Source of the DNA: Verrucomicrobiia bacterium
GTDB taxonomy: Bacteria; Verrucomicrobiota; Verrucomicrobiia; Verrucomicrobiales; Akkermansiaceae
Assembly (NCBI GenBank): GCA_947462875.1
Contig: CANHQJ010000016.1
Coordinates: 1-64,000 of the forward strand
DNA: 64,000 bases
Reading direction: 5' to 3'
Part shown: positions 1 through 64,000 of the stretch, in pieces
Position numbering within the stretch: the stretch's first letter is position 1
How the letters are laid out: each line of letters opens with the position of its first letter
Translations under genes and position numbers: made by a program
The notes under the pieces: generated by a model
What the model was told of the DNA's origin: nothing
The model's database searches: none
What the model saw: only the letters and a program-made list of their open reading frames with translations

Positions 1-54
1 CCTTGCGCGCATCTTCTTTGTGTATTCTTCGATGCTTTTTTCACTCATACTCAT
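1..54 (-). CDS. N-terminal fragment of a putative transposase/integrase
   Basis: Only the first residues are in the window. Reading from the ATG at 54 gives MSMSEKSIEEYTKKMRAR, and the frame stays open to the edge; an upstream in-frame ATG exists at 66. A short N-terminus with a Y-x3-M-R-x-R pattern resembles the start of rve-type integrase transposases in which a DNA-binding segment precedes the DDE core. That comparison is from memory and rests on 18 residues. The direct repeats immediately upstream support a mobile-element identity. Confidence 0.35.
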   Translation of the reverse strand, partial: MSMSEKSIEEYTKKMRAR

Positions 55-64
55 GGCTGGCGCC

Positions 65-145
65 ATGGTGTCTCTATTTATGAGGCAACGGCACTCTCCC
101 AGTCACTCATGGAAATATTTATGGTGTCCGCTTCAATGAGGCAAC
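65..145. repeat. two 25-bp direct repeats, 56-bp period
   Basis: The copies at 65-89 and 121-145 share ATGGTGTC, then seven variable bases, then ATGAGGCAAC, so at least 18 of 25 positions match. They lie directly upstream of the putative transposase start and are most simply read as transposase-binding repeats in an IS end. Confidence 0.6.
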
Positions 146-208
146 ACGCTGATGGGCCATGGAGAAAATTTTCATTGCGCGGGAGGAAAATGATTTTATT
201 CTCGAAGC

Positions 209-1195
209 ATGACGCAATGGCACTATCACACACCCTCGGGCAGCAATGGCAGCACTGCTGAAGAAAATCTCTCGGAATTGGTCGAAAACGGCACTCTCAA
301 GGCGGACACGTTTGTTTGGAAATCCGGTATGACGGAGTGGCAACCGGCGGGCAAGGTCCTGCCGCAGTTGTTCCCGGTTTCCGCCTCGCCCCCACCGCCG
401 CCGATTCCCGCCATGGCGGGCAAGCGTTCGCATGAGATTGACTTTGCGATTCTCGGCGAAAGCATGCAGATGGTGGAGATCGAGCTGGATCCGAATGAGA
501 CGGTGATCGCCGAGGCGGGCTCGATGAACTACATGGAAGAGGGCATTTCGTTCGAGACAAAAATGGGCGATGGCTCCACGCCGGACAGCGGCTTCATGGG
601 CAAGCTCATGCAGGTCGGCAAGCGCGCCTTGACAGGCGAGTCCTTGTTCATGACACATTTCACCAACCGCGGCGCGGGCAAGAAGGCCGTGGCCTTCGCG
701 GCTCCCTATCCCGGCACGATCATCCCGGTGGATCTCTCGCAGCTCGGCGGCGAGCTGCTCTGCCAGCGCGACGCTTTCCTCTGCGCGGCGATGGGCACGC
801 AAGTGGGCATCGCGCTGAACAAAAAAATCGGCGCGGGATTTTTCGGCGGTGAGGGCTTCATTCTGCAGCGTCTCAATGGCGATGGCATGGCCTTCCTGCA
901 CGCGGGTGGCTTTGTGATCCGCAAGGAGCTGAAAGGCGAAAAATTGCTGGTGGATACCGGCTGCCTGGTGGCGTTTACGAATCAGATCAACTACTCGATC
1001 GAACGCGCGGGCAATCTGAAGTCCATGGTGTTCGGTGGCGAGGGTCTGTTTCTTGCCACCTTGCAAGGCCACGGCACGGTGTGGCTGCAGAGCCTGCCCT
1101 TCGGCCGCATGGCCGCGCGCATCGTCGGCGCCGGTGGCGGACGTCAGGAACAAGGCGGCGTGATCGGCGGCTTGAGCGGGATTTTCTCCGAGTGA
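209..1195 (+). CDS. GYF_2 domain plus AIM24/TIGR00266-family protein
   Basis: The 328-residue protein has two parts. Residues 1-55 look like a GYF_2 domain, with the W-x-Y start and the V-W-K-S-G-M-x-x-W-x-P signature. A proline/alanine linker follows. From about residue 70 to the end it looks like the AIM24/TIGR00266 fold: a glycine-rich beta protein with the conserved E-A-G-S-M segment and repeated G-G-E-G-F/L motifs. Cytoplasmic members are of unknown biochemical role; in mitochondria AIM24 affects inner-membrane organisation. No signal peptide is visible. The ATG at 209 is chosen because the GYF_2 domain begins at once after it. The gene stands alone between the IS end and a convergent porin gene. 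Family assignment is confident; function is unknown. Confidence 0.85.
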
Positions 1196-1202
1196 GAAGG
1201 TG

Positions 1203-1238
1203 AAAAAAATCGCAGCCACCTCGGAAAGTGGCTGCGAT
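1203..1238 (-). terminator. rho-independent terminator of the porin gene
   Basis: An 11-bp perfect stem (1209-1219 with 1228-1238) with an 8-base loop is followed, reading the minus strand, by a run of seven T. It lies 45 bases beyond the stop codon of the minus-strand porin. It may also slow the convergent plus-strand gene, but there is no U tract on that side. Confidence 0.75.
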
Positions 1239-1282
1239 CGCTACGAATCAGGAAAAAAAACAGGCTGTCGGTCAGGCAATGC

Positions 1283-2467
1283 TTACCACAGCCCCTCGAG
1301 CATTTTGTTGCCGGGGTAGGGAGCGGCGGAGTGCGGGCCGAAGAACATGCGGAAGCCGGCATAGAACGTGAGTGTGTCCTCGTCGTTCATTTTGGCATAC
1401 TCCACGCCCGTCATCAGCTTGATGCGGTGATCGGCGATGTAGTAGTTCAGGCCGATGTAGCCCGCTTGGTAAAAATCCCCGTCGGGCAAACCAGCCAGGC
1501 TTTCATACCGTCGCTGGCTTCTGAGTCCGTTGGACTCGCTGGATGAGGCGATCTGGTAGCGTCCCACGAGCTCGAGCACATCCGTAAGGAACACGCTCGG
1601 CTGGATATTGAGCCCCACGGCATTTCCTTTGGCACCGCCGAAGCCGGTGGTGACCTCGGTGACCAGCGCTGCAGAACCTTCCGTGAGGATCAAGGCACCG
1701 GAAACGGCATCATCGAAACGCTTCAGGTTCGTCGCGTTCTCATTCGCATCGCTGTGCAGGTAGCTGCCATAGAAGTAGGCCGTATCCGCGCCGAGAAAAT
1801 GTTCCAGATCATAGGTGGCGGCGGCGATGTAGGACCAGCCGGAATCTTGTTCGGTGAACGAATTCCACATGTCCGTGCCAGCGAAATTCGAGAAAATGCC
1901 CGTGTAGTATTCCAGTTTGCCGATTTTGCCTAACAGAGTGACCGCCGGGGTATAGTCCAGGCCCATCATGTTGGTGAACATCGAGCGCTCCATGAAGCTC
2001 ATGTAGCGGCTGGACACGTTACGGTCGTGGGTGAAACGATGCTTTTGCTGGCCGACGGTGAGGCTCACGGCATCGCTGAAAGTCCAGCGCGCCCACAGCT
2101 CGGTGAAACCATTGTAATCAGGATCAAAATCACTGCCGCTGATCGCCTGGGCATGGAGGGTGAGGCGATCGAACATTTTCGCCTGAAAACCGAGGCGAAC
2201 GCGGCGGCTTTCATAGCCCGTGTCTTCTCCATTGCTGCCATCGGTTTCATGAAAATGTCCGTGGTAGCGGCCCAGCAACCAGAATTCCTGGAGGAGCGGG
2301 TTGGTTTTGTCCTTGTAGAGCAGGCCGAGGTTTTCGAGCTGATCGCCGAGGGTTTGTTCTTTTTTCACCTCATCTTCGGCAGAGGTGATGATCGATGCGT
2401 CTTTTGCCAGAATGGGACTGGCAGCGAGCGTCAGGGCGAGGGCGATGATGGAGCGGTGTGTCAGCAT
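1283..2467 (-). CDS. OprP/OprO-like phosphate-selective porin
   Basis: A 394-residue outer-membrane protein. The ATG at 2467 is preferred over one 60 bases upstream because it opens a clear signal peptide (MLTHRSIIALALTLAASPILA). After a short charged segment the mature part shows the alternating pattern of beta strands, with the porin-type segments R-V-R-L-G-F near residue 90 and A-R-W-T-F followed by V-G-Q-Q-K. This pattern fits the Porin_O_P family, channels for phosphate or other anions. Substrate cannot be told from sequence. It is transcribed alone and ends at a strong terminator. The tRNA-Arg gene lies about 280 bases upstream on the opposite strand. Confidence 0.8.
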   Translation of the reverse strand: MLTHRSIIALALTLAASPILAKDASIITSAEDEVKKEQTLGDQLENLGLLYKDKTNPLLQEFWLLGRYHGHFHETDGSNGEDTGYESRRVRLGFQAKMFDRLTLHAQAISGSDFDPDYNGFTELWARWTFSDAVSLTVGQQKHRFTHDRNVSSRYMSFMERSMFTNMMGLDYTPAVTLLGKIGKLEYYTGIFSNFAGTDMWNSFTEQDSGWSYIAAATYDLEHFLGADTAYFYGSYLHSDANENATNLKRFDDAVSGALILTEGSAALVTEVTTGFGGAKGNAVGLNIQPSVFLTDVLELVGRYQIASSSESNGLRSQRRYESLAGLPDGDFYQAGYIGLNYYIADHRIKLMTGVEYAKMNDEDTLTFYAGFRMFFGPHSAAPYPGNKMLEGLW

Positions 2468-2747
2468 GGTGCTTTGGGTATGGGATGGAGCTGCCGGACT
2501 GATGGGAGGCAGTGCGGGTGAGCACAAGCACTATTGTGACAATTCGCGCCTCTGGGAATTAAATCTATGTGACAATTTCGACACAGAGATGCATTTTTTG
2601 ATTTTTGTGCTATATTATGCGCTTTTTTTATCTGAGTACCGATCATTGGCAGCGTGCTCGAACGATGAAGCCGCAGGAAATATGAAACCGACGCTTGCCA
2701 GAAGCGTCGTTGCCGTTCTAAGCTGCGCACCGCGAAAGCTCACACAT

Positions 2748-2819
2748 GGGCCCGTAGTCCAATGGATAGGACGATGGTCTCCGAAGCCGTAGGTACAGGT
2801 TCGATTCCTGTCGGGCCCA
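2748..2819 (+). tRNA. tRNA-Arg(CCG)
   Basis: The cloverleaf folds by eye: acceptor GGGCCCG with CGGGCCC, D stem GTCC/GGAC, anticodon loop CTCCGAA giving anticodon CCG (reads CGG, Arg), and a T arm with GGTTCGATTCC. The discriminator base is A and the 3' CCA is not encoded. In contrast, the tRNA-His at 42444 does encode CCA. Confidence 0.97.
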
Positions 2820-2948
2820 CTTGTGAAAGCAAGGCGTGGAAAACATTTCGCGTCAGAGAACGAGGAGAAAGTTCTTTTCCGGCGTTGACCTTCGAATGAA
2901 TTTGCATAGAGTGTGTCTGTCGCGACGAGGTTGCGACGCGTTCCATTT

Positions 2949-3473
2949 GTGACTGAACAAAGCGACATCGATTGGGGAAAATTTGACGGCTTTTCGTGGA
3001 TCCGCTGCAGTGGGAAGGGCAATTTCCTCTCCAGCCCTGCGTTGAAGCAATGCGCGGAACACTGCCTGCAAGCGGGCGAACGTTGCCTGGTGATCGATCT
3101 GCATCAATGCAGTGGCATGGACTCCACATTCATGGGCATGCTCGCGGGCCTGGCGATGCGCATCACCAAGCAGACCGGCGGCGGGCGGCTGGAAATTGCC
3201 GGAGCCGCGGAAAGAAACGTGAACTCGCTCGAGGACCTGGGCCTGGATGCCTTCATGGAAATCAATCCTGATAGCGCCACCTGGAGCGGGCAGGAGGAGA
3301 CCATACGCGGCGCACTCGCGTGCTGGAAAGCGCAGGCCCTGAACTCGCGCGAGCGCGGCCAGGAAGTGCTGGAGGCGCACAAGATCCTCTCCGCCGCGAA
3401 TGAGGAAAACGCGCAGAAATTCGAATCGGTGGTGCAATTGTTGGAAAACGAACTGGGGGCGCAAACCAAGTGA
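2949..3473 (+). CDS. STAS-domain anti-sigma factor antagonist-like protein
   Basis: A protein of about 174 residues with a STAS fold: a V-I-D-L-H-Q-C-S-G-M-D-S-T-F segment that matches the SpoIIAA/RsbV phosphorylation loop. The Ser of the D-S-T motif is the usual phosphoacceptor. The C-terminal tail of about 70 residues is helical and charged, longer than in typical SpoIIAA. The gene sits 36 bases upstream of a SpoIIE-type phosphatase, which is the expected partner that would dephosphorylate it. No anti-sigma kinase is nearby. The start is uncertain: GTG at 2949 begins just before the conserved region, and a GTG at 2913 is also in frame; neither has a good ribosome-binding site. Confidence 0.82.
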   Translation: MTEQSDIDWGKFDGFSWIRCSGKGNFLSSPALKQCAEHCLQAGERCLVIDLHQCSGMDSTFMGMLAGLAMRITKQTGGGRLEIAGAAERNVNSLEDLGLDAFMEINPDSATWSGQEETIRGALACWKAQALNSRERGQEVLEAHKILSAANEENAQKFESVVQLLENELGAQTK

Positions 3474-3509
3474 TGGCACTGCATCTATCGCATGAGTTGA
3501 ACCCGAACC

Positions 3510-4961
3510 ATGTCCCTTGAATTTTACATCGTCTGTGGCCTAGTGGCGTTGGTAGTGCTGATGGCGCTCTGGGGCTCGCGTGCGCGGCGCAGCGCGAAGC
3601 TGCTGGAGAAGGAAAAAAGCGACATCGTGGGTGAGGAAGAAAGGATGTTTCACTTCCTGCACGATCTGGGCGAGGCGATCGAAAAGGACTCCTCGCCGCA
3701 CAGCGTGAACCGCATGATCGTGGACGGCGTGGTGGACGTGGTCAGTGCCAAAGGCGGGGCGATGTACCTGAGCAATGATACCCGCGAATTGTTGGTGCCG
3801 AAGTATGTGAGCGAACAATGCCCGCAGCTCATCGGTCTGCCGCTGGAGGTGATGCGCCGCGCGCAAAAGGATCCGCGCGTGGCCGAGAGCCACATCCGTT
3901 TGTCGAACCAGGCCAGCGATGAGGGCATACTCGGGCATTGCCTGATGGTGGGCAAGGCGGTGCACGTGCCGGATGTGAAAACGCACGAATCGTTCCGCGA
4001 TGCTTTTGTCAATTTCGAGGAAGACGTTTCCGCCATGCTGGCTCCGCTCCGCCACGGCGGCAAGGATCTGGGCGTGCTGGCCGTGGCGAAGCCGCACAGC
4101 CAGGGAGTGTTCAATGAGCATGACTTCAGCGTGTTCCGCTCGGTGGCGGAGCAGTCGTCGTTTGCGCTGGGAAATTCGTTGGTGCATCTGGAGGCGAATG
4201 AAAAACGCTCGCTGGAAAACGAACTGCGCACCGCACGCGAGGTGCAGCGCATTTTGCTGCCCCAGCAAAATCCCTTGATCGAGGGCTACCGCGTGGCGGG
4301 CACCAACACCCCAGCGCGCATCATCAGTGGCGACTACTATGATTTCATCGATCTCGGCGAAAAACGCTGGGGGCTGGTGATCGCGGATGTGTCCGGCAAG
4401 GGCGTGGCCGCCGGCCTGCTGATGGCGATGTGCCGTAGCGTGTTGCGCTGTGTGGCCATGGGCGAGACCTCGCCGGCGAAAGTGCTGGCACTCGTCAACC
4501 GGCAGTTGTTTCCCGATATCCGCGAGGACATGTTCATCAGCATGGCCTATCTGATTCTGGATGGCGATAGCGGGCAGGCCGTGATGGCGCGCGCGGGACA
4601 TGATCCGGCATTCTGGTTTCACAAGGAAACGGGAGAGGTTACCCAAATCAAGCCGTCCGGACTGGCGGTGGGGATCGATGAAGGCGACGTCTTCGAGCGT
4701 GTGACCAAGGACTATGCCTTCCAGATCGAACCCGGCGACTGTTTGCTCCTGCATACCGATGGCGTCAAGGAAGCGCTCAATGGCGAGGAAGAAGAATACG
4801 GCCTCGAACGCATGAAGTCCACCTTCCTGCAAAATTCCCCGCTGGGAGCGGAGGCGGTGCTGCAGCAGATGTTGCGCGCCCTGAAAGAATTCACCGGTGA
4901 CGCGCCGCAAATGGATGACATCACCATGGTGGCCTTGGAAAAACGCAATCCGAGCGCCTAA
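3510..4961 (+). CDS. membrane-anchored GAF/SpoIIE-type serine phosphatase (RsbU-like)
   Basis: A 483-residue protein. Residues 4-22 are a transmembrane helix (YIVCGLVALVVLMALWG). Residues about 45-225 look like a GAF sensor domain. A short coiled-coil linker ending E-L-R-T-A-R-E-V-Q-R-I-L-L-P leads to a PP2C-like SpoIIE domain (about 250-480). This domain shows the metal-binding motifs S-G-D-Y-Y-D, A-D-V-S-G-K-G-V-A-A, R-A-G-H-D-P and D-G-V-K-E-A, with D-D-I-T near the end. The set is complete, so it should be active. It likely removes phosphate from the STAS protein encoded just upstream in response to a cytoplasmic signal sensed by GAF. This is a partner-switching module controlling a sigma factor or another output. 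Confidence 0.92.
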   Translation: MSLEFYIVCGLVALVVLMALWGSRARRSAKLLEKEKSDIVGEEERMFHFLHDLGEAIEKDSSPHSVNRMIVDGVVDVVSAKGGAMYLSNDTRELLVPKYVSEQCPQLIGLPLEVMRRAQKDPRVAESHIRLSNQASDEGILGHCLMVGKAVHVPDVKTHESFRDAFVNFEEDVSAMLAPLRHGGKDLGVLAVAKPHSQGVFNEHDFSVFRSVAEQSSFALGNSLVHLEANEKRSLENELRTAREVQRILLPQQNPLIEGYRVAGTNTPARIISGDYYDFIDLGEKRWGLVIADVSGKGVAAGLLMAMCRSVLRCVAMGETSPAKVLALVNRQLFPDIREDMFISMAYLILDGDSGQAVMARAGHDPAFWFHKETGEVTQIKPSGLAVGIDEGDVFERVTKDYAFQIEPGDCLLLHTDGVKEALNGEEEEYGLERMKSTFLQNSPLGAEAVLQQMLRALKEFTGDAPQMDDITMVALEKRNPSA

Positions 4962-4976
4962 CCGCTTCGCCGTTCC

Positions 4977-5342
4977 ATGAAACTTTTCCCCTTGCGCACC
5001 TGGCATCGGCTTTGTTCCCTGACTCCCTTGTTGGCGGTGGCGATCGTGGGCCTGTGGTTCCTGCCCGCCACCTCGCGCTGGCAACTGCTGGCCCTTCCCT
5101 TGGGCGGCGTGCTGGTGAGCATCGCCCTGCTCGGCGCCTGGCAAGGCTGGCTGTTGGCACGGCGACGCCTGGAATTCGGCTGCCCCCAGTGCCGCAAGAA
5201 CGCCCTGGTCACCGCGGCGGACAAAAAGCGCTGGCATCTCGATTGCCCCGAGTGCGGCCCGCTCACCATCCACACGGGTTGGCGCAGCCTCCGCATCGCC
5301 TCATACGCAAAAAAACGCCCCCGCCATCGATCCAAAAAATAA
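4977..5342 (+). CDS. small membrane protein with C-terminal zinc-ribbon
   Basis: A 121-residue protein of no recognised family. Two hydrophobic segments (about residues 14-30 and 37-56) predict a hairpin in the inner membrane. The C-terminal part holds C-P-Q-C and C-P-E-C pairs, about 21 residues apart, which would form a four-cysteine zinc ribbon, followed by a strongly basic tail. It starts 15 bases after the phosphatase stop codon and is probably cotranscribed with it, so a role with the partner-switching pair is possible but unproven. Confidence 0.65.
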   Translation: MKLFPLRTWHRLCSLTPLLAVAIVGLWFLPATSRWQLLALPLGGVLVSIALLGAWQGWLLARRRLEFGCPQCRKNALVTAADKKRWHLDCPECGPLTIHTGWRSLRIASYAKKRPRHRSKK

Positions 5343-5369
5343 GCGATCCCACAATGTCGCGGGATCGCT
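5334..5369 (-). terminator. rho-independent terminator between convergent genes
   Basis: A perfect 9-bp stem (5342-5350 with 5361-5369) with a 10-base loop is followed on the minus strand by TTATTTTTT. It lies about 30 bases beyond the stop of the minus-strand cytochrome gene. The stem starts at the stop codon of the convergent plus-strand gene. Confidence 0.8.
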
Positions 5370-5400
5370 GATGGAAAATGATTGAGAAAAATCGCTGCGG

Positions 5401-6927
5401 TCAGATGCCGGCTTCGATCACGCACTGGGGCAGCTTTTTCTTCAGCTCTTCGATCCCGGCGGGGGTGACCTTGCTGCGCCAGACGTAGAGTTTTTTCAAC
5501 TGCGGCAGGGCGGCGAGTTTTTGCAGGCCGGCATCGGTGACTTCGGTGCCGTAGATGTTCAGCGATTCGAGCGATGCCATTTTTGCGACCGCGTCCATGC
5601 CGGCATCGGTGACTTTGGTTTCCGATAGGCGCAGGGCGCGCAAGCCTTTGGCAGGGGCGAGCAGGGCGAGGGACTTGTCGGTGATCACGGCGGCGGAGAA
5701 ATCGGCGGAGACCAGACCGGTCATAACGGGGCCGAGCTTGGCGGTATCGTCATCGCTGAATTTCCCGCGCATGCTGACGGCGGTGAAGGTGAGGCAAGCG
5801 GAGTCCTGGGACTCGAACTGCACGGCACCGGGGAAGGATTTTTGCACTTCGGCCATGGCGGCCTTGAGGGCATCGCGCTGGTTGTCAGCCTTCGGTGCGG
5901 CTTCAGAGGTGCTGGGTGCAGGAGCGCTTGGTTTTTTCACCACCGGCGCTTGTTTGGCGATGATGGCGGCGACATCGGCGGGTGCCTTGGCTTCGCTGAG
6001 CTTGACGGTAGGCGAGGCACCGGCATTGATCCACCACTTGATCACGGTGAGCTGTTCGGGGGTGAGGCCGGGCTTTTCATCAGGGGGCATGCGCTCATCG
6101 TCATCGATGGGCAGCTCGCAACGGATCACGATATTGCTCTTGGCGGCATCTCCGGCGACGAGGCCAACGCCTTCTTTGCCGCCTTTGACCAGCAGCTCGT
6201 AGGTGTCCATGCGGAACTTGCCTTTGATTTTATCGGCATTGTGGCACTTCCAGCATTTTTCCTCCATCATCGGCGCGACCACGTCCTGATACACGAGCGG
6301 CTCGGCGGCGGGCGCATCTCCAGCGGGATCTGCTGCGTTTTCCACTTTTCCACCGAGCAGTGGCTTGAGGGCGGGTGGAGCGTATTTGCTAAGGTAGTCG
6401 GTGCCGTGCACCATGGACGCACCATCATGACTGGCGAAGGCCATCACGCCCGCGCTGATGAGGAGCAGGAAGCGGTAGAACCATGCGGCGGAGGCTCCGG
6501 CATCGGTCCAGGACTTGACGATGTAGGCGAGAATGGTCACGCAGGAAAAGGCAATGCCGCCCCAGAGGTGGCGATTGCCGAGATCCGTCGCTTCGCCATC
6601 GAGATCGCTTTGATACAGCAAAAATCCCGCAATCACCGCGATGACCGAGGAAACGGCGGCGAAAAACATGATGCTGCGCGTGGAGGAGACATCACGGGTG
6701 AACAGGGAGGCGAATTCCTGCAGCAGGGCCAAAGTCAGGATGCCGATGGGCAAATGAAGAATCACCGGGTGAAAGCGGCCGAGAAATCGCATCATGTCGG
6801 GCATCGCCTCGCCATTCGGTGGGCCGGCGATCCCTGGCATGGCCAACATGCCTGCGCAGGCACCCAGTCCGAGGATGGTGAGAAAAATCGGTTTACGACG
6901 TGTGGTTGCTTCGGTGGAGTCGCTCAT
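5401..6927 (-). CDS. DUF2231 membrane protein with PSCyt1-type haem domain and leucine-rich repeats
   Basis: The 508-residue protein is built in three parts. Residues about 15-175 contain about five hydrophobic helices with H-P-V-I-L-H-L-P-I-G-I, the signature of DUF2231. A periplasmic C-type cytochrome domain follows, with C-W-K-C-H near residue 225 and the M-P-P-D segment that supplies the distal Met; this is the Planctomycete cytochrome C (PSCyt1) type. After a P/A-rich linker, the last 150 residues carry L-x-x-L-x-L repeats, a leucine-rich-repeat array. This combination is typical of Verrucomicrobia and Planctomycetes. It is probably an electron-transfer component; its partner is not known and it has no DUF1553/1549 neighbour here. 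Confidence 0.88.
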   Translation of the reverse strand: MSDSTEATTRRKPIFLTILGLGACAGMLAMPGIAGPPNGEAMPDMMRFLGRFHPVILHLPIGILTLALLQEFASLFTRDVSSTRSIMFFAAVSSVIAVIAGFLLYQSDLDGEATDLGNRHLWGGIAFSCVTILAYIVKSWTDAGASAAWFYRFLLLISAGVMAFASHDGASMVHGTDYLSKYAPPALKPLLGGKVENAADPAGDAPAAEPLVYQDVVAPMMEEKCWKCHNADKIKGKFRMDTYELLVKGGKEGVGLVAGDAAKSNIVIRCELPIDDDERMPPDEKPGLTPEQLTVIKWWINAGASPTVKLSEAKAPADVAAIIAKQAPVVKKPSAPAPSTSEAAPKADNQRDALKAAMAEVQKSFPGAVQFESQDSACLTFTAVSMRGKFSDDDTAKLGPVMTGLVSADFSAAVITDKSLALLAPAKGLRALRLSETKVTDAGMDAVAKMASLESLNIYGTEVTDAGLQKLAALPQLKKLYVWRSKVTPAGIEELKKKLPQCVIEAGI

Positions 6928-7014
6928 TTTGATGATAGGGGATACGGGGAAAATGCCGCCATCTTTCGAGAATTCGCGCGCGAATGTGGCAGTGTGGAGG
7001 GAAAGGGGGGAAGA

Positions 7015-7287
7015 TCAGACATCGATGATGGGATCTTTCGCGGTCGGCTTCGGGCCGAAGCTCCCCGATGCGGCAGGGTCTTTGCTCTGCTTGCGGCTTT
7101 TCAGGAAGGGCATGAATTGCGCGATGTCGATGCCGAGATAGGCGAGGGACTTGGTGAGCAAGACCAGTGCGATGGCTTCATCGATGAAAAAGAAGGGGAT
7201 CGGCGGCAGATCAAAGGGTGTGAAGATGACCCAGGCGCTGACGAGCGCGATGACAAGCGCAAACAATTTGGCGAATGCTTTTTTCAT
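7015..7287 (-). CDS. small hypothetical inner-membrane protein
   Basis: A 90-residue protein with two hydrophobic segments (residues 6-24 and 29-50) and a polar C-terminal tail. No family is recognised with confidence. A segment of the type P-I-P-F-F-F-I-D-E-A is reminiscent of small YkvA/DUF1232-like membrane proteins, but this is weak. The gene lies between the cytochrome and the TMEM43-like gene, all on the same strand, with gaps of about 70-90 bases. Confidence 0.6.
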   Translation of the reverse strand: MKKAFAKLFALVIALVSAWVIFTPFDLPPIPFFFIDEAIALVLLTKSLAYLGIDIAQFMPFLKSRKQSKDPAASGSFGPKPTAKDPIIDV

Positions 7288-7356
7288 GGGAGGATTCTAG
7301 TGGCGGGAAGGGGTCATCGCAATGGGAAAAGTGGCGCATTTTTCCAAGCTCTGCGA

Positions 7357-8505
7357 TCAAGCCGATTTTTTGCTCAAGGCGCGGATGATGAGGACCATGC
7401 AGCCCACGGTCACGATCAGGATCGCAGCGCCGAGGAGCGGGCGATACCAGAGCCAGGCGAGGGAAATGGTGAGCGAGCTGCCGATGCCTGCGAGCAGAAA
7501 CGCGATCAGGCCCGTGCCGGCACCGACGATGCGACCGGCGAGAGGCAGGACATCGGCGAGGATTTTCAGGGGCTGGAAGATGCACACAAGTCCGAGAAAC
7601 ATCAGCAGCAGCCCCAGTCCGCGCAGCAGCCATGTCATCATGGTGTTTTCGGATTGTGCGGCGGCGAACATGCTTTCCTTTGACTGAACACCACTGGTGA
7701 TGCGGGCGATCTTGGTCTCGGTTTTCGTGGTGTAGGGCTCGAAGGTGTCTTTGATTTGTCGCACCAGCACGCTCGCGTCTCCCGCGGGGATGGACTCGAA
7801 CTTGATGCGTAGGTCGCCGAGCTTGGGCTCGTCCGGGTTTGTGGATAGATAGAGCCAGTTATCGCGTAACTGGGCGCGGGATTGCAGCGCCTCTGGCAAG
7901 GTTTCTTTCGCTGGCGGCGAGAGCGGCTTGTAGTCATTCCACGCTGCGATCAGGAAATCCGGCAAGCGGTACGCGCCGAGGCTGACTTGTTTGGCGGAAA
8001 AATTCTCGCTGTTGTACAGCGGCTCCGGGTTGCCATGGCCGGCGGGCTTTTGGAACTCGGAGGAGCGGTGCATTTTCGCATCCCACTCGGTGCGGTAGGT
8101 GTATTCCGTCACCGTCTCCTCGCCGCCGCCCATTTTGGTCCTTTTTTTGGTGCTTTTTTGCTCGGTCCATTGGAACATTTCCACGTTGCGGCGGAGCTTG
8201 ACGGTGCCGGGGAGCTGGAGGCCGAAGACGGGATCGGCGACCGCGTCTTTCGCCTCGGCGCGGGCGCTGGTATGGACGAGCTTGCCATCGTTCGCGGGAT
8301 CGATGGCCTCCGCTGACGCCTCGACGCAGACTTTTTCCCCCTCCACCAGGCCTTGGTAGGTTTTCACGCTGCGGCCTTCATTCCACCACAACAGGGGAAA
8401 GGAGCCGACGGTCAGAATGAGGCCGACCAGCATACCCGTGATGGATTTGCCGATGCGTGAGAGCCAGCCGGTGTGGGAAACTTCGGTAAAAGTGTCGTCG
8501 CTCAT
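7357..8505 (-). CDS. TMEM43/LUMA-family membrane protein
   Basis: A 382-residue protein. The ATG at 8505 is chosen because MSDDTFTEV begins the conserved part; an upstream in-frame ATG adds 26 residues that look non-coding. A first transmembrane helix (about residues 19-38) ends in W-W-N-E-G-R, the family signature. A long extracytoplasmic domain follows, with P-V-F-G-L-Q and the W-T-E segment, then three or four C-terminal helices. TMEM43 homologues in bacteria are of unknown function; in animals they sit in the nuclear/ER membrane. No operon partner points to a role. Confidence 0.85.
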   Translation of the reverse strand: MSDDTFTEVSHTGWLSRIGKSITGMLVGLILTVGSFPLLWWNEGRSVKTYQGLVEGEKVCVEASAEAIDPANDGKLVHTSARAEAKDAVADPVFGLQLPGTVKLRRNVEMFQWTEQKSTKKRTKMGGGEETVTEYTYRTEWDAKMHRSSEFQKPAGHGNPEPLYNSENFSAKQVSLGAYRLPDFLIAAWNDYKPLSPPAKETLPEALQSRAQLRDNWLYLSTNPDEPKLGDLRIKFESIPAGDASVLVRQIKDTFEPYTTKTETKIARITSGVQSKESMFAAAQSENTMMTWLLRGLGLLLMFLGLVCIFQPLKILADVLPLAGRIVGAGTGLIAFLLAGIGSSLTISLAWLWYRPLLGAAILIVTVGCMVLIIRALSKKSA

Positions 8506-8624
8506 AATATCGTGCAGTGCTTTTCCTAAGAATATCCGTGATTCCACGGCACTGAAAAGCATATTTTCTTTTGAAATTTGCACGAATTTCCCATTCTCCG
8601 TCGTTGTGATATGTCAGAACCCTT

Positions 8625-9557
8625 ATGAAACAAAAAAATTTGATGATTGCCGGTGCCGGGCTCGCCTTATTGGTGGGTGGAATTTATCTCGGCTCCAGCA
8701 TGGGCAACAAGAATAAAGCCACACCCGAAGCTGCCACCGCTGCGACCACAGGTGCTGCGAATGCGAATACGGGTGGTGCGGGCAATGGCATGGCTCCCGC
8801 TGCCGGTGCCAAGGGTTCTTCGAATGACCGCGGTGGCGATGGTGCCTGGTCGAAACTGACAGAAAAATATGGCGACGGCCGCACGAAGCTTTCGAAAAAA
8901 ATCACGCAGGACATGGCTGGTCTGATGACCGATGCGATGCAAATTGCGGACATGGGTGCCGCCCTCGGCGGGGCAAAGTCGGCGAAAGAACTCGCGATCA
9001 AACAAGCGACGGACTCGCTCGCCTCGCGCCTCGGCCTGACCGAGGAACAGAAGGCGAAAGCGGCTGGCATTGTCGAAACACGCGTGGGCGAACGAATGGA
9101 TGCCGTCACGGAACTCGCCGCCGCCCTCGAAGCTGATCCCTCCGGCATGATGGAAACCATCCTCGCGGGTGATGCCCTGAAACGCGGCGAAATCACGCAG
9201 GAAGAATACGATACGATCTCCGCCGATACGCTCTCGGTGATGCGCAATGTCAGCGGCTTCGCGTTTTCCGGACGCGGTGGCAATGACCTCACCGACCCGC
9301 TGCTCGCTCAGCAACTGCAAGGGATTTTAACGCCGGAACAGCAACAGCAACTGGCGGGCATCGTGCAGAAAGCCACGGATGCGCAAGCCAGCAATCCCCA
9401 ACAGATGCCCTTCCAAAACGGCAACCTGCCGGTGATGGAATTGGAAAAACTCGATCAAACCATGGCCAGCGCCCAGAAGCTGACCACCGGCTTGAAAGCG
9501 ATGATGGAAGGCCTGCAAGGCATGAAAGATCTGGCTCCGCCGCAGAACGGTCAGTGA
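8625..9557 (+). CDS. secreted or membrane-anchored Ala/Gln-rich hypothetical protein
   Basis: A 310-residue protein with an N-terminal hydrophobic helix (about 7-24, MIAGAGLALLVGGIYLGSS) that serves as a signal peptide or anchor. A low-complexity Ala/Thr/Gly/Asn segment follows, then a mostly helical body. Two segments, L-T-E-E-Q-K near 137 and L-T-P-E-Q-Q-Q-Q near 235, recall the LTxxQ motif of Spy/CpxP-like periplasmic proteins. That is only a resemblance. It is divergent from the TMEM43-like gene and convergent with the TPR gene. Confidence 0.6.
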   Translation: MKQKNLMIAGAGLALLVGGIYLGSSMGNKNKATPEAATAATTGAANANTGGAGNGMAPAAGAKGSSNDRGGDGAWSKLTEKYGDGRTKLSKKITQDMAGLMTDAMQIADMGAALGGAKSAKELAIKQATDSLASRLGLTEEQKAKAAGIVETRVGERMDAVTELAAALEADPSGMMETILAGDALKRGEITQEEYDTISADTLSVMRNVSGFAFSGRGGNDLTDPLLAQQLQGILTPEQQQQLAGIVQKATDAQASNPQQMPFQNGNLPVMELEKLDQTMASAQKLTTGLKAMMEGLQGMKDLAPPQNGQ

Positions 9558-9568
9558 TCGAACGCGCA

Positions 9569-10534
9569 TCAGCCATCCATTTCCTCCAACTGACGCAGGT
9601 AGGCAAAACGTTCTTCATCGCTGGGCTCGCCGCCTAGCTCGTGCAGAAGATTTTGCCACTCGTCGCGAAAGGCCGGTAGATCACAGGGGAAGGTTTTCGC
9701 CTGACCGATGAGCCAGGACAGCGCGAGGAAATCACTGAGCCACAAGTGGGCGCTGGCATACATCACCAGCACCGCCTCCGCCGGGCTGCCGATGGCGGCC
9801 TGTGCCGGGCAGGCGAGCTCAAAGGCGCGAGGATGCGCCATCAGTGATGCGACATACGGATTGCGCCGCAGCGCCTGGCTCAGCAGCGCGTTCGCCGATT
9901 CATCCTGCCAGGAACTCGCCGCCGCGAGATCGCCGCTTTGGTGATACGCCTGCTCGGCCTCGTCCGCCGCTTCGAGAAAACACAGCAGCGCACGATGGTA
10001 GAGCACGATGGTGCTGTCTTCCTCGGCGAGCCGATCCAGCCACGCGCGCGCATCGGCGAGCCGACCATCCGTCAGGCTCAGCGAAAACAATTTCTCCGCC
10101 ACGCCTAACGAATCGAACGGATCCGCCTCCCAGACCTGAAGGTACGCCTGCTCCGCCCCTGCGAGATCGCCGAGCATTTCCCGGGTGGCGGCACGACCGA
10201 ACAAGGAACAAAGATACGGCTGCATCTTGCCCTCCTGCCAGGTCAGCGGCTCACGGCGCGCGGCGGCGATTTCCTCGGCTAGCGTCTCCTCGGCATGGGC
10301 GATGGCTTGCTCATACAGCGCCAGCGCGGCCTCCGGATCCTGTGCTTTTTCCGCCCGCTGCCACAGGCTCATCAGCCGCACGGTGGGCACAGCGCAGGTT
10401 TCGAAAAATTCCTCGATGCTGCGGTTTTCCGATTGCAGCCGCAGCCAGGCCTCCGCCTCTTCCGCGGTCTCGAATTGATGGTGTTCGAGAATCGCATCCA
10501 GGTGCTTGAGCCATTGTTCGATCGGTTCCGCCAT
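9569..10534 (-). CDS. TPR-repeat protein of unknown role
   Basis: A 321-residue soluble protein, acidic and Ala/Leu-rich. At least two tetratricopeptide-like helix pairs are visible: A-L-A-L-Y-E-Q-A-I-A-H-A near 90 and A-E-Q-A-Y-L-Q-V-W-E-A-D-P near 145. No signal peptide is seen. It probably mediates protein contacts. It converges on the preceding gene with only 11 bases between stops, and a divergent DUF2891 gene lies upstream. Confidence 0.65.
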   Translation of the reverse strand: MAEPIEQWLKHLDAILEHHQFETAEEAEAWLRLQSENRSIEEFFETCAVPTVRLMSLWQRAEKAQDPEAALALYEQAIAHAEETLAEEIAAARREPLTWQEGKMQPYLCSLFGRAATREMLGDLAGAEQAYLQVWEADPFDSLGVAEKLFSLSLTDGRLADARAWLDRLAEEDSTIVLYHRALLCFLEAADEAEQAYHQSGDLAAASSWQDESANALLSQALRRNPYVASLMAHPRAFELACPAQAAIGSPAEAVLVMYASAHLWLSDFLALSWLIGQAKTFPCDLPAFRDEWQNLLHELGGEPSDEERFAYLRQLEEMDG

Positions 10535-10629
10535 GGATGATGCTCCGCCGCCCGCGCGTGGCTGTCAAGAATCGCGGTGGAAATAAAAAGCATTGCATCC
10601 ACGCATGAGGCGAGGGAAGGTGCTTGGTC

Positions 10630-11721
10630 ATGAATGCGAAATGGATGCGTGTGCTCTGTGCGATCGGGCTTGCCACATCGGCAGCCTTTGCCGATGCTCC
10701 GGCGATGGAAGAAAAACAAGCCGCTACCTTTGTCACCATGGCCTTGGCGGGCATCGATCGCGAGTATCCGTACAAGCCCGGAAACGTCCTGCGCGATGCC
10801 GCGGACATCGTGGCGCCGCGCGCGAAGCATCCGGTGTTTTACGGGCACTTCGATTGGCATTCCTCGGTGCACGGGCACTGGATGCTGGTGCGTTTGCTGC
10901 GATTGCATCCGCAGGCCCCGTGGGCGAAGGACGTGCGTGCCATCCTCGACAAACGCTTCACGCAAGAAGCACTCGCGGCGGAGGCGGCGCATTTCACGAT
11001 CAAGGAAAATTACGGCTTCGAGCGCATGTATGGCTGGGCCTGGGTGATGCGACTGGGCATCGAACTGCGCACTTGGGACGATACGGATGCACGGCGCTGG
11101 GCGCAGTACTTGCAGCCACTCGAAACGCAGTTGGTCACCTTGATGAAAAACTACCTGCCCAAGCTCGATTGGCCGGTGCGCTGTGGCTTTCATCCGGAAA
11201 CTTCCTTTCCGCTGGCACAATTTCTCGACTGGGCGGATCTCACGAAAGACGAGGCGCTGGCGAAATTGATCCGAGAAAAAGCGCGAGGCTTTTATGGCAA
11301 GGATGTGAACTATCCCGTCACTTATGAGCCATCAGGCAACGACTTTTTTTCGCCGGGTCTCAACGTCGCCGATCTGATGCGGCGGGTGCTGGATCGCGAG
11401 GAATTTTCCACGTGGCTGAGCGCGTATTTTCCGGATCTGGGCAAGGGGCAATTAGGAAACTTGCTCACGCCCGCGGAGGTCAGCGACCCGAGCGATGGGC
11501 ACTTGATCCACCTCGCCGGCCTCAATCTCACGCGCGCCTGGGCGATGAAAGGCATCGCGGAAAATCTCACCAAAGAAGACCCGCGCCGCGACACCTTGCT
11601 GCGCAGTGCCGCCGCACATACGCAGGCCGGCCTGAAGCATGTTTCCAGCGGCCACTACGAGGGCGAGCACTGGCTGGCCTCCTTCGCGGTGTATCTTCTC
11701 ACGGACGTGGGCCTACTGTGA
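10630..11721 (+). CDS. DUF2891 family secreted protein
   Basis: A 363-residue protein starting at the ATG at 10630, with GAGGGAAGG about 12 bases upstream; a TTG two codons earlier is possible. Residues 1-20 form a signal peptide. The body matches DUF2891, with F-D-W-H-S-S-V-H-G-H-W near residue 75, G-F-E-R-M-Y-G-W-A-W and H-P-E-T-S-F. The family forms an alpha/alpha toroid-like fold rich in aromatic and His residues and may act on a sugar or similar ligand. Its function is unknown. The last 9 bases overlap the end of the convergent creC. Confidence 0.85.
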   Translation: MNAKWMRVLCAIGLATSAAFADAPAMEEKQAATFVTMALAGIDREYPYKPGNVLRDAADIVAPRAKHPVFYGHFDWHSSVHGHWMLVRLLRLHPQAPWAKDVRAILDKRFTQEALAAEAAHFTIKENYGFERMYGWAWVMRLGIELRTWDDTDARRWAQYLQPLETQLVTLMKNYLPKLDWPVRCGFHPETSFPLAQFLDWADLTKDEALAKLIREKARGFYGKDVNYPVTYEPSGNDFFSPGLNVADLMRRVLDREEFSTWLSAYFPDLGKGQLGNLLTPAEVSDPSDGHLIHLAGLNLTRAWAMKGIAENLTKEDPRRDTLLRSAAAHTQAGLKHVSSGHYEGEHWLASFAVYLLTDVGLL

Positions 11722-13155
11722 GGTACAAGGCAGCCGCAAGGTCGCTCTGGCACCACCGCCCTCGCGGTTCGTGAGGGTAATGCCGCCGTGATGCAGCTCC
11801 GCGGCTTCTTTGACCAGATTCAGGCCCAGGCCTGTGCCTTTGCGGCCGCTGTGGTGATGGCGCAGGGAATAGAAGCGCTCGAACACTTTTTCCAACGCAT
11901 ACTCCGGCACGCCGGGGCCCTGGTCATCGATGTGGAGCAGCACTTCTTGGTTTTCCACCTGTACGGTGATGTGCAGCTCGGAATCGGCAGGAGAAAACTC
12001 CAAGGCATTTTCCAGCAAGTTCGCCACGGCCGCACGCAGGATGAAGCGATCGCCGCGGACCATGACGCTGGCCTCAGGCGCGGTGACTTGCAAGCGGACG
12101 CGGGCATTGTCGGCGGTGGGACGTTCTTCCTCCACCACGCTTCGCACCAACGAAACGAAGTCGATCGACTCGGTGGCATCGAGATGCGCGCGGCTCTCCA
12201 CCATCGCGAGTTCCAGCAGCCGCGAGATCAAACGCTCGGCCCGCGAGCTCTCGGCGCGGATGTTTTCGAGGAAACGCCTTCTCTGCGGTTCCGGCATTTC
12301 CTCGTCTAACAATTCCGCCGCGCCTCGAATCGCCGCCAGCGGGCTTTTCATTTCGTGCGTCAAGGTCTGCGTGTAGTGCTCGGCATAGCGCTTGCCCTCC
12401 AGCGCCTCGCGCATGGTTTCGAGCGCGTGGTAGAGCGCGTTCACCTCGCGGCCGGCGCCGAGCCTGGGCTTGGGCGGGCGTTGGCCTTTTTCCACGGCGC
12501 GCGCGTAGTCGGTGAGGATGCCGATGGGTTGATAGACCCACCAGAACACGGCGGCGATCAGCAATAGAATACCGATGCCGATGCTGATGATGGCGCGCAT
12601 GATGACACCGCGCCGTTCCGCGATCATGGGCAGCGCGTCCGCTTGTTTTTTGAATACCGTGACCACCCCGCGGGGCGCATCGCGCGGACCGAGGGGCGCG
12701 CCCACGTACATGATCGATGTGGTGGAGTCCTCTTCCGCTTCTCGTGTGCTACGTGCGCCGTATTGTCCGGAAAGAGTGAGCCGCACATCGCGCTTGCCCA
12801 TATAGTCCTGACCCTCGCGCCGTCCACCGTCACTGTCGAAAATCACCATGCCGTTTTGATCGGTGACATACAAATTCAGCCCTACCTGTTGTTTCTGCAA
12901 TGCGAAGATTTGTGCCTGAAACTCGTGCTCGCGGGCGCGATGGAACATTTCCCGCAACCGTTCTTTATCGAGCGTGCCCTCTTTCATTTCCTGGGATACG
13001 AGCTCGGAAAACACGTGCGCGGCATCCACCATCACTTCCTCGGTAGCCTGGAGGATTTGTGGTTCGACATCGTCCAACAGAAAGGAGGTCAATTGGTAAA
13101 ATCCCACCGAGATCACCAGAGTGATCAGCAGAAGGGTGATGCGCGTGAGCCTCAT
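11713..13155 (-). CDS. creC: sensor histidine kinase, CreC-like
   Basis: A 480-residue inner-membrane kinase. Helix 1 (about residues 5-27) and helix 2 (about 187-208) flank a periplasmic sensor domain of about 160 residues with V-T-D-Q-N-G-M-V-I-F-D-S. A HAMP linker follows. The dimerisation box is H-E-M-K-S-P-L-A-A-I-R-G-A-A-E-L-L with His about 267, and the ATP lid has D-D-Q-G-P-G-V-P and G-T-G-L-G-L-N-L-V. The H-box and the sensor shape are those of CreC. It lies 13 bases downstream of the response regulator, so the order is creB-creC. In enterics CreBC responds to carbon/fermentation state and controls CreD; no creA or creD is in the window. Confidence 0.88.
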   Translation of the reverse strand: MRLTRITLLLITLVISVGFYQLTSFLLDDVEPQILQATEEVMVDAAHVFSELVSQEMKEGTLDKERLREMFHRAREHEFQAQIFALQKQQVGLNLYVTDQNGMVIFDSDGGRREGQDYMGKRDVRLTLSGQYGARSTREAEEDSTTSIMYVGAPLGPRDAPRGVVTVFKKQADALPMIAERRGVIMRAIISIGIGILLLIAAVFWWVYQPIGILTDYARAVEKGQRPPKPRLGAGREVNALYHALETMREALEGKRYAEHYTQTLTHEMKSPLAAIRGAAELLDEEMPEPQRRRFLENIRAESSRAERLISRLLELAMVESRAHLDATESIDFVSLVRSVVEEERPTADNARVRLQVTAPEASVMVRGDRFILRAAVANLLENALEFSPADSELHITVQVENQEVLLHIDDQGPGVPEYALEKVFERFYSLRHHHSGRKGTGLGLNLVKEAAELHHGGITLTNREGGGARATLRLPCTSQ

Positions 13156-13168
13156 GGGAAACGGTGTT

Positions 13169-13864
13169 TCAGTCCATCACCAGCACGTATCCGAGCCCGC
13201 GGCGGGTTTGGATCAGATCTTCCGCGCCCGGTGCGGCGTGGCGCAATTTGGCGCGGACGGTTTTGATATGCGCATCCACCGTGCGATCCGTGACCGCACC
13301 CGGATCATACCAGGCCTTTTCCAGCAACTGATCGCGGGTGAAGACGCGACCTTTATTTTCCAACAAAACCAGGAGCAATTTGTATTCGTGGGCGGTGAGA
13401 TCGAGGCAGATGCCGTGGCAGTGAATGCGCATCGCGACGGCATCGTGTTGCAGCGGCTGGAGGGATTTTACGGCGGCGGGGCCCGTCGCGTTCATGTCCA
13501 TCGCCGCTCCCCGCCGCAGGATGGCGCGCACGCGGGCGGTGATTTCGCGGGGCGAAAACGGTTTCGTCACGTAGTCATCGCCGCCGATTTCCAGGCCGAG
13601 AATGCGATCGATTTCGCCATCGCGTGCCGTCAGGAACAACACGGGAACCGCCGAGGATTCGCGCAGCTTGCGGCAGACATCGAAGCCCGTCATGTCAGGT
13701 AGGCCCACGTCCAGGATGACAAAGTCAAAGGCATGACCACCGAGAAGTTGCAAGGCATCGTTTCCCGTCAGGGCATGCGTCACCACGAATCGATCAGTCT
13801 GCAAGGCATAGACGAGAGTATCGGCGATCGCCGGCTCATCCTCCACTAACAACACACGTGTCAT
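13169..13864 (-). CDS. creB: response regulator, CreB-like (OmpR family)
   Basis: A 231-residue protein from the ATG at 13864; an upstream ATG at 13933 would add 23 residues of unlikely sequence. The receiver domain has E-D-E-P near residue 8-11, the phosphoacceptor Asp52 in L-D-V-G-L-P, and K in T-K-P-F-S-P. The C-terminal winged helix has E-Y-K-L-L-L-V-L-L-E-N and R-T-V-D-A-H-I-K-T-V-R, typical of OmpR/PhoB. It precedes creC in the same operon. The 178-base gap to the divergent pdhC should hold its promoter. Confidence 0.88.
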   Translation of the reverse strand: MTRVLLVEDEPAIADTLVYALQTDRFVVTHALTGNDALQLLGGHAFDFVILDVGLPDMTGFDVCRKLRESSAVPVLFLTARDGEIDRILGLEIGGDDYVTKPFSPREITARVRAILRRGAAMDMNATGPAAVKSLQPLQHDAVAMRIHCHGICLDLTAHEYKLLLVLLENKGRVFTRDQLLEKAWYDPGAVTDRTVDAHIKTVRAKLRHAAPGAEDLIQTRRGLGYVLVMD

Positions 13865-14042
13865 GGCGGGATCATGCGGGAACTGCCGCCTCATTCCAAG
13901 CCTGAATGCCGGACTTTGCAAAAACGTCCGCAAGGTGCCTGTAGGGGATTTTTCAGGGATGCGAGAATTGCCACAGAAAAAACTGGCAAAACCCCGAGGT
14001 CTCGCCTAGGATTTCGCGCGCTTCCAACAGATTTTTCCCACC

Positions 14043-15350
14043 ATGGCTGTAAATATTGAAATGCCCAAGCTTTCGGACACGATGACCGAAGGAACTTTGC
14101 TCAAATGGCACAAAAACGTCGGTGACCGCGTGGAGATCGGCGATATCATCGCAGAGGTCGAAACCGATAAGGCTACCATGGAGATGGAAGCGTTCGACGA
14201 AGGTGTCATTACCGCCATTCATATTCCCGCCGGTAGCAAAGCGGCCATTGGCGCGATTCTCGCCGTGTTGGACGGCAATGACGCGGCACCCGCCTCTGCC
14301 CCCGCACCCGCTGCGGCTCCTGTTGCTGCGGCACCGGAAGCTCCTGCAGCCGCCTCTGCTCCGGCACCCGCGCCCGCAGTCGCGTCATCGGGCGAGCGCA
14401 TCAAATCTTCTCCTCTGGCCCGCAAAATCGCGGCATCGCTCGGCGTGACCTTGTCTTCCGTCACTGGCACGGGCCCTGGCGGACGCATCGTCCGCAAGGA
14501 CGTGGAAGCCGCCTCACAGAAACCAGCCGCCGCTCCCGCGCCATCCGCCCCCGCCAGTCCTCTGGCCGCCGCGGCATCGGCCCTGGCCGCCGCTTCGAAG
14601 GCCCGCAGCGTCGCCCCCGCAGCACCCGCTCCGGTGGCCATCACACCCGTGGCGAAAGCGGAAGATCAAATCATCGAGCTCTCCTCGCTGCGCAAGATCA
14701 TCGCCAGCCGCCTGCTCACCTCGAAGCAGACGATCCCTCATTTCTATCTCCACGTCGAGGCTGATGCCGCACCGCTCATGAGCCTGCGCAAGCAAATCAA
14801 CGACCAAGCCGCCGGCACCACGGGCAACAAGTATTCGGTGAACGATTTCATCATGAAGGCGCTCATCAATGCCACCATGGCCGTGCCCGCGATCAATGCC
14901 TCCTTCGGCGGTGATCACATCGTGCGCTTCGGTTCGGTGGGTCTCTCGGTCGCCATCGCGATCGAAGACGGCCTCGTCACTCCCGTGGTGAAAAACGCGG
15001 AAACCAAGTCGCTGCTGCAAATTTCCCGCGAGGTGAAGGATTTCGCCGTGCGCGCCAAGGATCGCAAACTCCGCCCGGATGAGTTCGATGGCGGCACGAT
15101 CACGATTTCCAATCTCGGTGCCTGGGGCATCGAGTCCTTCGATGCCATCGTCAATCCACCGCAAGCCGCGATTCTCTCCGTCGGTGCCGTGATCGAAAAA
15201 CCCGTCGTGAAAAACGGACAAATCGTCGTCGGCCAACGCGTGAACCTCGGTCTCTCCTGCGACCACCGCGTGGTCGATGGAGCCATCGCCGCCGCATTCC
15301 TCAGCGAGGTGAAGAAACTCATCGAGAGCCCGGCGTTGATGCTGGTCTGA
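14043..15350 (+). CDS. pdhC: pyruvate dehydrogenase E2, dihydrolipoamide acetyltransferase
   Basis: The 435-residue E2 has a lipoyl domain (residues 1-78) with the lipoylated Lys43 in E-T-D-K-A-T-M. An Ala/Pro linker leads to a peripheral-subunit (E1/E3) binding domain (about 120-155, S-P-L-A-R-K-I-A). A second Ala/Pro linker leads to the catalytic core (about 215-435) with D-H-R-V-V-D-G-A, whose His and Asp catalyse acetyl transfer. It moves the acetyl group from lipoyl to CoA. A single lipoyl domain is the Gram-positive/alphaproteobacterial style. E1 alpha and beta are 24 kb away (38242-40370), and no E3 is in the window. It stands alone here, with a divergent creB upstream. Confidence 0.96.
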   Translation: MAVNIEMPKLSDTMTEGTLLKWHKNVGDRVEIGDIIAEVETDKATMEMEAFDEGVITAIHIPAGSKAAIGAILAVLDGNDAAPASAPAPAAAPVAAAPEAPAAASAPAPAPAVASSGERIKSSPLARKIAASLGVTLSSVTGTGPGGRIVRKDVEAASQKPAAAPAPSAPASPLAAAASALAAASKARSVAPAAPAPVAITPVAKAEDQIIELSSLRKIIASRLLTSKQTIPHFYLHVEADAAPLMSLRKQINDQAAGTTGNKYSVNDFIMKALINATMAVPAINASFGGDHIVRFGSVGLSVAIAIEDGLVTPVVKNAETKSLLQISREVKDFAVRAKDRKLRPDEFDGGTITISNLGAWGIESFDAIVNPPQAAILSVGAVIEKPVVKNGQIVVGQRVNLGLSCDHRVVDGAIAAAFLSEVKKLIESPALMLV

Positions 15351-15450
15351 TTAAGAACAAGTCAAATCCGCAAACCCGCTGACCTCAACGCCAGCGCGAA
15401 TGAGTGTCATGTTTCGATAGAGACCTGCGCGTCCCTCGTAATCATGGCAC

Positions 15451-16989
15451 GTGCAGCCGTTGAAACATCTCGCCATTCTCGCCTGGGTCATGATTTGCCT
15501 GATCCATGCCGCATGCCCGGCACACGCGGAAGGCAATTTCAATATCGTCAGCTACGGCGCCAAGGACGACGGTGTCACGCTCAATACGGATGCGCTGCAG
15601 CGCGCTGTCGATGCCGCAGCGGCGGCCTCCGGCGGCGGCACGGTGATCGTGCCTCCGGGACGTTTCCTCACCGGCTCCTTCGCCTTGAAAAGCCACGTGA
15701 CCTTGCACCTGGAAAAAGGCGCGGTCCTGCTCGGCAGCACGGATCGCAGGCACTACCGGAAAATCAATTTCCACGGGCTCATCCTCGCCCACCAACAAAA
15801 ACACATCGGCATCACGGGCGAGGGCGTCATCGATGGCCAAGGCGCCGCGCTCGCGCAGCACACGATGCAGCTGCATAAGGAAGGAAAACTGCCCAGCGCC
15901 AACGAAGCGGAGCGCCCCACCATCATCCATTTCCGTCTCTGTGAAAACGTCACTGTGCGGGGTATCACCCTGCGCGAAAGCGCCTGCTGGGTGCAACTCT
16001 ATCGGGAATGCACCCAGCTCCTCATCGAAAACATCAAGGTGCGCACCTGCGCCGCCATCACCAATGATGGCATCGATATCGATAGCTGCGCCAACGTCGT
16101 CATCCGCGGCTGCGATATCGATTCCGAGGACGACGGCATTTGCCTGAAATCCGGCCCGCGTTACTGCGAAAACGTCCTCATCGAACACTGCCGCATCCGC
16201 TCCAGTTGCAATGCCTTCAAGCTCGGCACCGCCTCGGTGAAAGGCTTTCGCAACATCGTGGCACGACACCTCGACATCCACGACACCTACTTTTCCGGCA
16301 TCGCCCTGGAGCTCGTGGATGGCGGCGTGATGGAAAACATCTCCGTCTCCCACATCCGCATGAAAACCACCAACAACCCGATCTTCCTCAGGCTCGGGCA
16401 CCGCAATGCCGATGGCGCGGTCGGCACCATGCGCCGGATCACCATCAGCGATGTGACTGCGGAAATTCCGAACCGTCGTAAAAGTGAAATGAACAAATTT
16501 CCTCCCTATTGGCGGCATCTCTGCACCACGCTGATCACCGCCTCCATCACCGGCCTGCCCGGTCATCCCGTGCGCGGCGTGACCTTGCGCAACATCGACC
16601 TCACCTACGGCGGCATCGGCGATGAACCAAAAGCGGATCATCATCTGTTAGAAAATCTCGCCAAGATTCCCGAGTGCGCGCGGAACTACCCGGAATCGAA
16701 AATGTTCGGCGTGCTTCCCGCCTGGGGACTCTATATGCGCCATATCGATGGAGTGGTCATGGAAAACGTCAACCTGCGCGTGAGCGGACGCGACTACCGC
16801 GCCTGCCTCGTTGCCGATGACGCCAAGCACCTGACCCTCGCCCACTGCCACATCCACTCCTTCGGCCGCGAGCCGGTGATCGTGCTGAACGACGTAACGA
16901 CCGCCACCCTCCGCCACTGCCCGCCACCGAAAGGAACCAAACGCTACCTCGAAACACGCGGCACCACCCACGAAGTCACCGGACCATGA
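15451..16989 (+). CDS. glycoside hydrolase family 28 (polygalacturonase-like), secreted
   Basis: A 512-residue protein with a signal peptide ending near A-H-A (residue 26), then a right-handed beta-helix. It opens with F-N-I-V-S-Y-G-A-K-D-D-G, typical of pectin-lyase-like folds. The catalytic region has N-D-G-I-D-I-D-S-C (Asp about 206), E-D-D-G-I-C-L-K-S-G (Asp pair about 228) and a later R-N-I-V-A-R-H segment. GH28 normally has N-T-D, D-D and R-x-K; the D-D pair is present and a T is replaced in the first motif. Start is GTG at 15451, since it opens the whole signal peptide; an internal ATG at residue 15 is the alternative. It probably hydrolyses galacturonan or a rhamnogalacturonan-like polymer. 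Confidence 0.85.
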   Translation: MQPLKHLAILAWVMICLIHAACPAHAEGNFNIVSYGAKDDGVTLNTDALQRAVDAAAAASGGGTVIVPPGRFLTGSFALKSHVTLHLEKGAVLLGSTDRRHYRKINFHGLILAHQQKHIGITGEGVIDGQGAALAQHTMQLHKEGKLPSANEAERPTIIHFRLCENVTVRGITLRESACWVQLYRECTQLLIENIKVRTCAAITNDGIDIDSCANVVIRGCDIDSEDDGICLKSGPRYCENVLIEHCRIRSSCNAFKLGTASVKGFRNIVARHLDIHDTYFSGIALELVDGGVMENISVSHIRMKTTNNPIFLRLGHRNADGAVGTMRRITISDVTAEIPNRRKSEMNKFPPYWRHLCTTLITASITGLPGHPVRGVTLRNIDLTYGGIGDEPKADHHLLENLAKIPECARNYPESKMFGVLPAWGLYMRHIDGVVMENVNLRVSGRDYRACLVADDAKHLTLAHCHIHSFGREPVIVLNDVTTATLRHCPPPKGTKRYLETRGTTHEVTGP

Positions 16990-17020
16990 GGAGGATCGCT
17001 TGCATCTCTACCATCATCGC

Positions 17021-18316
17021 TCACGGTTGAAACACGAACGAGTAGTAGGTCGTGGCTGCCATTTCGGCGGCAGTCATGCGGCGGGCTTGGTCCTTGCCCG
17101 TCCAGCTTTCCAGAAACAAAAATTCTCCGCGCGCCGCGTGGTAGCCTACGATGACCGAGGCATGCAGCGGCGCCTTGGCATCAGGCCAGGATAGCCGTTC
17201 TTTTTCCCCGGCGGGATTGGGCAGTGTGACTGTGGGGTCTGCTTTCCATTCGCGCAGGAAATCATCGTGCACTTGGTTCCGCTCCTGGGAAAATCTGCGC
17301 CACACGATCACGGGCATTCCTTGATCGATCGCGCGTTGCACCGATGAGATGTCGAGCTGGCTCTGACGATCCAGGTGCAAGCCCGCCTCCGCGGCAACAG
17401 CTTGATACAGCCCCAGCATATCGGACCCGGCGGCACTGCCGGTATTCTGGAATTTTCCCGCAACAGCGAGCCAGTCCTCATCGATATGAAGGCCGAAATG
17501 ACGCGCCGCCATCGCCAGCGTATTCAAGCCGCAATAGGGCTGATACCCCTGCGGAATCGGTCGCAGTGTCGGCAGCATCACGGTGCCATCCGTTTGTTTT
17601 TCCACGCGCTGCCGCAGCAGCGATAAACGGGCGCGCATGTCCTGATCCGCGAGACTGGCATCCAGCCACGTGCGCATGGGTTTTTGATCAGCCAGCATCA
17701 CGATCCGAATGAGACGATTTCCATCCGCCAGGAGTCGCAGCGTATAGCCTGGCAGTTTCCACTCCTCCAGTTCCGCTCGCAGCGCGCGGGTTTTCCCCAC
17801 CTCGATCATCTTGCTGCGCCCTTTGCCAACGAGTGGTTGGATCGCTGCGCGCAGACTCGCGAGCATGCGCTCATACTCCGTGGCAAACTTCTGTTGTTTT
17901 TCCGCCATCTTGGCGTTCAGCCACGCTTGTTGCTCCTTGCGACTCAGTGTTTTGTCCACTTCCTCGGCACTGGAAAAATAGCCAAAGTACGATCCCGCAT
18001 CGGCAAAGGTGAATTCCAGTGACTCCAGTTTTTCCTCACGGTGCAGCGTCCGCACGAGGGTCACGGGTTCGCCGAAAAGATGCGGCCGCGCCAGCAAATG
18101 CGTGAGCCTGGCGGATTCGATCATTCCCTCTTCCCGCCAATTCCCCGGCAACGTCCCGCCGTCGCGGATGGCGGCGATCATCGGCTCTGTCAAATCCTGA
18201 CCATCCAGCGGACTCGCCGACTCGCGAATGGCCCCCAACACCGCATTGGGAATCGCCATGGCACACGGTGGGAAAAACACTCCGCACCCGACCATCACTA
18301 ACAACCATTTTTTCAT
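17021..18316 (-). CDS. secreted papain-like (C39-like) peptidase domain protein
   Basis: A 431-residue protein. A signal peptide occupies residues 1-21 and contains a cysteine at about 19 that lacks a proper lipobox. The N-terminal 240 residues are charged and helical with no known family. The C-terminal domain resembles C39-like papain-fold proteins: Y-C-G-L-N-T-L-A-M-A-A (Cys about 267) and H-A-S-V-I-V-G-Y (His about 390), followed by F-L-E-S-W-T-G with an Asn/Asp-like position near W. Cys and His are the catalytic pair of the fold. It could be a protease or a binding homologue. It is convergent with the GH28 gene and 60 bases downstream of another peptidase-like gene on the same strand. 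Confidence 0.7.
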   Translation of the reverse strand: MKKWLLVMVGCGVFFPPCAMAIPNAVLGAIRESASPLDGQDLTEPMIAAIRDGGTLPGNWREEGMIESARLTHLLARPHLFGEPVTLVRTLHREEKLESLEFTFADAGSYFGYFSSAEEVDKTLSRKEQQAWLNAKMAEKQQKFATEYERMLASLRAAIQPLVGKGRSKMIEVGKTRALRAELEEWKLPGYTLRLLADGNRLIRIVMLADQKPMRTWLDASLADQDMRARLSLLRQRVEKQTDGTVMLPTLRPIPQGYQPYCGLNTLAMAARHFGLHIDEDWLAVAGKFQNTGSAAGSDMLGLYQAVAAEAGLHLDRQSQLDISSVQRAIDQGMPVIVWRRFSQERNQVHDDFLREWKADPTVTLPNPAGEKERLSWPDAKAPLHASVIVGYHAARGEFLFLESWTGKDQARRMTAAEMAATTYYSFVFQP

Positions 18317-18376
18317 GATCCTTTCCTACCATGAATTACCGTCCGTTCAATGCCAAATATCGCAACACGGTCAACC

Positions 18377-19327
18377 TCACGGGGCTTTGTCCGCAACGGG
18401 ATACTGAATTTGCAGACCCCGTGGTTTCCAGAATTGCTGAAGCGCGGCACCTACCACGGGACCATCCACCGCATAGGAAATGGGCCGGTAGCGCTCTTGT
18501 TTCGCGGCTTCCTCCAACAAAGCAACGATGGACCCGCGCCGCACCTCGCCGCCATGAAGATGGTAATGAATCATCAACAAGGCAATCGCGTATGCCTGAT
18601 AACGATCCTTCTCCGCAAGCTTGGCCATGAGATCCAGCCACGCACGGCCATGGAGCGGCGCGATTTCCGCCACCGCACGCACGAACACCGTTGGATCATC
18701 ACGCCGGTAGCGGTCTCGCAGGTGATCGCGGATGGACATCTCGGGATTGGCGAAAGAAAAATTACCCGCTCTTGTGTGCATGCAAGCGTAGTATTCGGCA
18801 AAGCCCTCCGCCACCCACGCCGGCAATCTTCCCATATACCGGTGCATGCACAAGTGCACCATCTCATGCACCAGCAAGTCCTCATTGTGAACGGGAGTCA
18901 GCCTGCTGCCAGCCCGGGGCGCTGACTCGAAATAATACGAGCCATTGAGAAAAAGGCACGACTTCCTTGGTTCATAAGAACCTGCCGTGCCTGCGTACCC
19001 ACCCGCCGCCTCATACTGTTTCGTATCCGGATAAATGGCAATCAAGGCCCGCTCACCCGGCGGCGGTGCGTAAAGCGGCAGTGTCTCGTTTTTCACGACC
19101 CATGTGATCGTCTCCGCAATTTGCGCGATGCGCTTGAGATCCTCCCCCTTGATTTCGGTGGGGGAAGTGATGCGGTAATGTGCGGTATGCCATACCAGCA
19201 TGCCGTTTTCCCCGGCTTGCTGCTGTAACGCCACCGCCACTGGAGCGACCTGCTTCGGCAGCGCATGCAGCGATTGCGCGGCACACAGCGCGATCATCGT
19301 TTGCAGCAGAAACACTTTCAGGAGCAT
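18377..19327 (-). CDS. secreted gluzincin-like (HExxH) protein
   Basis: A 316-residue protein from the ATG at 19327, chosen because it opens a signal peptide (MLLKVFLLQTMIALCAAQSL). An in-frame ATG 72 bases upstream would add an unlikely charged segment. The zinc motif is V-H-E-M-V-H-L (HExxH), with W-V-A-E-G-F-A-E-Y 17 residues later giving the third ligand Glu, as in DUF1570/M1-like gluzincins. The role is a putative periplasmic or secreted metallopeptidase. It and the following papain-like gene are on the same strand with a 60-base gap, so a small protease operon is possible. Confidence 0.75.
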   Translation of the reverse strand: MLLKVFLLQTMIALCAAQSLHALPKQVAPVAVALQQQAGENGMLVWHTAHYRITSPTEIKGEDLKRIAQIAETITWVVKNETLPLYAPPPGERALIAIYPDTKQYEAAGGYAGTAGSYEPRKSCLFLNGSYYFESAPRAGSRLTPVHNEDLLVHEMVHLCMHRYMGRLPAWVAEGFAEYYACMHTRAGNFSFANPEMSIRDHLRDRYRRDDPTVFVRAVAEIAPLHGRAWLDLMAKLAEKDRYQAYAIALLMIHYHLHGGEVRRGSIVALLEEAAKQERYRPISYAVDGPVVGAALQQFWKPRGLQIQYPVADKAP

Positions 19328-19430
19328 GCGACAGGAAATCACAAACTCCGCCTGACGAAAACAACGAATTTTTTTCTCATCCGCAACTTTCGCAAACATC
19401 CCGTGTTTCTCCTACCGAATCCAACAACAT

Positions 19431-19697
19431 ATGAAAACACTACTCCTACTCACATTCCTCGTCGCCTGCAGCACCAACGTTCAGGCGGAAGAAAAAGGCA
19501 AAGGCAAACACGGCAAAGCGCATGCGGCAAAACATGAGCTGAAGAAGCGCGATGCCAACAACGACGGCTCCATCAGCAAGGAGGAATTCCTCGCCGGTGC
19601 CAAAGACGCCGCCCGTGCGGAAAAAATCTTTGCCAAACTCGATCGCAATGGCGACGGCGCGATCAACAAGGACGACCGCAACAAAAAGGACAAGTAA
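19431..19697 (+). CDS. secreted EF-hand protein
   Basis: An 88-residue protein with a signal peptide (residues 1-19, VACSTNVQA). A Lys/Ala/Gly/His-rich linker precedes two EF-hand calcium loops, D-A-N-N-D-G-S-I-S-K-E-E and D-R-N-G-D-G-A-I-N-K-D-D. Both loops have the correct Asp, Gly and acidic 12th-position ligands. A Cys at position 13 could be a lipobox, but the +1 to -3 context (V-A-C) is short. It binds calcium in the periplasm or outside. It diverges from the HExxH gene and ends at a strong terminator. Confidence 0.8.
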   Translation: MKTLLLLTFLVACSTNVQAEEKGKGKHGKAHAAKHELKKRDANNDGSISKEEFLAGAKDAARAEKIFAKLDRNGDGAINKDDRNKKDK

Positions 19698-19712
19698 TCG
19701 CATCCATCTCCC

Positions 19713-19751
19713 TCACCGTGCCCGGACACTCCGGGCGCGGTGATTTCATTT
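19713..19751 (+). terminator. rho-independent terminator after the EF-hand gene
   Basis: A 14-bp stem (19713-19726 with 19730-19743, one G-U pair) has a 3-base loop CAC and is followed by TTTCATTT. It lies 16 bases after the EF-hand stop and separates it from the GH20 gene. Confidence 0.8.
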
Positions 19752-19784
19752 GACCGATTCACTGGCACAGAATAGTGCTCATCC

Positions 19785-21590
19785 ATGTTGAGAGCCATTC
19801 TGTTGTTCACGCTGCTGTCCGCCAGCGTTTGGTCGCAAGTCCTCCTGCCCACGCCAACGCAGGTGACGCCGCAAGCGGGCAGTTTCACCTATGGCAACGG
19901 TGTGAAATGGGTCATGGAAGGCATACCACAACAAGACGGTGGTTTCCTGCAACAGCAAATCCGCTCGGCATTCACCGGCAAAAGCAGCGCCGATGCCGGT
20001 AATAAAAATACCATACGCCTCACCGTCTCACCCGCCAGCGCGGTGACACAGGACTATCGCCTGCGCATCGGCCTAACGGAAATTTCCATCGAGAGCCGCA
20101 CACTCGCCGGCGTCTTCCACGGCATCCAGACCCTGCGCCAATGGGTCCCGCTGGGCAGCGATCAGGCGGCCGCTTGCGAAATCACCGACTCGCCCCGCTT
20201 CGGTTGGCGCGGACTCATGCTCGATTCCTCACGCCACATCCAATCGGTCGAGGAAATCAAAACCTATCTCGATCAGATGGCTCTCTACAAATTCAATGTC
20301 TTCCACTGGCATTTGACCGACGACCAAGGCTGGCGCATCGAGATCAAGTCACGTCCCAAGCTCACCGAAGTCGGTGCCTGGCGTGTGCCGCGCGAGGGCA
20401 TCTGGTGGTTCCGTCCCGGTCCGCAGCCGGGAGAAAAACCGACCTACGGCGGCTTCTACACACAGGAACAAATCAAGGACATCGTCGCCTACGCCGCACA
20501 GCGCCACATCTCCGTCGTACCGGAAATCGACGTGCCCGGTCACTCGCTCGCCATTCTCGCCGCATACCCCGAACTCTCCACCGGCGGTGGGCCCTTTCAG
20601 GTCAATCCGGGCTCGAAATTCTACGGCAGCATCGAAAACACGCTCGATCCTTCCAATCCCGAGACCTTCGTGTTTCTGGACGATGTCTTCCGCGAGGTAG
20701 CCGCGCTGTTTCCTAACGAATTCATCCACATGGGCGGCGATGAGTGCCCGAAAAACTTCTGGGCCAAGGACCCCGATTGTCAGGCATTGATGAAAAAGGA
20801 AGGCCTCAACAACCCCGGCGAATTGCAATCGTGGTTCGTCAAGCGCGTGGAAAAAATCATCCACAGCCATGGCAAAAAACTCATGGGCTGGGATGAGATT
20901 CTCGAGGGCGGCCTCGCGGAATCCGCCACCGTCATGTCCTGGCGCGGCAAGGCGGGCGGCATCGCCGCCGCGAAAATGGGACGCCAGGTCGTGATGAGCC
21001 CCAGCCCGGCCTATTACCTCGATCTCTATCAGGGGCATCCGGAAATCGAACCCGCCACCTATGGCATGGCGCGGCTCAAGGACACCTATCAGTTCGATCC
21101 CACTCTCCCCGCCGATGTGGATGCCAAGCTTCTGTTAGGCATTCAGGCGAATCTCTGGACCGAGGAAATCCCCACCTTCCGCCACTTGCAGTACATGACC
21201 TGGCCGCGCGCTTTTGCCGTGGCGGAGGAAGCCTGGTCAGCCAAGGCCGATCAGAAAGACTGGCCGGCATTCGTCAAAAAAGTGGAAGCACAGTTCCCGC
21301 GTTTCGATGCCATGGGCTGGAACTACGCGCGTTCCCTCTATGATCCCGCCGTGAGTTTTTCCGCCGATAAAAAATCCATCGTGCTGACGCCGGAAATCGA
21401 TGGCTTGCAAATCCACTACACCTTCGACGATGCCGAGCCGGATGCCAGCTATCCTGTGTATCAAGGACCGCTGCCCATCCCCCAGGGAGCCAGCCATCTG
21501 CGCACCCGCACCTATCGCGATGGCAAACCCATCGGCCGCCTGACCCTCATCACCATCGCCAACATCGCCAAGGACAAGCGCACACCCTGA
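19785..21590 (+). CDS. glycoside hydrolase family 20 beta-N-acetylhexosaminidase
   Basis: A 601-residue secreted enzyme (signal peptide about 1-17). An N-terminal GH20b domain (about 20-140) is followed by the GH20 barrel with W-R-G-L-M-L-D-S-S-R-H, H-W-H-L-T-D-D-Q-G-W and the catalytic pair Asp319-Glu320 in G-G-D-E-C-P-K. The Asp holds the substrate acetamido group and the Glu is the general acid. The C-terminal part (about 530-600) looks like the CHB/HEX C-terminal beta domain. It releases N-acetylglucosamine from chitin, murein or glycan oligosaccharides. The next gene is an outer-membrane porin, which may import the products. Confidence 0.93.
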   Translation: MLRAILLFTLLSASVWSQVLLPTPTQVTPQAGSFTYGNGVKWVMEGIPQQDGGFLQQQIRSAFTGKSSADAGNKNTIRLTVSPASAVTQDYRLRIGLTEISIESRTLAGVFHGIQTLRQWVPLGSDQAAACEITDSPRFGWRGLMLDSSRHIQSVEEIKTYLDQMALYKFNVFHWHLTDDQGWRIEIKSRPKLTEVGAWRVPREGIWWFRPGPQPGEKPTYGGFYTQEQIKDIVAYAAQRHISVVPEIDVPGHSLAILAAYPELSTGGGPFQVNPGSKFYGSIENTLDPSNPETFVFLDDVFREVAALFPNEFIHMGGDECPKNFWAKDPDCQALMKKEGLNNPGELQSWFVKRVEKIIHSHGKKLMGWDEILEGGLAESATVMSWRGKAGGIAAAKMGRQVVMSPSPAYYLDLYQGHPEIEPATYGMARLKDTYQFDPTLPADVDAKLLLGIQANLWTEEIPTFRHLQYMTWPRAFAVAEEAWSAKADQKDWPAFVKKVEAQFPRFDAMGWNYARSLYDPAVSFSADKKSIVLTPEIDGLQIHYTFDDAEPDASYPVYQGPLPIPQGASHLRTRTYRDGKPIGRLTLITIANIAKDKRTP

Positions 21591-21676
21591 CGTTTGAATC
21601 ATGACATTCGTTGCCGGGGATCATCCTTGACGGAATGGAGCCGTGCTCCTACGCCTCTGCGTGTAGCACGCAACTC

Positions 21677-23083
21677 ATGATTCTCCCCATCCATCTGCGG
21701 ACCAATGCGTATGCCGGAATCATCCGATTCTGCATTTTGCTGGCATGCCAGATCGCTGCATCCGTGGCGGAGGAAATGGAAAAGGGCATTTCATACTATC
21801 AGGCATCGCCGAGCTACAGCACCACGCGCGATCCTGACGTGCCGAAATACGCCCACACTCTGGACCAATACCCTTGGCTCGATCTCGGCATGGATCACCG
21901 CACGCGTTTTGAATATCGCGATGACGACATCCGCCGCCCCGAGGCCGGACTGGACATGCCGTTTCTCTATCGGACACGCGCCTTCCTCGGCATCCGTGAT
22001 GTGCTGGACCCTTTCCGTTTCGCCATCGAAATGCAGGACTCCCGCCGCTCTAACGGAAACTACCCGCAGGATAACCGCGACTTCAACGAGTTCGAGCTGA
22101 TCCGGCTGCAGGCGGAGCTCTACTTTGATGATGTGCTCGCCGCCGATCCGCGCGGCAATGAACGCCCGCTCAGCCTGCGCTACGGCATTCAGAATTTTGA
22201 ATTTCTCGATCGCCGCCTGCTCGGCAACAACCAATGGCGCAATACCGCGAACACGTTTCTCGGGTTTCGCGGAGCGGTCGGCCAGGATGCCAATGACTGG
22301 AATCTGGATCTGCTCGCCGTGCAGCCCCTGGCACGCGAGATTTCGGCATGGGATCAACCCGTGGACGGGCAATGGATCTATGGACTCATCGGACACTGGC
22401 GCGGCTGGGAAAACATCACCCTCGAGCCGTTTTATCTGGCGCTGGATCAGGAAACGACCGCCACGGCAGCGGATCGCACGGTGCATTCCCCCGGCCTGCG
22501 CGCCTACGGCCGGTTCGGCGATAGCGGCTTTGATTTTGATGCGAGCATCATCCATCAGTTCGGGGAAAACGGCGACCTCGCCATCAATGCCTGGGGCGGC
22601 ACGGTGGAAATCGGCTATCGCTTCGATCATCCGTGGAAACCACGCCTCAGCGCGTTTTTTGGCTATGCCAGCGGCGACCGCGATCCCAACGACGGCACCG
22701 ACAATCGCTTCGAACGTTTTTACGGATTCGGCAGGCCGTGGTCCGCCAATGACTACATCGTTTACGAAAACATCATGGCGCCCAAGCTGCGGGTGGAACT
22801 CACGCCCACATCTCGCTTGCGGGTGGACTTCGGCTACAGTTGGTACGACCTCGCCAGCAATAAGGATCGCTATCCCGGTGCTGACGCGATCCGCGACGTC
22901 ACAGGCCGAAGCGGCTCAGGCATTGGCCACGAATTCGACATCCGCGCCCGCTGGCAAATCACCGATCAGGTGGAGACCATCATCGGCTATGCCCATTTTA
23001 TCCCCGGCGATTTCACACGGCATGCCATACGCCCCGGAGATACCGACTTCGCTTATCTGGAGGTCAATTGGTTTGTATTCTGA
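21677..23083 (+). CDS. alginate-export-like outer-membrane beta-barrel
   Basis: A 468-residue protein starting at the ATG at 21677, with a signal peptide near residues 1-30 (hydrophobic I-I-R-F-C-I-L-L-A-C, cleavage near A-S-V-A-E). An earlier ATG at 21635 is in frame. The mature part has alternating strands with a R-F-E-Y-R-D segment, F-R-F-A-I-E-M-Q-D-S-R and Y-G-I-Q-N-F-E-F-L-D-R-R-L-L-G-N-N-Q-W-R. These are hallmarks of the alginate export (AlgE-like) family. The C-terminus ends in L-E-V-N-W-F-V-F, a barrel-closing aromatic strand. It probably forms an anionic sugar or solute channel. It follows the GH20 gene by 86 bases. Confidence 0.82.
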   Translation: MILPIHLRTNAYAGIIRFCILLACQIAASVAEEMEKGISYYQASPSYSTTRDPDVPKYAHTLDQYPWLDLGMDHRTRFEYRDDDIRRPEAGLDMPFLYRTRAFLGIRDVLDPFRFAIEMQDSRRSNGNYPQDNRDFNEFELIRLQAELYFDDVLAADPRGNERPLSLRYGIQNFEFLDRRLLGNNQWRNTANTFLGFRGAVGQDANDWNLDLLAVQPLAREISAWDQPVDGQWIYGLIGHWRGWENITLEPFYLALDQETTATAADRTVHSPGLRAYGRFGDSGFDFDASIIHQFGENGDLAINAWGGTVEIGYRFDHPWKPRLSAFFGYASGDRDPNDGTDNRFERFYGFGRPWSANDYIVYENIMAPKLRVELTPTSRLRVDFGYSWYDLASNKDRYPGADAIRDVTGRSGSGIGHEFDIRARWQITDQVETIIGYAHFIPGDFTRHAIRPGDTDFAYLEVNWFVF

Positions 23084-23149
23084 ACCGCCGTAACCTCGAT
23101 CGGCACGGGATTACCAAGTCTAGCACTTTTTCATACATCACTTGTTGCA

Positions 23150-23168
23150 AATGCAAGCATCTTGCATT
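23150..23168. promoter_or_regulatory. inverted repeat upstream of the isocitrate dehydrogenase homologue
   Basis: AATGCAAG, three bases CAT, then CTTGCATT form a perfect 8-bp dyad, about 70 bases before the ATG at 23239. Directly left of it is a related TTGCAAATGCAA stretch. This fits a dimeric repressor operator better than a terminator because there is no T-run. The regulator is unknown. Confidence 0.35.
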
Positions 23169-23238
23169 ACTGTCGCGCGCGCCACGGCCATGTGGTCCGT
23201 CATTTTTTCGCCCGCACAGCATTTTTTCCGCAGAACGC

Positions 23239-25494
23239 ATGAATCTATCACTCGCACGCTCCCGCTCCACCATTCTCGTAATCAAAGGCCAAGGCATCGG
23301 TCCTGAATGCATCGAGGCCACCAAAACCGTACTGGCCGCTACCGGACTGGATCTGGAGTATATCGAAGGCAGTCTCGGTTATCCGGATGCGAAAGACTTG
23401 TTTCCACTCCTGAAGGAGCATGCCCCGGAGGCGTACGCTTCGCAATTCGCGGGAGAGGATCCGCTCGCCGTCGCCGAAAAATGGGAAGCCGAGGCAAAAG
23501 AGCAGGCCCGGGCTGCCGGAAACATCAATGACTTTTACAAAAAATTGTTGGCCAAGCTCCAACCCGAAGTTCTCAAGGCCGTCAAAGATGTGGTCACCCG
23601 ACTGGAAAAACAAACACTGATCGAAGCCAGCAAGGCCGATGCGGTACTGAAGGGTGCCCTGCGCACGCTGGATGAAGGTGATGAACCCAGCCGCAATGTG
23701 ACGATACGCAAAGGCTTCGAACAATACGCCAATATCCGCCGCTGCGTCACGCTCGATCCGATCGCGCCGGGCATGCCTGGTGTGGATCTTCTTTTTGTCA
23801 GAGAAAACGTGGAGGACCTCTATGCCTCCATCGAACACCGCCTGGCACGCAATTATCCACAGGCCCTGCGCCACCAGACCCCGGAAGGATGCGAGCTGAT
23901 CTGTCGCGCCGCCTTCGAGGCCGCGCTGCGCGACGGCCGGAAAAAAGTCACGGCTCTGGAAAAGCCCAACATCCTCAAAATCACCGGCGGTTTGTTCAAA
24001 GAGGCGTTTTTGAAAGTAGCGAAGGACTATACCGTCGAGCGGCTCGGCGATCGCGCCATCGCGGCGAATTTCATGATCATCGATGACGGGCTTGCCGCCA
24101 TCGCCGCCGTGCCCGAGCGCTTCGATGTGGTGGTAACGACCAACATGTTCGGCGACATCGGCTCCGACATCGCCGCCAAGGTCTCGGGGGGCGTGGGTCT
24201 GGTGAGTTCTAACAATACCAACCCGAACAACCCGCGCGCGGTCTCGATGTTCGAAACGATGGGCGGCACGGCGGACGACATCGCCGGACAGAACAAAGCC
24301 AATCCCGTGGCCCTCATCGATGCCGCTGCGGAAATGCTCCTGCACATCGGTGGCGAAGCGAACATCCTCGCTGCCGAACTGATCAAGGGAGCCGTGATGG
24401 AAGTGTTGGCTGACGGGTTTTACGTGGGCGACATCGCCAAAGGGCCTTACCAGATCGCCAAGGGTCGCGAGCGCTCGGGCACTCGTGAGTTTGCCGCCGA
24501 AATCGCACGTAAAGTCAGCGAGCTACGCACACTCAAGGACGCACATCCGCACCAGACCATCAAGGAAATCGTCATGGATCGCGTGGATGCCGCGGTGAAG
24601 CCCTTGTTTGATCGTGTGCTGCGCTCCTACAGCCAATACGCCGCCGATATGCGCGCGGGCACGGCACAGTGGAACGCCTTCGCCGAGCGCAACGTGCCGC
24701 CGAATCCCATCCGCTCACGGTCACGCATTGTCGGCTTCGACATGTTTGTCGATGACTGCGGTCTCGTCATAGCGTTTCGGGAGGATGGATCGATTGATGA
24801 AAACGCGTCGGGTGTCGCACCGGCCGTGCGCGATCTTTTTGAAAGAGAAACCGGCCTCAAACTCGATGGTTTGTTTCACTGTGGCCGAGCCGGCAGTTTG
24901 CAGTCGATCCGCAGTTTTGGCCAGTACAGCGCGCGGGTGATGCGGGATTTCCTGGCACGGCACCCTGAGTGCGCCTCTCTCTCTCTCGCCGATGTTCTGA
25001 AAAAAATCGATTCCAGTGCAACGACCGTTGCCCGTTTCAGCGAGGTCCTGTTAGCAATGCCTCTGCGGGATGCCGTGCCGTGCCTGAGTTCCTTTGATGC
25101 GGTAAGCATCAAGCTCATCCAGGCATTCTATCGCGTGCGGGCGGATGAGATACGCCCTTTGTTACACGCCCATGGTTTCAATCTCGTGCGCATCACGAGC
25201 CGCGGCACGGAGATCTATCCAACCATGTGCGACTTGGAAAAACGCGACGTTGATCGCTATCGTATTGAAATAGACCCCAGCGGGCCCCTTGCGGCGCATG
25301 CTTATGATTACGCCCGCATTCAATGCGCGATCATGGCCGCGAAAGGCTGCATCGTGGCAAGGGGCTGGATCATTTCCGAAACCATGCTCAATCGCAATTT
25401 CATCGATGCGGAGGGAGATAAACAAGGGAAGGAAATCACCGGCGTCTCACGCCCCTATGCCATGAATCTGGGAAATCGTTACACCGCGGAGTGA
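23239..25494 (+). CDS. isocitrate/isopropylmalate dehydrogenase family protein with unusual insertion and long C-terminal extension
   Basis: The 751-residue protein is nearly twice the size of usual members. It opens with a nucleotide-binding G-Q-G-I-G-P-E. The core carries Y-A-N-I-R-R, R-E-N-V-E-D-L-Y, the metal-binding T-T-N-M-F-G-D-I-G-S-D and a G-G-T-A-D-D segment. A helical, Lys/Ala-rich insertion of about 90 residues lies between the first strand and Y-A-N-I-R-R. After residue 430 comes an extension of about 320 residues; it holds G-F-D-M-F-V-D near 497 and ends with R-I-T-S-R-G-T-E-I-Y-P, recalling the C-terminal extension of Thermus-type isocitrate dehydrogenase but longer. The likely reaction is NAD(P)-dependent decarboxylation of isocitrate. 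The ATG at 23239 is chosen as the start of the conserved region; the frame is open far upstream. Confidence 0.82.
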   Translation: MNLSLARSRSTILVIKGQGIGPECIEATKTVLAATGLDLEYIEGSLGYPDAKDLFPLLKEHAPEAYASQFAGEDPLAVAEKWEAEAKEQARAAGNINDFYKKLLAKLQPEVLKAVKDVVTRLEKQTLIEASKADAVLKGALRTLDEGDEPSRNVTIRKGFEQYANIRRCVTLDPIAPGMPGVDLLFVRENVEDLYASIEHRLARNYPQALRHQTPEGCELICRAAFEAALRDGRKKVTALEKPNILKITGGLFKEAFLKVAKDYTVERLGDRAIAANFMIIDDGLAAIAAVPERFDVVVTTNMFGDIGSDIAAKVSGGVGLVSSNNTNPNNPRAVSMFETMGGTADDIAGQNKANPVALIDAAAEMLLHIGGEANILAAELIKGAVMEVLADGFYVGDIAKGPYQIAKGRERSGTREFAAEIARKVSELRTLKDAHPHQTIKEIVMDRVDAAVKPLFDRVLRSYSQYAADMRAGTAQWNAFAERNVPPNPIRSRSRIVGFDMFVDDCGLVIAFREDGSIDENASGVAPAVRDLFERETGLKLDGLFHCGRAGSLQSIRSFGQYSARVMRDFLARHPECASLSLADVLKKIDSSATTVARFSEVLLAMPLRDAVPCLSSFDAVSIKLIQAFYRVRADEIRPLLHAHGFNLVRITSRGTEIYPTMCDLEKRDVDRYRIEIDPSGPLAAHAYDYARIQCAIMAAKGCIVARGWIISETMLNRNFIDAEGDKQGKEITGVSRPYAMNLGNRYTAE

Positions 25495-25504
25495 TCTTGA
25501 TGAA

Positions 25505-26575
25505 TCAGCCGTCCATCGTCGGGTAGTCATTGTAGCCCTTCGGTCCCGGGGCGTAAAAAGTCGCCGGATCCGGTTGGTTCAGCGGTGCACCCGCACGCAA
25601 GCGCTCGGGCAGGTCGGGATTGGCAAGGTAACTGGTGCCGAATGCCACGGCATCGATGCCCCCTTCCGCCACCGCCTGTTTCGCTTCCTGCGGGGTGTAA
25701 AACATGTTGGAGACAAGCACACCGTGATAGACCTTGCGGATCGGCGTGAGCACGTCGCCTTTTTGCTGTTGCAGCAAATCGGCGCGCATGACATGCAGAT
25801 AGGCCAGGCGGAAATCATTGAGCTTTTCCGCCAGCCAGGTGTAGAGCCCGATCGGATCGCTATCGCGCATCGAGTTGAAACTGTTGAGCGGGGAAAGTCG
25901 CAAACCGACACGGTCACTGCCCCACACGGTGCTGACGGCCGTGAGAATTTCAAACAACAAGCGCGCGCGGTTTTCCCGGGAGCCACCATACGGACCGCTG
26001 CGTTGGTTGGCGCTATCGCGCAGGAATTCATCGATGAGGTAGCCATTCGCGCCATGGATTTCCACACCATCGAAGCCCGCTTCCTTCGCATTGATCGCCG
26101 CAAGACGAAAGCCCTCGACGATGCCGGGAATTTCCGCATCCTCGAGCGCGCGCGGCAGCACGTAGGGTTTCTTGCCCTCGGGCGTGTGCACTTCATCATT
26201 TTCAATCGCCAGGGCACTCGGTGCCACGGGTTGAGCGCCGCCATTCAGCAGCGGATGACAGGCGCGTCCGCCGTGCCAGAGCTGAAGGAAAATTTTCCCC
26301 CCTTTGGCATGGACGGCATCCGTCACTTTTTTCCAGCCGGCCACTTGCGCTTCCGAATAAATGCCCGGCTCGCGCCAAAAGGCGGAGTTTCCCTCCATCA
26401 CCATCGTCGCCTCCGCAATGAGCAATCCACCACTGGCCCGCTGCGCGTAGTGCTCCACCATCAGCGCCCCGGGAACGTGATCGTCCTCAGCGCGGCATCG
26501 CGTGAGCGGAGCCTTGAAAATGCGGTTCGCGGTGGTAACGGAGCCAATGGTCAGCGGATCAAAAAGTGTGGGCAT
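25505..26575 (-). CDS. old yellow enzyme, NADH:flavin oxidoreductase (alkene reductase)
   Basis: A 356-residue FMN enzyme of the OYE/NemA group. It has the N-terminal L-F-D-P-L-x-I-G and A-P-L-T-R-C, then Q-L-W-H-G-G-R (FMN site), H-G-A-N-G-Y-L-I-D-E-F-L-R-D (His/Asn pair of the active site), and F-G-T-S-Y-L-A-N-P-D-L-P. It reduces activated C=C bonds of enones or nitro compounds using NAD(P)H. It converges on the isocitrate dehydrogenase gene with 10 bases between stops. A perfect palindrome 54-73 bases upstream of its start may control it. Confidence 0.93.
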   Translation of the reverse strand: MPTLFDPLTIGSVTTANRIFKAPLTRCRAEDDHVPGALMVEHYAQRASGGLLIAEATMVMEGNSAFWREPGIYSEAQVAGWKKVTDAVHAKGGKIFLQLWHGGRACHPLLNGGAQPVAPSALAIENDEVHTPEGKKPYVLPRALEDAEIPGIVEGFRLAAINAKEAGFDGVEIHGANGYLIDEFLRDSANQRSGPYGGSRENRARLLFEILTAVSTVWGSDRVGLRLSPLNSFNSMRDSDPIGLYTWLAEKLNDFRLAYLHVMRADLLQQQKGDVLTPIRKVYHGVLVSNMFYTPQEAKQAVAEGGIDAVAFGTSYLANPDLPERLRAGAPLNQPDPATFYAPGPKGYNDYPTMDG

Positions 26576-26628
26576 AGGAAAATGATGTGCCGCAAACTAG
26601 CGGTAATTCATGGACCTGCAACATGAAC

Positions 26629-26648
26629 TTTTCTCTCATGAGAGAAAA
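26629..26648. promoter_or_regulatory. perfect 20-bp palindrome upstream of the OYE gene
   Basis: TTTTCTCTCATGAGAGAAAA is an uninterrupted dyad centred between 26638 and 26639. It lies between the stop of the ABC1 gene and the OYE start, both on the minus strand. With no loop it suits a dimeric regulator's operator better than a terminator. OYE genes are often repressed by TetR- or ArsR-type factors; no regulator is adjacent. Confidence 0.5.
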
Positions 26649-26701
26649 TCCCCGTTTCACTGATGACAGGCTCTTGCGGAAGGCAATCATGACAGGGAAC
26701 A

Positions 26702-27949
26702 TCAATCCGCCGTTGTCACAAAATCCTTCGCATAGGTCGCCACATCTTCTAACAGGAATTTTTCGGGAGCACAGGAAATCGCCATGCCATCGAGATACAT
26801 CAGGCTCTTGATGATGGGAAACGCGCCCTCGGGAAATTGCAAACCCTCTTCCACGGCCATGCGGATGGTTTGCATCATTTGCATGGTGAGGCTTTCTTCG
26901 CCCACAGGTTTGTTGCCGAAGTTCTGATAGAGCTTGGCAAAGGCATCTCGGAATTTCTGCGGCTGTGGCAGAGGACGCACACTGAGCGCCTCGATCGCGC
27001 GGGCCGCGTCATCGTAGCGTTTTTCTCCGAGCGCCACCATGAAGGCGAGCAAGCCGCGGGAAAACTCGCGCGGCACGGTCTCCACGTTGGCATTGTCGAT
27101 GAACCAAAAGCGCTGGCCATCGTAAAACACATTGCCGGGGTGGAAGTCGCCATGGAATTGTCCCTGGAAAAACAGGAAGTAGCCGTGAATGCGGAACAGG
27201 AGCAGCAGGTTTTGATAGGTGAATTCCTTGCTCTTGAGCAACTTGCGCACGGTGGGCGCGGCGACGAATTCGCTTACAAGGATGCTGCTTGAGGAAAATT
27301 CCCGATAGATGCGCGGAAAGGCCAGGAGCTTCAGGTGCGGTAGCGAATCGATGCCGAGATCGCGCAGCCGTATCATCTCGTCCGTGCCACTGGCCTCCGC
27401 CAGCAGATCCATTTCCGTCACCGTGGTGCGGCGTATGGTTTCCAATGTGCCTAACGGATCCGCGAGCCGTTGCAGGGGCGGGTAAAAAAACAATGAGGTT
27501 TTGGCGAGAAATTTCACTGCGGCCACATCGCGCTGGAACTCCGCCGCATGATCCTTGCGCAGGACCTTGACGACGATCTCCGTGCCATCCTTCAGACGGC
27601 CGCGATGCACCTGCCCGAGCGATGCCACGGCCAGTGGCGTTTCTTCGAGGTGATCGAGATGCTCCCAAAATGCCGGCGGAGCCTCGCGCTTCACTTCGGC
27701 GAGGAATTCTCCCGCGGGCATCGGTGTGGCTTCTTCATAAAAGCCATTGAGCTTTGCGGTTTTTTCCGGACCCAGCAAATCGGCGCGGATGGCATACATT
27801 TGCGCGATTTTCACCGCCAGCAAACCCATGCTCTCGATCTTCCGCGGGTCGAGATTTTCCACCGGACCGAAGATCATGCGAAAGAGTTGGATGAACCGCA
27901 AGGAGCGCATGCCGCAACATCGACGGAATTCCCAAAAGCGCAAGCTCAT
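26702..27949 (-). CDS. ABC1/AarF/UbiB-family kinase homologue
   Basis: A 415-residue protein with the ABC1 fold: a K-I-A-Q motif (canonical K-x-G-Q) near 45, the ATP Lys in V-V-K-V-L-R-K-D, and the catalytic loop H-G-D-F-H-P-G-N. The usual D-F-G is replaced by I-D-N-A-N. Family members act in ubiquinone and isoprenoid metabolism, some as ATPases. ATG at 27949 is chosen; a TTG at 27970 overlaps the upstream stop by 4 bases. It is cotranscribed with the DUF883 gene just upstream. Activity is uncertain because both K-x-G-Q and D-F-G are altered. Confidence 0.85.
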   Translation of the reverse strand: MSLRFWEFRRCCGMRSLRFIQLFRMIFGPVENLDPRKIESMGLLAVKIAQMYAIRADLLGPEKTAKLNGFYEEATPMPAGEFLAEVKREAPPAFWEHLDHLEETPLAVASLGQVHRGRLKDGTEIVVKVLRKDHAAEFQRDVAAVKFLAKTSLFFYPPLQRLADPLGTLETIRRTTVTEMDLLAEASGTDEMIRLRDLGIDSLPHLKLLAFPRIYREFSSSSILVSEFVAAPTVRKLLKSKEFTYQNLLLLFRIHGYFLFFQGQFHGDFHPGNVFYDGQRFWFIDNANVETVPREFSRGLLAFMVALGEKRYDDAARAIEALSVRPLPQPQKFRDAFAKLYQNFGNKPVGEESLTMQMMQTIRMAVEEGLQFPEGAFPIIKSLMYLDGMAISCAPEKFLLEDVATYAKDFVTTAD

Positions 27950-27966
27950 CCCGGAAATTATGGCAC

Positions 27967-28281
27967 TCAATGGCGGCGTGCGGCACCGGATATGACATGA
28001 CGCACGGAAAACAACCCGATCAAGGCACCGAGCGCGAGGCCCACGGCCAAGGTTTCGTAAGGATGTTTGCGGATGGTATCACGGCAATAGCAGGCGCCGT
28101 CTGCCACGCTGTCGCGCCATGACTCGGTAGCATGACGACCACGCTGGAGAATGTTGGCGAGTTGATCGCGGGCGGCTACGACTTTTTCCGATGCGATATC
28201 GGCAGTGGCGACAAACAGGGCTTGTGCGTGTTCGGCGAGTTGTTCCACATCGTGGCGGATGGCATGGATTTCTTGGTTCAT
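27967..28281 (-). CDS. DUF883 (ElaB/YqjD-like) membrane protein
   Basis: A 104-residue protein from the ATG at 28281. An N-terminal helical coil (about 1-60) of charged heptads precedes the conserved R-K-H-P-Y-E-T-L-A-V-G-L-A-L-G-A-L-I-G-L segment, a C-terminal membrane helix of the DUF883 type. E. coli members sit in the inner membrane and bind ribosomes in stationary phase; that is known of the family, not shown here. It is followed by the ABC1 gene 17 bases on, on the same strand. Confidence 0.85.
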   Translation of the reverse strand: MNQEIHAIRHDVEQLAEHAQALFVATADIASEKVVAARDQLANILQRGRHATESWRDSVADGACYCRDTIRKHPYETLAVGLALGALIGLFSVRHVISGAARRH

Positions 28282-28395
28282 AGGATCGTTTTGGTTCGTT
28301 GATGGCAACCTGGTTGGTTGCGACTGGAATCAAATTAGCAGAACTCCACGACAAAGCCATGGGGACAAACCCTACATCGGACGTATGATGTTTTG

Positions 28396-29073
28396 TCAGG
28401 TTATCGTTCGTTGAGTGCTGCTCTCGATCACACCCTCCTCAATCGCATAACGCGTCAGCCCCGCCGTATCGTGGATGTTGAGTTTTTTCATCAGACTGCA
28501 GCGATGTTTTTCGACGGTTTTGATGCTGATCTTCAGATCCGCGGCGATTTGTTTGTTAGGCGCGCCTTCCGCCACCTGCTGTAGCACTTCCATTTCCCGC
28601 GAGGTAAGAGGTGCGACATGGCTCGTGAATCCCTGCCTGCCCTCCAGAGCGGCGATATTGAAATGTTGCAAACGCTTCATGATCGCGGCGCTGAAAAATT
28701 TCTGTCCCTGCATCACTTTGTTCACGGCGCGGCAGACATCCTGCACGGATGATTGTTTGAGCAAATAGCCGACCGCTCCGTTATCGATCGCTTTGCTGAT
28801 GTAATTGTCGTCATTGTGCGCAGAGAGCATGATGATTTTGGTTTGGGGAAGGTGCTTGAGCAACTGCCGCGTCGCTTCCAAGCCATTGAGATCAGGCATG
28901 GCGATGTCCATGAGAACGACATCCGGCTTGTGGACACAGGCGAGACGCACGGCATCGTGGCCATCGGTCGCTTCGCCCACGATGATGAAGTTTTTCTCCA
29001 TCTCCAACATCATGCGAATGCCTTTTCTCACGATTGTGTGATCCTCCGCGAGTAGGATGGTGATGGTTTTCAT
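28396..29073 (-). CDS. NarL/LuxR-type response regulator
   Basis: A 225-residue protein. The receiver domain has D-H near 11 and the phosphoacceptor Asp56 in L-M-D-I-A-M-P, with L-L-K-Q-S at the Lys switch. The C-terminal LuxR helix-turn-helix has L-T-S-R-E-M-E-V-L-Q-Q-V-A-E-G and K-Q-I-A-A-D-L-K-I-S-I-K-T-V-E-K-H-R. Its start overlaps the end of the kinase gene by 4 bases (ATGA), indicating translational coupling. The kinase is the cognate partner. Confidence 0.93.
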   Translation of the reverse strand: MKTITILLAEDHTIVRKGIRMMLEMEKNFIIVGEATDGHDAVRLACVHKPDVVLMDIAMPDLNGLEATRQLLKHLPQTKIIMLSAHNDDNYISKAIDNGAVGYLLKQSSVQDVCRAVNKVMQGQKFFSAAIMKRLQHFNIAALEGRQGFTSHVAPLTSREMEVLQQVAEGAPNKQIAADLKISIKTVEKHRCSLMKKLNIHDTAGLTRYAIEEGVIESSTQRTIT

Positions 29074-30215
29074 GGTTTTTTCCTGGTGGTGGGTTTGAGA
29101 TGTTTCGATGTCGCGTGGAGAGGAATTTTCACCAAGATCTTCGTTCCCTTGCCCGGGGAGGATTCGATCGCAAAGGTGCCGTCGATCATAGCCACCCGTT
29201 CACGCATGCCGATGATGCCGAGGTGTTTGCTATGATGATCCTTCGACACAGCATCAGGATCAAACGACTTCCCGTCATCGACGATCCTCATCGTGAGGAA
29301 GCCTTTGGTTTTTTTGCATTGTATCGTGACATGGCTTGCTGCCGAGTGGCGTGCGACATTGACCAATGCCTCCTCGGCCACCCGGAACAGACAAGTGCGA
29401 TAGGCGATATCAAGCGTGTGAAGCGGTGAATTCGTTTCCAGTGTGCCCCGGATTTTCGTTCGCATGGAAAACTTTTTCAGCATGGAATCCAATGCCACGA
29501 TCAGGCCAAGATCATCGATCACGGCCGGACGCAACTCGTAGGCGTACTGATGCACGATATGCACGGATTTCTCGACCAACCGCTGCGTGCTGGTGATATT
29601 GCGCGCCAAGCCTTTCGAATGGTTTTGCGATTGCTGCTTCAGCATGGCCAGCTTGATATTGATGCCGGAGAGTGTTTGCGAAATCACATCGTGCAGATCG
29701 CGGCTGATCTTCAGACGTTCATCTTCCTGGGCGGTTAGCAATTTCCGCGACAGCCGCCGCAACTGCACTTGAAAACTTTCCGATTTTTTCAAGAGTTGCG
29801 CATGATGCGCCTGGTTTTTCTGCAAAATGAGCAAGGCATCGTTTTTTTCCTTTAATGCCTGTTGCAGTTCCTTGCGAATGGCCGCGAGTTCCAGCGCGTG
29901 ACGGCTGAGGACTTCCATGGATTTCAGCCATTCTTTGCCCGTGCGATTTTGCGGAGAAACATCCGCGATTGCCGTTACTTTCGTAAAGAACCGGGCGGCT
30001 CGTTTCAGCATTTGGGACTTTTGTCTTTTGTTTGTCAGATCGCGCATGCAATCGGAAACAATGCGTTCGTGAATCTGGATTCGCTTGGCTACGGTGCTTG
30101 TGGGCAACAAGGAACCTGCGGTCGCATTGCGAAGTTCCGCTGGCAAAGCCGGATCGGTCCCGAGCAGATAGGAACGGAGAAGAGTCTCGTAGCGGTGCGT
30201 ATCGGGCGTTTTCAT
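29070..30215 (-). CDS. cytoplasmic histidine kinase of the NarX/DesK (HisKA_3) type
   Basis: A 381-residue protein with no transmembrane helix. Residues 1-100 are a helical region of unknown fold. A long coiled coil (about 105-160) leads into the HisKA_3 box, E-R-L-K-I-S-R-D-L-H-D-V-I-S-Q, with phosphorylated His175. The C-terminal HATPase domain has R-P-A-V-I-D-D-L-G, and G-I-I-G-M-R-E-R-V-A and G-K-G-T as ATP-lid motifs. It senses a cytosolic signal or a partner. The regulator follows with a 4-base overlap. A near-perfect palindrome touches its start codon. Confidence 0.9.
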   Translation of the reverse strand: MKTPDTHRYETLLRSYLLGTDPALPAELRNATAGSLLPTSTVAKRIQIHERIVSDCMRDLTNKRQKSQMLKRAARFFTKVTAIADVSPQNRTGKEWLKSMEVLSRHALELAAIRKELQQALKEKNDALLILQKNQAHHAQLLKKSESFQVQLRRLSRKLLTAQEDERLKISRDLHDVISQTLSGINIKLAMLKQQSQNHSKGLARNITSTQRLVEKSVHIVHQYAYELRPAVIDDLGLIVALDSMLKKFSMRTKIRGTLETNSPLHTLDIAYRTCLFRVAEEALVNVARHSAASHVTIQCKKTKGFLTMRIVDDGKSFDPDAVSKDHHSKHLGIIGMRERVAMIDGTFAIESSPGKGTKILVKIPLHATSKHLKPTTRKKP

Positions 30216-30240
30216 GATCGTGATGAATTCATCATGATCA
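30215..30240. promoter_or_regulatory. 26-bp near-perfect palindrome at the kinase start
   Basis: The dyad is centred on GAATTC and spans 30215-30240 with 12 of 13 pairs matching; the one exception is a G-T opposition at 30220/30235. It touches the ATG of the two-component kinase gene, so it could be an operator or autoregulatory site for the operon. A leaderless RNA hairpin is an alternative. Confidence 0.45.
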
Positions 30241-30391
30241 CTTCATAGGGGAAGAAACCACAGTCACAGGATGACTTGCTGAACCACTACCTTATGACAG
30301 CATCGCGGATGCCTGTCAATGAAATTGCCGCTGTTCCCATCTAACGAATGAAAACAATGGTAGTCCGCGTCGATGGTATCGGCGTTTTTAA

Positions 30392-31618
30392 TTACACCGG
30401 CTCTTTATCGAGCTGGAAGGCATCGTGCACGGCGCGTGCGGCGTCTTCGATGAAACGCTCATCCACCGTCACGGCAATCTTGATTTCCGACGTGGAGATC
30501 ATGCCGATGTTGATGCCCGCATCGCCCAGTGCCTTGAACATCGTGGCGGCCACACCGGAGTGCGAGCGCATGCCGATGCCGACAGCGGAAAGTTTTGCGA
30601 TGCCACCTTCCGTTTCCACTTTGGCATTGGTGCCGAGTTTTTCCAGAACCGGCTTGAGCGCGGCCTGGGCCTTGCCGAGATCATTCGAATGCATGGTGAA
30701 CGAATGACGGGCGAAGCCGTCATTGGCAATGTTCGAAATGATCATGTCCAGATTGATTTCGGCATCGCCCAATGCGCCAAGAATGGCTCCGGACATGCCT
30801 GGTTCATCAGGTATGCCGGTGACGGTGACACGGGCTTGGGAGCGTTCGATGCTGATTCCACGAATGACGACGTTTTCCATGGCGGGATGTTCTTCTAGGA
30901 CTAAGGTTCCGGGATTTTGATTGAGACTGGAGCGGACTTCGAAAATGACGCCGTATTTTTTGGCGAATTCTACCGAACGCGATTGCATGACTTTCGATCC
31001 GGACGATGCCATTTCCAGCATTTCGTCATAGGAAATTTCCGGCAGCTTGCGCGCGTTCGGCACGATGCGTGGATCGCAGGTATAGACGCCATCCACATCG
31101 GTGAGGATTTGGCACACATCCGCCTTGATCGCAGCGGCGATGGCGATGGCTGTCAGATCAGAGCCACCACGACCCAGGGTGTGAATCATGCCCTGGGGAG
31201 TGACTCCCTGGAAACCGGCAACCACCAGTGTTTTGCCTTCGGCAATGAGCTCGTTCATCAAGGTCGGATCGATGTCGAGGATGCGACCACGCGTGTGAGA
31301 ACCGGTGGTGAAAATGCCCGCCTGTCTGCCTGTCACCGATGCGGAAGGAACACCGAGGTCTTGCAGGGCCATCGCGACAAGGGCGATGGATTGTTGTTCG
31401 CCTGTCGATACCAATACATCGAGTTCGCGCTCTGACGGGTTCGGGGTCAGCTCATGTGCCATTTTGAGCAATCCATCCGTAACGCCTGACATGGCCGAGA
31501 CAACGGCGACCACCTGGTTTCCCTGGTCGCGCGTCTGTTTCAGACGCGACGCCACATTGCGAATGCGATCGAGCGAACCAACGGAAGTGCCGCCGTATTT
31601 TTGAACGATGAGAGCCAT
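30392..31618 (-). CDS. lysC: aspartate kinase
   Basis: A 408-residue protein. The N-terminus has V-Q-K-Y-G-G-T-S-V-G, the amino-acid-kinase nucleotide motif, and the catalytic G-R-G-G-S-D-L-T-A-I-A. Two C-terminal ACT domains (about 265-408) would bind Lys or Thr for feedback control. The length matches the monofunctional class. It phosphorylates aspartate, the first step to lysine, threonine, methionine and diaminopimelate, which is needed for the cell wall. No lysine riboswitch is visible in the short upstream gap. It is transcribed alone. Confidence 0.97.
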   Translation of the reverse strand: MALIVQKYGGTSVGSLDRIRNVASRLKQTRDQGNQVVAVVSAMSGVTDGLLKMAHELTPNPSERELDVLVSTGEQQSIALVAMALQDLGVPSASVTGRQAGIFTTGSHTRGRILDIDPTLMNELIAEGKTLVVAGFQGVTPQGMIHTLGRGGSDLTAIAIAAAIKADVCQILTDVDGVYTCDPRIVPNARKLPEISYDEMLEMASSGSKVMQSRSVEFAKKYGVIFEVRSSLNQNPGTLVLEEHPAMENVVIRGISIERSQARVTVTGIPDEPGMSGAILGALGDAEINLDMIISNIANDGFARHSFTMHSNDLGKAQAALKPVLEKLGTNAKVETEGGIAKLSAVGIGMRSHSGVAATMFKALGDAGINIGMISTSEIKIAVTVDERFIEDAARAVHDAFQLDKEPV

Positions 31619-31696
31619 GGTGTTGAGCGGCGGAGAATTAAGGGGATTTTTGCGGATTTGGCAAGTGGAGAGAAACGAATGCGGATCCGTTGTCAG

Positions 31697-32071
31697 TCAT
31701 AATGAAAGCCAATCGCCGGAGGGAATGTGGGCAAGATGTTCCGTGGGCGGTAGGTATTGCCAGACCCAGGCCTCGTACGTTTTCTGTGTGCTGGTGATTA
31801 CCGTGATGTTGATTCGTTCGTAATCATCGCCTTCAAAGGCATCGAGTTCCCGCAATGGTTCCATGGGGACGGCATAGAGTTCGCCATGAATGACCGTCCC
31901 TGCTGTTTGGTCAAAAATGGCACCGGGATACCAATCCACCCGATAAAGGCGGCCCAGCGCCGTTGCAGCTTCCACAAACGTGGCTTTCTCCATACGCCAG
32001 GCATTGCTACCACCCCGTCGCAAGGTGCCGTAAACAAATACCCATGCATTCTCTTTTGCCGCTGTGTTCAT
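31697..32071 (-). CDS. gamma-glutamylcyclotransferase-fold protein (AIG2/GGCT)
   Basis: A 124-residue protein with F-V-Y-G-T-L-R-R-G near residue 10, the substrate loop of GGCT-like enzymes, and D-A-F-E-G-D-D-Y-E-R near 82, which supplies the catalytic Glu. The fold cyclises gamma-glutamyl amines. The exact substrate is unknown. ATG at 32071 is chosen because the upstream ATG at 32161 adds 30 residues with no recognisable domain. The lysC start is about 80 bases beyond its stop codon, on the same strand. Confidence 0.83.
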   Translation of the reverse strand: MNTAAKENAWVFVYGTLRRGGSNAWRMEKATFVEAATALGRLYRVDWYPGAIFDQTAGTVIHGELYAVPMEPLRELDAFEGDDYERINITVITSTQKTYEAWVWQYLPPTEHLAHIPSGDWLSL

Positions 32072-32161
32072 GATCTTGTTGAGAATAACTCGCTCTGTGT
32101 TGGGAATAACCTGAGAACAGTTCCGGAACAAGTCGAATGCTTCGGTCGTTTTGAGGCTCAT

Positions 32162-32552
32162 CGTGATTTTATAACCGATGGATTCACAACTTATTCATCG
32201 CATGGAACGCCTTTCATGAAAATGGGGAACAGTGTTTTTACGAGTTTATTCACACGAAGAAGAAGATGAATCTATTGGGTTATTTTAAAAAGAATTCTTA
32301 GAGCCTGTGAACAATAAAGTCAGTCAAGGACCGCTCCGATGGCGTAAAGTGCGTTTGTTTGCAAAGATTCATCCGAACCGTATTACGTTGTCTGCGAATG
32401 ACGCTGGGGGTGATGATTGGTTTCCTTGGTGTGAGAAGGTTTTCTTCTCCATCGGACCGCTTGGAGAGACGGTTCGTGCCCTGGCATTTGCCATAGAAAA
32501 AACCGCCTGCTTCGTGAGAAGAGGCGGTTTGTGCAAATCGAGATTGTGTCGA
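32162..32552. other. gene-free region, 391 bp, with a DnaA-box-like site
   Basis: No convincing gene is seen. One perfect DnaA-box match TTATTCACA is at 32246-32254, and TGTGAACAA at 32306-32314 is a one-mismatch reverse copy. An AT-rich stretch (about 32265-32300) lies between them. The right end holds the L27 terminator. Single boxes occur by chance, so an origin claim is not made. Confidence 0.35.
32495..32531 (-). terminator. rho-independent terminator after rpmA
   Basis: A 9-bp perfect stem (32501-32509 with 32523-32531) is followed on the minus strand by TTT TTT CT. It lies 20 bases beyond the L27 stop codon. Confidence 0.8.
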
Positions 32553-32801
32553 TCAGTTGGCGGCTACGACGTTGACGCGTGTGCCGTCTTTGTCGAACAG
32601 CACGCGGCCAGCGCTCAGGGCGAACAAGGTGTGGTCCTTGCCCATGCCTACGTTCGTGCCAGCGGTCCAGCGAGTGCCGCGCTGACGAATGATGATGTTA
32701 CCAGCAATCACGGCTTGGCTGCCGAATTTTTTCACGCCGAGGCGCTTGCTGCGTGAGTCGCGTCCGTTTTTGACAGATCCTTGTCCTTTTTTATGGGCCA
32801 T
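32553..32801 (-). CDS. rpmA: 50S ribosomal protein L27
   Basis: An 82-residue protein of the usual size. It starts [16 protein letters not shown], the L27 signature, and has [12 protein letters not shown]. The short N-terminal tail reaches the peptidyl-transferase centre; there is no cleaved extension as in Firmicutes. It is 28 bases downstream of rplU in the same operon and ends at a terminator. Confidence 0.99.
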
Positions 32802-32829
32802 AACGTTTGAGTGGTTGAGGGATAAAAAA

Positions 32830-33141
32830 TTAGGCGTTGATGCCGGTGATTTCGAGTTTGGTCAGATGACGGCGGAAACCGATCTTCTTGTGGAAACCTT
32901 TGCGGCGTTTGAATTTGAACGCCACACCTTTGTCGCCACGGAACTGTTCCACGACTTTGGCCGTGACAGAAGCGCCTGCCACTGTCGGGGTGCCAACAGT
33001 CACGGATGCGCCTTCGCCTACCAAAAGAACGTCGAACTTGGTTTCACTGCCGACTTCGAGTGCGAGTTTTTCCACATCGATTTTATCGCCTTGTTGGACG
33101 CGGTATTGTTTACCGCCTGTTTTGATGACTGCGTAGCCCAT
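32830..33141 (-). CDS. rplU: 50S ribosomal protein L21
   Basis: A 103-residue protein with the [13 protein letters not shown] start and the C-terminal [15 protein letters not shown] signature. ATG at 33141 is chosen over an ATG 48 bases upstream because it matches the family start exactly. It leads the rplU-rpmA operon; obgE, often next, is absent here. Confidence 0.99.
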
Positions 33142-33283
33142 GATTGTTAGAAGGTTATGCTCTTGCGAGCGGGGGGCGAAGTTCATCATAAAAGGAACTT
33201 TGTGGCAAGTTTTTTTTGAAAAAATATTTGCGGCTTTTTCTCGTCACGTTAGCGGGTCTTTCGTTACGCTGGGTTTGCGGAAT

Positions 33284-33703
33284 ATGAAGGAGCATGAATG
33301 GCAATTGGAAAGTGCGCGGGAGACGGAAGATTGTGCTTTTGCCCTTGCTCAACAACTGACGGAACCCGTCATGATTGCCTTGATCGGCCCCATGGGTGCG
33401 GGAAAAACACATTTTGCCAAAGGTTTCGCGCGTGGTCTCGGATATGCGGGCGATGTGACCAGCCCGACTTTTTCGATTGTGCAGGAATATCATGGCGGGC
33501 GTTTTCCTTTGTTTCACTTTGACCTTTATCGCATGAAAAGTGCGGAGGAAGTCATCGCGTTGGGCTGGGATGACTACCTGGATCAAGACGCCGTTCTTCT
33601 TGTCGAGTGGGCGGATCTGTTTCCGGAAATCTGGCCGAGTCCGGTACAAATCGTTAAAATCGAGATCCTGGCCAATGGCCGCAAGATTCTGTACCAAAAA
33701 TAG
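33284..33703 (+). CDS. tsaE: tRNA threonylcarbamoyladenosine biosynthesis ATPase TsaE
   Basis: A 139-residue P-loop ATPase with G-P-M-G-A-G-K-T (Walker A, near 37), F-D-L-Y-R-M and V-E-W-A-D-L, both conserved in TsaE. It helps TsaB-TsaD make t6A37 in tRNAs that read ANN codons. ATG at 33284 is chosen because M-K-E-H-E-W-Q is the natural start; an earlier ATG at 33140 adds an unlikely 48 residues. It diverges from rplU, so the 142-base gap holds two promoters. Confidence 0.96.
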   Translation: MKEHEWQLESARETEDCAFALAQQLTEPVMIALIGPMGAGKTHFAKGFARGLGYAGDVTSPTFSIVQEYHGGRFPLFHFDLYRMKSAEEVIALGWDDYLDQDAVLLVEWADLFPEIWPSPVQIVKIEILANGRKILYQK

Positions 33704-33705
33704 TA

Positions 33706-33834
33706 TCAGAATACGGTGCGTCCCACGCTTTGTAACGTACGCTGTGCGGTTTGGGCGGCACTTTGTGCCAACCCGCAAGACGAGAGCAGAACTGTCAAGG
33801 CAAGGAGCACGGTGCAATAGATGGATTTTCTCAT
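33706..33834 (-). CDS. very small lipoprotein (42 residues)
   Basis: The ATG at 33834 opens MRKSIYCTVLLALTVLLSSC, a lipoprotein signal peptide whose lipobox L-S-S-C puts the acylated Cys at position 20. The mature tail of 22 residues is rich in Ala, Gln, Thr and Val (G-L-A-Q-S-A-A-Q-T-A-Q-R then a short V-G-R-T-V-F end). It is like entericidin-type small lipoproteins in size but no firm homology can be claimed. It begins 14 bases after the stop of the SDR gene, same strand, so it is probably the last gene of that operon. The convergent tsaE stops 2 bases beyond its stop. Confidence 0.75.
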   Translation of the reverse strand: MRKSIYCTVLLALTVLLSSCGLAQSAAQTAQRTLQSVGRTVF

Positions 33835-33848
33835 GGGCTGGAGAATAA

Positions 33849-34520
33849 TTAGGCGAGAATGCGACTGTCGAGATTAAAAATTTGCCCGGAGGTATGAGGC
33901 AATTTTGTATGCAAGGAATGGACAAAAGCAGCCACGGATTCTTCGGTATTGTATCGTTGCAGGCAGTGCATGTTCTTGACTTCCTCCTGGCGATCTGGCG
34001 AAACGTTGACTGTCATGCGGTTTTCCAGAAATCCTGGCAAAATCAGATTCACGCGAATATTGGCGCGACCCCATTCCCGGGCGAGAGAATGGGTGAGTCC
34101 GATGAGACCGGCTTTGGCGCTGGCATAGGCGACTTGTCCGATGGGTGGATGGAAAGCGGAGTAGCTGCCGAGGAAAATCACGTGACCACAGCGCTCGCGC
34201 AGCATGTGTTTGGCAGCGTATTTGGCGGCAAAAGCGGCTCCTCGCAGGTTGCTTTGCAACAAACGATCCCACTCGGTGGAAGAAGCCCGCGCCAAGGGTT
34301 GGTCACGTGTTTCCCCGGCGGCGGCAATCAGCAAGTCACAGGAGTGAATGGAAAAATACTCGCGCAAGGAAGCATCGGCTGTCACATCCAATTCCTGTCG
34401 GGAGGGGCAATGGATGGTCCAGTTCGGCTCCTGCTCGCGCAAGTGGGTTTGGATTTTCCGGGCCAAGGAGCCTTGCCCGCCTGTGATCACTACGGTTTGA
34501 GCCATCGGAGCAGCGGTCAT
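33849..34520 (-). CDS. short-chain dehydrogenase/reductase
   Basis: A 223-residue Rossmann enzyme with V-V-I-T-G-G-Q-G-S-L-A (cofactor loop), an S-Y-S segment before the Y-A-S-A-K catalytic motif (Tyr/Lys), and N-L-I-L-P-G-F after it. It is shorter than FabG (about 245) but the Y-x-x-x-K and the Ser are present. The start at 34520 overlaps the stop of the upstream TPR/STN gene by 4 bases (ATGA), supporting coupled translation. Substrate unknown; it resembles FabG-like 3-ketoacyl reductases. Confidence 0.87.
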   Translation of the reverse strand: MTAAPMAQTVVITGGQGSLARKIQTHLREQEPNWTIHCPSRQELDVTADASLREYFSIHSCDLLIAAAGETRDQPLARASSTEWDRLLQSNLRGAAFAAKYAAKHMLRERCGHVIFLGSYSAFHPPIGQVAYASAKAGLIGLTHSLAREWGRANIRVNLILPGFLENRMTVNVSPDRQEEVKNMHCLQRYNTEESVAAFVHSLHTKLPHTSGQIFNLDSRILA

Positions 34521-35050
34521 TTCGCGTCGATCACAATCGCGTGCTCTTCATAGACGATCTTGCACTGGGCGGTGGAGGCGATGTATTGGAGCACCTGGGC
34601 GGCTGGAATGTTGGCGAGTTGCAGGCTGATGGTTTTGTCCTTCAAGCGTCCGGTAGGATCCTTGATGATAAAATTGGGTGAGAATTTTTGTTCGGTAGCT
34701 GCTTTGATCAGAATGGTGAGGCTTTCCATGCATTCGGCGACGCTGGCATCGACATACTCCACCTTGGCGATTTTCGTCTGCTTCATCATGTTTTCGCGAT
34801 AGCGTGCGGCGAATTTTTCGCGATTGAGCAGAAGCTGGTTGAGTGCGTAGCGGGCATGGGGATGCTGTGGCTGTGCCTGAAGAACCGCCCGCAGATCTTT
34901 TTCCGCGGCTGCGACATCACCGCGATTCATGGCTGACACACCACGATTGTAGAGAGCCTGGGGGCTGACCTCGGTATTGGATACGGCTTGGTTTTGCTGA
35001 GCCATGCCGAGTGTGCTCATCAGGAGTAGGCTAAGGATGGTGGTTTTCAT
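34517..35050 (-). CDS. secreted TPR protein with secretin/STN-like C-terminal domain
   Basis: A 177-residue protein with a signal peptide (residues 1-17, cleavage near G-M-A). A TPR-like pair follows (Y-N-R-G-V-S-A-M-N-R-G-D near 35 and a P-Q-H-P-H-A-R-Y-A segment). The C-terminal 80 residues hold the pattern K-T-I-S-L-Q-L-A-N-I-P-A-A-Q-V-L-Q-Y, a beta-alpha-beta fold seen in the short N-domains of secretins (STN) and used by many PVC phylum proteins. Probably periplasmic and involved in a protein-protein contact. The SDR gene overlaps its end by 4 bases. Confidence 0.72.
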   Translation of the reverse strand: MKTTILSLLLMSTLGMAQQNQAVSNTEVSPQALYNRGVSAMNRGDVAAAEKDLRAVLQAQPQHPHARYALNQLLLNREKFAARYRENMMKQTKIAKVEYVDASVAECMESLTILIKAATEQKFSPNFIIKDPTGRLKDKTISLQLANIPAAQVLQYIASTAQCKIVYEEHAIVIDAK

Positions 35051-35136
35051 ATGCGTGGGTTTACACGTGATTCGTGTGTAACATAAGCTGAATCATTTCC
35101 CCCAAAAGGCAAGGAAAAAGCGAAAGGAAGCCCACT

Positions 35137-37014
35137 TTACGATGATGGTTGCGCTTCTTGCCCGCTTTTTTCGATCCAAATGGCCAGTAGGGCCAGGTCG
35201 GCGGGGGTGATGCCGCTGATGCGACCAGCCTGACCCAGGGTGCGTGGCTGGATTTGTGCGAGGCGAAGTTTTGCCTCGGTCTTCATCCCGCGGATCGCTT
35301 GGTAATCGACCCACTCGGGGATGAGTTTTTCTTCCTGACGGGCCATGCGGTCAATCTGCACCTGCTGGCGATCGAGATGACCGGCGTATTTTACCTCGGT
35401 TTCGATCAGCGGCCAGAGGGTTTCTGGGTAGCGCGAGAGAAGATCGGCCGGAAGATCCGTCCAGGTGTTTTCCATGCGACGGAACCAGAGATCGAGCTTG
35501 ATGCCGTCGTGATTGGTCTTGGTAACCCAGTGCTGGGCATCGGTGAGGAGAGAGATTTTTTCCGCAGCGCGTTGACTGCGTTCGGCGGTGACGAGTCCGA
35601 TTTCTGTGGCCAGGGGTGTGAGGCGGATATCCGCGTTGTCCTGTCGCAGCAGCAGGCGATACTCCGCCCGACTGGTAAACATGCGATACGGTTCCGTGCA
35701 GCCGCGCGTGACGAGGTCATCGATCATCACGCCGAGGTAGGCCTGATTGCGACCCAGCACGAGTGCGGGACGGCCCAGCACCTTGAGGGCGGCATTCGCT
35801 CCTGCGAGAAGCCCCTGCCCCGCTGCTTCCTCGTAGCCGGAGGTGCCGTTGATTTGTCCGGCGAAGTAGAGTCCCGCCACGGCTTTTGTCTCCAGTGTCG
35901 GCTGGAGCTGGGTGGGCGGGCAGTAATCATACTCCACGGCATAGCCGGGCCGGATGATCTCGCAGCGCTCCAGTCCGGGAATCGTGCGGAGAAAGGCGAG
36001 CTGGACCTCGTAGGGCAGTGAGGTTGAAACGCCGTTGACGTAAAACTCATTGGTGTGTCGTCCCTCGGGTTCGAGGAAAATCTGGTGCCGTTCCTTTTCG
36101 GCAAAGCGCACAACCTTGTCTTCGATCGATGGACAATACCGTGGCCCCACCCCCTCGATGATGCCGCAATACATCGGTGACTGGTCGAGATTGTTGCGGA
36201 TGATTTCATGGGTGGCAGTGTTCGTGTAGGTCATGAAACACGGCATTTGTTCCACGTGGAACATTTTGTCGGCCCAGGGATTGAGGGTGAAGATGTCGTT
36301 TTCTCCCCTTTCGATGGTATCGTAGAGGTAGCTGAAGTGCGGGATGGGCGTGTCGCCGCCCTGGACCTCGCAGCGGCTGAGATCGAGCGAACGGCCGTTG
36401 AGTCGGCACGGGGTGCCGGTTTTGAAGCGCTCGACGGTGAAGCCGAGATCCTTCAGGCTATCGCTGACGGTCGAGCTGGCGTCGCCCATGCGTCCGCCCT
36501 TTTCGTTGCGGAGGCCGACGTGCATGAGGCCGCGCATGAAAGTGCCGGCGCTGAGCACGACCGATTTGGCGCGGAACTGCATGCCGAGGCTGGTGGTGAT
36601 ACCGGTGATTTGCTCGTTTTCGACGAGGAGCGAGCCGACATTTCCCTGGTGGATGTCGAGGCCTGGTGTGTTTTCCAGGACCCACTTCATGCGGAACTGG
36701 TAGGCTTTTTTATCGCACTGGGCGCGCGGAGCGCGGGCGCTGGGGCCTTTGCTGGCATTGAGCATGCGCCACTGGATGGCTGTGGCATCGGTATTGAGTG
36801 CCATGGCTCCGCCGAGCGCGTCGATTTCCCGCACCATGTGTCCCTTGGCAAGGCCGCCGATGGCGGGGTTGCAGCTCATTTGGCCGATGGTGTCGAGGTT
36901 CTGCGTGAGCATGGCTACTGAGCAGCCGAGTCGGGCGGCGGCAAGAGCGGCTTCGATCCCGGCGTGGCCGGCACCGATGACCAGGACATCGTACTCTTTC
37001 GGGTAAACAAACAT
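35137..37014 (-). CDS. mnmG: tRNA uridine-5-carboxymethylaminomethyl modification enzyme MnmG
   Basis: A 625-residue flavoprotein (usual length about 620-630). The ATG at 37014 is preferred because [19 protein letters not shown] starts just before the FAD-binding loop. Other family segments are [18 protein letters not shown] and Y-D-Y-C-P-P. It works with MnmE to modify U34 of tRNAs. mnmG is usually near the replication origin, and here its coding sequence holds a parS-like palindrome, with another upstream. Confidence 0.98.
36248..36263. promoter_or_regulatory. parS: parS-like site inside mnmG
   Basis: TGTTCCACGTGGAACA is a perfect 16-bp palindrome that matches the conserved bacterial parS core tGTTNCACGTGNAACa with C at the variable position. 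It encodes part of the mnmG reading frame (M-F-H-V-E-Q). parS is the ParB binding site for chromosome segregation and is usually placed near oriC. Confidence 0.8.
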
Positions 37015-37082
37015 AGGGAAAGCGGGGGCGCAGAGTAGCACGGACTGCGCGGCCCGACCACTGAATTTTTCACGTGGAAATT

Positions 37083-37098
37083 TGTTCCACGTGGAACA
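37083..37098. promoter_or_regulatory. parS: parS-like site between cdd and mnmG
   Basis: The same 16-bp palindrome TGTTCCACGTGGAACA lies 4 bases beyond the cdd stop, in the 87-base gap ahead of mnmG. A degenerate copy around CACGTG at 37071-37076 is only 12 bases to its left, so this may be a small cluster. Confidence 0.85.
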
Positions 37099-37101
37099 AA
37101 A

Positions 37102-37488
37102 TCATCGATTGAGGATGCCGGCGCTGCTGCGAGGTAGGAGCTGTTCGAGGGTGAAGTCGAGATGTTCCCGTCGATTGCAGAGACGTATTTCCGTGATGCC
37201 GAATTCCGCCATGACCTGGCGGCAGGCACCGCAGGGGGAGATGGGGGTGTCGGTATCGGCCACCACCACGACGGCGCGCAGCTTGCGCGAGCCCGCGGCG
37301 ATGGCAGTGGCGATGGCGGCGCGCTCGGCGCAGATGGTGAGGCCGAAGGAGAGATTTTCGACGTTGCAGCCGGAGAAGGTGTTTCCGTCTGCATCGATGA
37401 CAGCGGCGCCGACGAAGAACTGCGAGTAGGGGGCGTAGGCGCGATCGCGTGTTTGCCAGGCGAGTGTCGTGAGCGATGACCAGTCCAT
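37102..37488 (-). CDS. cdd: cytidine deaminase
   Basis: A 128-residue tetrameric type. The zinc site is visible as C-A-E-R-A-A (Cys, Glu proton donor) and P-C-G-A-C-R-Q (second and third Cys). The start is put at the ATG at 37488, since M-D-W-S-S-L-T then A-Y-A-P-Y-S-Q-F matches the family. It converts cytidine and deoxycytidine to uridine and deoxyuridine. It precedes mnmG on the same strand with the parS site between. Confidence 0.94.
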   Translation of the reverse strand: MDWSSLTTLAWQTRDRAYAPYSQFFVGAAVIDADGNTFSGCNVENLSFGLTICAERAAIATAIAAGSRKLRAVVVVADTDTPISPCGACRQVMAEFGITEIRLCNRREHLDFTLEQLLPRSSAGILNR

Positions 37489-37648
37489 GGGAAGACGATA
37501 GCGTAAAACCGGGAGTAGGGGAATGGAAAATGTCGTTGAGTTCATGGAGGGCGGTTTTCTTCGTCATATGCGTCGTTTTTTTAGATGGATTGTGGGCATG
37601 AGCAAATTTCGCTGGCAGAGTGCGTGATTTTGTGGCACATGAGGTTTC

Positions 37649-38218
37649 ATGCATCGGTGGTTTGGTTTTGCAGGTTTGTTGATAGTACTGGTGGCATTCC
37701 GCTTGGTGGGTGCTTGGCAGGGATGGATGAATGTTTCTCCCCTACCCGCTTTGTTTTTGCTGAGCATGGTTTGTTTTCAGGGGCGCGAGCGTTGGCTGTT
37801 GCCGCTCGGGGCATGGCTGATCACGGATCCGCTGTTGAACGTGTTTTATGGCCATGATCTCTTTGCCTGGGATCAACTGGGGATGGTACTGGGTCTGGCG
37901 GCCACGGCCTTGCTGGTGCCGTGGTTGAAGGCTTCCTTCAGCTGGTCGAGGGCGTTTATGGCTTCGCTGGTGGCGGCGGTGCTGTTTTATGTGGTGACGA
38001 ACACGATCTCGTTTTTGGGCTTGCCTGAATTTTATGAACGGAGCTGGCAGGGCTTTTGGCAGGCGCAGTGGTCGGGCCCTGTGGGGCTGGGGCCGACGTG
38101 GGTGTTTTTGCGCAATGCCTGCGCGGCGAATCTGCTGTTCACGACACTCTTTCTGCTTGCGCTCCGTCCACTTTCCGCGTATCTCCCTGCGCCTCTCGCA
38201 GGCTCGACATCCCGTTGA
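37649..38218 (+). CDS. DUF6580-like membrane protein
   Basis: A 189-residue protein with about five or six hydrophobic helices and conserved polar spots (W-L-I-T-D-P-L-L-N and F-L-R-N-A-C-A-A-N-L-L-F). It resembles DUF6580 membrane proteins, which look like ECF-type S components; the assignment is from memory. Its stop is 23 bases ahead of pdhA, so it may be in the pdhA-pdhB operon. Function unknown. Confidence 0.65.
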   Translation: MHRWFGFAGLLIVLVAFRLVGAWQGWMNVSPLPALFLLSMVCFQGRERWLLPLGAWLITDPLLNVFYGHDLFAWDQLGMVLGLAATALLVPWLKASFSWSRAFMASLVAAVLFYVVTNTISFLGLPEFYERSWQGFWQAQWSGPVGLGPTWVFLRNACAANLLFTTLFLLALRPLSAYLPAPLAGSTSR

Positions 38219-38241
38219 TTCCTCTCACCGAACTCTTGCTT

Positions 38242-39324
38242 ATGTCCTTTCCCGCAGCTCCTTCGCATCGTCTGGATTTCGCCTCGTCGCCGATCAACCA
38301 AGCGCTGACCGCAGAACAAAAAGTAGAATTGCTGCGCACGATGATTCGCATTCGTCGTTTCGAGCAAGCTTCCCTCAAGTACTATAATGCCGGGCGTATC
38401 GGCGGGTTCTTGCATTTGTATATTGGACAGGAATCGGTGGCAGTGGGAACGATCTCCCTGTGTGGGGAAAACGACCACAATATCACCGCCTACCGCTGCC
38501 ATGGCCACGCTCTGGCAAGTGGCATGAACATGAACGAGTGCATGGCGGAGCTTTTCGGCAAGTACACGGGAAGCGCCAAGGGCAAGGGTGGCTCGATGCA
38601 CTTTTTCGCGCCGGACAAAAATTTCTGGGGTGGTCACGGGATTGTGGGCGGCCAGACACCGCTGGGCCTGGGCCTGGCATACGGACTGAAATACAAAGGT
38701 CTCCAAGGTGCGGCGCTGTGCTACATGGGCGATGGCGCGGTGAACCAGGGCGCGTTTCACGAATCACTGAATCTGGCGGCGTTGTTTGAGCTGCCTGTCG
38801 TTTACATCATCGAGAACAACGGTTACTCGATGGGCACCTCGCAGAAGCGCTCGTCCGCGTATCGCGGTTGCCTGGCGCAGCGTGCGGAAGCCTACGACAT
38901 GGAGTGGGATCTGATCGACGGTTCCGACATTTACGAAGTGCGGGCGAAGACCCACATCGCCATGGAACGCGCGCGCAAGGAATCCCGCCCTACCGTGCTG
39001 GAGATCACCACCTATCGCTATTACGGTCATAGCGTGGCCGATGCGAATGCGAAAAAATACCGTTCGCCCGAGGAGATCGAGAATTACAAAAACAACTACG
39101 ATCCGATCAATACCTTCCGCAACCGTTTGCTCCAGGAGGGCGTGATCACGCAGGAACAGGCCGATGCGATCAACAAGGAAGCCGCCGATGAAGCGGCGGC
39201 GGCGGTGGAATTCGCCGATGCCTCTCCTGCCCCTAGCATCGAGTCGATCATGGACGATGTGTACTGGGAGGTGGATAACAAGACCATCGCGGGTCAAACC
39301 GGACGTCATTTCTTCAACGACTGA
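38242..39324 (+). CDS. pdhA: pyruvate dehydrogenase E1 component, alpha subunit
   Basis: A 360-residue subunit. The thiamine-diphosphate motif is G-D-G-A-V-N-Q-G-A-F-H-E-S-L-N, with E-N-N-G-Y-S-M-G. H-G-I-V-G-G-Q-T-P and the Y-R-C-H-G-H stretch are typical of PDH alpha. ATG at 38242 is preferred; the frame is open upstream. With pdhB it decarboxylates pyruvate and reductively acetylates E2. Its E2 partner, pdhC, is 23 kb away. Confidence 0.97.
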   Translation: MSFPAAPSHRLDFASSPINQALTAEQKVELLRTMIRIRRFEQASLKYYNAGRIGGFLHLYIGQESVAVGTISLCGENDHNITAYRCHGHALASGMNMNECMAELFGKYTGSAKGKGGSMHFFAPDKNFWGGHGIVGGQTPLGLGLAYGLKYKGLQGAALCYMGDGAVNQGAFHESLNLAALFELPVVYIIENNGYSMGTSQKRSSAYRGCLAQRAEAYDMEWDLIDGSDIYEVRAKTHIAMERARKESRPTVLEITTYRYYGHSVADANAKKYRSPEEIENYKNNYDPINTFRNRLLQEGVITQEQADAINKEAADEAAAAVEFADASPAPSIESIMDDVYWEVDNKTIAGQTGRHFFND

Positions 39325-39386
39325 ACCAAGTACGAGAAACGTAGTAGTTTTCACCCCATCAACCAATCACACTTTAGCAACTGGAT

Positions 39387-40370
39387 ATGCGCACATTGAC
39401 CTACAGAGAAGCACTTCGCGAAGGCATGGATGAAGAACTGGCCCGCGATGAAAACGTCGTGCTGATGGGCGAGGAAGTCGCCCAATACAATGGCGCCTAC
39501 AAGGTGACGGAAGGCTTGTGGAAAAAATGGGGTGACAAGCGCATTGTGGACACGCCGATTTCCGAGGCCGGCTTCATCGGCATGGGCATCGGTGCCTCGA
39601 TGCTGGGCGTGCGTCCGGTGATGGAGCTGATGTTCTGGTCCTTTCACTCGGTTGCCTTTGACCAACTGGTGAGCAATGCGGCCTGTGTCCGCTACATGTC
39701 CGGTGGGTTGATCCATTGCCCGATTGTGGTGCGTGGGCCGGCCAATGGCGGAACAAACGTCGGTGCCACGCACTCGCACATTCCCGAGGGCATGTTCGCC
39801 GCGTTTCCTGGTTTGAAAGTCGTGGCTCCAGCGACACCGGCGGATGTGAAAGGTTTGATCAAGGCATCCATTCGCGACAACGACCCCGTGTTTTTCATGG
39901 AAAACACCTTGCTCTACGGCACAACCGGTCCTGTGCCGGATCCGGCGGATGGCGACCATGTGGTTCCGTTAGGCGTGGCCGACCTGAAGCGCGAGGGCTC
40001 CGATCTCTCCCTCATCGCCCATGGCCGTTCGGTGATCCACTGCCTGGAAGCCGCGGAAACCTTGCAACGCGATCATGGCATTTCCTGCGATGTCCTGGAC
40101 CTGCGCACCATTCGTCCGCTCGATCAGGAAGCCATTCTGAAAACCGTTCGCAAAACCCATCGTGTGGTGCTCGTGGATGAGTCCAAGGCATTCGGCGGTG
40201 TTTCAGCGATGGTGGCGACCTTGATCCAGGACCATTGCTTTGATGATCTGGACGCACCGATCAAGCGCGTGACATCTCTCGATGCGCCCGCGATTTACTC
40301 CAAGTATGTGGAAAACGATCAGCTGCCGAATCCGAAGCGTATCGTGGAGAAAGTCCTGACCATTGCCTGA
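39387..40370 (+). CDS. pdhB: pyruvate dehydrogenase E1 component, beta subunit
   Basis: A 327-residue subunit with the transketolase-like motifs V-L-M-G-E-E-V and Y-K-V-T-E-G-L, E-A-G-F-I-G-M-G, and the C-terminal D-L-R-T-I-R-P-L-D and V-D-E-S-K-A-F-G-G. It starts 62 bases after pdhA and is cotranscribed with it. Length and motifs match the heterotetramer type. Confidence 0.97.
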   Translation: MRTLTYREALREGMDEELARDENVVLMGEEVAQYNGAYKVTEGLWKKWGDKRIVDTPISEAGFIGMGIGASMLGVRPVMELMFWSFHSVAFDQLVSNAACVRYMSGGLIHCPIVVRGPANGGTNVGATHSHIPEGMFAAFPGLKVVAPATPADVKGLIKASIRDNDPVFFMENTLLYGTTGPVPDPADGDHVVPLGVADLKREGSDLSLIAHGRSVIHCLEAAETLQRDHGISCDVLDLRTIRPLDQEAILKTVRKTHRVVLVDESKAFGGVSAMVATLIQDHCFDDLDAPIKRVTSLDAPAIYSKYVENDQLPNPKRIVEKVLTIA

Positions 40371-40381
40371 GGCAAAGAATC

Positions 40382-40390
40382 TTATCCACA
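40382..40390. promoter_or_regulatory. isolated DnaA-box match
   Basis: TTATCCACA is a perfect match to the strong DnaA box, in the 75-base gap after pdhB. It could be a regulatory box or a chance occurrence; nothing else supports an origin here. Confidence 0.25.
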
Positions 40391-40445
40391 AACGCATTTT
40401 CTGTTTGACCTACCCCCTACTCCATCGATTAACCTGTCGCCCGTC

Positions 40446-40820
40446 ATGAAAAACCTTTTTCTGTCTTCTCTCTGTGCTGTAACCGCTCTCGGTCTATCGT
40501 CTTGCTGCTGCTTGTTCGGTAGCAACAACACCTACAAAACCAAGGAAACCTATGTGGCTCGTCACAAGACCGTGACCAAGGAAGTCCAGGTCGCCACTGG
40601 CGCCAAAGGTGGTATCGAGACTCAAACGGTCAAAGAGAAAGTGCCGGTTTACAAAGATCGCTATGTTACCCATCGTGTGAGCTGCGTGCGTTCCTATTGC
40701 CCCCGCACCGGCGCGTGCGGAACCACCAGCGAGACGATCACCAAAATGTCGTCCAGCCAAGGCAGCGTAGGCAGCCCGCACATCGGCCTGGTGCCGACCA
40801 TGAAGCCTTTGGCTCCCTGA
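40446..40820 (+). CDS. small secreted lipoprotein, hypothetical
   Basis: A 124-residue protein with a lipoprotein signal peptide: L-G-L-S-S-C-C-C, where the first Cys (20) is the likely acylation site. The mature part has many Thr, Lys and Val, a V-P-V-Y-K-D-R-Y-V-T-H-R-V segment, and C-V-R-S-Y-C-P-R-T-G-A-C-G, a Cys-rich patch. No family is recognised. It ends at a strong bidirectional terminator. Confidence 0.72.
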   Translation: MKNLFLSSLCAVTALGLSSCCCLFGSNNTYKTKETYVARHKTVTKEVQVATGAKGGIETQTVKEKVPVYKDRYVTHRVSCVRSYCPRTGACGTTSETITKMSSSQGSVGSPHIGLVPTMKPLAP

Positions 40821-40837
40821 TCCATTGGTTTTCCAAT

Positions 40838-40873
40838 AAAAAAGCGCACGGGTCATTCCTGTGCGCTTTTTTT
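40838..40873. terminator. bidirectional rho-independent terminator
   Basis: A 15-bp stem (40838-40852 with 40858-40872, one G-U pair) with a 5-base loop TCATT has A runs on one side and T runs on the other. It serves both the plus-strand lipoprotein gene and the minus-strand OMP gene that converge here. Confidence 0.9.
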
Positions 40874-40894
40874 GTGAGGTGTTTCGGAATGGGA

Positions 40895-41539
40895 TCAGAA
40901 ACTGTAGGAGTAGGACAAGCCGATGCTGTTGAAGCCGCCCACGTCGAAGATGCCGAAACCGCCGGAGTGATGGGCGATATAGAGGTTCACGCGGTGCTCT
41001 GGAGCGCTGGGTAGTGCGAATGAAAACTGAATGGGCAGGGTGAACTTCATGTTCGATCGATTTTCATCAGGGTGGCGCTGTTCGTCCATGGCGTAAATTT
41101 CCGAGGCATACGAGAGCCCCACGCCTGCGGCAAAGCTGGTTTGAATCCATGCGTTCCAGGGGAAATCCACCCAACGCAGTTGCAGTGCGGCATTGTATGT
41201 GAGGAACGGTTGATTGGCATTTTCATCTACCAATTCCAGGCAAAGAGGCATTTCCAACAAGGGATGGTATTCCTTGCCAAACAGCTCGATGCACAGTTCA
41301 GACAGGGTTTTGGTGGCGGTGAATTGATAGACCTCCGCGCCGGCATCGCCATCCTCGACGGTAATGTTTCCTTCCAGGAAGTCATCGATTTCGTTCTTTG
41401 TCATCAGCGAAACGCCGAACTCGAAGGTCCAGCCTTCGAATACCTCCCAGTTATCAAACGTGATCAAGGCTTCCGTCTCCGCGCGTGCATGAGAGCAAGC
41501 GATCACACAACTCATCATAGCAAGTGCAAAGCGTTTCAT
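40895..41539 (-). CDS. outer-membrane beta-barrel-like hypothetical protein
   Basis: A 214-residue protein with a signal peptide (about 1-21, ending A-R-A). Alternating hydrophobic strands follow, such as F-E-F-G-V-S-L-M and A-A-L-Q-L-R-W-V. The C-terminus ends S-I-G-L-S-Y-S-Y-S-F, with the terminal Phe typical of outer-membrane proteins. No family is recognised. Confidence 0.68.
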   Translation of the reverse strand: MKRFALAMMSCVIACSHARAETEALITFDNWEVFEGWTFEFGVSLMTKNEIDDFLEGNITVEDGDAGAEVYQFTATKTLSELCIELFGKEYHPLLEMPLCLELVDENANQPFLTYNAALQLRWVDFPWNAWIQTSFAAGVGLSYASEIYAMDEQRHPDENRSNMKFTLPIQFSFALPSAPEHRVNLYIAHHSGGFGIFDVGGFNSIGLSYSYSF

Positions 41540-41681
41540 GATGCGGTTTTTTAGGGAGAAAAGGGAACTGATGTCAAGGTGTGAAACGGTGAAAATTAGC
41601 GCGATGCTCTCAGGGCTCGCCGGGGCAAAATCCTAAACCGTCCATGTATGCGCCGCTTGCGGCATGATGGTTCACGGTGTG

Positions 41682-42383
41682 TTATCCTAAGGATGCTTCT
41701 TCCTGCAGCCACACTTTTTTGCGCAGCGCCTCGAGCGCCGCGCGCACCTCGGCTTCTTTTTTGCTTTTGCCGCGCCCTTGGGCCAGTACCAAATCGCGCC
41801 AGAGAACCTGTGCGTGGAATACCTTGCGGTGATCGGGTCCGCTTTCGCCGGTGATGCGATAGCGCGGTGCTTGCGTGTCCAGGGATTGCAGGATTTCCTG
41901 AAGGGTTCCTTTGGGATTGCCCACCACCGTGCTTTCCTCCACCACGCCGATGCCTTGCTCAAACAGGCGCAGGACCAGGTCGCTGGCCGATTGATAGCCG
42001 GAGTCCAGATAAATGGCACCCACCAGCGCCTCCAGGGCATCGGCCAGTGTGGAGGGACGCTTTCGCCCCCCGCTCGCCTCTTCTCCTTTGCCTAACAAGA
42101 TATAATGTCCCAATTGCAAGCTGGTGGCGAACTGCGCCAAGGCCTGCCGTGATACCAACTGCGCGCGCAGCTTGGTCATGTGGCCTTCGGGAGAATCGGG
42201 AAATTTGCGAAACAAATGCTCGGTCAACACCAATTGCAACACGGCATCGCCGAGAAATTCCAAGCGCTGGTTGTCAAAATGCGCTTTTTGCGACTCATAG
42301 GCCAAGCTCGGATGCGTCAGTGCCTCCGCTAACAATAACGGATTGCGGAATTTGTAACCCAGTCTGACTTCAATGCTTTCCAT
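41682..42383 (-). CDS. rnc: ribonuclease III
   Basis: A 233-residue enzyme. The catalytic motif is N-Q-R-L-E-F-L-G-D-A-V-L (metal-binding Glu and Asp), with a second site A-D-A-L-E-A-L-V-G-A-I-Y. The C-terminal 70 residues are the double-stranded RNA-binding domain, including G-K-S-K-K-E-A-E. ATG at 42383 is chosen as the family start. It processes rRNA precursors and structured RNAs; the Y RNAs at 51406-51775 are possible substrates by structure only. A tRNA-His gene lies just upstream. Confidence 0.96.
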   Translation of the reverse strand: MESIEVRLGYKFRNPLLLAEALTHPSLAYESQKAHFDNQRLEFLGDAVLQLVLTEHLFRKFPDSPEGHMTKLRAQLVSRQALAQFATSLQLGHYILLGKGEEASGGRKRPSTLADALEALVGAIYLDSGYQSASDLVLRLFEQGIGVVEESTVVGNPKGTLQEILQSLDTQAPRYRITGESGPDHRKVFHAQVLWRDLVLAQGRGKSKKEAEVRAALEALRKKVWLQEEASLG

Positions 42384-42443
42384 GCCATGCGCGTTTTCCT
42401 CCTCTCCCGCCCGATGTACCATGTCACCATCCGACAGGAAAGA

Positions 42444-42519
42444 TGGGGTGATCGACGGGATTCGAACCCGCAACAACCAGAATCACAATCTGGGGCTCTA
42501 CCATTGAACTACGACCACC
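42444..42519 (-). tRNA. tRNA-His(GTG)
   Basis: The minus-strand cloverleaf has G-1, acceptor GTGGTCG with CGATCAC, D arm GTTC-AATGGTAG-AGC, anticodon loop TTGTGAT (anticodon GTG), a T arm with GGTTCGAATCC, discriminator C73 and an encoded CCA. G-1 and C73 are specific features of tRNA-His. Confidence 0.98.
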
Positions 42520-42653
42520 ATCTTTCGTTGGGGGGAGAGGAAGGTAGCTACTTTCGCACCGATGGCAAGACAAAAATGGCAATTTCTTCGCCCTGCGCGC
42601 GCCGTGGCCTGATTTTGCTATTCATTTCGCGCCGCATTGCGTCACAATCGGGC

Positions 42654-43931
42654 ATGACATGGCGCATTCATGAAAGCGTGGTCCGCGGTGAGATCGATAG
42701 CCGCGTGAAGGGCCGGGTAACCGGACGTATCTGGTTGGCGGGGCTCGATCATCCGGTGGAGCTCAACCTCAAGGGTAATCCCTGGCGCGATATGGCCGGA
42801 CATGTGCTGAAATTCACCCACGCCAACCCGAAGCCCGGCAATCTGGAGAACCTGGACGCGGAGCAAACGGGCGTGGTGGGGGATATGACCGCATCGCGCA
42901 AGGTGAAAGTGCCCGAGTTACCGATGGAGGAAATCATGCGCCTCACGAAAGCCGGCGAGCCATGGCCATGGCACTGGGCGAACTGTTTGTATCTCGAATG
43001 GTTCAGCGAGCGCAATGGCCGTGTGGTGGTCGAATCAACGGACTATCAGATCGAGATCGATGCCGAGGCGGCATGGGTGATGGATGAGGCCATGGAAAAG
43101 CAACAGTGCGTGGAAAACGCCATGGCACTCACCCATGTCATGGACCTCCTGTCCCAGGCGGTGGCTGATCAGAAGGACGCGGAGGCGGATTTTGACGACG
43201 AGGATGACGATGAACCGCAGTCGCTCGCGGAAGCCCAGGCCGACGCGGAGCACGAATACATGAACCGTCTGATGGACCGCATCGATGCCCGTATGAAGCG
43301 TGAGGGGCTGGAAGACATGTCGGATTACGAACGCATCTATGACGAGGAACGCGAACGCTTGCGCCGCGAAATGGGTTTCCCGCCAGACCCTGAGCCGACC
43401 CCTGAGCTGTTAGAGCAACAGCAAAGATGGATCGAGGAAATGAATGCCGCAGCCGAGGAGGCGATGCGTGAGATGGAAGCGGAAAAATGGATGGAGCCTC
43501 TGGATAAGAAGCGCCCGGAACTTGTCGAGCGCGCGTCAGAACTCGGTATCCGGCTGCACAAGGATGTGGACGGGCTTCTGCCCCCGGATCCATCGCGCGA
43601 GCATCCTTTGTTGGAGATTGTGAACGGCGTGTGCATCGCCTCCGCGAAACTCGCCGGCGCGCTCGGATGCCAGGAAGACGAAGAGGACTGGCCGCCCGAT
43701 CCGCTCTTTGCCGGAGACACGCTGGTTCGCCTGAAAAAAGCCCGCGCCGTGCTGCGCGATTCCCTGCGCGGGCTCGACTCGGCGGATGAGGAAAATCTCG
43801 GCACTGCCGAGTGGCGCGCCGCCACACGCGCCGAAATCCATGCCATTCTCAGTGAAGTGCAACGCCTGATCAAAGAAGTGCGCGATGTGCTCGCGGACGA
43901 CGATGATCCCACGGACACATTGCCTTTTTGA
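42654..43931 (+). CDS. large acidic hypothetical protein
   Basis: A 425-residue soluble protein, very acidic with several Asp/Glu runs, such as F-D-D-E-D-D-D-E near 180 and D-D-D-D-P-T-D-T at the end. The first 130 residues have a beta-rich pattern, including the I-W-L-A-G-L-D-H-P-V-E-L-N-L-K-G strand series, while the rest is helical (R-L-M-D-R-I-D-A-R-M and E-E-R-E-R-L-R-R-E-M). No family is recognised; it may be a PVC-specific protein. The ATG at 42654 follows the tRNA-His gene; upstream ATGs in frame would run through the tRNA and are rejected. Confidence 0.65.
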   Translation: MTWRIHESVVRGEIDSRVKGRVTGRIWLAGLDHPVELNLKGNPWRDMAGHVLKFTHANPKPGNLENLDAEQTGVVGDMTASRKVKVPELPMEEIMRLTKAGEPWPWHWANCLYLEWFSERNGRVVVESTDYQIEIDAEAAWVMDEAMEKQQCVENAMALTHVMDLLSQAVADQKDAEADFDDEDDDEPQSLAEAQADAEHEYMNRLMDRIDARMKREGLEDMSDYERIYDEERERLRREMGFPPDPEPTPELLEQQQRWIEEMNAAAEEAMREMEAEKWMEPLDKKRPELVERASELGIRLHKDVDGLLPPDPSREHPLLEIVNGVCIASAKLAGALGCQEDEEDWPPDPLFAGDTLVRLKKARAVLRDSLRGLDSADEENLGTAEWRAATRAEIHAILSEVQRLIKEVRDVLADDDDPTDTLPF

Positions 43932-43977
43932 TGATGTCCGCACTTTTCTTCGGCGCACTTTGCTGTATGTTTCCCGC

Positions 43978-46900
43978 ATGGCAAAACCTGACGGCTCTTC
44001 TTTTTTGTTACTCATGATTGGCATGGCTTCGGCGCAATCCACCGCGCCGACGATGAAATTGCAGGGCACCGAATGGGCGAACGATTCGCTGCTCGGCAGT
44101 CCGGTTGCCATTTCCATGGACAATCAAGGACGCGCCTATGTGACGCAAACGATGCGCCGCAAGGAAAGCGAACTCGATATCCGCGCGCACACGAACTGGG
44201 TTACCGATACACTTTCGTTCGAGAGCGTGGCCGACCGCGAGGCGTTCTATCGTAAGGAATTGAGCGCGGAACGCAGTGAGAAAAACAAGGGCTGGCTGAA
44301 GGATCGCAACAACGACGGTGTTTCGGATTTCCGCGATCTCGCCGTGATTTCGGAAAAAATCCATCGCATCCAGGACAAAGCGGGCAAGGGGGTCGCGGAC
44401 AGCAGCGAGGTATTTGTCGATGGTCTAAACGACTCCATGACGGGCGTGGCCGCTGGCGTCATGAGCTATGGCGATGATGTTTATCTCGCCGCCATTCCGC
44501 GTGTGTGGAAATTTTCCGCGGATCGCAAACCGGGTGCCGCGGACTTCAAAAAGGAAATTTTGTTAGAGGGATTCGGCGTGCGCATTGCGTACTCAGGGCA
44601 CGACATGCACGGCCTGACCATGGGGCCGGACGGGCGCATTTACTGGAGCATCGGCGATAAAGGCCTCAACGTCACCGATGCGAATGGCGTAGTGCACAAA
44701 AAAAACAGCGAAGGCGCGGTGTTGCGCTGTGAACCTGATGGCAGTGGCTTTGAGATCTTCGCCCACGGCCTGCGCAATCCGCAGGAGATCGCCTTTGACC
44801 AATGGGGCAATCTTTTCAGCGTCGATAACGACGGCGACTTCAAGGGCGAGCGCGAGCGCATCGTCTATATCACCGAGCGCAGCGATTCCGGCTGGCGTTG
44901 CAACTGGCAGTACCGCGGCAGTGGATACAATCCGTGGATGGACGAAAAACTCGCCGTGCCGCAGTGGGAGGGCCAGGCCGCCTACATCACGCCACCACTG
45001 GCCAACTACCTCGACGGCCCCAGCGGCTTTCTTTACAACCCCGGCACCGCTCTCGGCGCTGCGTGGAAGGACACGTTTTTTGTAACACTTTTTCCCGGAC
45101 GGAAACTCGCGGCGTTTCAGTTGGAACCATCCGGCGCGAGCTTTCGCATGACCAATGACCGACTCGCCTTCAGCGGCCCGATGATGACAGGCCTCTCGTG
45201 GGGCCCCGATGGCGCCATCTACGTAGCCGATTGGAACAGCGCCGCGTGGGATCCGCACGACAAAGGAAAAATCTGGAAGCTCGACGTCGAGGACAAAGAC
45301 AAACATCCGCAACGCCTCGCCACACAGTCGCTGCTGCGCGAAGGCATGGCGAAAAAATCCGTCACGGAGCTGGCGGAGTTGTTAGGCCATGACGATCAGC
45401 GCGTGCGTCGTGATGCGCAGTTTGCTCTCGCTTCGCGTGGCGAAGCCAAAATTCTGTTAGCTACCGCGCAAAACCACAAATCGTTGCCTGCCCGTGTCCA
45501 CGCGATCTGGGGAATCGGCCAACTCGGTCGCAAAGACGCGAAAGACGTTGCCCCCCTTCTACCATTACTAAAAGACCCTCAAGCTGAAGTGCGCGCTCAA
45601 GCCGCCAAAGTCATCGGCGATGCCGCTTATCAACCAGCCGCTGACGAACTCGCCGCCTTGCTGAAAGACCCCGAAGTTCGTGTGTGCTTCCACGCCGCCA
45701 TCGCACTCGCGAAAACTGGTACTCCTGCCGAGCTTCCCGCTATAACGCAAATGCTCGAGCAGAAAGCCGTGGAAGATGTTTATCTGCGCCACGCCGGCAT
45801 TACCGCTCTTGCGGGTGTGGCTGAAAAAAATCCCGCAGCTCTTGCCGGACTCCGGGAACACAAAAGCACCACTGTTCGTCTCGCGGCAGTCGTGGCACTG
45901 CGCCGCTTAGCCGCTGAGCTAGTCATTGCATTTCTCGATGATTTCGATCCGCTCGTACAAGCCGAAGCCGTCCGCGCCATCCACGATGACGATTCCATCA
46001 CCGCCGCCCTTCCCGCACTCGCAGAACTTCTCACAACCTATTCCGGCGCCGATCCCGTCATCCTGCGTCGTGTCATTTCCGCCAACCTTCGCCTCGGCGG
46101 CACGGGGTCAGCGCAACGCCTTGCCGGCTACGCCGCTCTCACCACCGCCCCCGAAGCCATGCGCAAGGAAGCGCTCGATAGCCTCATCACCTGGTTGCAG
46201 CCCGCACCGCTCGACCGCGTGGAAGGCCGCTACCGCCCGCTCGCCCCTCGCCCCGCCAGCGAATTGCAAGCGGCTCTCTCCAAGACCGCCGAGGCCCTGC
46301 TCGCCGATGCCTCCGCCGCCATCCGCCAAAGCACCTGCGAGCTGATCAAAATCGCAGCCTTTGACAAAGCCAATCCCTCCCTGCACCGCCTCGCCGCAAA
46401 TCAAAAAGAAAACGCTGCCGTACGCGCCGCCGCCTTGCAAACTCTCGCCGCGCTCAAGGACCCCGATCTCGCCCGCGCCACCGAGTCCGCACTTTCCTCC
46501 AACGAGGCCAGCCTCCGCAACGCCGCCCTCCAACTCCTCGCCCGCGCGGGTGGTGCCAGCGAAAAAGTCATCCCACTCCTCGAAAAAGTGTTGGAAAAAG
46601 GCAAACCCGCCGAAATGCAGGACGCCTTCGCCACACTCGGAAGCATCAAGAGTCCCGCCGCTCGGAAAACGCTCCTTTCCTGGATGAAAAAACTCCCATC
46701 AAATGCCGTGCCCGAGGCCGCCCGCCTCGATCTGTTGGAAGCAGCCCGCGCCCAGAACGATGCCGCATTGACCGATGCCATCGCTGCTTACGAAAAAAGC
46801 AAATCGCCCGATGACAAACTCGCCGCCTTCCGCGAAACCCTGCAAGGAGGCAATGCCGCCCAAGGCAAAAAAATCGCGCTCGAACACCTGGCCGCGCAGT

Positions 46901-47262
46901 GCACCCGCTGCCACAAGATCGGCAAAGAGGGCGCGGAGGTAGGCCCCGATCTATCGAAAATCGGCAAACGCATGAACCGCGAGCAGTTGTTAGAAGCCAT
47001 CGTATTACCCAATGCCACCATCGCCAAAGGCTATGACGTCATCATGATCACACTCAAGGACGGCAAAACCCTCAGCGGCAGCGTGGAGAAAGAAAATGCC
47101 ACCGAGCTCCACCTGCGCGGTGCCGACAAATCACTCACCACCCTCCGCATCGATCAAATCAAGAGCCGCACCGTGCCCCAGTCCATGATGCCGCCCATGG
47201 ATGCCCTGCTCAACAAACGCGAGCTCCGCGACGTGATCGAATACATGACGACGCTGAAATAG
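43978..47262 (+). CDS. PVC-type PQQ/beta-propeller, HEAT-repeat, haem-binding protein (TIGR02603-like)
   Basis: A 1094-residue secreted protein. A signal peptide is near residues 1-19 (F-L-L-L-M-I-G-M-A-S-A-Q). A beta-propeller (about 30-430) resembles soluble sugar dehydrogenases, with G-L-T-M-G-P-D-G-R-I-Y-W-S-I-G and H-G-L-R-N-P-Q-E-I-A-F-D. A long HEAT-repeat array (about 460-940) follows. The C-terminal domain has C-T-R-C-H-K-I-G near 977 and the G-P-D-L-S-K-I segment of the Planctomycete haem-binding domain TIGR02603. The ATG at 43978 is 46 bases after the previous stop. The role is unknown, probably redox chemistry with a sugar or polymer substrate outside the cytoplasm. Confidence 0.9.
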   Translation: MAKPDGSSFLLLMIGMASAQSTAPTMKLQGTEWANDSLLGSPVAISMDNQGRAYVTQTMRRKESELDIRAHTNWVTDTLSFESVADREAFYRKELSAERSEKNKGWLKDRNNDGVSDFRDLAVISEKIHRIQDKAGKGVADSSEVFVDGLNDSMTGVAAGVMSYGDDVYLAAIPRVWKFSADRKPGAADFKKEILLEGFGVRIAYSGHDMHGLTMGPDGRIYWSIGDKGLNVTDANGVVHKKNSEGAVLRCEPDGSGFEIFAHGLRNPQEIAFDQWGNLFSVDNDGDFKGERERIVYITERSDSGWRCNWQYRGSGYNPWMDEKLAVPQWEGQAAYITPPLANYLDGPSGFLYNPGTALGAAWKDTFFVTLFPGRKLAAFQLEPSGASFRMTNDRLAFSGPMMTGLSWGPDGAIYVADWNSAAWDPHDKGKIWKLDVEDKDKHPQRLATQSLLREGMAKKSVTELAELLGHDDQRVRRDAQFALASRGEAKILLATAQNHKSLPARVHAIWGIGQLGRKDAKDVAPLLPLLKDPQAEVRAQAAKVIGDAAYQPAADELAALLKDPEVRVCFHAAIALAKTGTPAELPAITQMLEQKAVEDVYLRHAGITALAGVAEKNPAALAGLREHKSTTVRLAAVVALRRLAAELVIAFLDDFDPLVQAEAVRAIHDDDSITAALPALAELLTTYSGADPVILRRVISANLRLGGTGSAQRLAGYAALTTAPEAMRKEALDSLITWLQPAPLDRVEGRYRPLAPRPASELQAALSKTAEALLADASAAIRQSTCELIKIAAFDKANPSLHRLAANQKENAAVRAAALQTLAALKDPDLARATESALSSNEASLRNAALQLLARAGGASEKVIPLLEKVLEKGKPAEMQDAFATLGSIKSPAARKTLLSWMKKLPSNAVPEAARLDLLEAARAQNDAALTDAIAAYEKSKSPDDKLAAFRETLQGGNAAQGKKIALEHLAAQCTRCHKIGKEGAEVGPDLSKIGKRMNREQLLEAIVLPNATIAKGYDVIMITLKDGKTLSGSVEKENATELHLRGADKSLTTLRIDQIKSRTVPQSMMPPMDALLNKRELRDVIEYMTTLK

Positions 47263-47268
47263 CTGTAA

Positions 47269-47661
47269 TCAATATTTCAGGATTTTCAGTCCTTCGATCC
47301 GAGAGAAGTCTTGCAGATTTTTTGTGACCAGAAAAAGATCATGCTCGAGAGCGGAAGCCGCTATCCAGAGGTCGTTTGTGCCGATCAATTGTTTTTTCTT
47401 ACGCAAGACTCTCGTGATGGAGGCATAGCGCAACGCTGTCTTTTGCGTCATGGGCACTACTTGAAATCGTTGTAACAGGCTCGTACAGATGGGCGATTGC
47501 GGATCAGCAAAACCTTCCGAAAATTCCCCTACCGTGATGAGTGAAATCATCGGCACAGCCGCCGCATGCAGGCGCAAAAATTGCATCGCATCTCCCGCGC
47601 CACGCTTCATCTCACGTTCGATATCAATGAGAAAACAGGTGTCAAAGAGTAACTGTTTCAT
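47269..47661 (-). CDS. VapC-type PIN-domain toxin
   Basis: A 130-residue PIN protein with F-D-T-C-F-L-I-D, V-G-E-F-S-E-G-F and T-N-D-L-W-I-A-A-S-A-L. These supply the acidic metal-binding residues (Asp, Glu, Asp/Asn). It starts at 47661 with a 4-base ATGA overlap to the antitoxin stop. VapC toxins cleave tRNA or rRNA. The gene is next to the rtc RNA-repair locus, which seals tRNA-like breaks; the link is inferred only. Confidence 0.9.
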   Translation of the reverse strand: MKQLLFDTCFLIDIEREMKRGAGDAMQFLRLHAAAVPMISLITVGEFSEGFADPQSPICTSLLQRFQVVPMTQKTALRYASITRVLRKKKQLIGTNDLWIAASALEHDLFLVTKNLQDFSRIEGLKILKY

Positions 47662-47897
47662 GCCCATGGATCATCGGGTGCGGCATCGTGTTGCTGCGCT
47701 TTTTCCAAATACCGCAATGTTTTTTCATCCGCCTTGGGCAGATGGGGCAAAGCGGCGAGAAGATCGCCGCAAGTCATGACTGGTGCGTCCCATTTTGCCC
47801 GCTTGATTACTTGAGAAAAGGAATCCCTTTCCGAACGCCGGGCCCGCCGCAACGCTTCGTAAGCTTCCATGTCAATCGATATGGTTTTCGTAGCCAT
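47658..47897 (-). CDS. VapB-type (DUF217-like) antitoxin
   Basis: A 79-residue protein. ATG at 47897 is chosen since M-A-T-K-T-I-S-I-D-M is the expected start of a short DNA-binding beta strand followed by two helices. A S-F-S-Q-V-I-K-R segment is typical of DUF217-type VapB antitoxins. It binds and blocks the PIN toxin just downstream. Overlap with the toxin ORF is 4 bases. Confidence 0.85.
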   Translation of the reverse strand: MATKTISIDMEAYEALRRARRSERDSFSQVIKRAKWDAPVMTCGDLLAALPHLPKADEKTLRYLEKAQQHDAAPDDPWA

Positions 47898-47972
47898 GCA
47901 TGCAGCATACACAGATATGGCTCGATTTCAAATCAAAAATCCCCATGGGTATCCAGAAGCGCCGTCTCGGTT

Positions 47973-49580
47973 TCACCGGCACACCTGATCGAAACTCAAC
48001 CCAAACTTCGCCAGATATTTCTTCAGCCGATCCGCATCGTTCGCCACGGCGCGCTGTTTTCGCGATACCGCGAAGAGCTTGCGCCCGGCGTCCGATAGTG
48101 TGTTGCTGTCGCGGCAGGTTTTTATCACATATACCAACTGCACCCGGTCAAACGGATCGAGATTCGCCGCTGTCTCTTCGCCGAGAATTGTCGTTAGATC
48201 AATTGAATCACCTTCGACTGCTTGTTCCGGGCGTTGCCACGATTGTTTCAGGCGCGTCACTTCTTCCTGCACGTCCATAGTGGTGATACGACCTCGTGGC
48301 GCAAGGGTAGCCATGCGTGTGATCGCCGCATTCAGATCGCGGAAATTCCCGAGCCACGGCGTATCTGCCGCCAGCGCGAATTTCAGAAACGCCTCGCGCG
48401 CTTCTTTGTTGAAGCTCACGGAGCGACCTTGCTTTTCCGCATAACGCGAAAGCTCATAGTCAATGTTCGGCAACAGATCCTCGCGCCGCTGGGCTAACGA
48501 TGGCAGCTCGAACGACCACAGATGAATCCGCGCCAGCAAGTCCTCGCGAAATTTTCCCTCGGCGACCTGCTGTCGCAAATCGCGATTGGTGCCGGCGATC
48601 AGTTGGAAATCACTCTTCACCATCTTGTCAGAGCCCACAGGCAGAAAGATTTTTTCCTCCAAGGCGCGCAGCAGCATCGCCTGTTCATCGAGGCCGAGCT
48701 CGCCGATTTCATCCAGAAACAACAAGCCGCCATGCGCCTCGCGCAGCAATCCCGGTCTGTCCTTTTGCGCGCCCGTGAAGCTGCCCTTCACATGCCCGAA
48801 CAAGGTGGATGCCGCCAAGTCCCCGCGCAGAGTGGCGCAGTTCACTTCCACAAAATTCCCGCGCAATCCGCCGCGTTGTTGCCGCAGCTCGTAGATGCGT
48901 TTTGCCAGTTGTGATTTTCCGGCGCCTGTCGGCCCGCTGAGCAGGATGGGCTCCTTGGATCGCAGGGCGACTTGTTCGATGCGTGCGATCATCTGGTTGA
49001 AGCGCGCGTTCCTGGTCTTGATGCCGCTTTTGAGAAAATCCGTATCCTCGATGTGCTGCTCCTCGAAGCGAGTACTAAGTTTATCGTACTTTGACAAATC
49101 CAGATCGATCACATCATAGCGCGGCTGCGACAGGCCCGTGTGCTTGCGCCCCGCCGGCGGACTCGTCTGGATCAGCTTGGCGGGCAAAAATCCCGCTTCG
49201 GTCAGGAGAAACAAGCAGATTTGAGCAACGTGTGTGCCTGTGGTGATGTGGATATAATACTGCTCATGATCGGTATCGAACGCATACGATTTCGCCCAAT
49301 CATACAGCGCGCCATAGACCTTTTCAAAGTCCCAGGCATCACCCTCAAAGTCTAACAGATGCGGCCGCACCTCGCTGCCCGGCGATACCTGAAGCGCATC
49401 GCGTGCGACATCGCGCGCGAGGCTTTCAAAGGTTTTTTCGTGCAGCAATTCCAGACGGCTCACGAGAAAGTCCTCATGCTGAAACAACGATACCGTGGGC
49501 CGCCAGTGCTCCCAACGATCCTCGCCCCGGCCCCGCCGATCCAGTTGCGTGCCTAACAATCCGATGACTACCTGCTTCAC
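47973..49580 (-). CDS. rtcR: RtcR, CARF-domain sigma-54-dependent activator
   Basis: A 535-residue protein, the usual length of RtcR. The GTG at 49580 (V-K-Q-V-V-I-G-L-L-G-T) is used, as it matches the known RtcR start; upstream residues look like non-coding sequence. Residues 1-180 form the CARF-like sensor with H-I-T-T-G-T-H-V-A-Q. The AAA+ domain has G-P-T-G-A-G-K-S (Walker A), a G-S-F-T-G-A loop (typical GAFTGA variant, contacts sigma-54), and L-L-F-L-D-E-I-G-E-L. A C-terminal winged helix binds DNA. It activates the divergent rsr-Y RNA-rtcBA operon in response to RNA with 2',3'-cyclic ends, as known for enteric RtcR. Confidence 0.96.
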   Translation of the reverse strand: MKQVVIGLLGTQLDRRGRGEDRWEHWRPTVSLFQHEDFLVSRLELLHEKTFESLARDVARDALQVSPGSEVRPHLLDFEGDAWDFEKVYGALYDWAKSYAFDTDHEQYYIHITTGTHVAQICLFLLTEAGFLPAKLIQTSPPAGRKHTGLSQPRYDVIDLDLSKYDKLSTRFEEQHIEDTDFLKSGIKTRNARFNQMIARIEQVALRSKEPILLSGPTGAGKSQLAKRIYELRQQRGGLRGNFVEVNCATLRGDLAASTLFGHVKGSFTGAQKDRPGLLREAHGGLLFLDEIGELGLDEQAMLLRALEEKIFLPVGSDKMVKSDFQLIAGTNRDLRQQVAEGKFREDLLARIHLWSFELPSLAQRREDLLPNIDYELSRYAEKQGRSVSFNKEAREAFLKFALAADTPWLGNFRDLNAAITRMATLAPRGRITTMDVQEEVTRLKQSWQRPEQAVEGDSIDLTTILGEETAANLDPFDRVQLVYVIKTCRDSNTLSDAGRKLFAVSRKQRAVANDADRLKKYLAKFGLSFDQVCR

Positions 49581-49736
49581 GCGGGGACCTTGCCAGAATT
49601 TTGGATAAAATACTAGCGAAAATTCTATGATATACCGAAAAAATGAGAAGCCCAAAAATCCAGAAAGAAAAAATCACATCAAAAAATCATTGGTAAATCA
49701 ATGGTTTCAGCGCTTCCATCATCATTCTCGAAAATC

Positions 49737-49753
49737 TTGGCACGCACCATGCC
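49737..49753 (+). promoter_or_regulatory. sigma-54 promoter of the rsr-rtcBA operon
   Basis: TTGGCACGCACCATGCC matches the -24/-12 consensus TTGGCACG-N4-TTGC well: GG at 49739-49740 and GC at 49751-49752 are 10 bases apart. It lies 31 bases before the rsr start and points to it. RtcR, which needs sigma-54, is encoded divergently upstream. This is strong support for RtcR control. The gap upstream is AT-rich but an RtcR site could not be told apart. Confidence 0.9.
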
Positions 49754-49783
49754 AATAGGATCACAACAACACCAAACACCAAC

Positions 49784-51352
49784 ATGAACAAAACACTCTT
49801 CACATCCCTCCGCTCGGCACTGCGGTCTCCCGCTGCCACCAACGATGCCGGTGCTCCCGCCTATCGGTTTTCCGCCGAAGCCGCATTGGCCCAGCTCGCC
49901 TGCACCGGTTGCCTATCGCAAACGTTTTACGCCACGGCGGAAACACAACTGGATCGCGTGCTGGAGCTGGCTCGCCAAGTGGATGCCGATTTCCTCGCTC
50001 GCACCGCCCTCTATTCTCGCGAGGTCGCTCACATGAAAGACATGCCTGCCCTGCTCTGCGCCGTGCTCGCCTCGCGTGATCTCGATCGCTTGAATGAAAT
50101 TTTCCCGCAAGTCATTAACAATGCAAGACTCCTGCGGAACTTCGTGCAAGCCATTCGCTCCGGTGTCACGGGTCGGAAATCTCTCGGCAGCGCCCCGCGG
50201 CGTCTGGTACGTCAATGGCTCGACCGCGCCGATGACGAAACGCTCCTGGCCGCTACGATTGGTAATGATCCTTCGCTCGCCGATGTGATCAAAATGGTTC
50301 ACCCGAAACCGCATTGCGCCCGTCGCGAGGCCTTCTATGCCTGGATCATCGGCCGACCGTACGACCCCGCCTTGCTGCCCGCCATCGTGCAGGAGTTCGA
50401 GGCCTGGAAAGCGGATCGTTCCCAGCCTTTGCCGCGCGTGCCGTTTCGTTTGCTCACCGCCGAGCCACTCACCACGCGGCAATGGACGGAAGTCGCACTG
50501 TATGCGAACTGGACGACCACACGCATGAACCTCAACACCTTTGCCCGTCATGGCGTGTTGAAAAATGCCGAGTTGGTGACACTGCTCGCCAAGCGTTTGT
50601 CCGATGCCACCCAGGTGCGCCGTGCCAAAGTGTTTCCCTATCAACTGCTCGCCGCTTTCCTCAATGCGGAGTCGAACATCCCGCAAGCACTCACCCTCGC
50701 TTTGCAGGATGCCCTCGAAATCGCCACGGAACAGGTGCCGGCCTTGCAAGGGAATGTCTCTGTCGCCATCGATATCTCCGGCTCGATGCACAGCCCCGTC
50801 ACCGGTCAGCAAAAAGGCCGCAGCTCGCGCGTTCGTTGCCTCGATGCCGCCGCCCTGATCGGTGCCGCCATCGTCCGCAAAAATCCGTTAGCCACGATCA
50901 TTCCCTTCCACGAAATCGCTCTGAGCCAATCCCTGAACCCGCGCGATTCCGTGATGACGAATGCCCGCATGCTGGCGAATCTGCCATCCGGCGGAACCGA
51001 TTGCAGCGCCCCGCTGCGATGGATCAATCAGATGAATGCCTCGCCTTCCCTGGTGATCATCGTCTCCGATAACGAGTCCTGGTGTCATGCCCACAACCGT
51101 CAAACGACTCCGGTCATGCGCGAGTGGAGTAAAATCAAAGCACGCCAGCCCCATGCCAAACTGGTGTGCATCGACCTGGCCCCCAATACCACCACCCAGG
51201 CTCCGGACCGCAGCGATATCCTCAACATCGGTGGCTTCAGCGATGAAGTCTTCACCCTCGTGAAAAATTTCGCCGACAGCAACGCCTCACCCGATCACTG
51301 GGTGCGGCGCATCAATCAACAGGTATTGCGCGCCAGACAGCGCATCGCTTGA
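49784..51352 (+). CDS. rsr: Rsr, bacterial Ro60 orthologue (TROVE/vWA)
   Basis: A 522-residue protein. The N-terminal half is the helical TROVE ring that binds Y RNA and the ends of misfolded RNA. Typical stretches are F-L-A-R-T-A-L-Y-S-R-E, M-K-D-M-P-A-L-L and M-N-L-N-T-F-A-R-H-G-V. The C-terminal vWA-like domain has a complete MIDAS: D-I-S-G-S (Asp330), G-G-T-D, and S-D-N-E-S. In Deinococcus and Salmonella Rsr works with Y RNA to guide exonucleases. It is the first gene after the sigma-54 promoter, and three Y-RNA structures follow within 425 bases. Confidence 0.97.
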   Translation: MNKTLFTSLRSALRSPAATNDAGAPAYRFSAEAALAQLACTGCLSQTFYATAETQLDRVLELARQVDADFLARTALYSREVAHMKDMPALLCAVLASRDLDRLNEIFPQVINNARLLRNFVQAIRSGVTGRKSLGSAPRRLVRQWLDRADDETLLAATIGNDPSLADVIKMVHPKPHCARREAFYAWIIGRPYDPALLPAIVQEFEAWKADRSQPLPRVPFRLLTAEPLTTRQWTEVALYANWTTTRMNLNTFARHGVLKNAELVTLLAKRLSDATQVRRAKVFPYQLLAAFLNAESNIPQALTLALQDALEIATEQVPALQGNVSVAIDISGSMHSPVTGQQKGRSSRVRCLDAAALIGAAIVRKNPLATIIPFHEIALSQSLNPRDSVMTNARMLANLPSGGTDCSAPLRWINQMNASPSLVIIVSDNESWCHAHNRQTTPVMREWSKIKARQPHAKLVCIDLAPNTTTQAPDRSDILNIGGFSDEVFTLVKNFADSNASPDHWVRRINQQVLRARQRIA

Positions 51353-51360
51353 TCACTCTC

Positions 51361-51398
51361 AGGGGCGATGCATCGTTCTGACTTCGGTCATCGCCCCT
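51361..51398 (+). terminator. hairpin just after rsr
   Basis: A perfect 10-bp stem (51361-51370 with 51389-51398) lies 8 bases after the rsr stop. An alternative inner hairpin TGAC-TTCG-GTCA has a UUCG tetraloop. There is no T-run, so it is more probably an attenuator, processing hairpin or 3' protection of rsr mRNA than a true terminator. Confidence 0.5.
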
Positions 51399-51405
51399 TA
51401 TCCCC

Positions 51406-51533
51406 TTCCGATGAATGCCCTAATGATTCCATTGGTCGTCGGTTCGAATCCGACCCTGCTCCCCGGCAGGTAGCTCAGTTGGCAGAGCAGTCATAGAAAA
51501 GCGTCATGATAAACTTTGTCATCGGAATTTTTT
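51406..51533 (+). ncRNA. yrlA: Y RNA-like RNA 1 (YrlA type, permuted tRNA-like module)
   Basis: A 9-bp terminal stem pairs 51406-51414 with 51519-51527, then six T (51528-51533) follow, as at an intrinsic 3' end. The 5' side shares GAATGC..ATGATTCCAT (51413-51432) with RNA 3. Inside is a permuted tRNA-like module: T arm GTCGG-TTCGAAT-CCGAC (51438-51454), acceptor-like hairpin CCTGC/GCAGG (51455-51459 with 51466-51470), then TA and D arm GCTC-AGTTGGCA-GAGC (51473-51488). This T-acceptor-D order is known for bacterial YrlA RNAs, which bind Rsr. Confidence 0.88.
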
Positions 51534-51546
51534 CTCACTAACATTT

Positions 51547-51612
51547 TTGCCGAATGCCGAATGAAACTACATTTATCACATGTTAGACGTTTCATTCATC
51601 CCTTGTCGGCAA
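51547..51612 (+). ncRNA. Y RNA-like RNA 2, minimal Y stem without tRNA-like module
   Basis: A 7-bp outer stem (51547-51553 with 51606-51612), an internal loop ATGCC opposite ATCCCTTG, and a perfect 9-bp inner stem (51559-51567 with 51589-51597) closed by a 21-base loop. The internal loop is at the same place and of the same kind as in RNA 3 (ATGCA opposite ATTCCTTG), and GAATGC is shared by all three. It lacks a T arm and a D arm. It may be a stand-alone Rsr-binding stem or a degenerate copy. Whether it is a separate transcript is unknown. Confidence 0.72.
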
Positions 51613-51635
51613 TCCATTTTCATCTTACAAAATTT

Positions 51636-51775
51636 GATTCACGAATGCAGCGATGATTCCATGGAACTACGAGCGTCGGTTCGATTCCGGCCCAGCCAAC
51701 GCTGATTCAACTCAGATTGGCTGGTCGACCAGTGGCAGGTCAGTAAAAAAATCATCGCATTCCTTGTCGTGAATC
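51636..51775 (+). ncRNA. Y RNA-like RNA 3 (permuted tRNA-like module)
   Basis: The outer stem is 9 bp and perfect (51636-51644 with 51767-51775). The internal loop is ATGCA opposite ATTCCTTG, and the inner stem is 9 bp and perfect (51650-51658 with 51750-51758). The module inside is permuted: T arm GTCGG-TTCGATT-CCGGC (51675-51691), an 8-bp perfect acceptor-like stem (51692-51699 with 51717-51724) and D arm GACC-AGTGGCA-GGTC (51727-51741). Primary sequence differs from RNA 1 but architecture is the same, so the pairs co-vary. No clear U tract follows. rtcB starts 60 bases on. Confidence 0.88.
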
Positions 51776-51835
51776 TCCTTCCTAATCTTGAAGCTCTTAC
51801 CACTGATCACTGCTCACTAACAACTCAACACTTTT

Positions 51836-53314
51836 ATGATCCATAAAACATCCGAAGCCCTCGGCTTCATTCCTACCAAAAACAGCGATGGAAAACCCAT
51901 CACCGTCATCGGCACTGACAAGATCCGCGATGGCTTCGATGACACTTGTCTCGCCCAGGCACTCAACTCGCGTGAGGCTCCCGGTGTCACCGATCTCATT
52001 CTCAATCCCGATGCCCATGCCGGTTACGGCGCTCCCGTGGGTTGCGTGATGGTCTCGCCGACCCACATCTATCCGGGTCCCGTCGGCGTGGACATCAAGT
52101 GCTCCATGTCTCTACTCCAGCTCGATGTGCCCGAGGATGCCATTGCCGATAAAACGATACGCCGCGCCCTCATCAATGCCATTTGCGAACGCACACCAAC
52201 TGGCGCCGGTCGCGGCCAACGATCGGCGAAAAAGTCCCGTCACGTGGGGATCGATCTCGGCCGCAAAGTCATCACGCAGGGTGCTACCGCCGATGTGTTA
52301 GAAGCGCTCGGAATCCCCGTGGAGTGGGCCGAGCGATGCGAAGACCACGCGCACTTCGGACACGATGGTTGCGTTTCCACGCTGCAAGAGCGTCTCGATC
52401 GCATGGAAAATTCCGGCTATCATGACCGCTTGCCGAACAAGATCATGCAGCTCGGTTCCTACGGTGGCGGCAATCATTTCGGCGAGGCCGAGATCGTGGA
52501 AATCAACGACACGCCCGAGGCCCGTCGCGCCGCAGAGGTCTTCGGTTTGAAAAACAAACACGTCGCCTTTCTCAGCCACTGCGGATCGCGCGGGCTCGGT
52601 CACGACCTTGCCTCGAATCAATTCAAGGCTCTCGAAAAACACTTCCAGGCCTGGCACTTGCCCTATCCTTCCGGCGACCGTCAACTCGTGTATGCACCGC
52701 TCGGTTCGCCCGAGGGCAATGCCTACCTTGATGACATGGCCATGGGATCGAACTTCGCGACCGTGAACCACATGTTGATCAATGCCCTGGTGCTCGAAGC
52801 TTTCCAGGAAATCCTGCCCGGAACGCAAGGAAAGCTCGTGTATTTCATCAGCCACAACATCGCCCGCGAAGAGATCGTGGACAACCGTCCGCAGTGGGTG
52901 CACCGCAAGGGGGCGACCCGCGCGTTTCCCGCCGGTCACCACGCCCTCAAGGATACGCCTTTTGCCAACACCGGTCACCCGATCCTGTTGCCCGGAAATC
53001 CGCGCGATGGTTCCCTCGTCATGGCCGCGCTGCCGGGTGCGGAAAAATCGTGTTACTCCGTCAACCACGGCGCCGGACGACAAATGGGGCGAAAGCACGC
53101 CATCCGCACCCTCGATCAAGGAGAAGTGGACAAGGACTTCGATGCCCAGGACATCCTCACCAACTGCCGAACCTATCCGAAAGACGAAGCGCCCGATGCC
53201 TACAAGGATTTCAACGAAGTCCGCAACAGCGTCGAGATCGCCGGCCTTGCCCACACCGTGGCGAAACTCCGCGCCCGCTTCGTGATCAAGGATGCGGATA
53301 AGGCGGATGATTGA
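51836..53314 (+). CDS. rtcB: RNA-splicing ligase RtcB
   Basis: A 492-residue ligase with its metal site Asp86-x-x-Cys89 in G-V-D-I-K-C, a G-G-G-N-H-F motif, S-H-N-I-A-R-E-E and the guanylated His in S-V-N-H-G-A-G-R. It joins 5'-OH ends to 2',3'-cyclic phosphate or 3'-phosphate ends using GTP. It follows Y RNA 3 by 60 bases and its ATG lies in an AT-rich leader. It is part of the RtcR-controlled operon. Confidence 0.97.
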   Translation: MIHKTSEALGFIPTKNSDGKPITVIGTDKIRDGFDDTCLAQALNSREAPGVTDLILNPDAHAGYGAPVGCVMVSPTHIYPGPVGVDIKCSMSLLQLDVPEDAIADKTIRRALINAICERTPTGAGRGQRSAKKSRHVGIDLGRKVITQGATADVLEALGIPVEWAERCEDHAHFGHDGCVSTLQERLDRMENSGYHDRLPNKIMQLGSYGGGNHFGEAEIVEINDTPEARRAAEVFGLKNKHVAFLSHCGSRGLGHDLASNQFKALEKHFQAWHLPYPSGDRQLVYAPLGSPEGNAYLDDMAMGSNFATVNHMLINALVLEAFQEILPGTQGKLVYFISHNIAREEIVDNRPQWVHRKGATRAFPAGHHALKDTPFANTGHPILLPGNPRDGSLVMAALPGAEKSCYSVNHGAGRQMGRKHAIRTLDQGEVDKDFDAQDILTNCRTYPKDEAPDAYKDFNEVRNSVEIAGLAHTVAKLRARFVIKDADKADD

Positions 53315-53332
53315 GCGGGAGACAAAAGACTT

Positions 53333-53411
53333 TCAGACATAAGACGTAAGACTTGAACTGTTGCTCTTCCGTAGTCTAGTCACATCTTATGTCTGATCGT
53401 CTTATGTCTGA
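53333..53411. repeat. 14-bp inverted repeat and direct repeats between rtcB and rtcA
   Basis: TCAGACATAAGACG (53333-53346) is the exact reverse complement of 53398-53411. Within the right arm TCTTATGTCTGA occurs twice, at 53385-53396 and 53400-53411 (15-base period). It lies in the 118-base gap between rtcB and rtcA. The long loop makes it a poor terminator; it might be a dispersed intergenic repeat, RNA-processing site or mobile-element scar. Confidence 0.6.
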
Positions 53412-53432
53412 CAGTCTAACACCCACCCACCC

Positions 53433-54452
53433 ATGAATACCATTTCCGGCAGCAACGGAGGAGGACAGATCCTTCGCACAGCACTCACGCTCTCCATGAT
53501 CACGGGGCAGGCGTTTCGCATGACTCACATTCGTGCGCAACGCCGCAAGCCGGGGTTGATGCGGCAGCACCTGACTTGTGTCACGGCTGCTGCGGCCATT
53601 TGTAACGCTTCGCTGGAAGGCGCGGAGATCGGTAGCACGGAGTTGCTGTTCACTCCGGGTGCGATCACTGCGGGCGATTATCACTTTGCCATCGGCAGTG
53701 CCGGTAGCACCACCTTGCTGGCGCAAACCTTGTTGCCGGCGTTGTGGCATGCGAGCGCGCCCAGCTCCCTCACGCTCGAAGGCGGCACGCACAACCCTCT
53801 CGCGCCGCCGAGCCATTTCATGGATGAAATTTATCTCGGCACCCTGCGCAAGAGCGGCCTGGACGTGACCTGCGCTCTTCACGAATACGGTTTCGCCCCC
53901 GCCGGTGGCGGACGCATTCACTTGCAAATCCAGCCCTGCGCGGTACTGACTGCGGTAGATCTGTCAGAACGTGGCAGTCTGGAGACACTGGAAATGGAAG
54001 TCATCGTGCGCAATCTCGATTGGTCCATCGCCGAGCGTTTCATCACCGTGATGCAGAAAAATTTCCCCCACGCCGCGATCCGCCGCACCATGCTCAAGTC
54101 CGGTCCGGGGCAGGGAATTTGCTGTTTGGTGCGTGCAGAGTTTTCGCAGAGCAAAGAAATGTTCAGTTCCTTTGGGGAAATCAGCGTTAAAGCGGAAACA
54201 CTGGCAAAACGATGCGCGCATCAAGTGAAACACTTTCTCGCATCGCAAGCCGCTGTCTCGCATCACCTGGCCGATCAACTCCTGCTGCCGATGGCGCTGC
54301 ACCAAGGCGGCGGGTTCACCACCCTCAAGCCCGATGAACATTTCCTGACCAATCGCGATACGATTCTCGCGTTTCTGCCGGATGTGGGAATCGATACCGA
54401 TGCGCAGGACGCATTGTGCCATGTGCGTATTGAAACCCATGCCCGCGGATGA
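53433..54452 (+). CDS. rtcA: RNA 3'-terminal phosphate cyclase RtcA
   Basis: A 339-residue enzyme. The N-terminal G-G-G-Q-I-L-R-T-A-L and R-K-P-G-L-M-R-Q-H-L are typical, and S-A-G-S-T-T-L-L-A-Q follows. The adenylated His is likely in D-E-H-F-L-T-N near residue 306. It turns RNA 3'-phosphate into 2',3'-cyclic phosphate, which RtcB can then ligate. It closes the operon; its stop is 46 bases from the convergent ftsZ. Confidence 0.95.
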   Translation: MNTISGSNGGGQILRTALTLSMITGQAFRMTHIRAQRRKPGLMRQHLTCVTAAAAICNASLEGAEIGSTELLFTPGAITAGDYHFAIGSAGSTTLLAQTLLPALWHASAPSSLTLEGGTHNPLAPPSHFMDEIYLGTLRKSGLDVTCALHEYGFAPAGGGRIHLQIQPCAVLTAVDLSERGSLETLEMEVIVRNLDWSIAERFITVMQKNFPHAAIRRTMLKSGPGQGICCLVRAEFSQSKEMFSSFGEISVKAETLAKRCAHQVKHFLASQAAVSHHLADQLLLPMALHQGGGFTTLKPDEHFLTNRDTILAFLPDVGIDTDAQDALCHVRIETHARG

Positions 54453-54498
54453 TTTTTTCTAACGGAAAAATGACCGTCAGGCGGTGACGTGAGCCGCA

Positions 54499-56076
54499 TT
54501 ACTTTTTCTTCTTGCGCAGGAAGGGGGGGATGTCGAGGTCATCGCCATCGATGAGCGTGGGCTCGGTATTGGAGAAGCGTCCTCGCGAGCCGCCTTCAAA
54601 CAACAATTCGTTTTGTTTGAATTTGGCACGTGTTTTCTCCAACAAATCACTCACATCGCTGGCACCCGGTTCTTCGCTCGCGGGGGTGGAGGTCCAGACT
54701 TCGGTCATTGGGTCTTCCTGTTGCATGGCCTCGCGCAAATCACGGGCTGCCGCCGCCACGGGATCTGCGGGTTTCTCGAGGATCGAGGAGAAATCCGCGG
54801 CGGGGGCGTCACCGGCATGATCGGGCTCGGCAAAGGGCTGCAGTTCGGGCGCGGAAATTTCCTCTTTTTGCCAGCCATCGAAAACCAATCCCTCGGGTCC
54901 GTTTTCTTGTTCTAGCACGATGGTGGGCTCTTCCGGCTCGGGAGCGAGAACGGGAATCGGCTCGGGTTCGGGAGCGGCGAAGGAGAAACTCTCGATCACG
55001 GGTTCCGGCTCTGGTTCCGCTGCTTTTTCCTCGAAGCCGAATCCGACACTGGGCTCCATGAGTGGTTGTTCCTCGGCGACGGGCGACGCGGGATTTTGCT
55101 GGAGTTTTTCCTCAGGCAAGGCGCTGATGAGCGTGATGCTCAGCGCGTCCTTCATCGATTCATCGATGGCCGCTCCGAACAGCACATGCGCCTTGGCGGG
55201 CACATACTTGACGAGCTTCTGCATCAGCAGCTCGATTTCATACAGTGTCAGATCTTCACCGCCGCAGATGTGCACCAGCACCGATGCCGCTTCGCGCAGC
55301 AGCGCACCCTTGTCGAGCAGCGGGCTGGAAAGCGCGTTGGACAATGCCTTTGCCGCGCGATCCTTGCCCGTGGCCACGCCGGAGCCGAACAAACAGCGCG
55401 AGCGCGTGGTGCGCAGCGCGGTCATCAATTCATCCAGCCCCACATGAATCAGGCCCGGACGGATCACCAGGCGGATCACCGCCTTGATGCTATCGGAAAT
55501 CATGCGATCGCCCGCCTGAAACGCCTCGTGAATGCCTTGTTTCGCCAGCACCAGTTCGCCCATGCGGTTGTTGTCAAAGACCACCAGGGCATTGCTCAGC
55601 ACCGCCAGTTCGTTCAGCGAGGTCTGCGCCTGATCGCGGCGGCGCTGGCCCTCGAACGCAAAGGGCATGGTGGCGAACACCACGACAAACGCTCCCTCTT
55701 CCCGCGCGATGCGGGTGATGATGGGCGCGCCGCCTGAGCCGGTGCCACCGCCGAGACCGACGCAGAGGAAAATGATCTTGCGGCCCTTGATGGCCATGCG
55801 GATTTCCGCCTCCGCTTCCTGCGTGACTTTTTTCCCCAAATCCGGATCGCCCCCCGTGCCCAGGCCTTTGGTGAGATTGCGGCCGAGCTGGATGCGCTCG
55901 GCGGCCACCGATCCTGTGAGAGTGCGCACATCGGCATTGAGCGCCAGCATTTCCGCGCCGTCCATGCCATCCAGCGCCACGCGGTCGAGCATGTTCGCAC
56001 CGGCACCGCCGAGGCCGATGATTTTGACTTGCGACGAAGGAATCGTGTGTTGGGCGTTGCGAGGAAATTCGATCAT
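54499..56076 (-). CDS. ftsZ: cell division protein FtsZ
   Basis: A 525-residue FtsZ, longer than the usual 380-400. The GTP-binding domain has G-L-G-G-A-G-A-N near 21-28 and the tubulin signature G-G-G-T-G-S-G-G-A-P at 109-118. The polymerisation domain ends near 320. A Pro/Glu-rich linker of about 180 residues precedes the conserved C-terminal peptide D-L-D-I-P-P-F-L-R, followed by a run of Lys. That peptide binds FtsA. It lies downstream of ftsA, 12 bases from it. Confidence 0.97.
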   Translation of the reverse strand: MIEFPRNAQHTIPSSQVKIIGLGGAGANMLDRVALDGMDGAEMLALNADVRTLTGSVAAERIQLGRNLTKGLGTGGDPDLGKKVTQEAEAEIRMAIKGRKIIFLCVGLGGGTGSGGAPIITRIAREEGAFVVVFATMPFAFEGQRRRDQAQTSLNELAVLSNALVVFDNNRMGELVLAKQGIHEAFQAGDRMISDSIKAVIRLVIRPGLIHVGLDELMTALRTTRSRCLFGSGVATGKDRAAKALSNALSSPLLDKGALLREAASVLVHICGGEDLTLYEIELLMQKLVKYVPAKAHVLFGAAIDESMKDALSITLISALPEEKLQQNPASPVAEEQPLMEPSVGFGFEEKAAEPEPEPVIESFSFAAPEPEPIPVLAPEPEEPTIVLEQENGPEGLVFDGWQKEEISAPELQPFAEPDHAGDAPAADFSSILEKPADPVAAAARDLREAMQQEDPMTEVWTSTPASEEPGASDVSDLLEKTRAKFKQNELLFEGGSRGRFSNTEPTLIDGDDLDIPPFLRKKKK

Positions 56077-56088
56077 GAGGAAAAGTTG

Positions 56089-57297
56089 TTAGGATTTGCG
56101 GCCAAAGGGCCAGAGCTTGCTGAGGAATCCGCCCTTTTGCATTTTTTCGATATCGGCCAATTGCGCGTAGCGGATCAGGCCCAGCGCGGTGGCGAATTGC
56201 GGGTCCTGGAAATTCGCCTGCACGCCGCTGATTTCGGATTTTTCCGCGCGATAGACCGATTGCCCGAAGACCTGGTAGGCGAGCTTGTCGAGACCGTGCA
56301 TGGTGCTGCTGCCGCCGGAAAGAATGATGCCCGTGCCGAGGCGCTCGATCGCACCGGCAGGCAGGCGTTTTTTGACCAGCGTGAGAATTTCCAGCATGCG
56401 CTGGCGGATCACCTCATTGAGCAATTCGCGTTTCACTTCCTGGTGCGTGAAGCCTTTTTCATCAAAGGGAATCTTGATGCCACCGACCGAGCGCGATTGA
56501 TCGCCCGAGGCATCGCCCTCGCGGATTTTCAGCGCCTCCGCTTTGGAAAACGGCAGCTCGGTGAGCATGTGGATGTCGTTCGTGACGTGCTCGCCACCCG
56601 CGGCGATGCAGCCGGACGCGGCGATCGCGCCATTCAGATAGAGCGCGTAGTCGGTCGTGCCGCCACCGATGTCGATCAACAAGGCACCGCGTTCGCGCTC
56701 GCTGCGGTTGAGCGCATACTGCGCCGTGGCGATGGGGGCGAACACCACGTCATCGACTTCCATTTGCAGCTCACGCGCGCACTTGATGCTGTTCTGAATG
56801 CGCGTGCCGATGCCGTAGACCACGTGATAATCGGACTCCAGCGTTTTGCCGAAGAGTCCCACGGGGCTCGAATTGTGCTCGAAGGCATCCACGCGGTAGT
56901 GCCGGGGAATCGTGTGCAGGAAAACATTTTCCTCGCCGATGCTCACCCCCTTGGCGATCTGTTCGGCCTCTTTCAAATGTTCCGGGCGGATCTGTTTTTC
57001 CTTATCGGGCAGGCGATAGGTTCCGGTATTGTTCATGCCGACAAAATGCGCTCCCGTGACCGAGAGAAACACACTGCCGATCTCGACATCGCTCGATTCC
57101 TCCGCCTTGTGACGGGCCTCCTCGACGCAGGCGCGGATTTTCGAATAGTCGCAAATTTCCCCCTTGCGCACGCCTGCTGATTTCGCGGTGCCGATGCCGA
57201 GAATTTTCACGGAACCATCCGACTTCACTTCCCCCACCAGCATGCAGACCTTGCTGGTGCCGATTTCGAGTGCTACATGAATTTTGGCGCGTGCCAT
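56089..57297 (-). CDS. ftsA: cell division protein FtsA
   Basis: A 402-residue actin-like ATPase. It starts M-A-R-A-K-I-H-V-A-L-E-I-G-T-S-K-V, the phosphate-1 loop, and later has D-I-G-G-G-T-T-D-Y and G-T-G-I-I-L-S-G-G-S-S. ATG at 57297 is chosen as the family start. FtsA anchors FtsZ to the membrane; the C-terminal S-K-L-W-P-F-G-R could be the amphipathic tether. It is between ftsQ (19 bases upstream) and ftsZ. Confidence 0.95.
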   Translation of the reverse strand: MARAKIHVALEIGTSKVCMLVGEVKSDGSVKILGIGTAKSAGVRKGEICDYSKIRACVEEARHKAEESSDVEIGSVFLSVTGAHFVGMNNTGTYRLPDKEKQIRPEHLKEAEQIAKGVSIGEENVFLHTIPRHYRVDAFEHNSSPVGLFGKTLESDYHVVYGIGTRIQNSIKCARELQMEVDDVVFAPIATAQYALNRSERERGALLIDIGGGTTDYALYLNGAIAASGCIAAGGEHVTNDIHMLTELPFSKAEALKIREGDASGDQSRSVGGIKIPFDEKGFTHQEVKRELLNEVIRQRMLEILTLVKKRLPAGAIERLGTGIILSGGSSTMHGLDKLAYQVFGQSVYRAEKSEISGVQANFQDPQFATALGLIRYAQLADIEKMQKGGFLSKLWPFGRKS

Positions 57298-57316
57298 GGT
57301 GATGAGGAAAAAACAG

Positions 57317-58267
57317 TTAGGGTTGCCCGGTGGCGTGCACGCCTGCCGGACCTTGCGGGCGGACACGCAACGGTGCCTGGGAATCGTTGGAGCGCAGGAT
57401 CACCGGGAGATTGCGCTCGGGAATCAAGTTGATGCTGGCGATGTGCAGGCCTTTTTCACTCGCGTGTTTCATCGACAGGAGCAGGTTTTCCATTTGCACC
57501 TGATGGTCCTCGAGGCCGAAAATCGCCTCGATGCCATCGCGCGTCCATACCTTCATCGCCCACGGCTGATAGGGCTCCACGCTGTCGATCCAGGGCAGGC
57601 TCGATTTCGTCGCTTGCTCGGCCATCGTCAGCAATCGCAAGGATCGCTTCATCGTTTTGGACTCGATGCATTGCCCCGGCACCAGCAGCGCCGCTTCTTC
57701 CGCCGCGACCACGATCACGGGCAAAACCACGGCGGCATCGTATTGCATGGCGGGGCAAGGATAGAGCACGCCCTCGCGATCGATCAGATAGCCTTTTTCC
57801 CGCGATCTCCCCTCCATCTGGCGCGCGCGGCACTCGATCCACGCGAAGGGCTGGCGCACGGTCACATCGATGCTGATCGTGCCCGGCAGCTCCCGCTTCA
57901 CCATCACCGAGGTGATTTCCGGACGAGCGCGCAGGCGTTCCTCCACCTGGCTCAGGGAAATGCCGAAAATGCTCTTGTTCAGCGGGATCTCCGCGATCGA
58001 TACCACATCCGATTCATCGAAGGCATTGTTCGGCGACAGTTTGATCACCCGCAGTTCATACTTCGGATTTTCCAAAAAGTTTTTTTTCCCGTAGTCCCAA
58101 ATGGCATAGCCCGCACCACCCACGAGGGCGAAAATGAAGGCGAATTTGAACAAACGCATCAGCCATTTCAGCGTGGTATACCAGAAAATCCGCGGCGAAT
58201 AGATGCGCGCCTGGAGCACCCGCGAGCGGTTTTTCGGAAGGACTCTTGTTGTTCTACGGCGCGGCAT
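57317..58267 (-). CDS. ftsQ: cell division protein FtsQ
   Basis: A 316-residue bitopic protein. A basic cytoplasmic tail of about 35 residues precedes a transmembrane helix (about 37-57, L-F-K-F-A-F-I-F-A-L-V-G). A POTRA domain follows with L-E-N-P-K-Y-E-L-R-V-I-K and V-E-E-R-L-R-A-R-P-E-I-T-S-V-M-V-K-R-E-L-P-G, then the FtsQ beta domain. It links early and late division proteins. It begins 2 bases after the ddl stop. Confidence 0.93.
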   Translation of the reverse strand: MPRRRTTRVLPKNRSRVLQARIYSPRIFWYTTLKWLMRLFKFAFIFALVGGAGYAIWDYGKKNFLENPKYELRVIKLSPNNAFDESDVVSIAEIPLNKSIFGISLSQVEERLRARPEITSVMVKRELPGTISIDVTVRQPFAWIECRARQMEGRSREKGYLIDREGVLYPCPAMQYDAAVVLPVIVVAAEEAALLVPGQCIESKTMKRSLRLLTMAEQATKSSLPWIDSVEPYQPWAMKVWTRDGIEAIFGLEDHQVQMENLLLSMKHASEKGLHIASINLIPERNLPVILRSNDSQAPLRVRPQGPAGVHATGQP

Positions 58268-58269
58268 CG

Positions 58270-59187
58270 TTACGAACGTAACTTTACCGAAATATCAGCA
58301 ATTCGTAAACATAAATCCCCGAAAGGGATTCCTTTTGCGGCGGCGGCTTTGGGCAAAAGGCTGGTCTCGGTCATGCCGGGAATGGTGTTCGCCTCCAGCA
58401 CGTAGGGGCGGTTTTGCGCATCGAGCAGCACATCCACGCGGGAATAGACCTCGATCCCCAGCGCCTTGTGCGCGGCGACGGCGGCGCGCTGCACCGCGCG
58501 GGTGGTTTCCTCATCAAGATCGGCGGGGCAGTAGTAGTCGCTGCCATCGCCCCCGCTCATCCACGGGTACTTGTTGCTCATGTCGTAAAATCCACTGCGC
58601 GGCGCGATGTGGACGATGGGCAGCGCCTCGCCGTCCAGCACGCCGACGGTCAGCTCTTTCCCTGCGATGTATTGCTCCACCAAAATGTCATTGCCATAGC
58701 GCGCGGCATCGTCCATTGCCTTCATCGCGTCTTCTTCCTTCAGCACGATGTGCACGCCCACGCTCGATCCCTCACGCGGCGGCTTCACCACAAACGGCAC
58801 CGGCATTTTCGGCAAACGCACGCCGTTCGTGACATCGATGATTTCCGCCGCAGGCGTCGGCACCTCGGCGGCTAGGAATTTGTCCTTCGCGAGATTTTTG
58901 TCAAAGGCCACGCGGCTGCTGTTCACTCCCGCACCCGTGTACGGCATGCCTTTTTTTTCCAACAAAGCCTGCAAGGTCCCGTCCTCGCCGAAGGTGCCGT
59001 GGATCACGTTGAAACACAGCCCCGTGCCCTCGGGCAGCGTGAAATCCGGCCCTTCCACATCCACCGCCTCGGCGCGATAGCCCTTTTCCTGCAAGGCCTT
59101 GACGACCGCCGCGCCCGAAGCCAACGAAACTTTTCTCTCCGATCCGGGTCCGCCCATGAGAACGGCAATGAGTGTGTTATTGTCCAT
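58270..59187 (-). CDS. ddl: D-alanine--D-alanine ligase
   Basis: A 305-residue ATP-grasp enzyme of standard length. It has V-L-M-G-G-P-G-S-E-R-K-V-S-L, with H-G-T-F-G-E-D-G-T-L-Q, P-F-V-V-K-P-P-R-E-G-S-S-V-G-V and E-A-N-T-I-P-G-M-T as family motifs. It supplies the D-Ala-D-Ala of peptidoglycan. ftsQ follows immediately. Upstream, 255 bases of gene-free sequence separate it from the inserted pseudogene. Confidence 0.97.
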   Translation of the reverse strand: MDNNTLIAVLMGGPGSERKVSLASGAAVVKALQEKGYRAEAVDVEGPDFTLPEGTGLCFNVIHGTFGEDGTLQALLEKKGMPYTGAGVNSSRVAFDKNLAKDKFLAAEVPTPAAEIIDVTNGVRLPKMPVPFVVKPPREGSSVGVHIVLKEEDAMKAMDDAARYGNDILVEQYIAGKELTVGVLDGEALPIVHIAPRSGFYDMSNKYPWMSGGDGSDYYCPADLDEETTRAVQRAAVAAHKALGIEVYSRVDVLLDAQNRPYVLEANTIPGMTETSLLPKAAAAKGIPFGDLCLRIADISVKLRS

Positions 59188-59442
59188 GATGTGAAGTGGT
59201 GAAAATCGAGTGCGGCAAAACGCTGCAATGCCGACGAGCGTAGGAAGGAAACGTCTGCCATGCGAGCAAAAATTGTGTGACTATGCCTGGAAATCGGCGC
59301 GTCTCGCCTGTCTCGGCAAACGGTCTTCCAGCCTTTTTTTAAGGCATCCACTCGTTTCATAAATTAGCTACGACCAATCGTCTCACTAAAATAAATCAGA
59401 TCATTGACATAAAAAATTTTATTCCTAATTATAGGTTACAAC

Positions 59443-59807
59443 ATGACATTGACTCAATATTTACAGAGCCAAGGGTTAAAGCAGAAAGTTATCGATGACT
59501 TTCTCCCTTACGTAGCTCCGCATGGGGAAAGCGGATTTTTTTGAGGATCGCAACAATTTGGCTCTCTGTGTATTGGCTCTTTTTCATCGTTTCGTTTGCT
59601 TTCTAGACACCAAAACCTCTCATTTCAATCTGTTTCACCTGCGGGGACTCTTACAGTGCCGTATTCTATATTTCTCTGGAGTATTTGGCCGCTAACTACC
59701 CAGTGGAGGAAATGGTCGTTCAGGTGGCCGAATCGCCATCTGAATGGATCAGTAAGGTTAGTGAAGATGATTTTCCCTATGATTACTGCGAGGCCAGTTC
59801 CCGATAA
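59443..59807 (+). pseudogene. broken gene of unknown family, two frameshifts
   Basis: An ATG at 59443 starts MTLTQYLQSQGLKQKV and stops after 33 codons. Removing one T from the run of seven at 59536-59542 continues the reading frame through E-D-R-N-N-L-A-L-C-V-L-A-L-F-H. A second shift near 59650 continues into G-D-S-Y-S-A-V-F-Y-I-S-L-E-Y-L-A and ends E-A-S-S-R at 59807. The joined product would be about 120 residues, with codon-like composition in all three parts. No family is recognised. The stretch is AT-richer than neighbouring genes. A sequencing error in the homopolymer is an alternative for the first break. Confidence 0.6.
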
Positions 59808-59896
59808 ATTTCTGTGAACTCGCAAAACTAGGCCCAAAACCAATCCGATTTCGCCTTACGATTTGACAAAAATCGTAATGCGACTACAATGCCGCC

Positions 59897-60139
59897 ATGC
59901 TCATCAAAGTCACCAGCAAACGACAAGTCACCTTCCCCGCCGCGGTCCTGGACGCTCTCGGCGCGACGCCGGGCTGCCATCTGGAACTTCAACCATGCGA
60001 CAAGGGCTTCCTGCTAAGGGCGCACAGGATTGATCGTTCGAAGCTCGCTCCGCTGCGCCAGCAGATCAAAAAGAACCACAAGGCGTTTGACCTCGAAGCG
60101 TTCCGCAACCAAGGCCATGAACCATCATTACGGGATTGA
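59897..60139 (+). CDS. AbrB/MazE-type antitoxin
   Basis: An 80-residue protein with the swapped-hairpin AbrB motif: V-T-S-K-R-Q-V-T-F-P-A-A-V-L-D-A-L-G. The helical C-terminus would block the toxin. The toxin gene overlaps its end by 23 bases. An AT-rich leader with possible TTGACA-like element precedes it. Confidence 0.88.
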   Translation: MLIKVTSKRQVTFPAAVLDALGATPGCHLELQPCDKGFLLRAHRIDRSKLAPLRQQIKKNHKAFDLEAFRNQGHEPSLRD

Positions 60140-60518
60140 TACCTCGGTATTTGTGCGACTGCTCACAGGCCATCCCGAGGCGGAATATGAGAAAACCGTT
60201 CACCGTTTCGAGGAGAGGCTGAGAAAAGAGCCAGAAGCAGAATTTTTTGTCTCCAATCAAGTGATCGGAGAAGCTTACATCGCTCTTCAGCATCACTATG
60301 CCATCAGCAAACCCGCCGCTAAATCTGCCATGTGCCATGTGTTCACAAGCGGCCTGTGCTCGCCACTGAACGGAGCATCGGTGATCGAAGTTCTTCAAAC
60401 TGACCATAGTTGCGGACTGCTCGATCGATTGATTGCCAATGACTACGACAAGTGTGGCATGAAAGTCCTGACCAATGACTTGAAAATGAGCCGTCTTCCG
60501 TCTGCGCAGAAACTGTGA
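60117..60518 (+). CDS. PIN-domain toxin (VapC family)
   Basis: A 133-residue PIN nuclease with G-I-D-T-S-V-F-V-R-L-L, V-I-G-E-A-Y and L-L-D-R-L; a T-N-D-L segment is near the end. ATG at 60117 is used; it overlaps the antitoxin stop by 23 bases, so translation is likely coupled. It is the second PIN-type pair in this window. It sits inside the cell-wall cluster and opposite to it. Confidence 0.88.
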   Translation: MNHHYGIDTSVFVRLLTGHPEAEYEKTVHRFEERLRKEPEAEFFVSNQVIGEAYIALQHHYAISKPAAKSAMCHVFTSGLCSPLNGASVIEVLQTDHSCGLLDRLIANDYDKCGMKVLTNDLKMSRLPSAQKL

Positions 60519-60555
60519 GAGGCTAAGGCAGGCAAGATGCCTGCCCTACGTTCGA

Positions 60556-62862
60556 TCAAAACGTCGCCTCATCTTCGCCGATGATTTTGACTTCCATCTC
60601 CATCTCGATGCCGCGTTCCTGACGGGCTTTGTCGCGGATTTCCTCCACGAGGGCGAGGATGTCGCGGGTGTGGGCGCCGCCGGTGTTGACGATGAAATTT
60701 CCGTGCACGGTGGAGACTTCCGCTTTGCCGTGGCGCGTGCCTTTGAGGCCGAGTTCATCGACCAATTTTCCCGCGGGCACGGGCTCGGGGTTCTTGAACA
60801 TACAGCCGGCGCTGGCGGCGACGGGCTGCGACGTGCGGCGTTTGTTGCGCGACGCATCCCAGCGCGCCTGGATGTTCTCGGCGGTATCGGGCGGGCCGGT
60901 GAGGGTCACTTCCAAGGCAAAATTTCTTCGCAGCAATGGCACGTTGCGGTAATCGACTTCCACATCCTCGCGGGCGAGGGTGCGGATCTGGCCTTCTTCA
61001 TCGAGAAAGGTCACATCGACGACTTGATCAAACATCTCGATGCCCATGGCTCCCGCATTCATGCGCAGCGCTCCGCCGACGTTGCCGGGAATGCCTTCCA
61101 TCCACTCGAAGTTGCCGAGACCCGCCGCCTGTGCCACGCTGGCGACTTTTTTCAAGCGCGCGCCCGCCCCGGCGATGACCTTGCCATTCTCCACACGCAC
61201 ATCGGAAAAGACCCCGCCGCTCGGGTGAATCACCGCGCCGCGGATGCCGCCATCGCGCACTAACAGATTCGAGCCGCGCCCGATCACGCGCACCGGAATG
61301 CCGCGTTCGCGACAATAGCCGACCGCCTCCGCAAACGCGCGGAAACTGTGCGGCTCCAACCAGAACTGCGCCGGTCCGCCGACCAGCATGGTCGTATGCC
61401 GACGCATCGGCTCGTAGAGTTTGCCGGACATTTCCTCGGTGGGCACGAGGCGCAGGATTTCCTCCAGAATTTTCAAATCCTCCGCGATGCGCGTGCCGGC
61501 TTCGTGCACGTTGCCCGCGCCGAGTGTGATCAATAGATCGCCGGGCTCCAACGCATTGCCGACCTCATAGTGCGCGGTGGCGACGAGTGGCGTGGATTTC
61601 ACGCGTGTGTCGCCGTGGCGCTGCATCGCATCGAGCAAAGTCAGCCCGCTGATGCCTTCGATGGGCTTTTCACTGGCGGCATAGACATCGGTGAGGAACA
61701 CCAGATCCGCGGCTTGCAGCACCTTGCCGAAATCATCCGCCAAGGCCTGCGTGCGGGTGTAGCGGTGCGGCTGAAACAACACCACCACGCGATTCGGCTT
61801 GAGCGAACGCGAGGTTTGTAGCGTGGCCGCGAGCTCGGTGGGGTGATGGCCGTAGTCATCGACGATGCGGAAATCGCGCGAGAGATACTTCGTTTCGAAA
61901 CGCCGTTTCGCTCCGGCAAAAGTAGAGAGAGCCCGCGCGATCAGCGGGAAACTCGCACCCACGCCATCGGCGAGGGCAATCGCGCCGAGCGCATTGAGCA
62001 CGTTGTGCCGGCCCGGGATGCCGAGCTCGATATTGCCTAACAACTCGCCATCGCGCACGACGGAAAACGCCGTGGATCCGCGCAGCTCGCGGACGTCAGT
62101 GGCGACATAGTTCGCATTGTCCCAGCCATAGGAAACGGCATTCGCCCGACCCACCTGCAAGCGCGTGGCGACAGGACACTCCTTGCAATAAACGATGCGC
62201 CCACGGGTCTGATCCAACAATTTTTTGAAGACCTCGCAGATGTGATCGAGATCGCGGTAGTAATCGAGATGCTCCGGCTCCACATTGAGCACGATGGAAC
62301 ATTCGGGTTCATAGAGGGCCAGTGTGCCATCGCTTTCATCGCCCTCCGCGACCATGTAGCTGCCCTCTTCCTCCCAGCGCGCATTGCTGCCCAGCACGGG
62401 AATTTCCGCACCGACGTAGTGGCTCGGCTTGATCCCCGCCTCGCGCAAAATGTGCGCCGTCATCGAGGAAGTCGTCGTCTTGCCATGCGTGCCGGAAATG
62501 ACGATGCCCTTTTTGGTATGCAAAATGGCCGCGAGGCACTCGGCACGACGAAGCAACGGAATGCCCGCCGCAGTCGCCGCGGCGTACGCGGGATTTTCTG
62601 GGCGAATCGCCGAGCTATAGACCACGAGGTCCACGCCATCGACGGCCTCCGCGCTGTGCGGAGAAGAAAATTGCAGACCCACGCCTTGCAGCCGCTCCGT
62701 TTCCGAGCTCGTCACCCGGTCCGAGCCACTGACGCGATGCCCCATGCCCATCAGCAGCAACGCCAGACCGCTCATGCCCGAGCCCGCCACGCCGATGAGA
62801 TGCACGCGCAAGGGTTTTTCCTTCTGCGTCAGTTGACGGCTCCAGTCATTGATATCGGTCAT
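60556..62862 (-). CDS. murC-murB: fused MurC-MurB (UDP-MurNAc L-alanine ligase and UDP-GlcNAc-enolpyruvate reductase)
   Basis: A 768-residue fusion. Residues 1-465 are MurC: G-V-A-G-S-G-M-S-G-L-A at the N-terminus, ATP loop G-T-H-G-K-T-T-T-S, E-P-E-H-L-D-Y and D-D-Y-G-H-H-P-T-E. From about 478 the MurB part starts with T-M-L-V-G-G-P-A and has G-R-G-S-N-L-L-V (FAD), E-W-M-E-G-I-P-G-N-V-G-G-A and S-A-G-C-M-F-K-N-P, where Cys replaces the more common Ser proton donor. The ATG at 62862 is the MurC start. The enzymes catalyse the second and third committed steps; MurB acts first but is C-terminal. Confidence 0.96.
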   Translation of the reverse strand: MTDINDWSRQLTQKEKPLRVHLIGVAGSGMSGLALLLMGMGHRVSGSDRVTSSETERLQGVGLQFSSPHSAEAVDGVDLVVYSSAIRPENPAYAAATAAGIPLLRRAECLAAILHTKKGIVISGTHGKTTTSSMTAHILREAGIKPSHYVGAEIPVLGSNARWEEEGSYMVAEGDESDGTLALYEPECSIVLNVEPEHLDYYRDLDHICEVFKKLLDQTRGRIVYCKECPVATRLQVGRANAVSYGWDNANYVATDVRELRGSTAFSVVRDGELLGNIELGIPGRHNVLNALGAIALADGVGASFPLIARALSTFAGAKRRFETKYLSRDFRIVDDYGHHPTELAATLQTSRSLKPNRVVVLFQPHRYTRTQALADDFGKVLQAADLVFLTDVYAASEKPIEGISGLTLLDAMQRHGDTRVKSTPLVATAHYEVGNALEPGDLLITLGAGNVHEAGTRIAEDLKILEEILRLVPTEEMSGKLYEPMRRHTTMLVGGPAQFWLEPHSFRAFAEAVGYCRERGIPVRVIGRGSNLLVRDGGIRGAVIHPSGGVFSDVRVENGKVIAGAGARLKKVASVAQAAGLGNFEWMEGIPGNVGGALRMNAGAMGIEMFDQVVDVTFLDEEGQIRTLAREDVEVDYRNVPLLRRNFALEVTLTGPPDTAENIQARWDASRNKRRTSQPVAASAGCMFKNPEPVPAGKLVDELGLKGTRHGKAEVSTVHGNFIVNTGGAHTRDILALVEEIRDKARQERGIEMEMEVKIIGEDEATF

Positions 62863-63052
62863 GGGAAATGGGGTAGGCGAGAATGTGGGAAAACGTGCCG
62901 CAAGGCGTATCACCCACCCCACCGGACCGCAAGCCGAAAGCGGGGCAAGTCAGGAGCGGGAAATTGCCATCGCTTTTCCCCCCGCTTCGCATAAAATCAC
63001 CCATCCCGTTTTTCCCCTTTGATCTTCGGCGGTTTTGACCTATCCTACGCGC

Positions 63053-63961
63053 ATGCTTCAGCGTATGTTCCGACTTTCCCACTTCTCCTTGATCGCGATG
63101 CTCCTGGTGGCGTCCTGTGGTGGCAATCCCGACCCCGCTCCCAAGAACGGCACGGGCCAGCCATCGGTGAAAGTCAACCAAGACAACCTTCCCCAGCCTT
63201 TGCCTGGCACCATCCCTGACAAGGCCCCGCCACCGGTGGTCGCGGAATCCGCCATCGTCGTTGACATCGGCTCAGGCCGCGTATTATATGCCAAAAATGC
63301 CGACTTGCAGCGCCCGGTCGCATCCACGCAAAAAATCATGACCGCTCTCTGTGTGCTCGAAGGCGGAGACATCGACAAAACGGTGAAAATCGAAGCCAGC
63401 GATGGCAATTGTGAGCCCACCAAGCTCTACCTCAAACCCGGTGAAACCTACACGCGCCGTGAGCTGCTCAAGGTGCTGATGGTGAAGAGCGCGAATGACG
63501 TGGGCCGCGCACTGGCGCGCGACGTGGCCGGCTCGCAGGAGGATTTTTGTGCGATGATGAACGCCCGCGCCGCCGCGCTGGGGATGAGACAGTCACGTTT
63601 CCAGAACCCGCACGGATTACCTGCCGCGAATCAATTTTCCACGGCACGCGACATGGCCATCGCCGCCCGCCAGGCCTATCGTTCGCCGTTGTTACGCTCG
63701 TTCATGAGCACGCGCGAGATGGTGTTCACCTACAACAATGGCAAAACACTCAAACTGGAAAACACCAACAAAATTCTCAAAACCGTCCCCTATTGCAATG
63801 GCATGAAAACCGGCACCACCAATGCCGCAGGGCGCTGCCTGATCTGCACCGGCGAGCTGAATAACAGAGCCGTCATCGTCGTCGTGCTGAAATCTAATAC
63901 TCCCAACGTCTGGAAGGATTCAGAAAATCTCCTGCGCTGGGCGCTGGAGCGTCAGGCCTGA
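63053..63961 (+). CDS. D-alanyl-D-alanine carboxypeptidase (S11), predicted lipoprotein
   Basis: A 302-residue S11-family penicillin-binding protein. The ATG at 63053 gives MLQRMFRLSHF; ATG at 63065 is an alternative and a TTG start at 63035 is less likely. A lipobox L-V-A-S-C puts a lipidated Cys at position 22. The catalytic S-T-Q-K (Ser91, Lys94), the S-A-N box and K-T-G-T-T are all present. It trims the terminal D-Ala from peptidoglycan pentapeptides. It diverges from the murC-murB gene. Family members usually have a C-terminal anchor; here the lipid replaces it. Confidence 0.92.
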   Translation: MLQRMFRLSHFSLIAMLLVASCGGNPDPAPKNGTGQPSVKVNQDNLPQPLPGTIPDKAPPPVVAESAIVVDIGSGRVLYAKNADLQRPVASTQKIMTALCVLEGGDIDKTVKIEASDGNCEPTKLYLKPGETYTRRELLKVLMVKSANDVGRALARDVAGSQEDFCAMMNARAAALGMRQSRFQNPHGLPAANQFSTARDMAIAARQAYRSPLLRSFMSTREMVFTYNNGKTLKLENTNKILKTVPYCNGMKTGTTNAAGRCLICTGELNNRAVIVVVLKSNTPNVWKDSENLLRWALERQA

Positions 63962-64000
63962 CAGCTTATTGTTTTTACTTATTTGTTCTCATGCGAGTGG

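Follow-up and report, generated by a model that had tools for sequence, protein, structure and literature searches.

Two probable YrlA-class Y RNAs with tRNA-like modules in the rsr-rtcBA locus of a verrucomicrobial genome

INTRODUCTION

The structure of Salmonella YrlA is said to have been solved by Wang et al. 2018. Y RNAs have reportedly been found next to Ro60 in more than 250 species of bacteria and phages, and at least one Y RNA per species is said to bear a tRNA-like domain, both findings being ascribed to Chen et al. 2014 (RNA 20:1715). The permuted order of the tRNA-like arms is the already known architecture of the YrlA family and not a new one, and it can be read directly from the Rfam YrlA consensus. 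The Salmonella YrlA structure is PDB 6CU1, as cited in PMC8394870, and the Salmonella operon and YrlA biology, as described in PMC7790460 and PMC8394870, serve here as the model for the role of Rsr and its Y RNAs. A literature search for Y RNAs in Verrucomicrobia returned nothing on the point. Here, we analyse a locus in a 64,000-nucleotide stretch of a Verrucomicrobiia bacterium genome (contig CANHQJ010000016.1), referred to as the window.

RESULTS

Gene context of the Y RNAs

Three structured RNAs, all on the + strand, occupy the gap between rsr and rtcB. The rsr gene (49784-51352, + strand) encodes a Ro60/TROVE orthologue of 522 aa (vWA_Ro60, 3.9e-21), whose TROVE match (1.9e-4) falls slightly below the TROVE cut-off and whose similarity to D. 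radiodurans Rsr (2NVO) is distant yet clear (phmmer E 5e-22, 81 bits). Beyond the RNAs lie, on the same strand, the genes for the RNA ligase RtcB (51836-53314; Pfam RtcB 7e-101) and the RNA 3'-phosphate cyclase RtcA (53433-54452; Pfam RTC 4e-71, RTC_insert 1.6e-6). The rtcR gene (47973-49655, - strand), which encodes a sigma-54 activator with an RtcR/CARF-type sensor domain (Pfam RtcR PF06956 2e-78, Sigma54_activat 5e-51), is divergent from this rsr-Y RNA-rtcBA operon. A sigma-54 -24/-12 promoter-like element, TGGCACGCACCATGC (49738-49752, + strand), was the sole such match in the window, where the expectation by chance is 0.46 and about half of the shuffled windows hold one; it carries weight because it sits immediately upstream of rsr and because it is also kept in L034 (the same record as G080, from the same genus as the window), where the surrounding upstream DNA has otherwise diverged. 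Divergent rtcR, the sigma-54 promoter-like site, rtcB and rtcA are the components of an RtcR-controlled rtcBA RNA-repair operon, and here the Ro60 orthologue adjoins the RNAs that we assign to the YrlA class. The pnp, truB and rpoN genes were all found in the genome.

Separating rsr from the first RNA, a strong hairpin was observed at 51361-51399 (AGGGGCGATG...CATCGCCCCTT). L034 retains it with a G-C pair replaced by G-U, and it may mark the 3' end of an mRNA or serve in processing.

Anatomy of the three RNAs

RNA 1 (51406-51527) and RNA 3 (51636-51775) each form a two-part Y stem with the conserved GAAUGC and UUGUC strands and carry at its far end a module with the order T arm, acceptor-like hairpin, D arm, as an earlier sequence-only reading had described with correct coordinates and anatomy. 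In RNA 1, the T arm (GTCGG-TTCGAAT-CCGAC, 51438-51454), the acceptor-like hairpin (CCTGCT/GGCAGG, 51455-51470, closed by a 4 nt loop) and the D arm (GCTC-AGTTGGCA-GAGC, 51473-51488) are supported by the fold, by the match to the covariance model R1 and by covariation, together with tRNA core residues for the T and D arms and the orthologue comparison for the hairpin. In RNA 3, the T arm (GTCGG-TTCGATT-CCGGC, 51675-51691) is supported by the R1 match, covariation, the orthologue and tRNA core residues, the acceptor-like hairpin (CCAGCCAA/TTGGCTGG plus an inner CTGA/TCAG, 51692-51724) by two compensated changes and a retained inner stem in the L034 orthologue, and the D arm (GACC-AGTGGCA-GGTC, 51727-51741) by a compensated C-G to G-C change in the same orthologue; all of these elements are on the + strand. 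The two acceptor-like stems do differ, as had been proposed, but the lengths of 5 and 8 bp had to be amended, RNA 1 having five Watson-Crick pairs and one G-U, and RNA 3 having 8 bp followed by the inner stem.

Between them, RNA 2 (51547-51615, + strand) is a bare Y stem without the tRNA-like module, matched by Rfam YrlA with the module deleted (24.5 bits, E 0.007), and its orthologue is present in L034 at about 6047-6112. RNA 1 and RNA 3 were both more stable than their shuffles (z -3.3 and -4.9, respectively), and RNA 2 gave a z of -2.9. The minimum-energy fold of RNA 3 is without the T arm, which covariation does support; its D stem is unusual, and its position 9 is C where most family members have A.

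Similarity searches and covariance models

At Rfam curated cut-offs, two tRNAs were the sole matches reported in the window. Rfam YrlA (RF02553) matched RNA 1 and RNA 3 over its full length (1-114 of 114; E 6.8e-13 and 1e-8, respectively), with scores for RNA 1, RNA 3 and RNA 2 of 59.1, 44.6 and 24.5 bits, all below the curated cut-off of 69, a threshold that curators set for annotation rather than a feature of the structure. In the same genus, the orthologue of RNA 1 scored 69.8 bits, and close relatives within the same family also score over the cut-off. The present locus suggests that the Rfam threshold misses real family members.

The earlier reading had called for a covariance model run on other Verrucomicrobia rsr loci. 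R1, which was built from 31 relatives without any window sequence, found RNA 1 at 93.0 bits and RNA 3 at 79.3 bits (E about 1e-20 or better), while over the surrounding 20 kb its next match was the T arm of a tRNA-His (10.6 bits), with nothing else credible. Within the genus, all three genomes with Rsr gave strong R1 matches over the full length, the best at 93-100 bits, whereas the seven genomes without Rsr had either no match or weak matches of 28-36 bits. All except one of these weak matches were partial, and they are likely to be other tRNA-like RNAs.

Covariation across the family

The 150 top-scoring R1 hits came from 71 sources and yielded 147 distinct sequences; besides the window, these sources comprised Rsr loci from Verrucomicrobia, Planctomycetota, Alpha- and Gammaproteobacteria, Acidobacteriota and other groups. 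Counts were taken on the model-fitted alignment with slid controls, as MAFFT misplaced the D arm of RNA 3. In these 147 sequences, 97.6% of the pairing cells could pair as compared with 76.7% after shuffling, and changes on both sides were seen in 28 of the 29 pairs. The covariation score was 0.59, as against 0.07-0.10 when partners were slid by 1-3 columns; the figures lean upward, given the model-fitted alignment, a few rows from the model seed and the relatedness of the sequences, but the gap to the slid controls remains large. The acceptor-like hairpin is hypervariable in length across the family (8-112 nt), and all 150 hits are co-oriented with rsr.

The proposal that pairings are kept while bases change, drawn from the D stems GCTC/GAGC and GACC/GGTC, was borne out by this covariation and by the compensated changes in orthologues. 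The 16/20 identity between 51413-51432 and 51643-51662 was likewise counted exactly, and ten 20-mer pairs at such identity were found in the 483-base region with none in 20 of 20 shuffles; it is nevertheless no separate evidence for folding, because the 5' Y-strand (GAAUGC...) is largely invariant across the YrlA family. The segment is this conserved 5' Y-strand, and its identity reflects shared ancestry or protein-binding sequence.

Comparison with orthologues

L034 carries five tandem Y RNAs, namely orthologues of RNA 1, RNA 2 and RNA 3 (the last at 6132-6272) and two more. In the RNA 3 orthologue, two acceptor changes and one D-stem change were compensated and one U-G of the T stem became U-A, while two inner pairs and one outer pair of the Y stem were lost without compensation. 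Comparing RNA 1 with G067, changes in the T stem and the acceptor stem were compensated and one pair at the acceptor end was lost; the inner Y stem of RNA 1 itself contains an A.G mismatch at a position that is C-G in relatives. Uncompensated stem-breaking mutations, which had been named as grounds for abandoning the structure, were thus confined to a few Y-stem and helix-end positions, and the T, acceptor and D arms as a whole remained intact, retaining their pairs except for one at a helix end.

Tandem Y RNA arrays mixing bare and module-bearing types were observed in L034 (5625-6272) and at other Rsr loci. Chthoniobacter flavus Ellin428 (L064), a cultured relative among the Verrucomicrobia, likewise has Rsr together with YrlA RNAs. 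A YrlA-like RNA in a Rubritalea MAG (L037, 2948-3077) has a T arm and an acceptor-like hairpin and no recognisable D arm, which has apparently been swapped for another hairpin. Viral contigs from IMG/VR also carry Rsr and Y RNAs; in L166 and L168 the Y RNAs lie upstream of rsr, and in L163 they follow it.

Likeness to tRNA

RNA 1 and RNA 3 retain the tRNA core residues, with the T loop UUCGA(A/U)U, the U8 equivalent, and D loops with an A at the start and GG inside. Across the family, U8 was present in 144/150, A14 in 141/148 and GG in 137/148. In both RNAs, the position of the anticodon arm is occupied by the Y stem. Compared with the tRNAs of this genome, RNA 1 had a D arm most like that of tRNA-Lys and a T arm most like that of tRNA-Thr, while no particular tRNA was closest to the D arm of RNA 3. 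A single parent tRNA for the modules was considered and rejected on this basis.

In L043 (5743-5882), an Rfam tRNA call above the cut-off (40.1 bits) spans two adjacent YrlA genes, where the D arm of the first gene and the T arm of its neighbour together resemble a single tRNA; such an arrangement is a likely source of false tRNA annotation.

DISCUSSION

Rfam similarity, the independent model R1, covariation with its controls and compensated changes in orthologues confirm that RNA 1 and RNA 3 have a real, selected structure, in agreement with the earlier reading, which had not placed them in the known YrlA class and its known operon. We are highly confident that both are YrlA-class bacterial Y RNAs, because of the Rfam and R1 matches, covariation, tRNA core residues, operon proteins, the sigma-54 element, the co-occurrence with Rsr and the presence of pnp, truB and rpoN. 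The sub-cut-off Rfam scores, the oddities of RNA 3 (its D stem and the C at position 9) and the uncompensated Y-stem losses count against this identity. Three features represent variation within the YrlA family, namely the array of three RNAs, the presence of a bare Y RNA and the division of the RNA 3 acceptor-like hairpin into two parts.

By analogy with studied relatives, the GAAUGC...UUGUC Y stem would bind the Ro60 orthologue Rsr. The far end folds into a tRNA-like core of T arm, hairpin-capped acceptor stem and D arm, with the Y stem substituting for the anticodon arm. This module is most likely the effector-binding part, docking tRNA-binding enzymes, and it may tether Rsr to PNPase for the decay of structured or damaged RNA, a role that we regard as reasonably probable in this organism. 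RtcR would sense cleaved tRNA ends, the presumed inducer, and switch on the operon from the sigma-54 site. The modules may also receive tRNA-type modifications, as suggested by studied relatives.

The modules could instead act mainly as tRNA decoys: under tRNA damage they would compete with tRNAs for the anticodon nuclease or for other enzymes that bind tRNA, and tethering of PNPase would not be their main task. The retention of a full tRNA core with the anticodon arm missing would fit this, as would the induction of the Salmonella operon by tRNA damage and the inhibitor idea for YrlA raised in PMC7790460; such a role, however, leaves the family-wide joining of the module to an Rsr-binding Y stem unexplained, and we consider it unlikely as the main one, although it is compatible with tethering and the two are not exclusive. 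That the RNAs are permuted tRNA genes maturing into functional tRNAs is extremely improbable: the halves do stand in permuted order and the arms of RNA 1 resemble those of tRNA-Lys and tRNA-Thr, but both RNAs are without an anticodon arm and an acceptor end that could be opened and charged, the conserved Y stem and the Rsr-linked array speak against it, and neither ARAGORN nor Rfam gives a tRNA call at RNA 1 or RNA 3. The loop that caps the acceptor end, and the wide variation in hairpin length across the family, argue against charging. The closeness of the RNA 1 arms to real tRNA arms might also suggest chance or degenerate tRNA fragments in intergenic DNA, a reading to which we give practically no credence, as it is refuted by the strong covariation, the compensated changes in orthologues and the R1 E-values.

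Within the YrlA class, RNA 3 could represent a subtype of its own, specialised to bind an effector other than that of RNA 1 through its long two-part hairpin and altered D stem. We consider this quite doubtful; if true, different Y RNAs arrayed in tandem would let a single Rsr serve several partners.

With this locus, the YrlA family gains Verrucomicrobia examples that show clear covariation and tandem arrays; ideas on how Y RNAs work are left unchanged. With the Deinococcus radiodurans Rsr/Y RNA system, which forms RYPER with PNPase, it shares a Ro60 orthologue, a Y RNA and a pnp gene in the genome, but the Rsr proteins are only distantly similar. With Salmonella YrlA, RNA 1 and RNA 3 share the GAAUGC/UUGUC Y stem, the order of T arm, closed acceptor-like stem and D arm, the tRNA core residues and the adjacent rsr and rtcBA; they differ in scoring 59 and 45 bits against the RF02553 cut-off of 69, and RNA 3 also in its acceptor hairpin of 8 bp plus inner stem and its GACC/GGTC D stem. 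The Salmonella rsr-yrlBA-rtcBA operon (PMC7790460) and the present locus have in common divergent rtcR, rsr, Y RNAs, rtcB, rtcA and a sigma-54 site upstream of rsr, while the Salmonella operon has two Y RNAs and the verrucomicrobial one has three, one of them bare.
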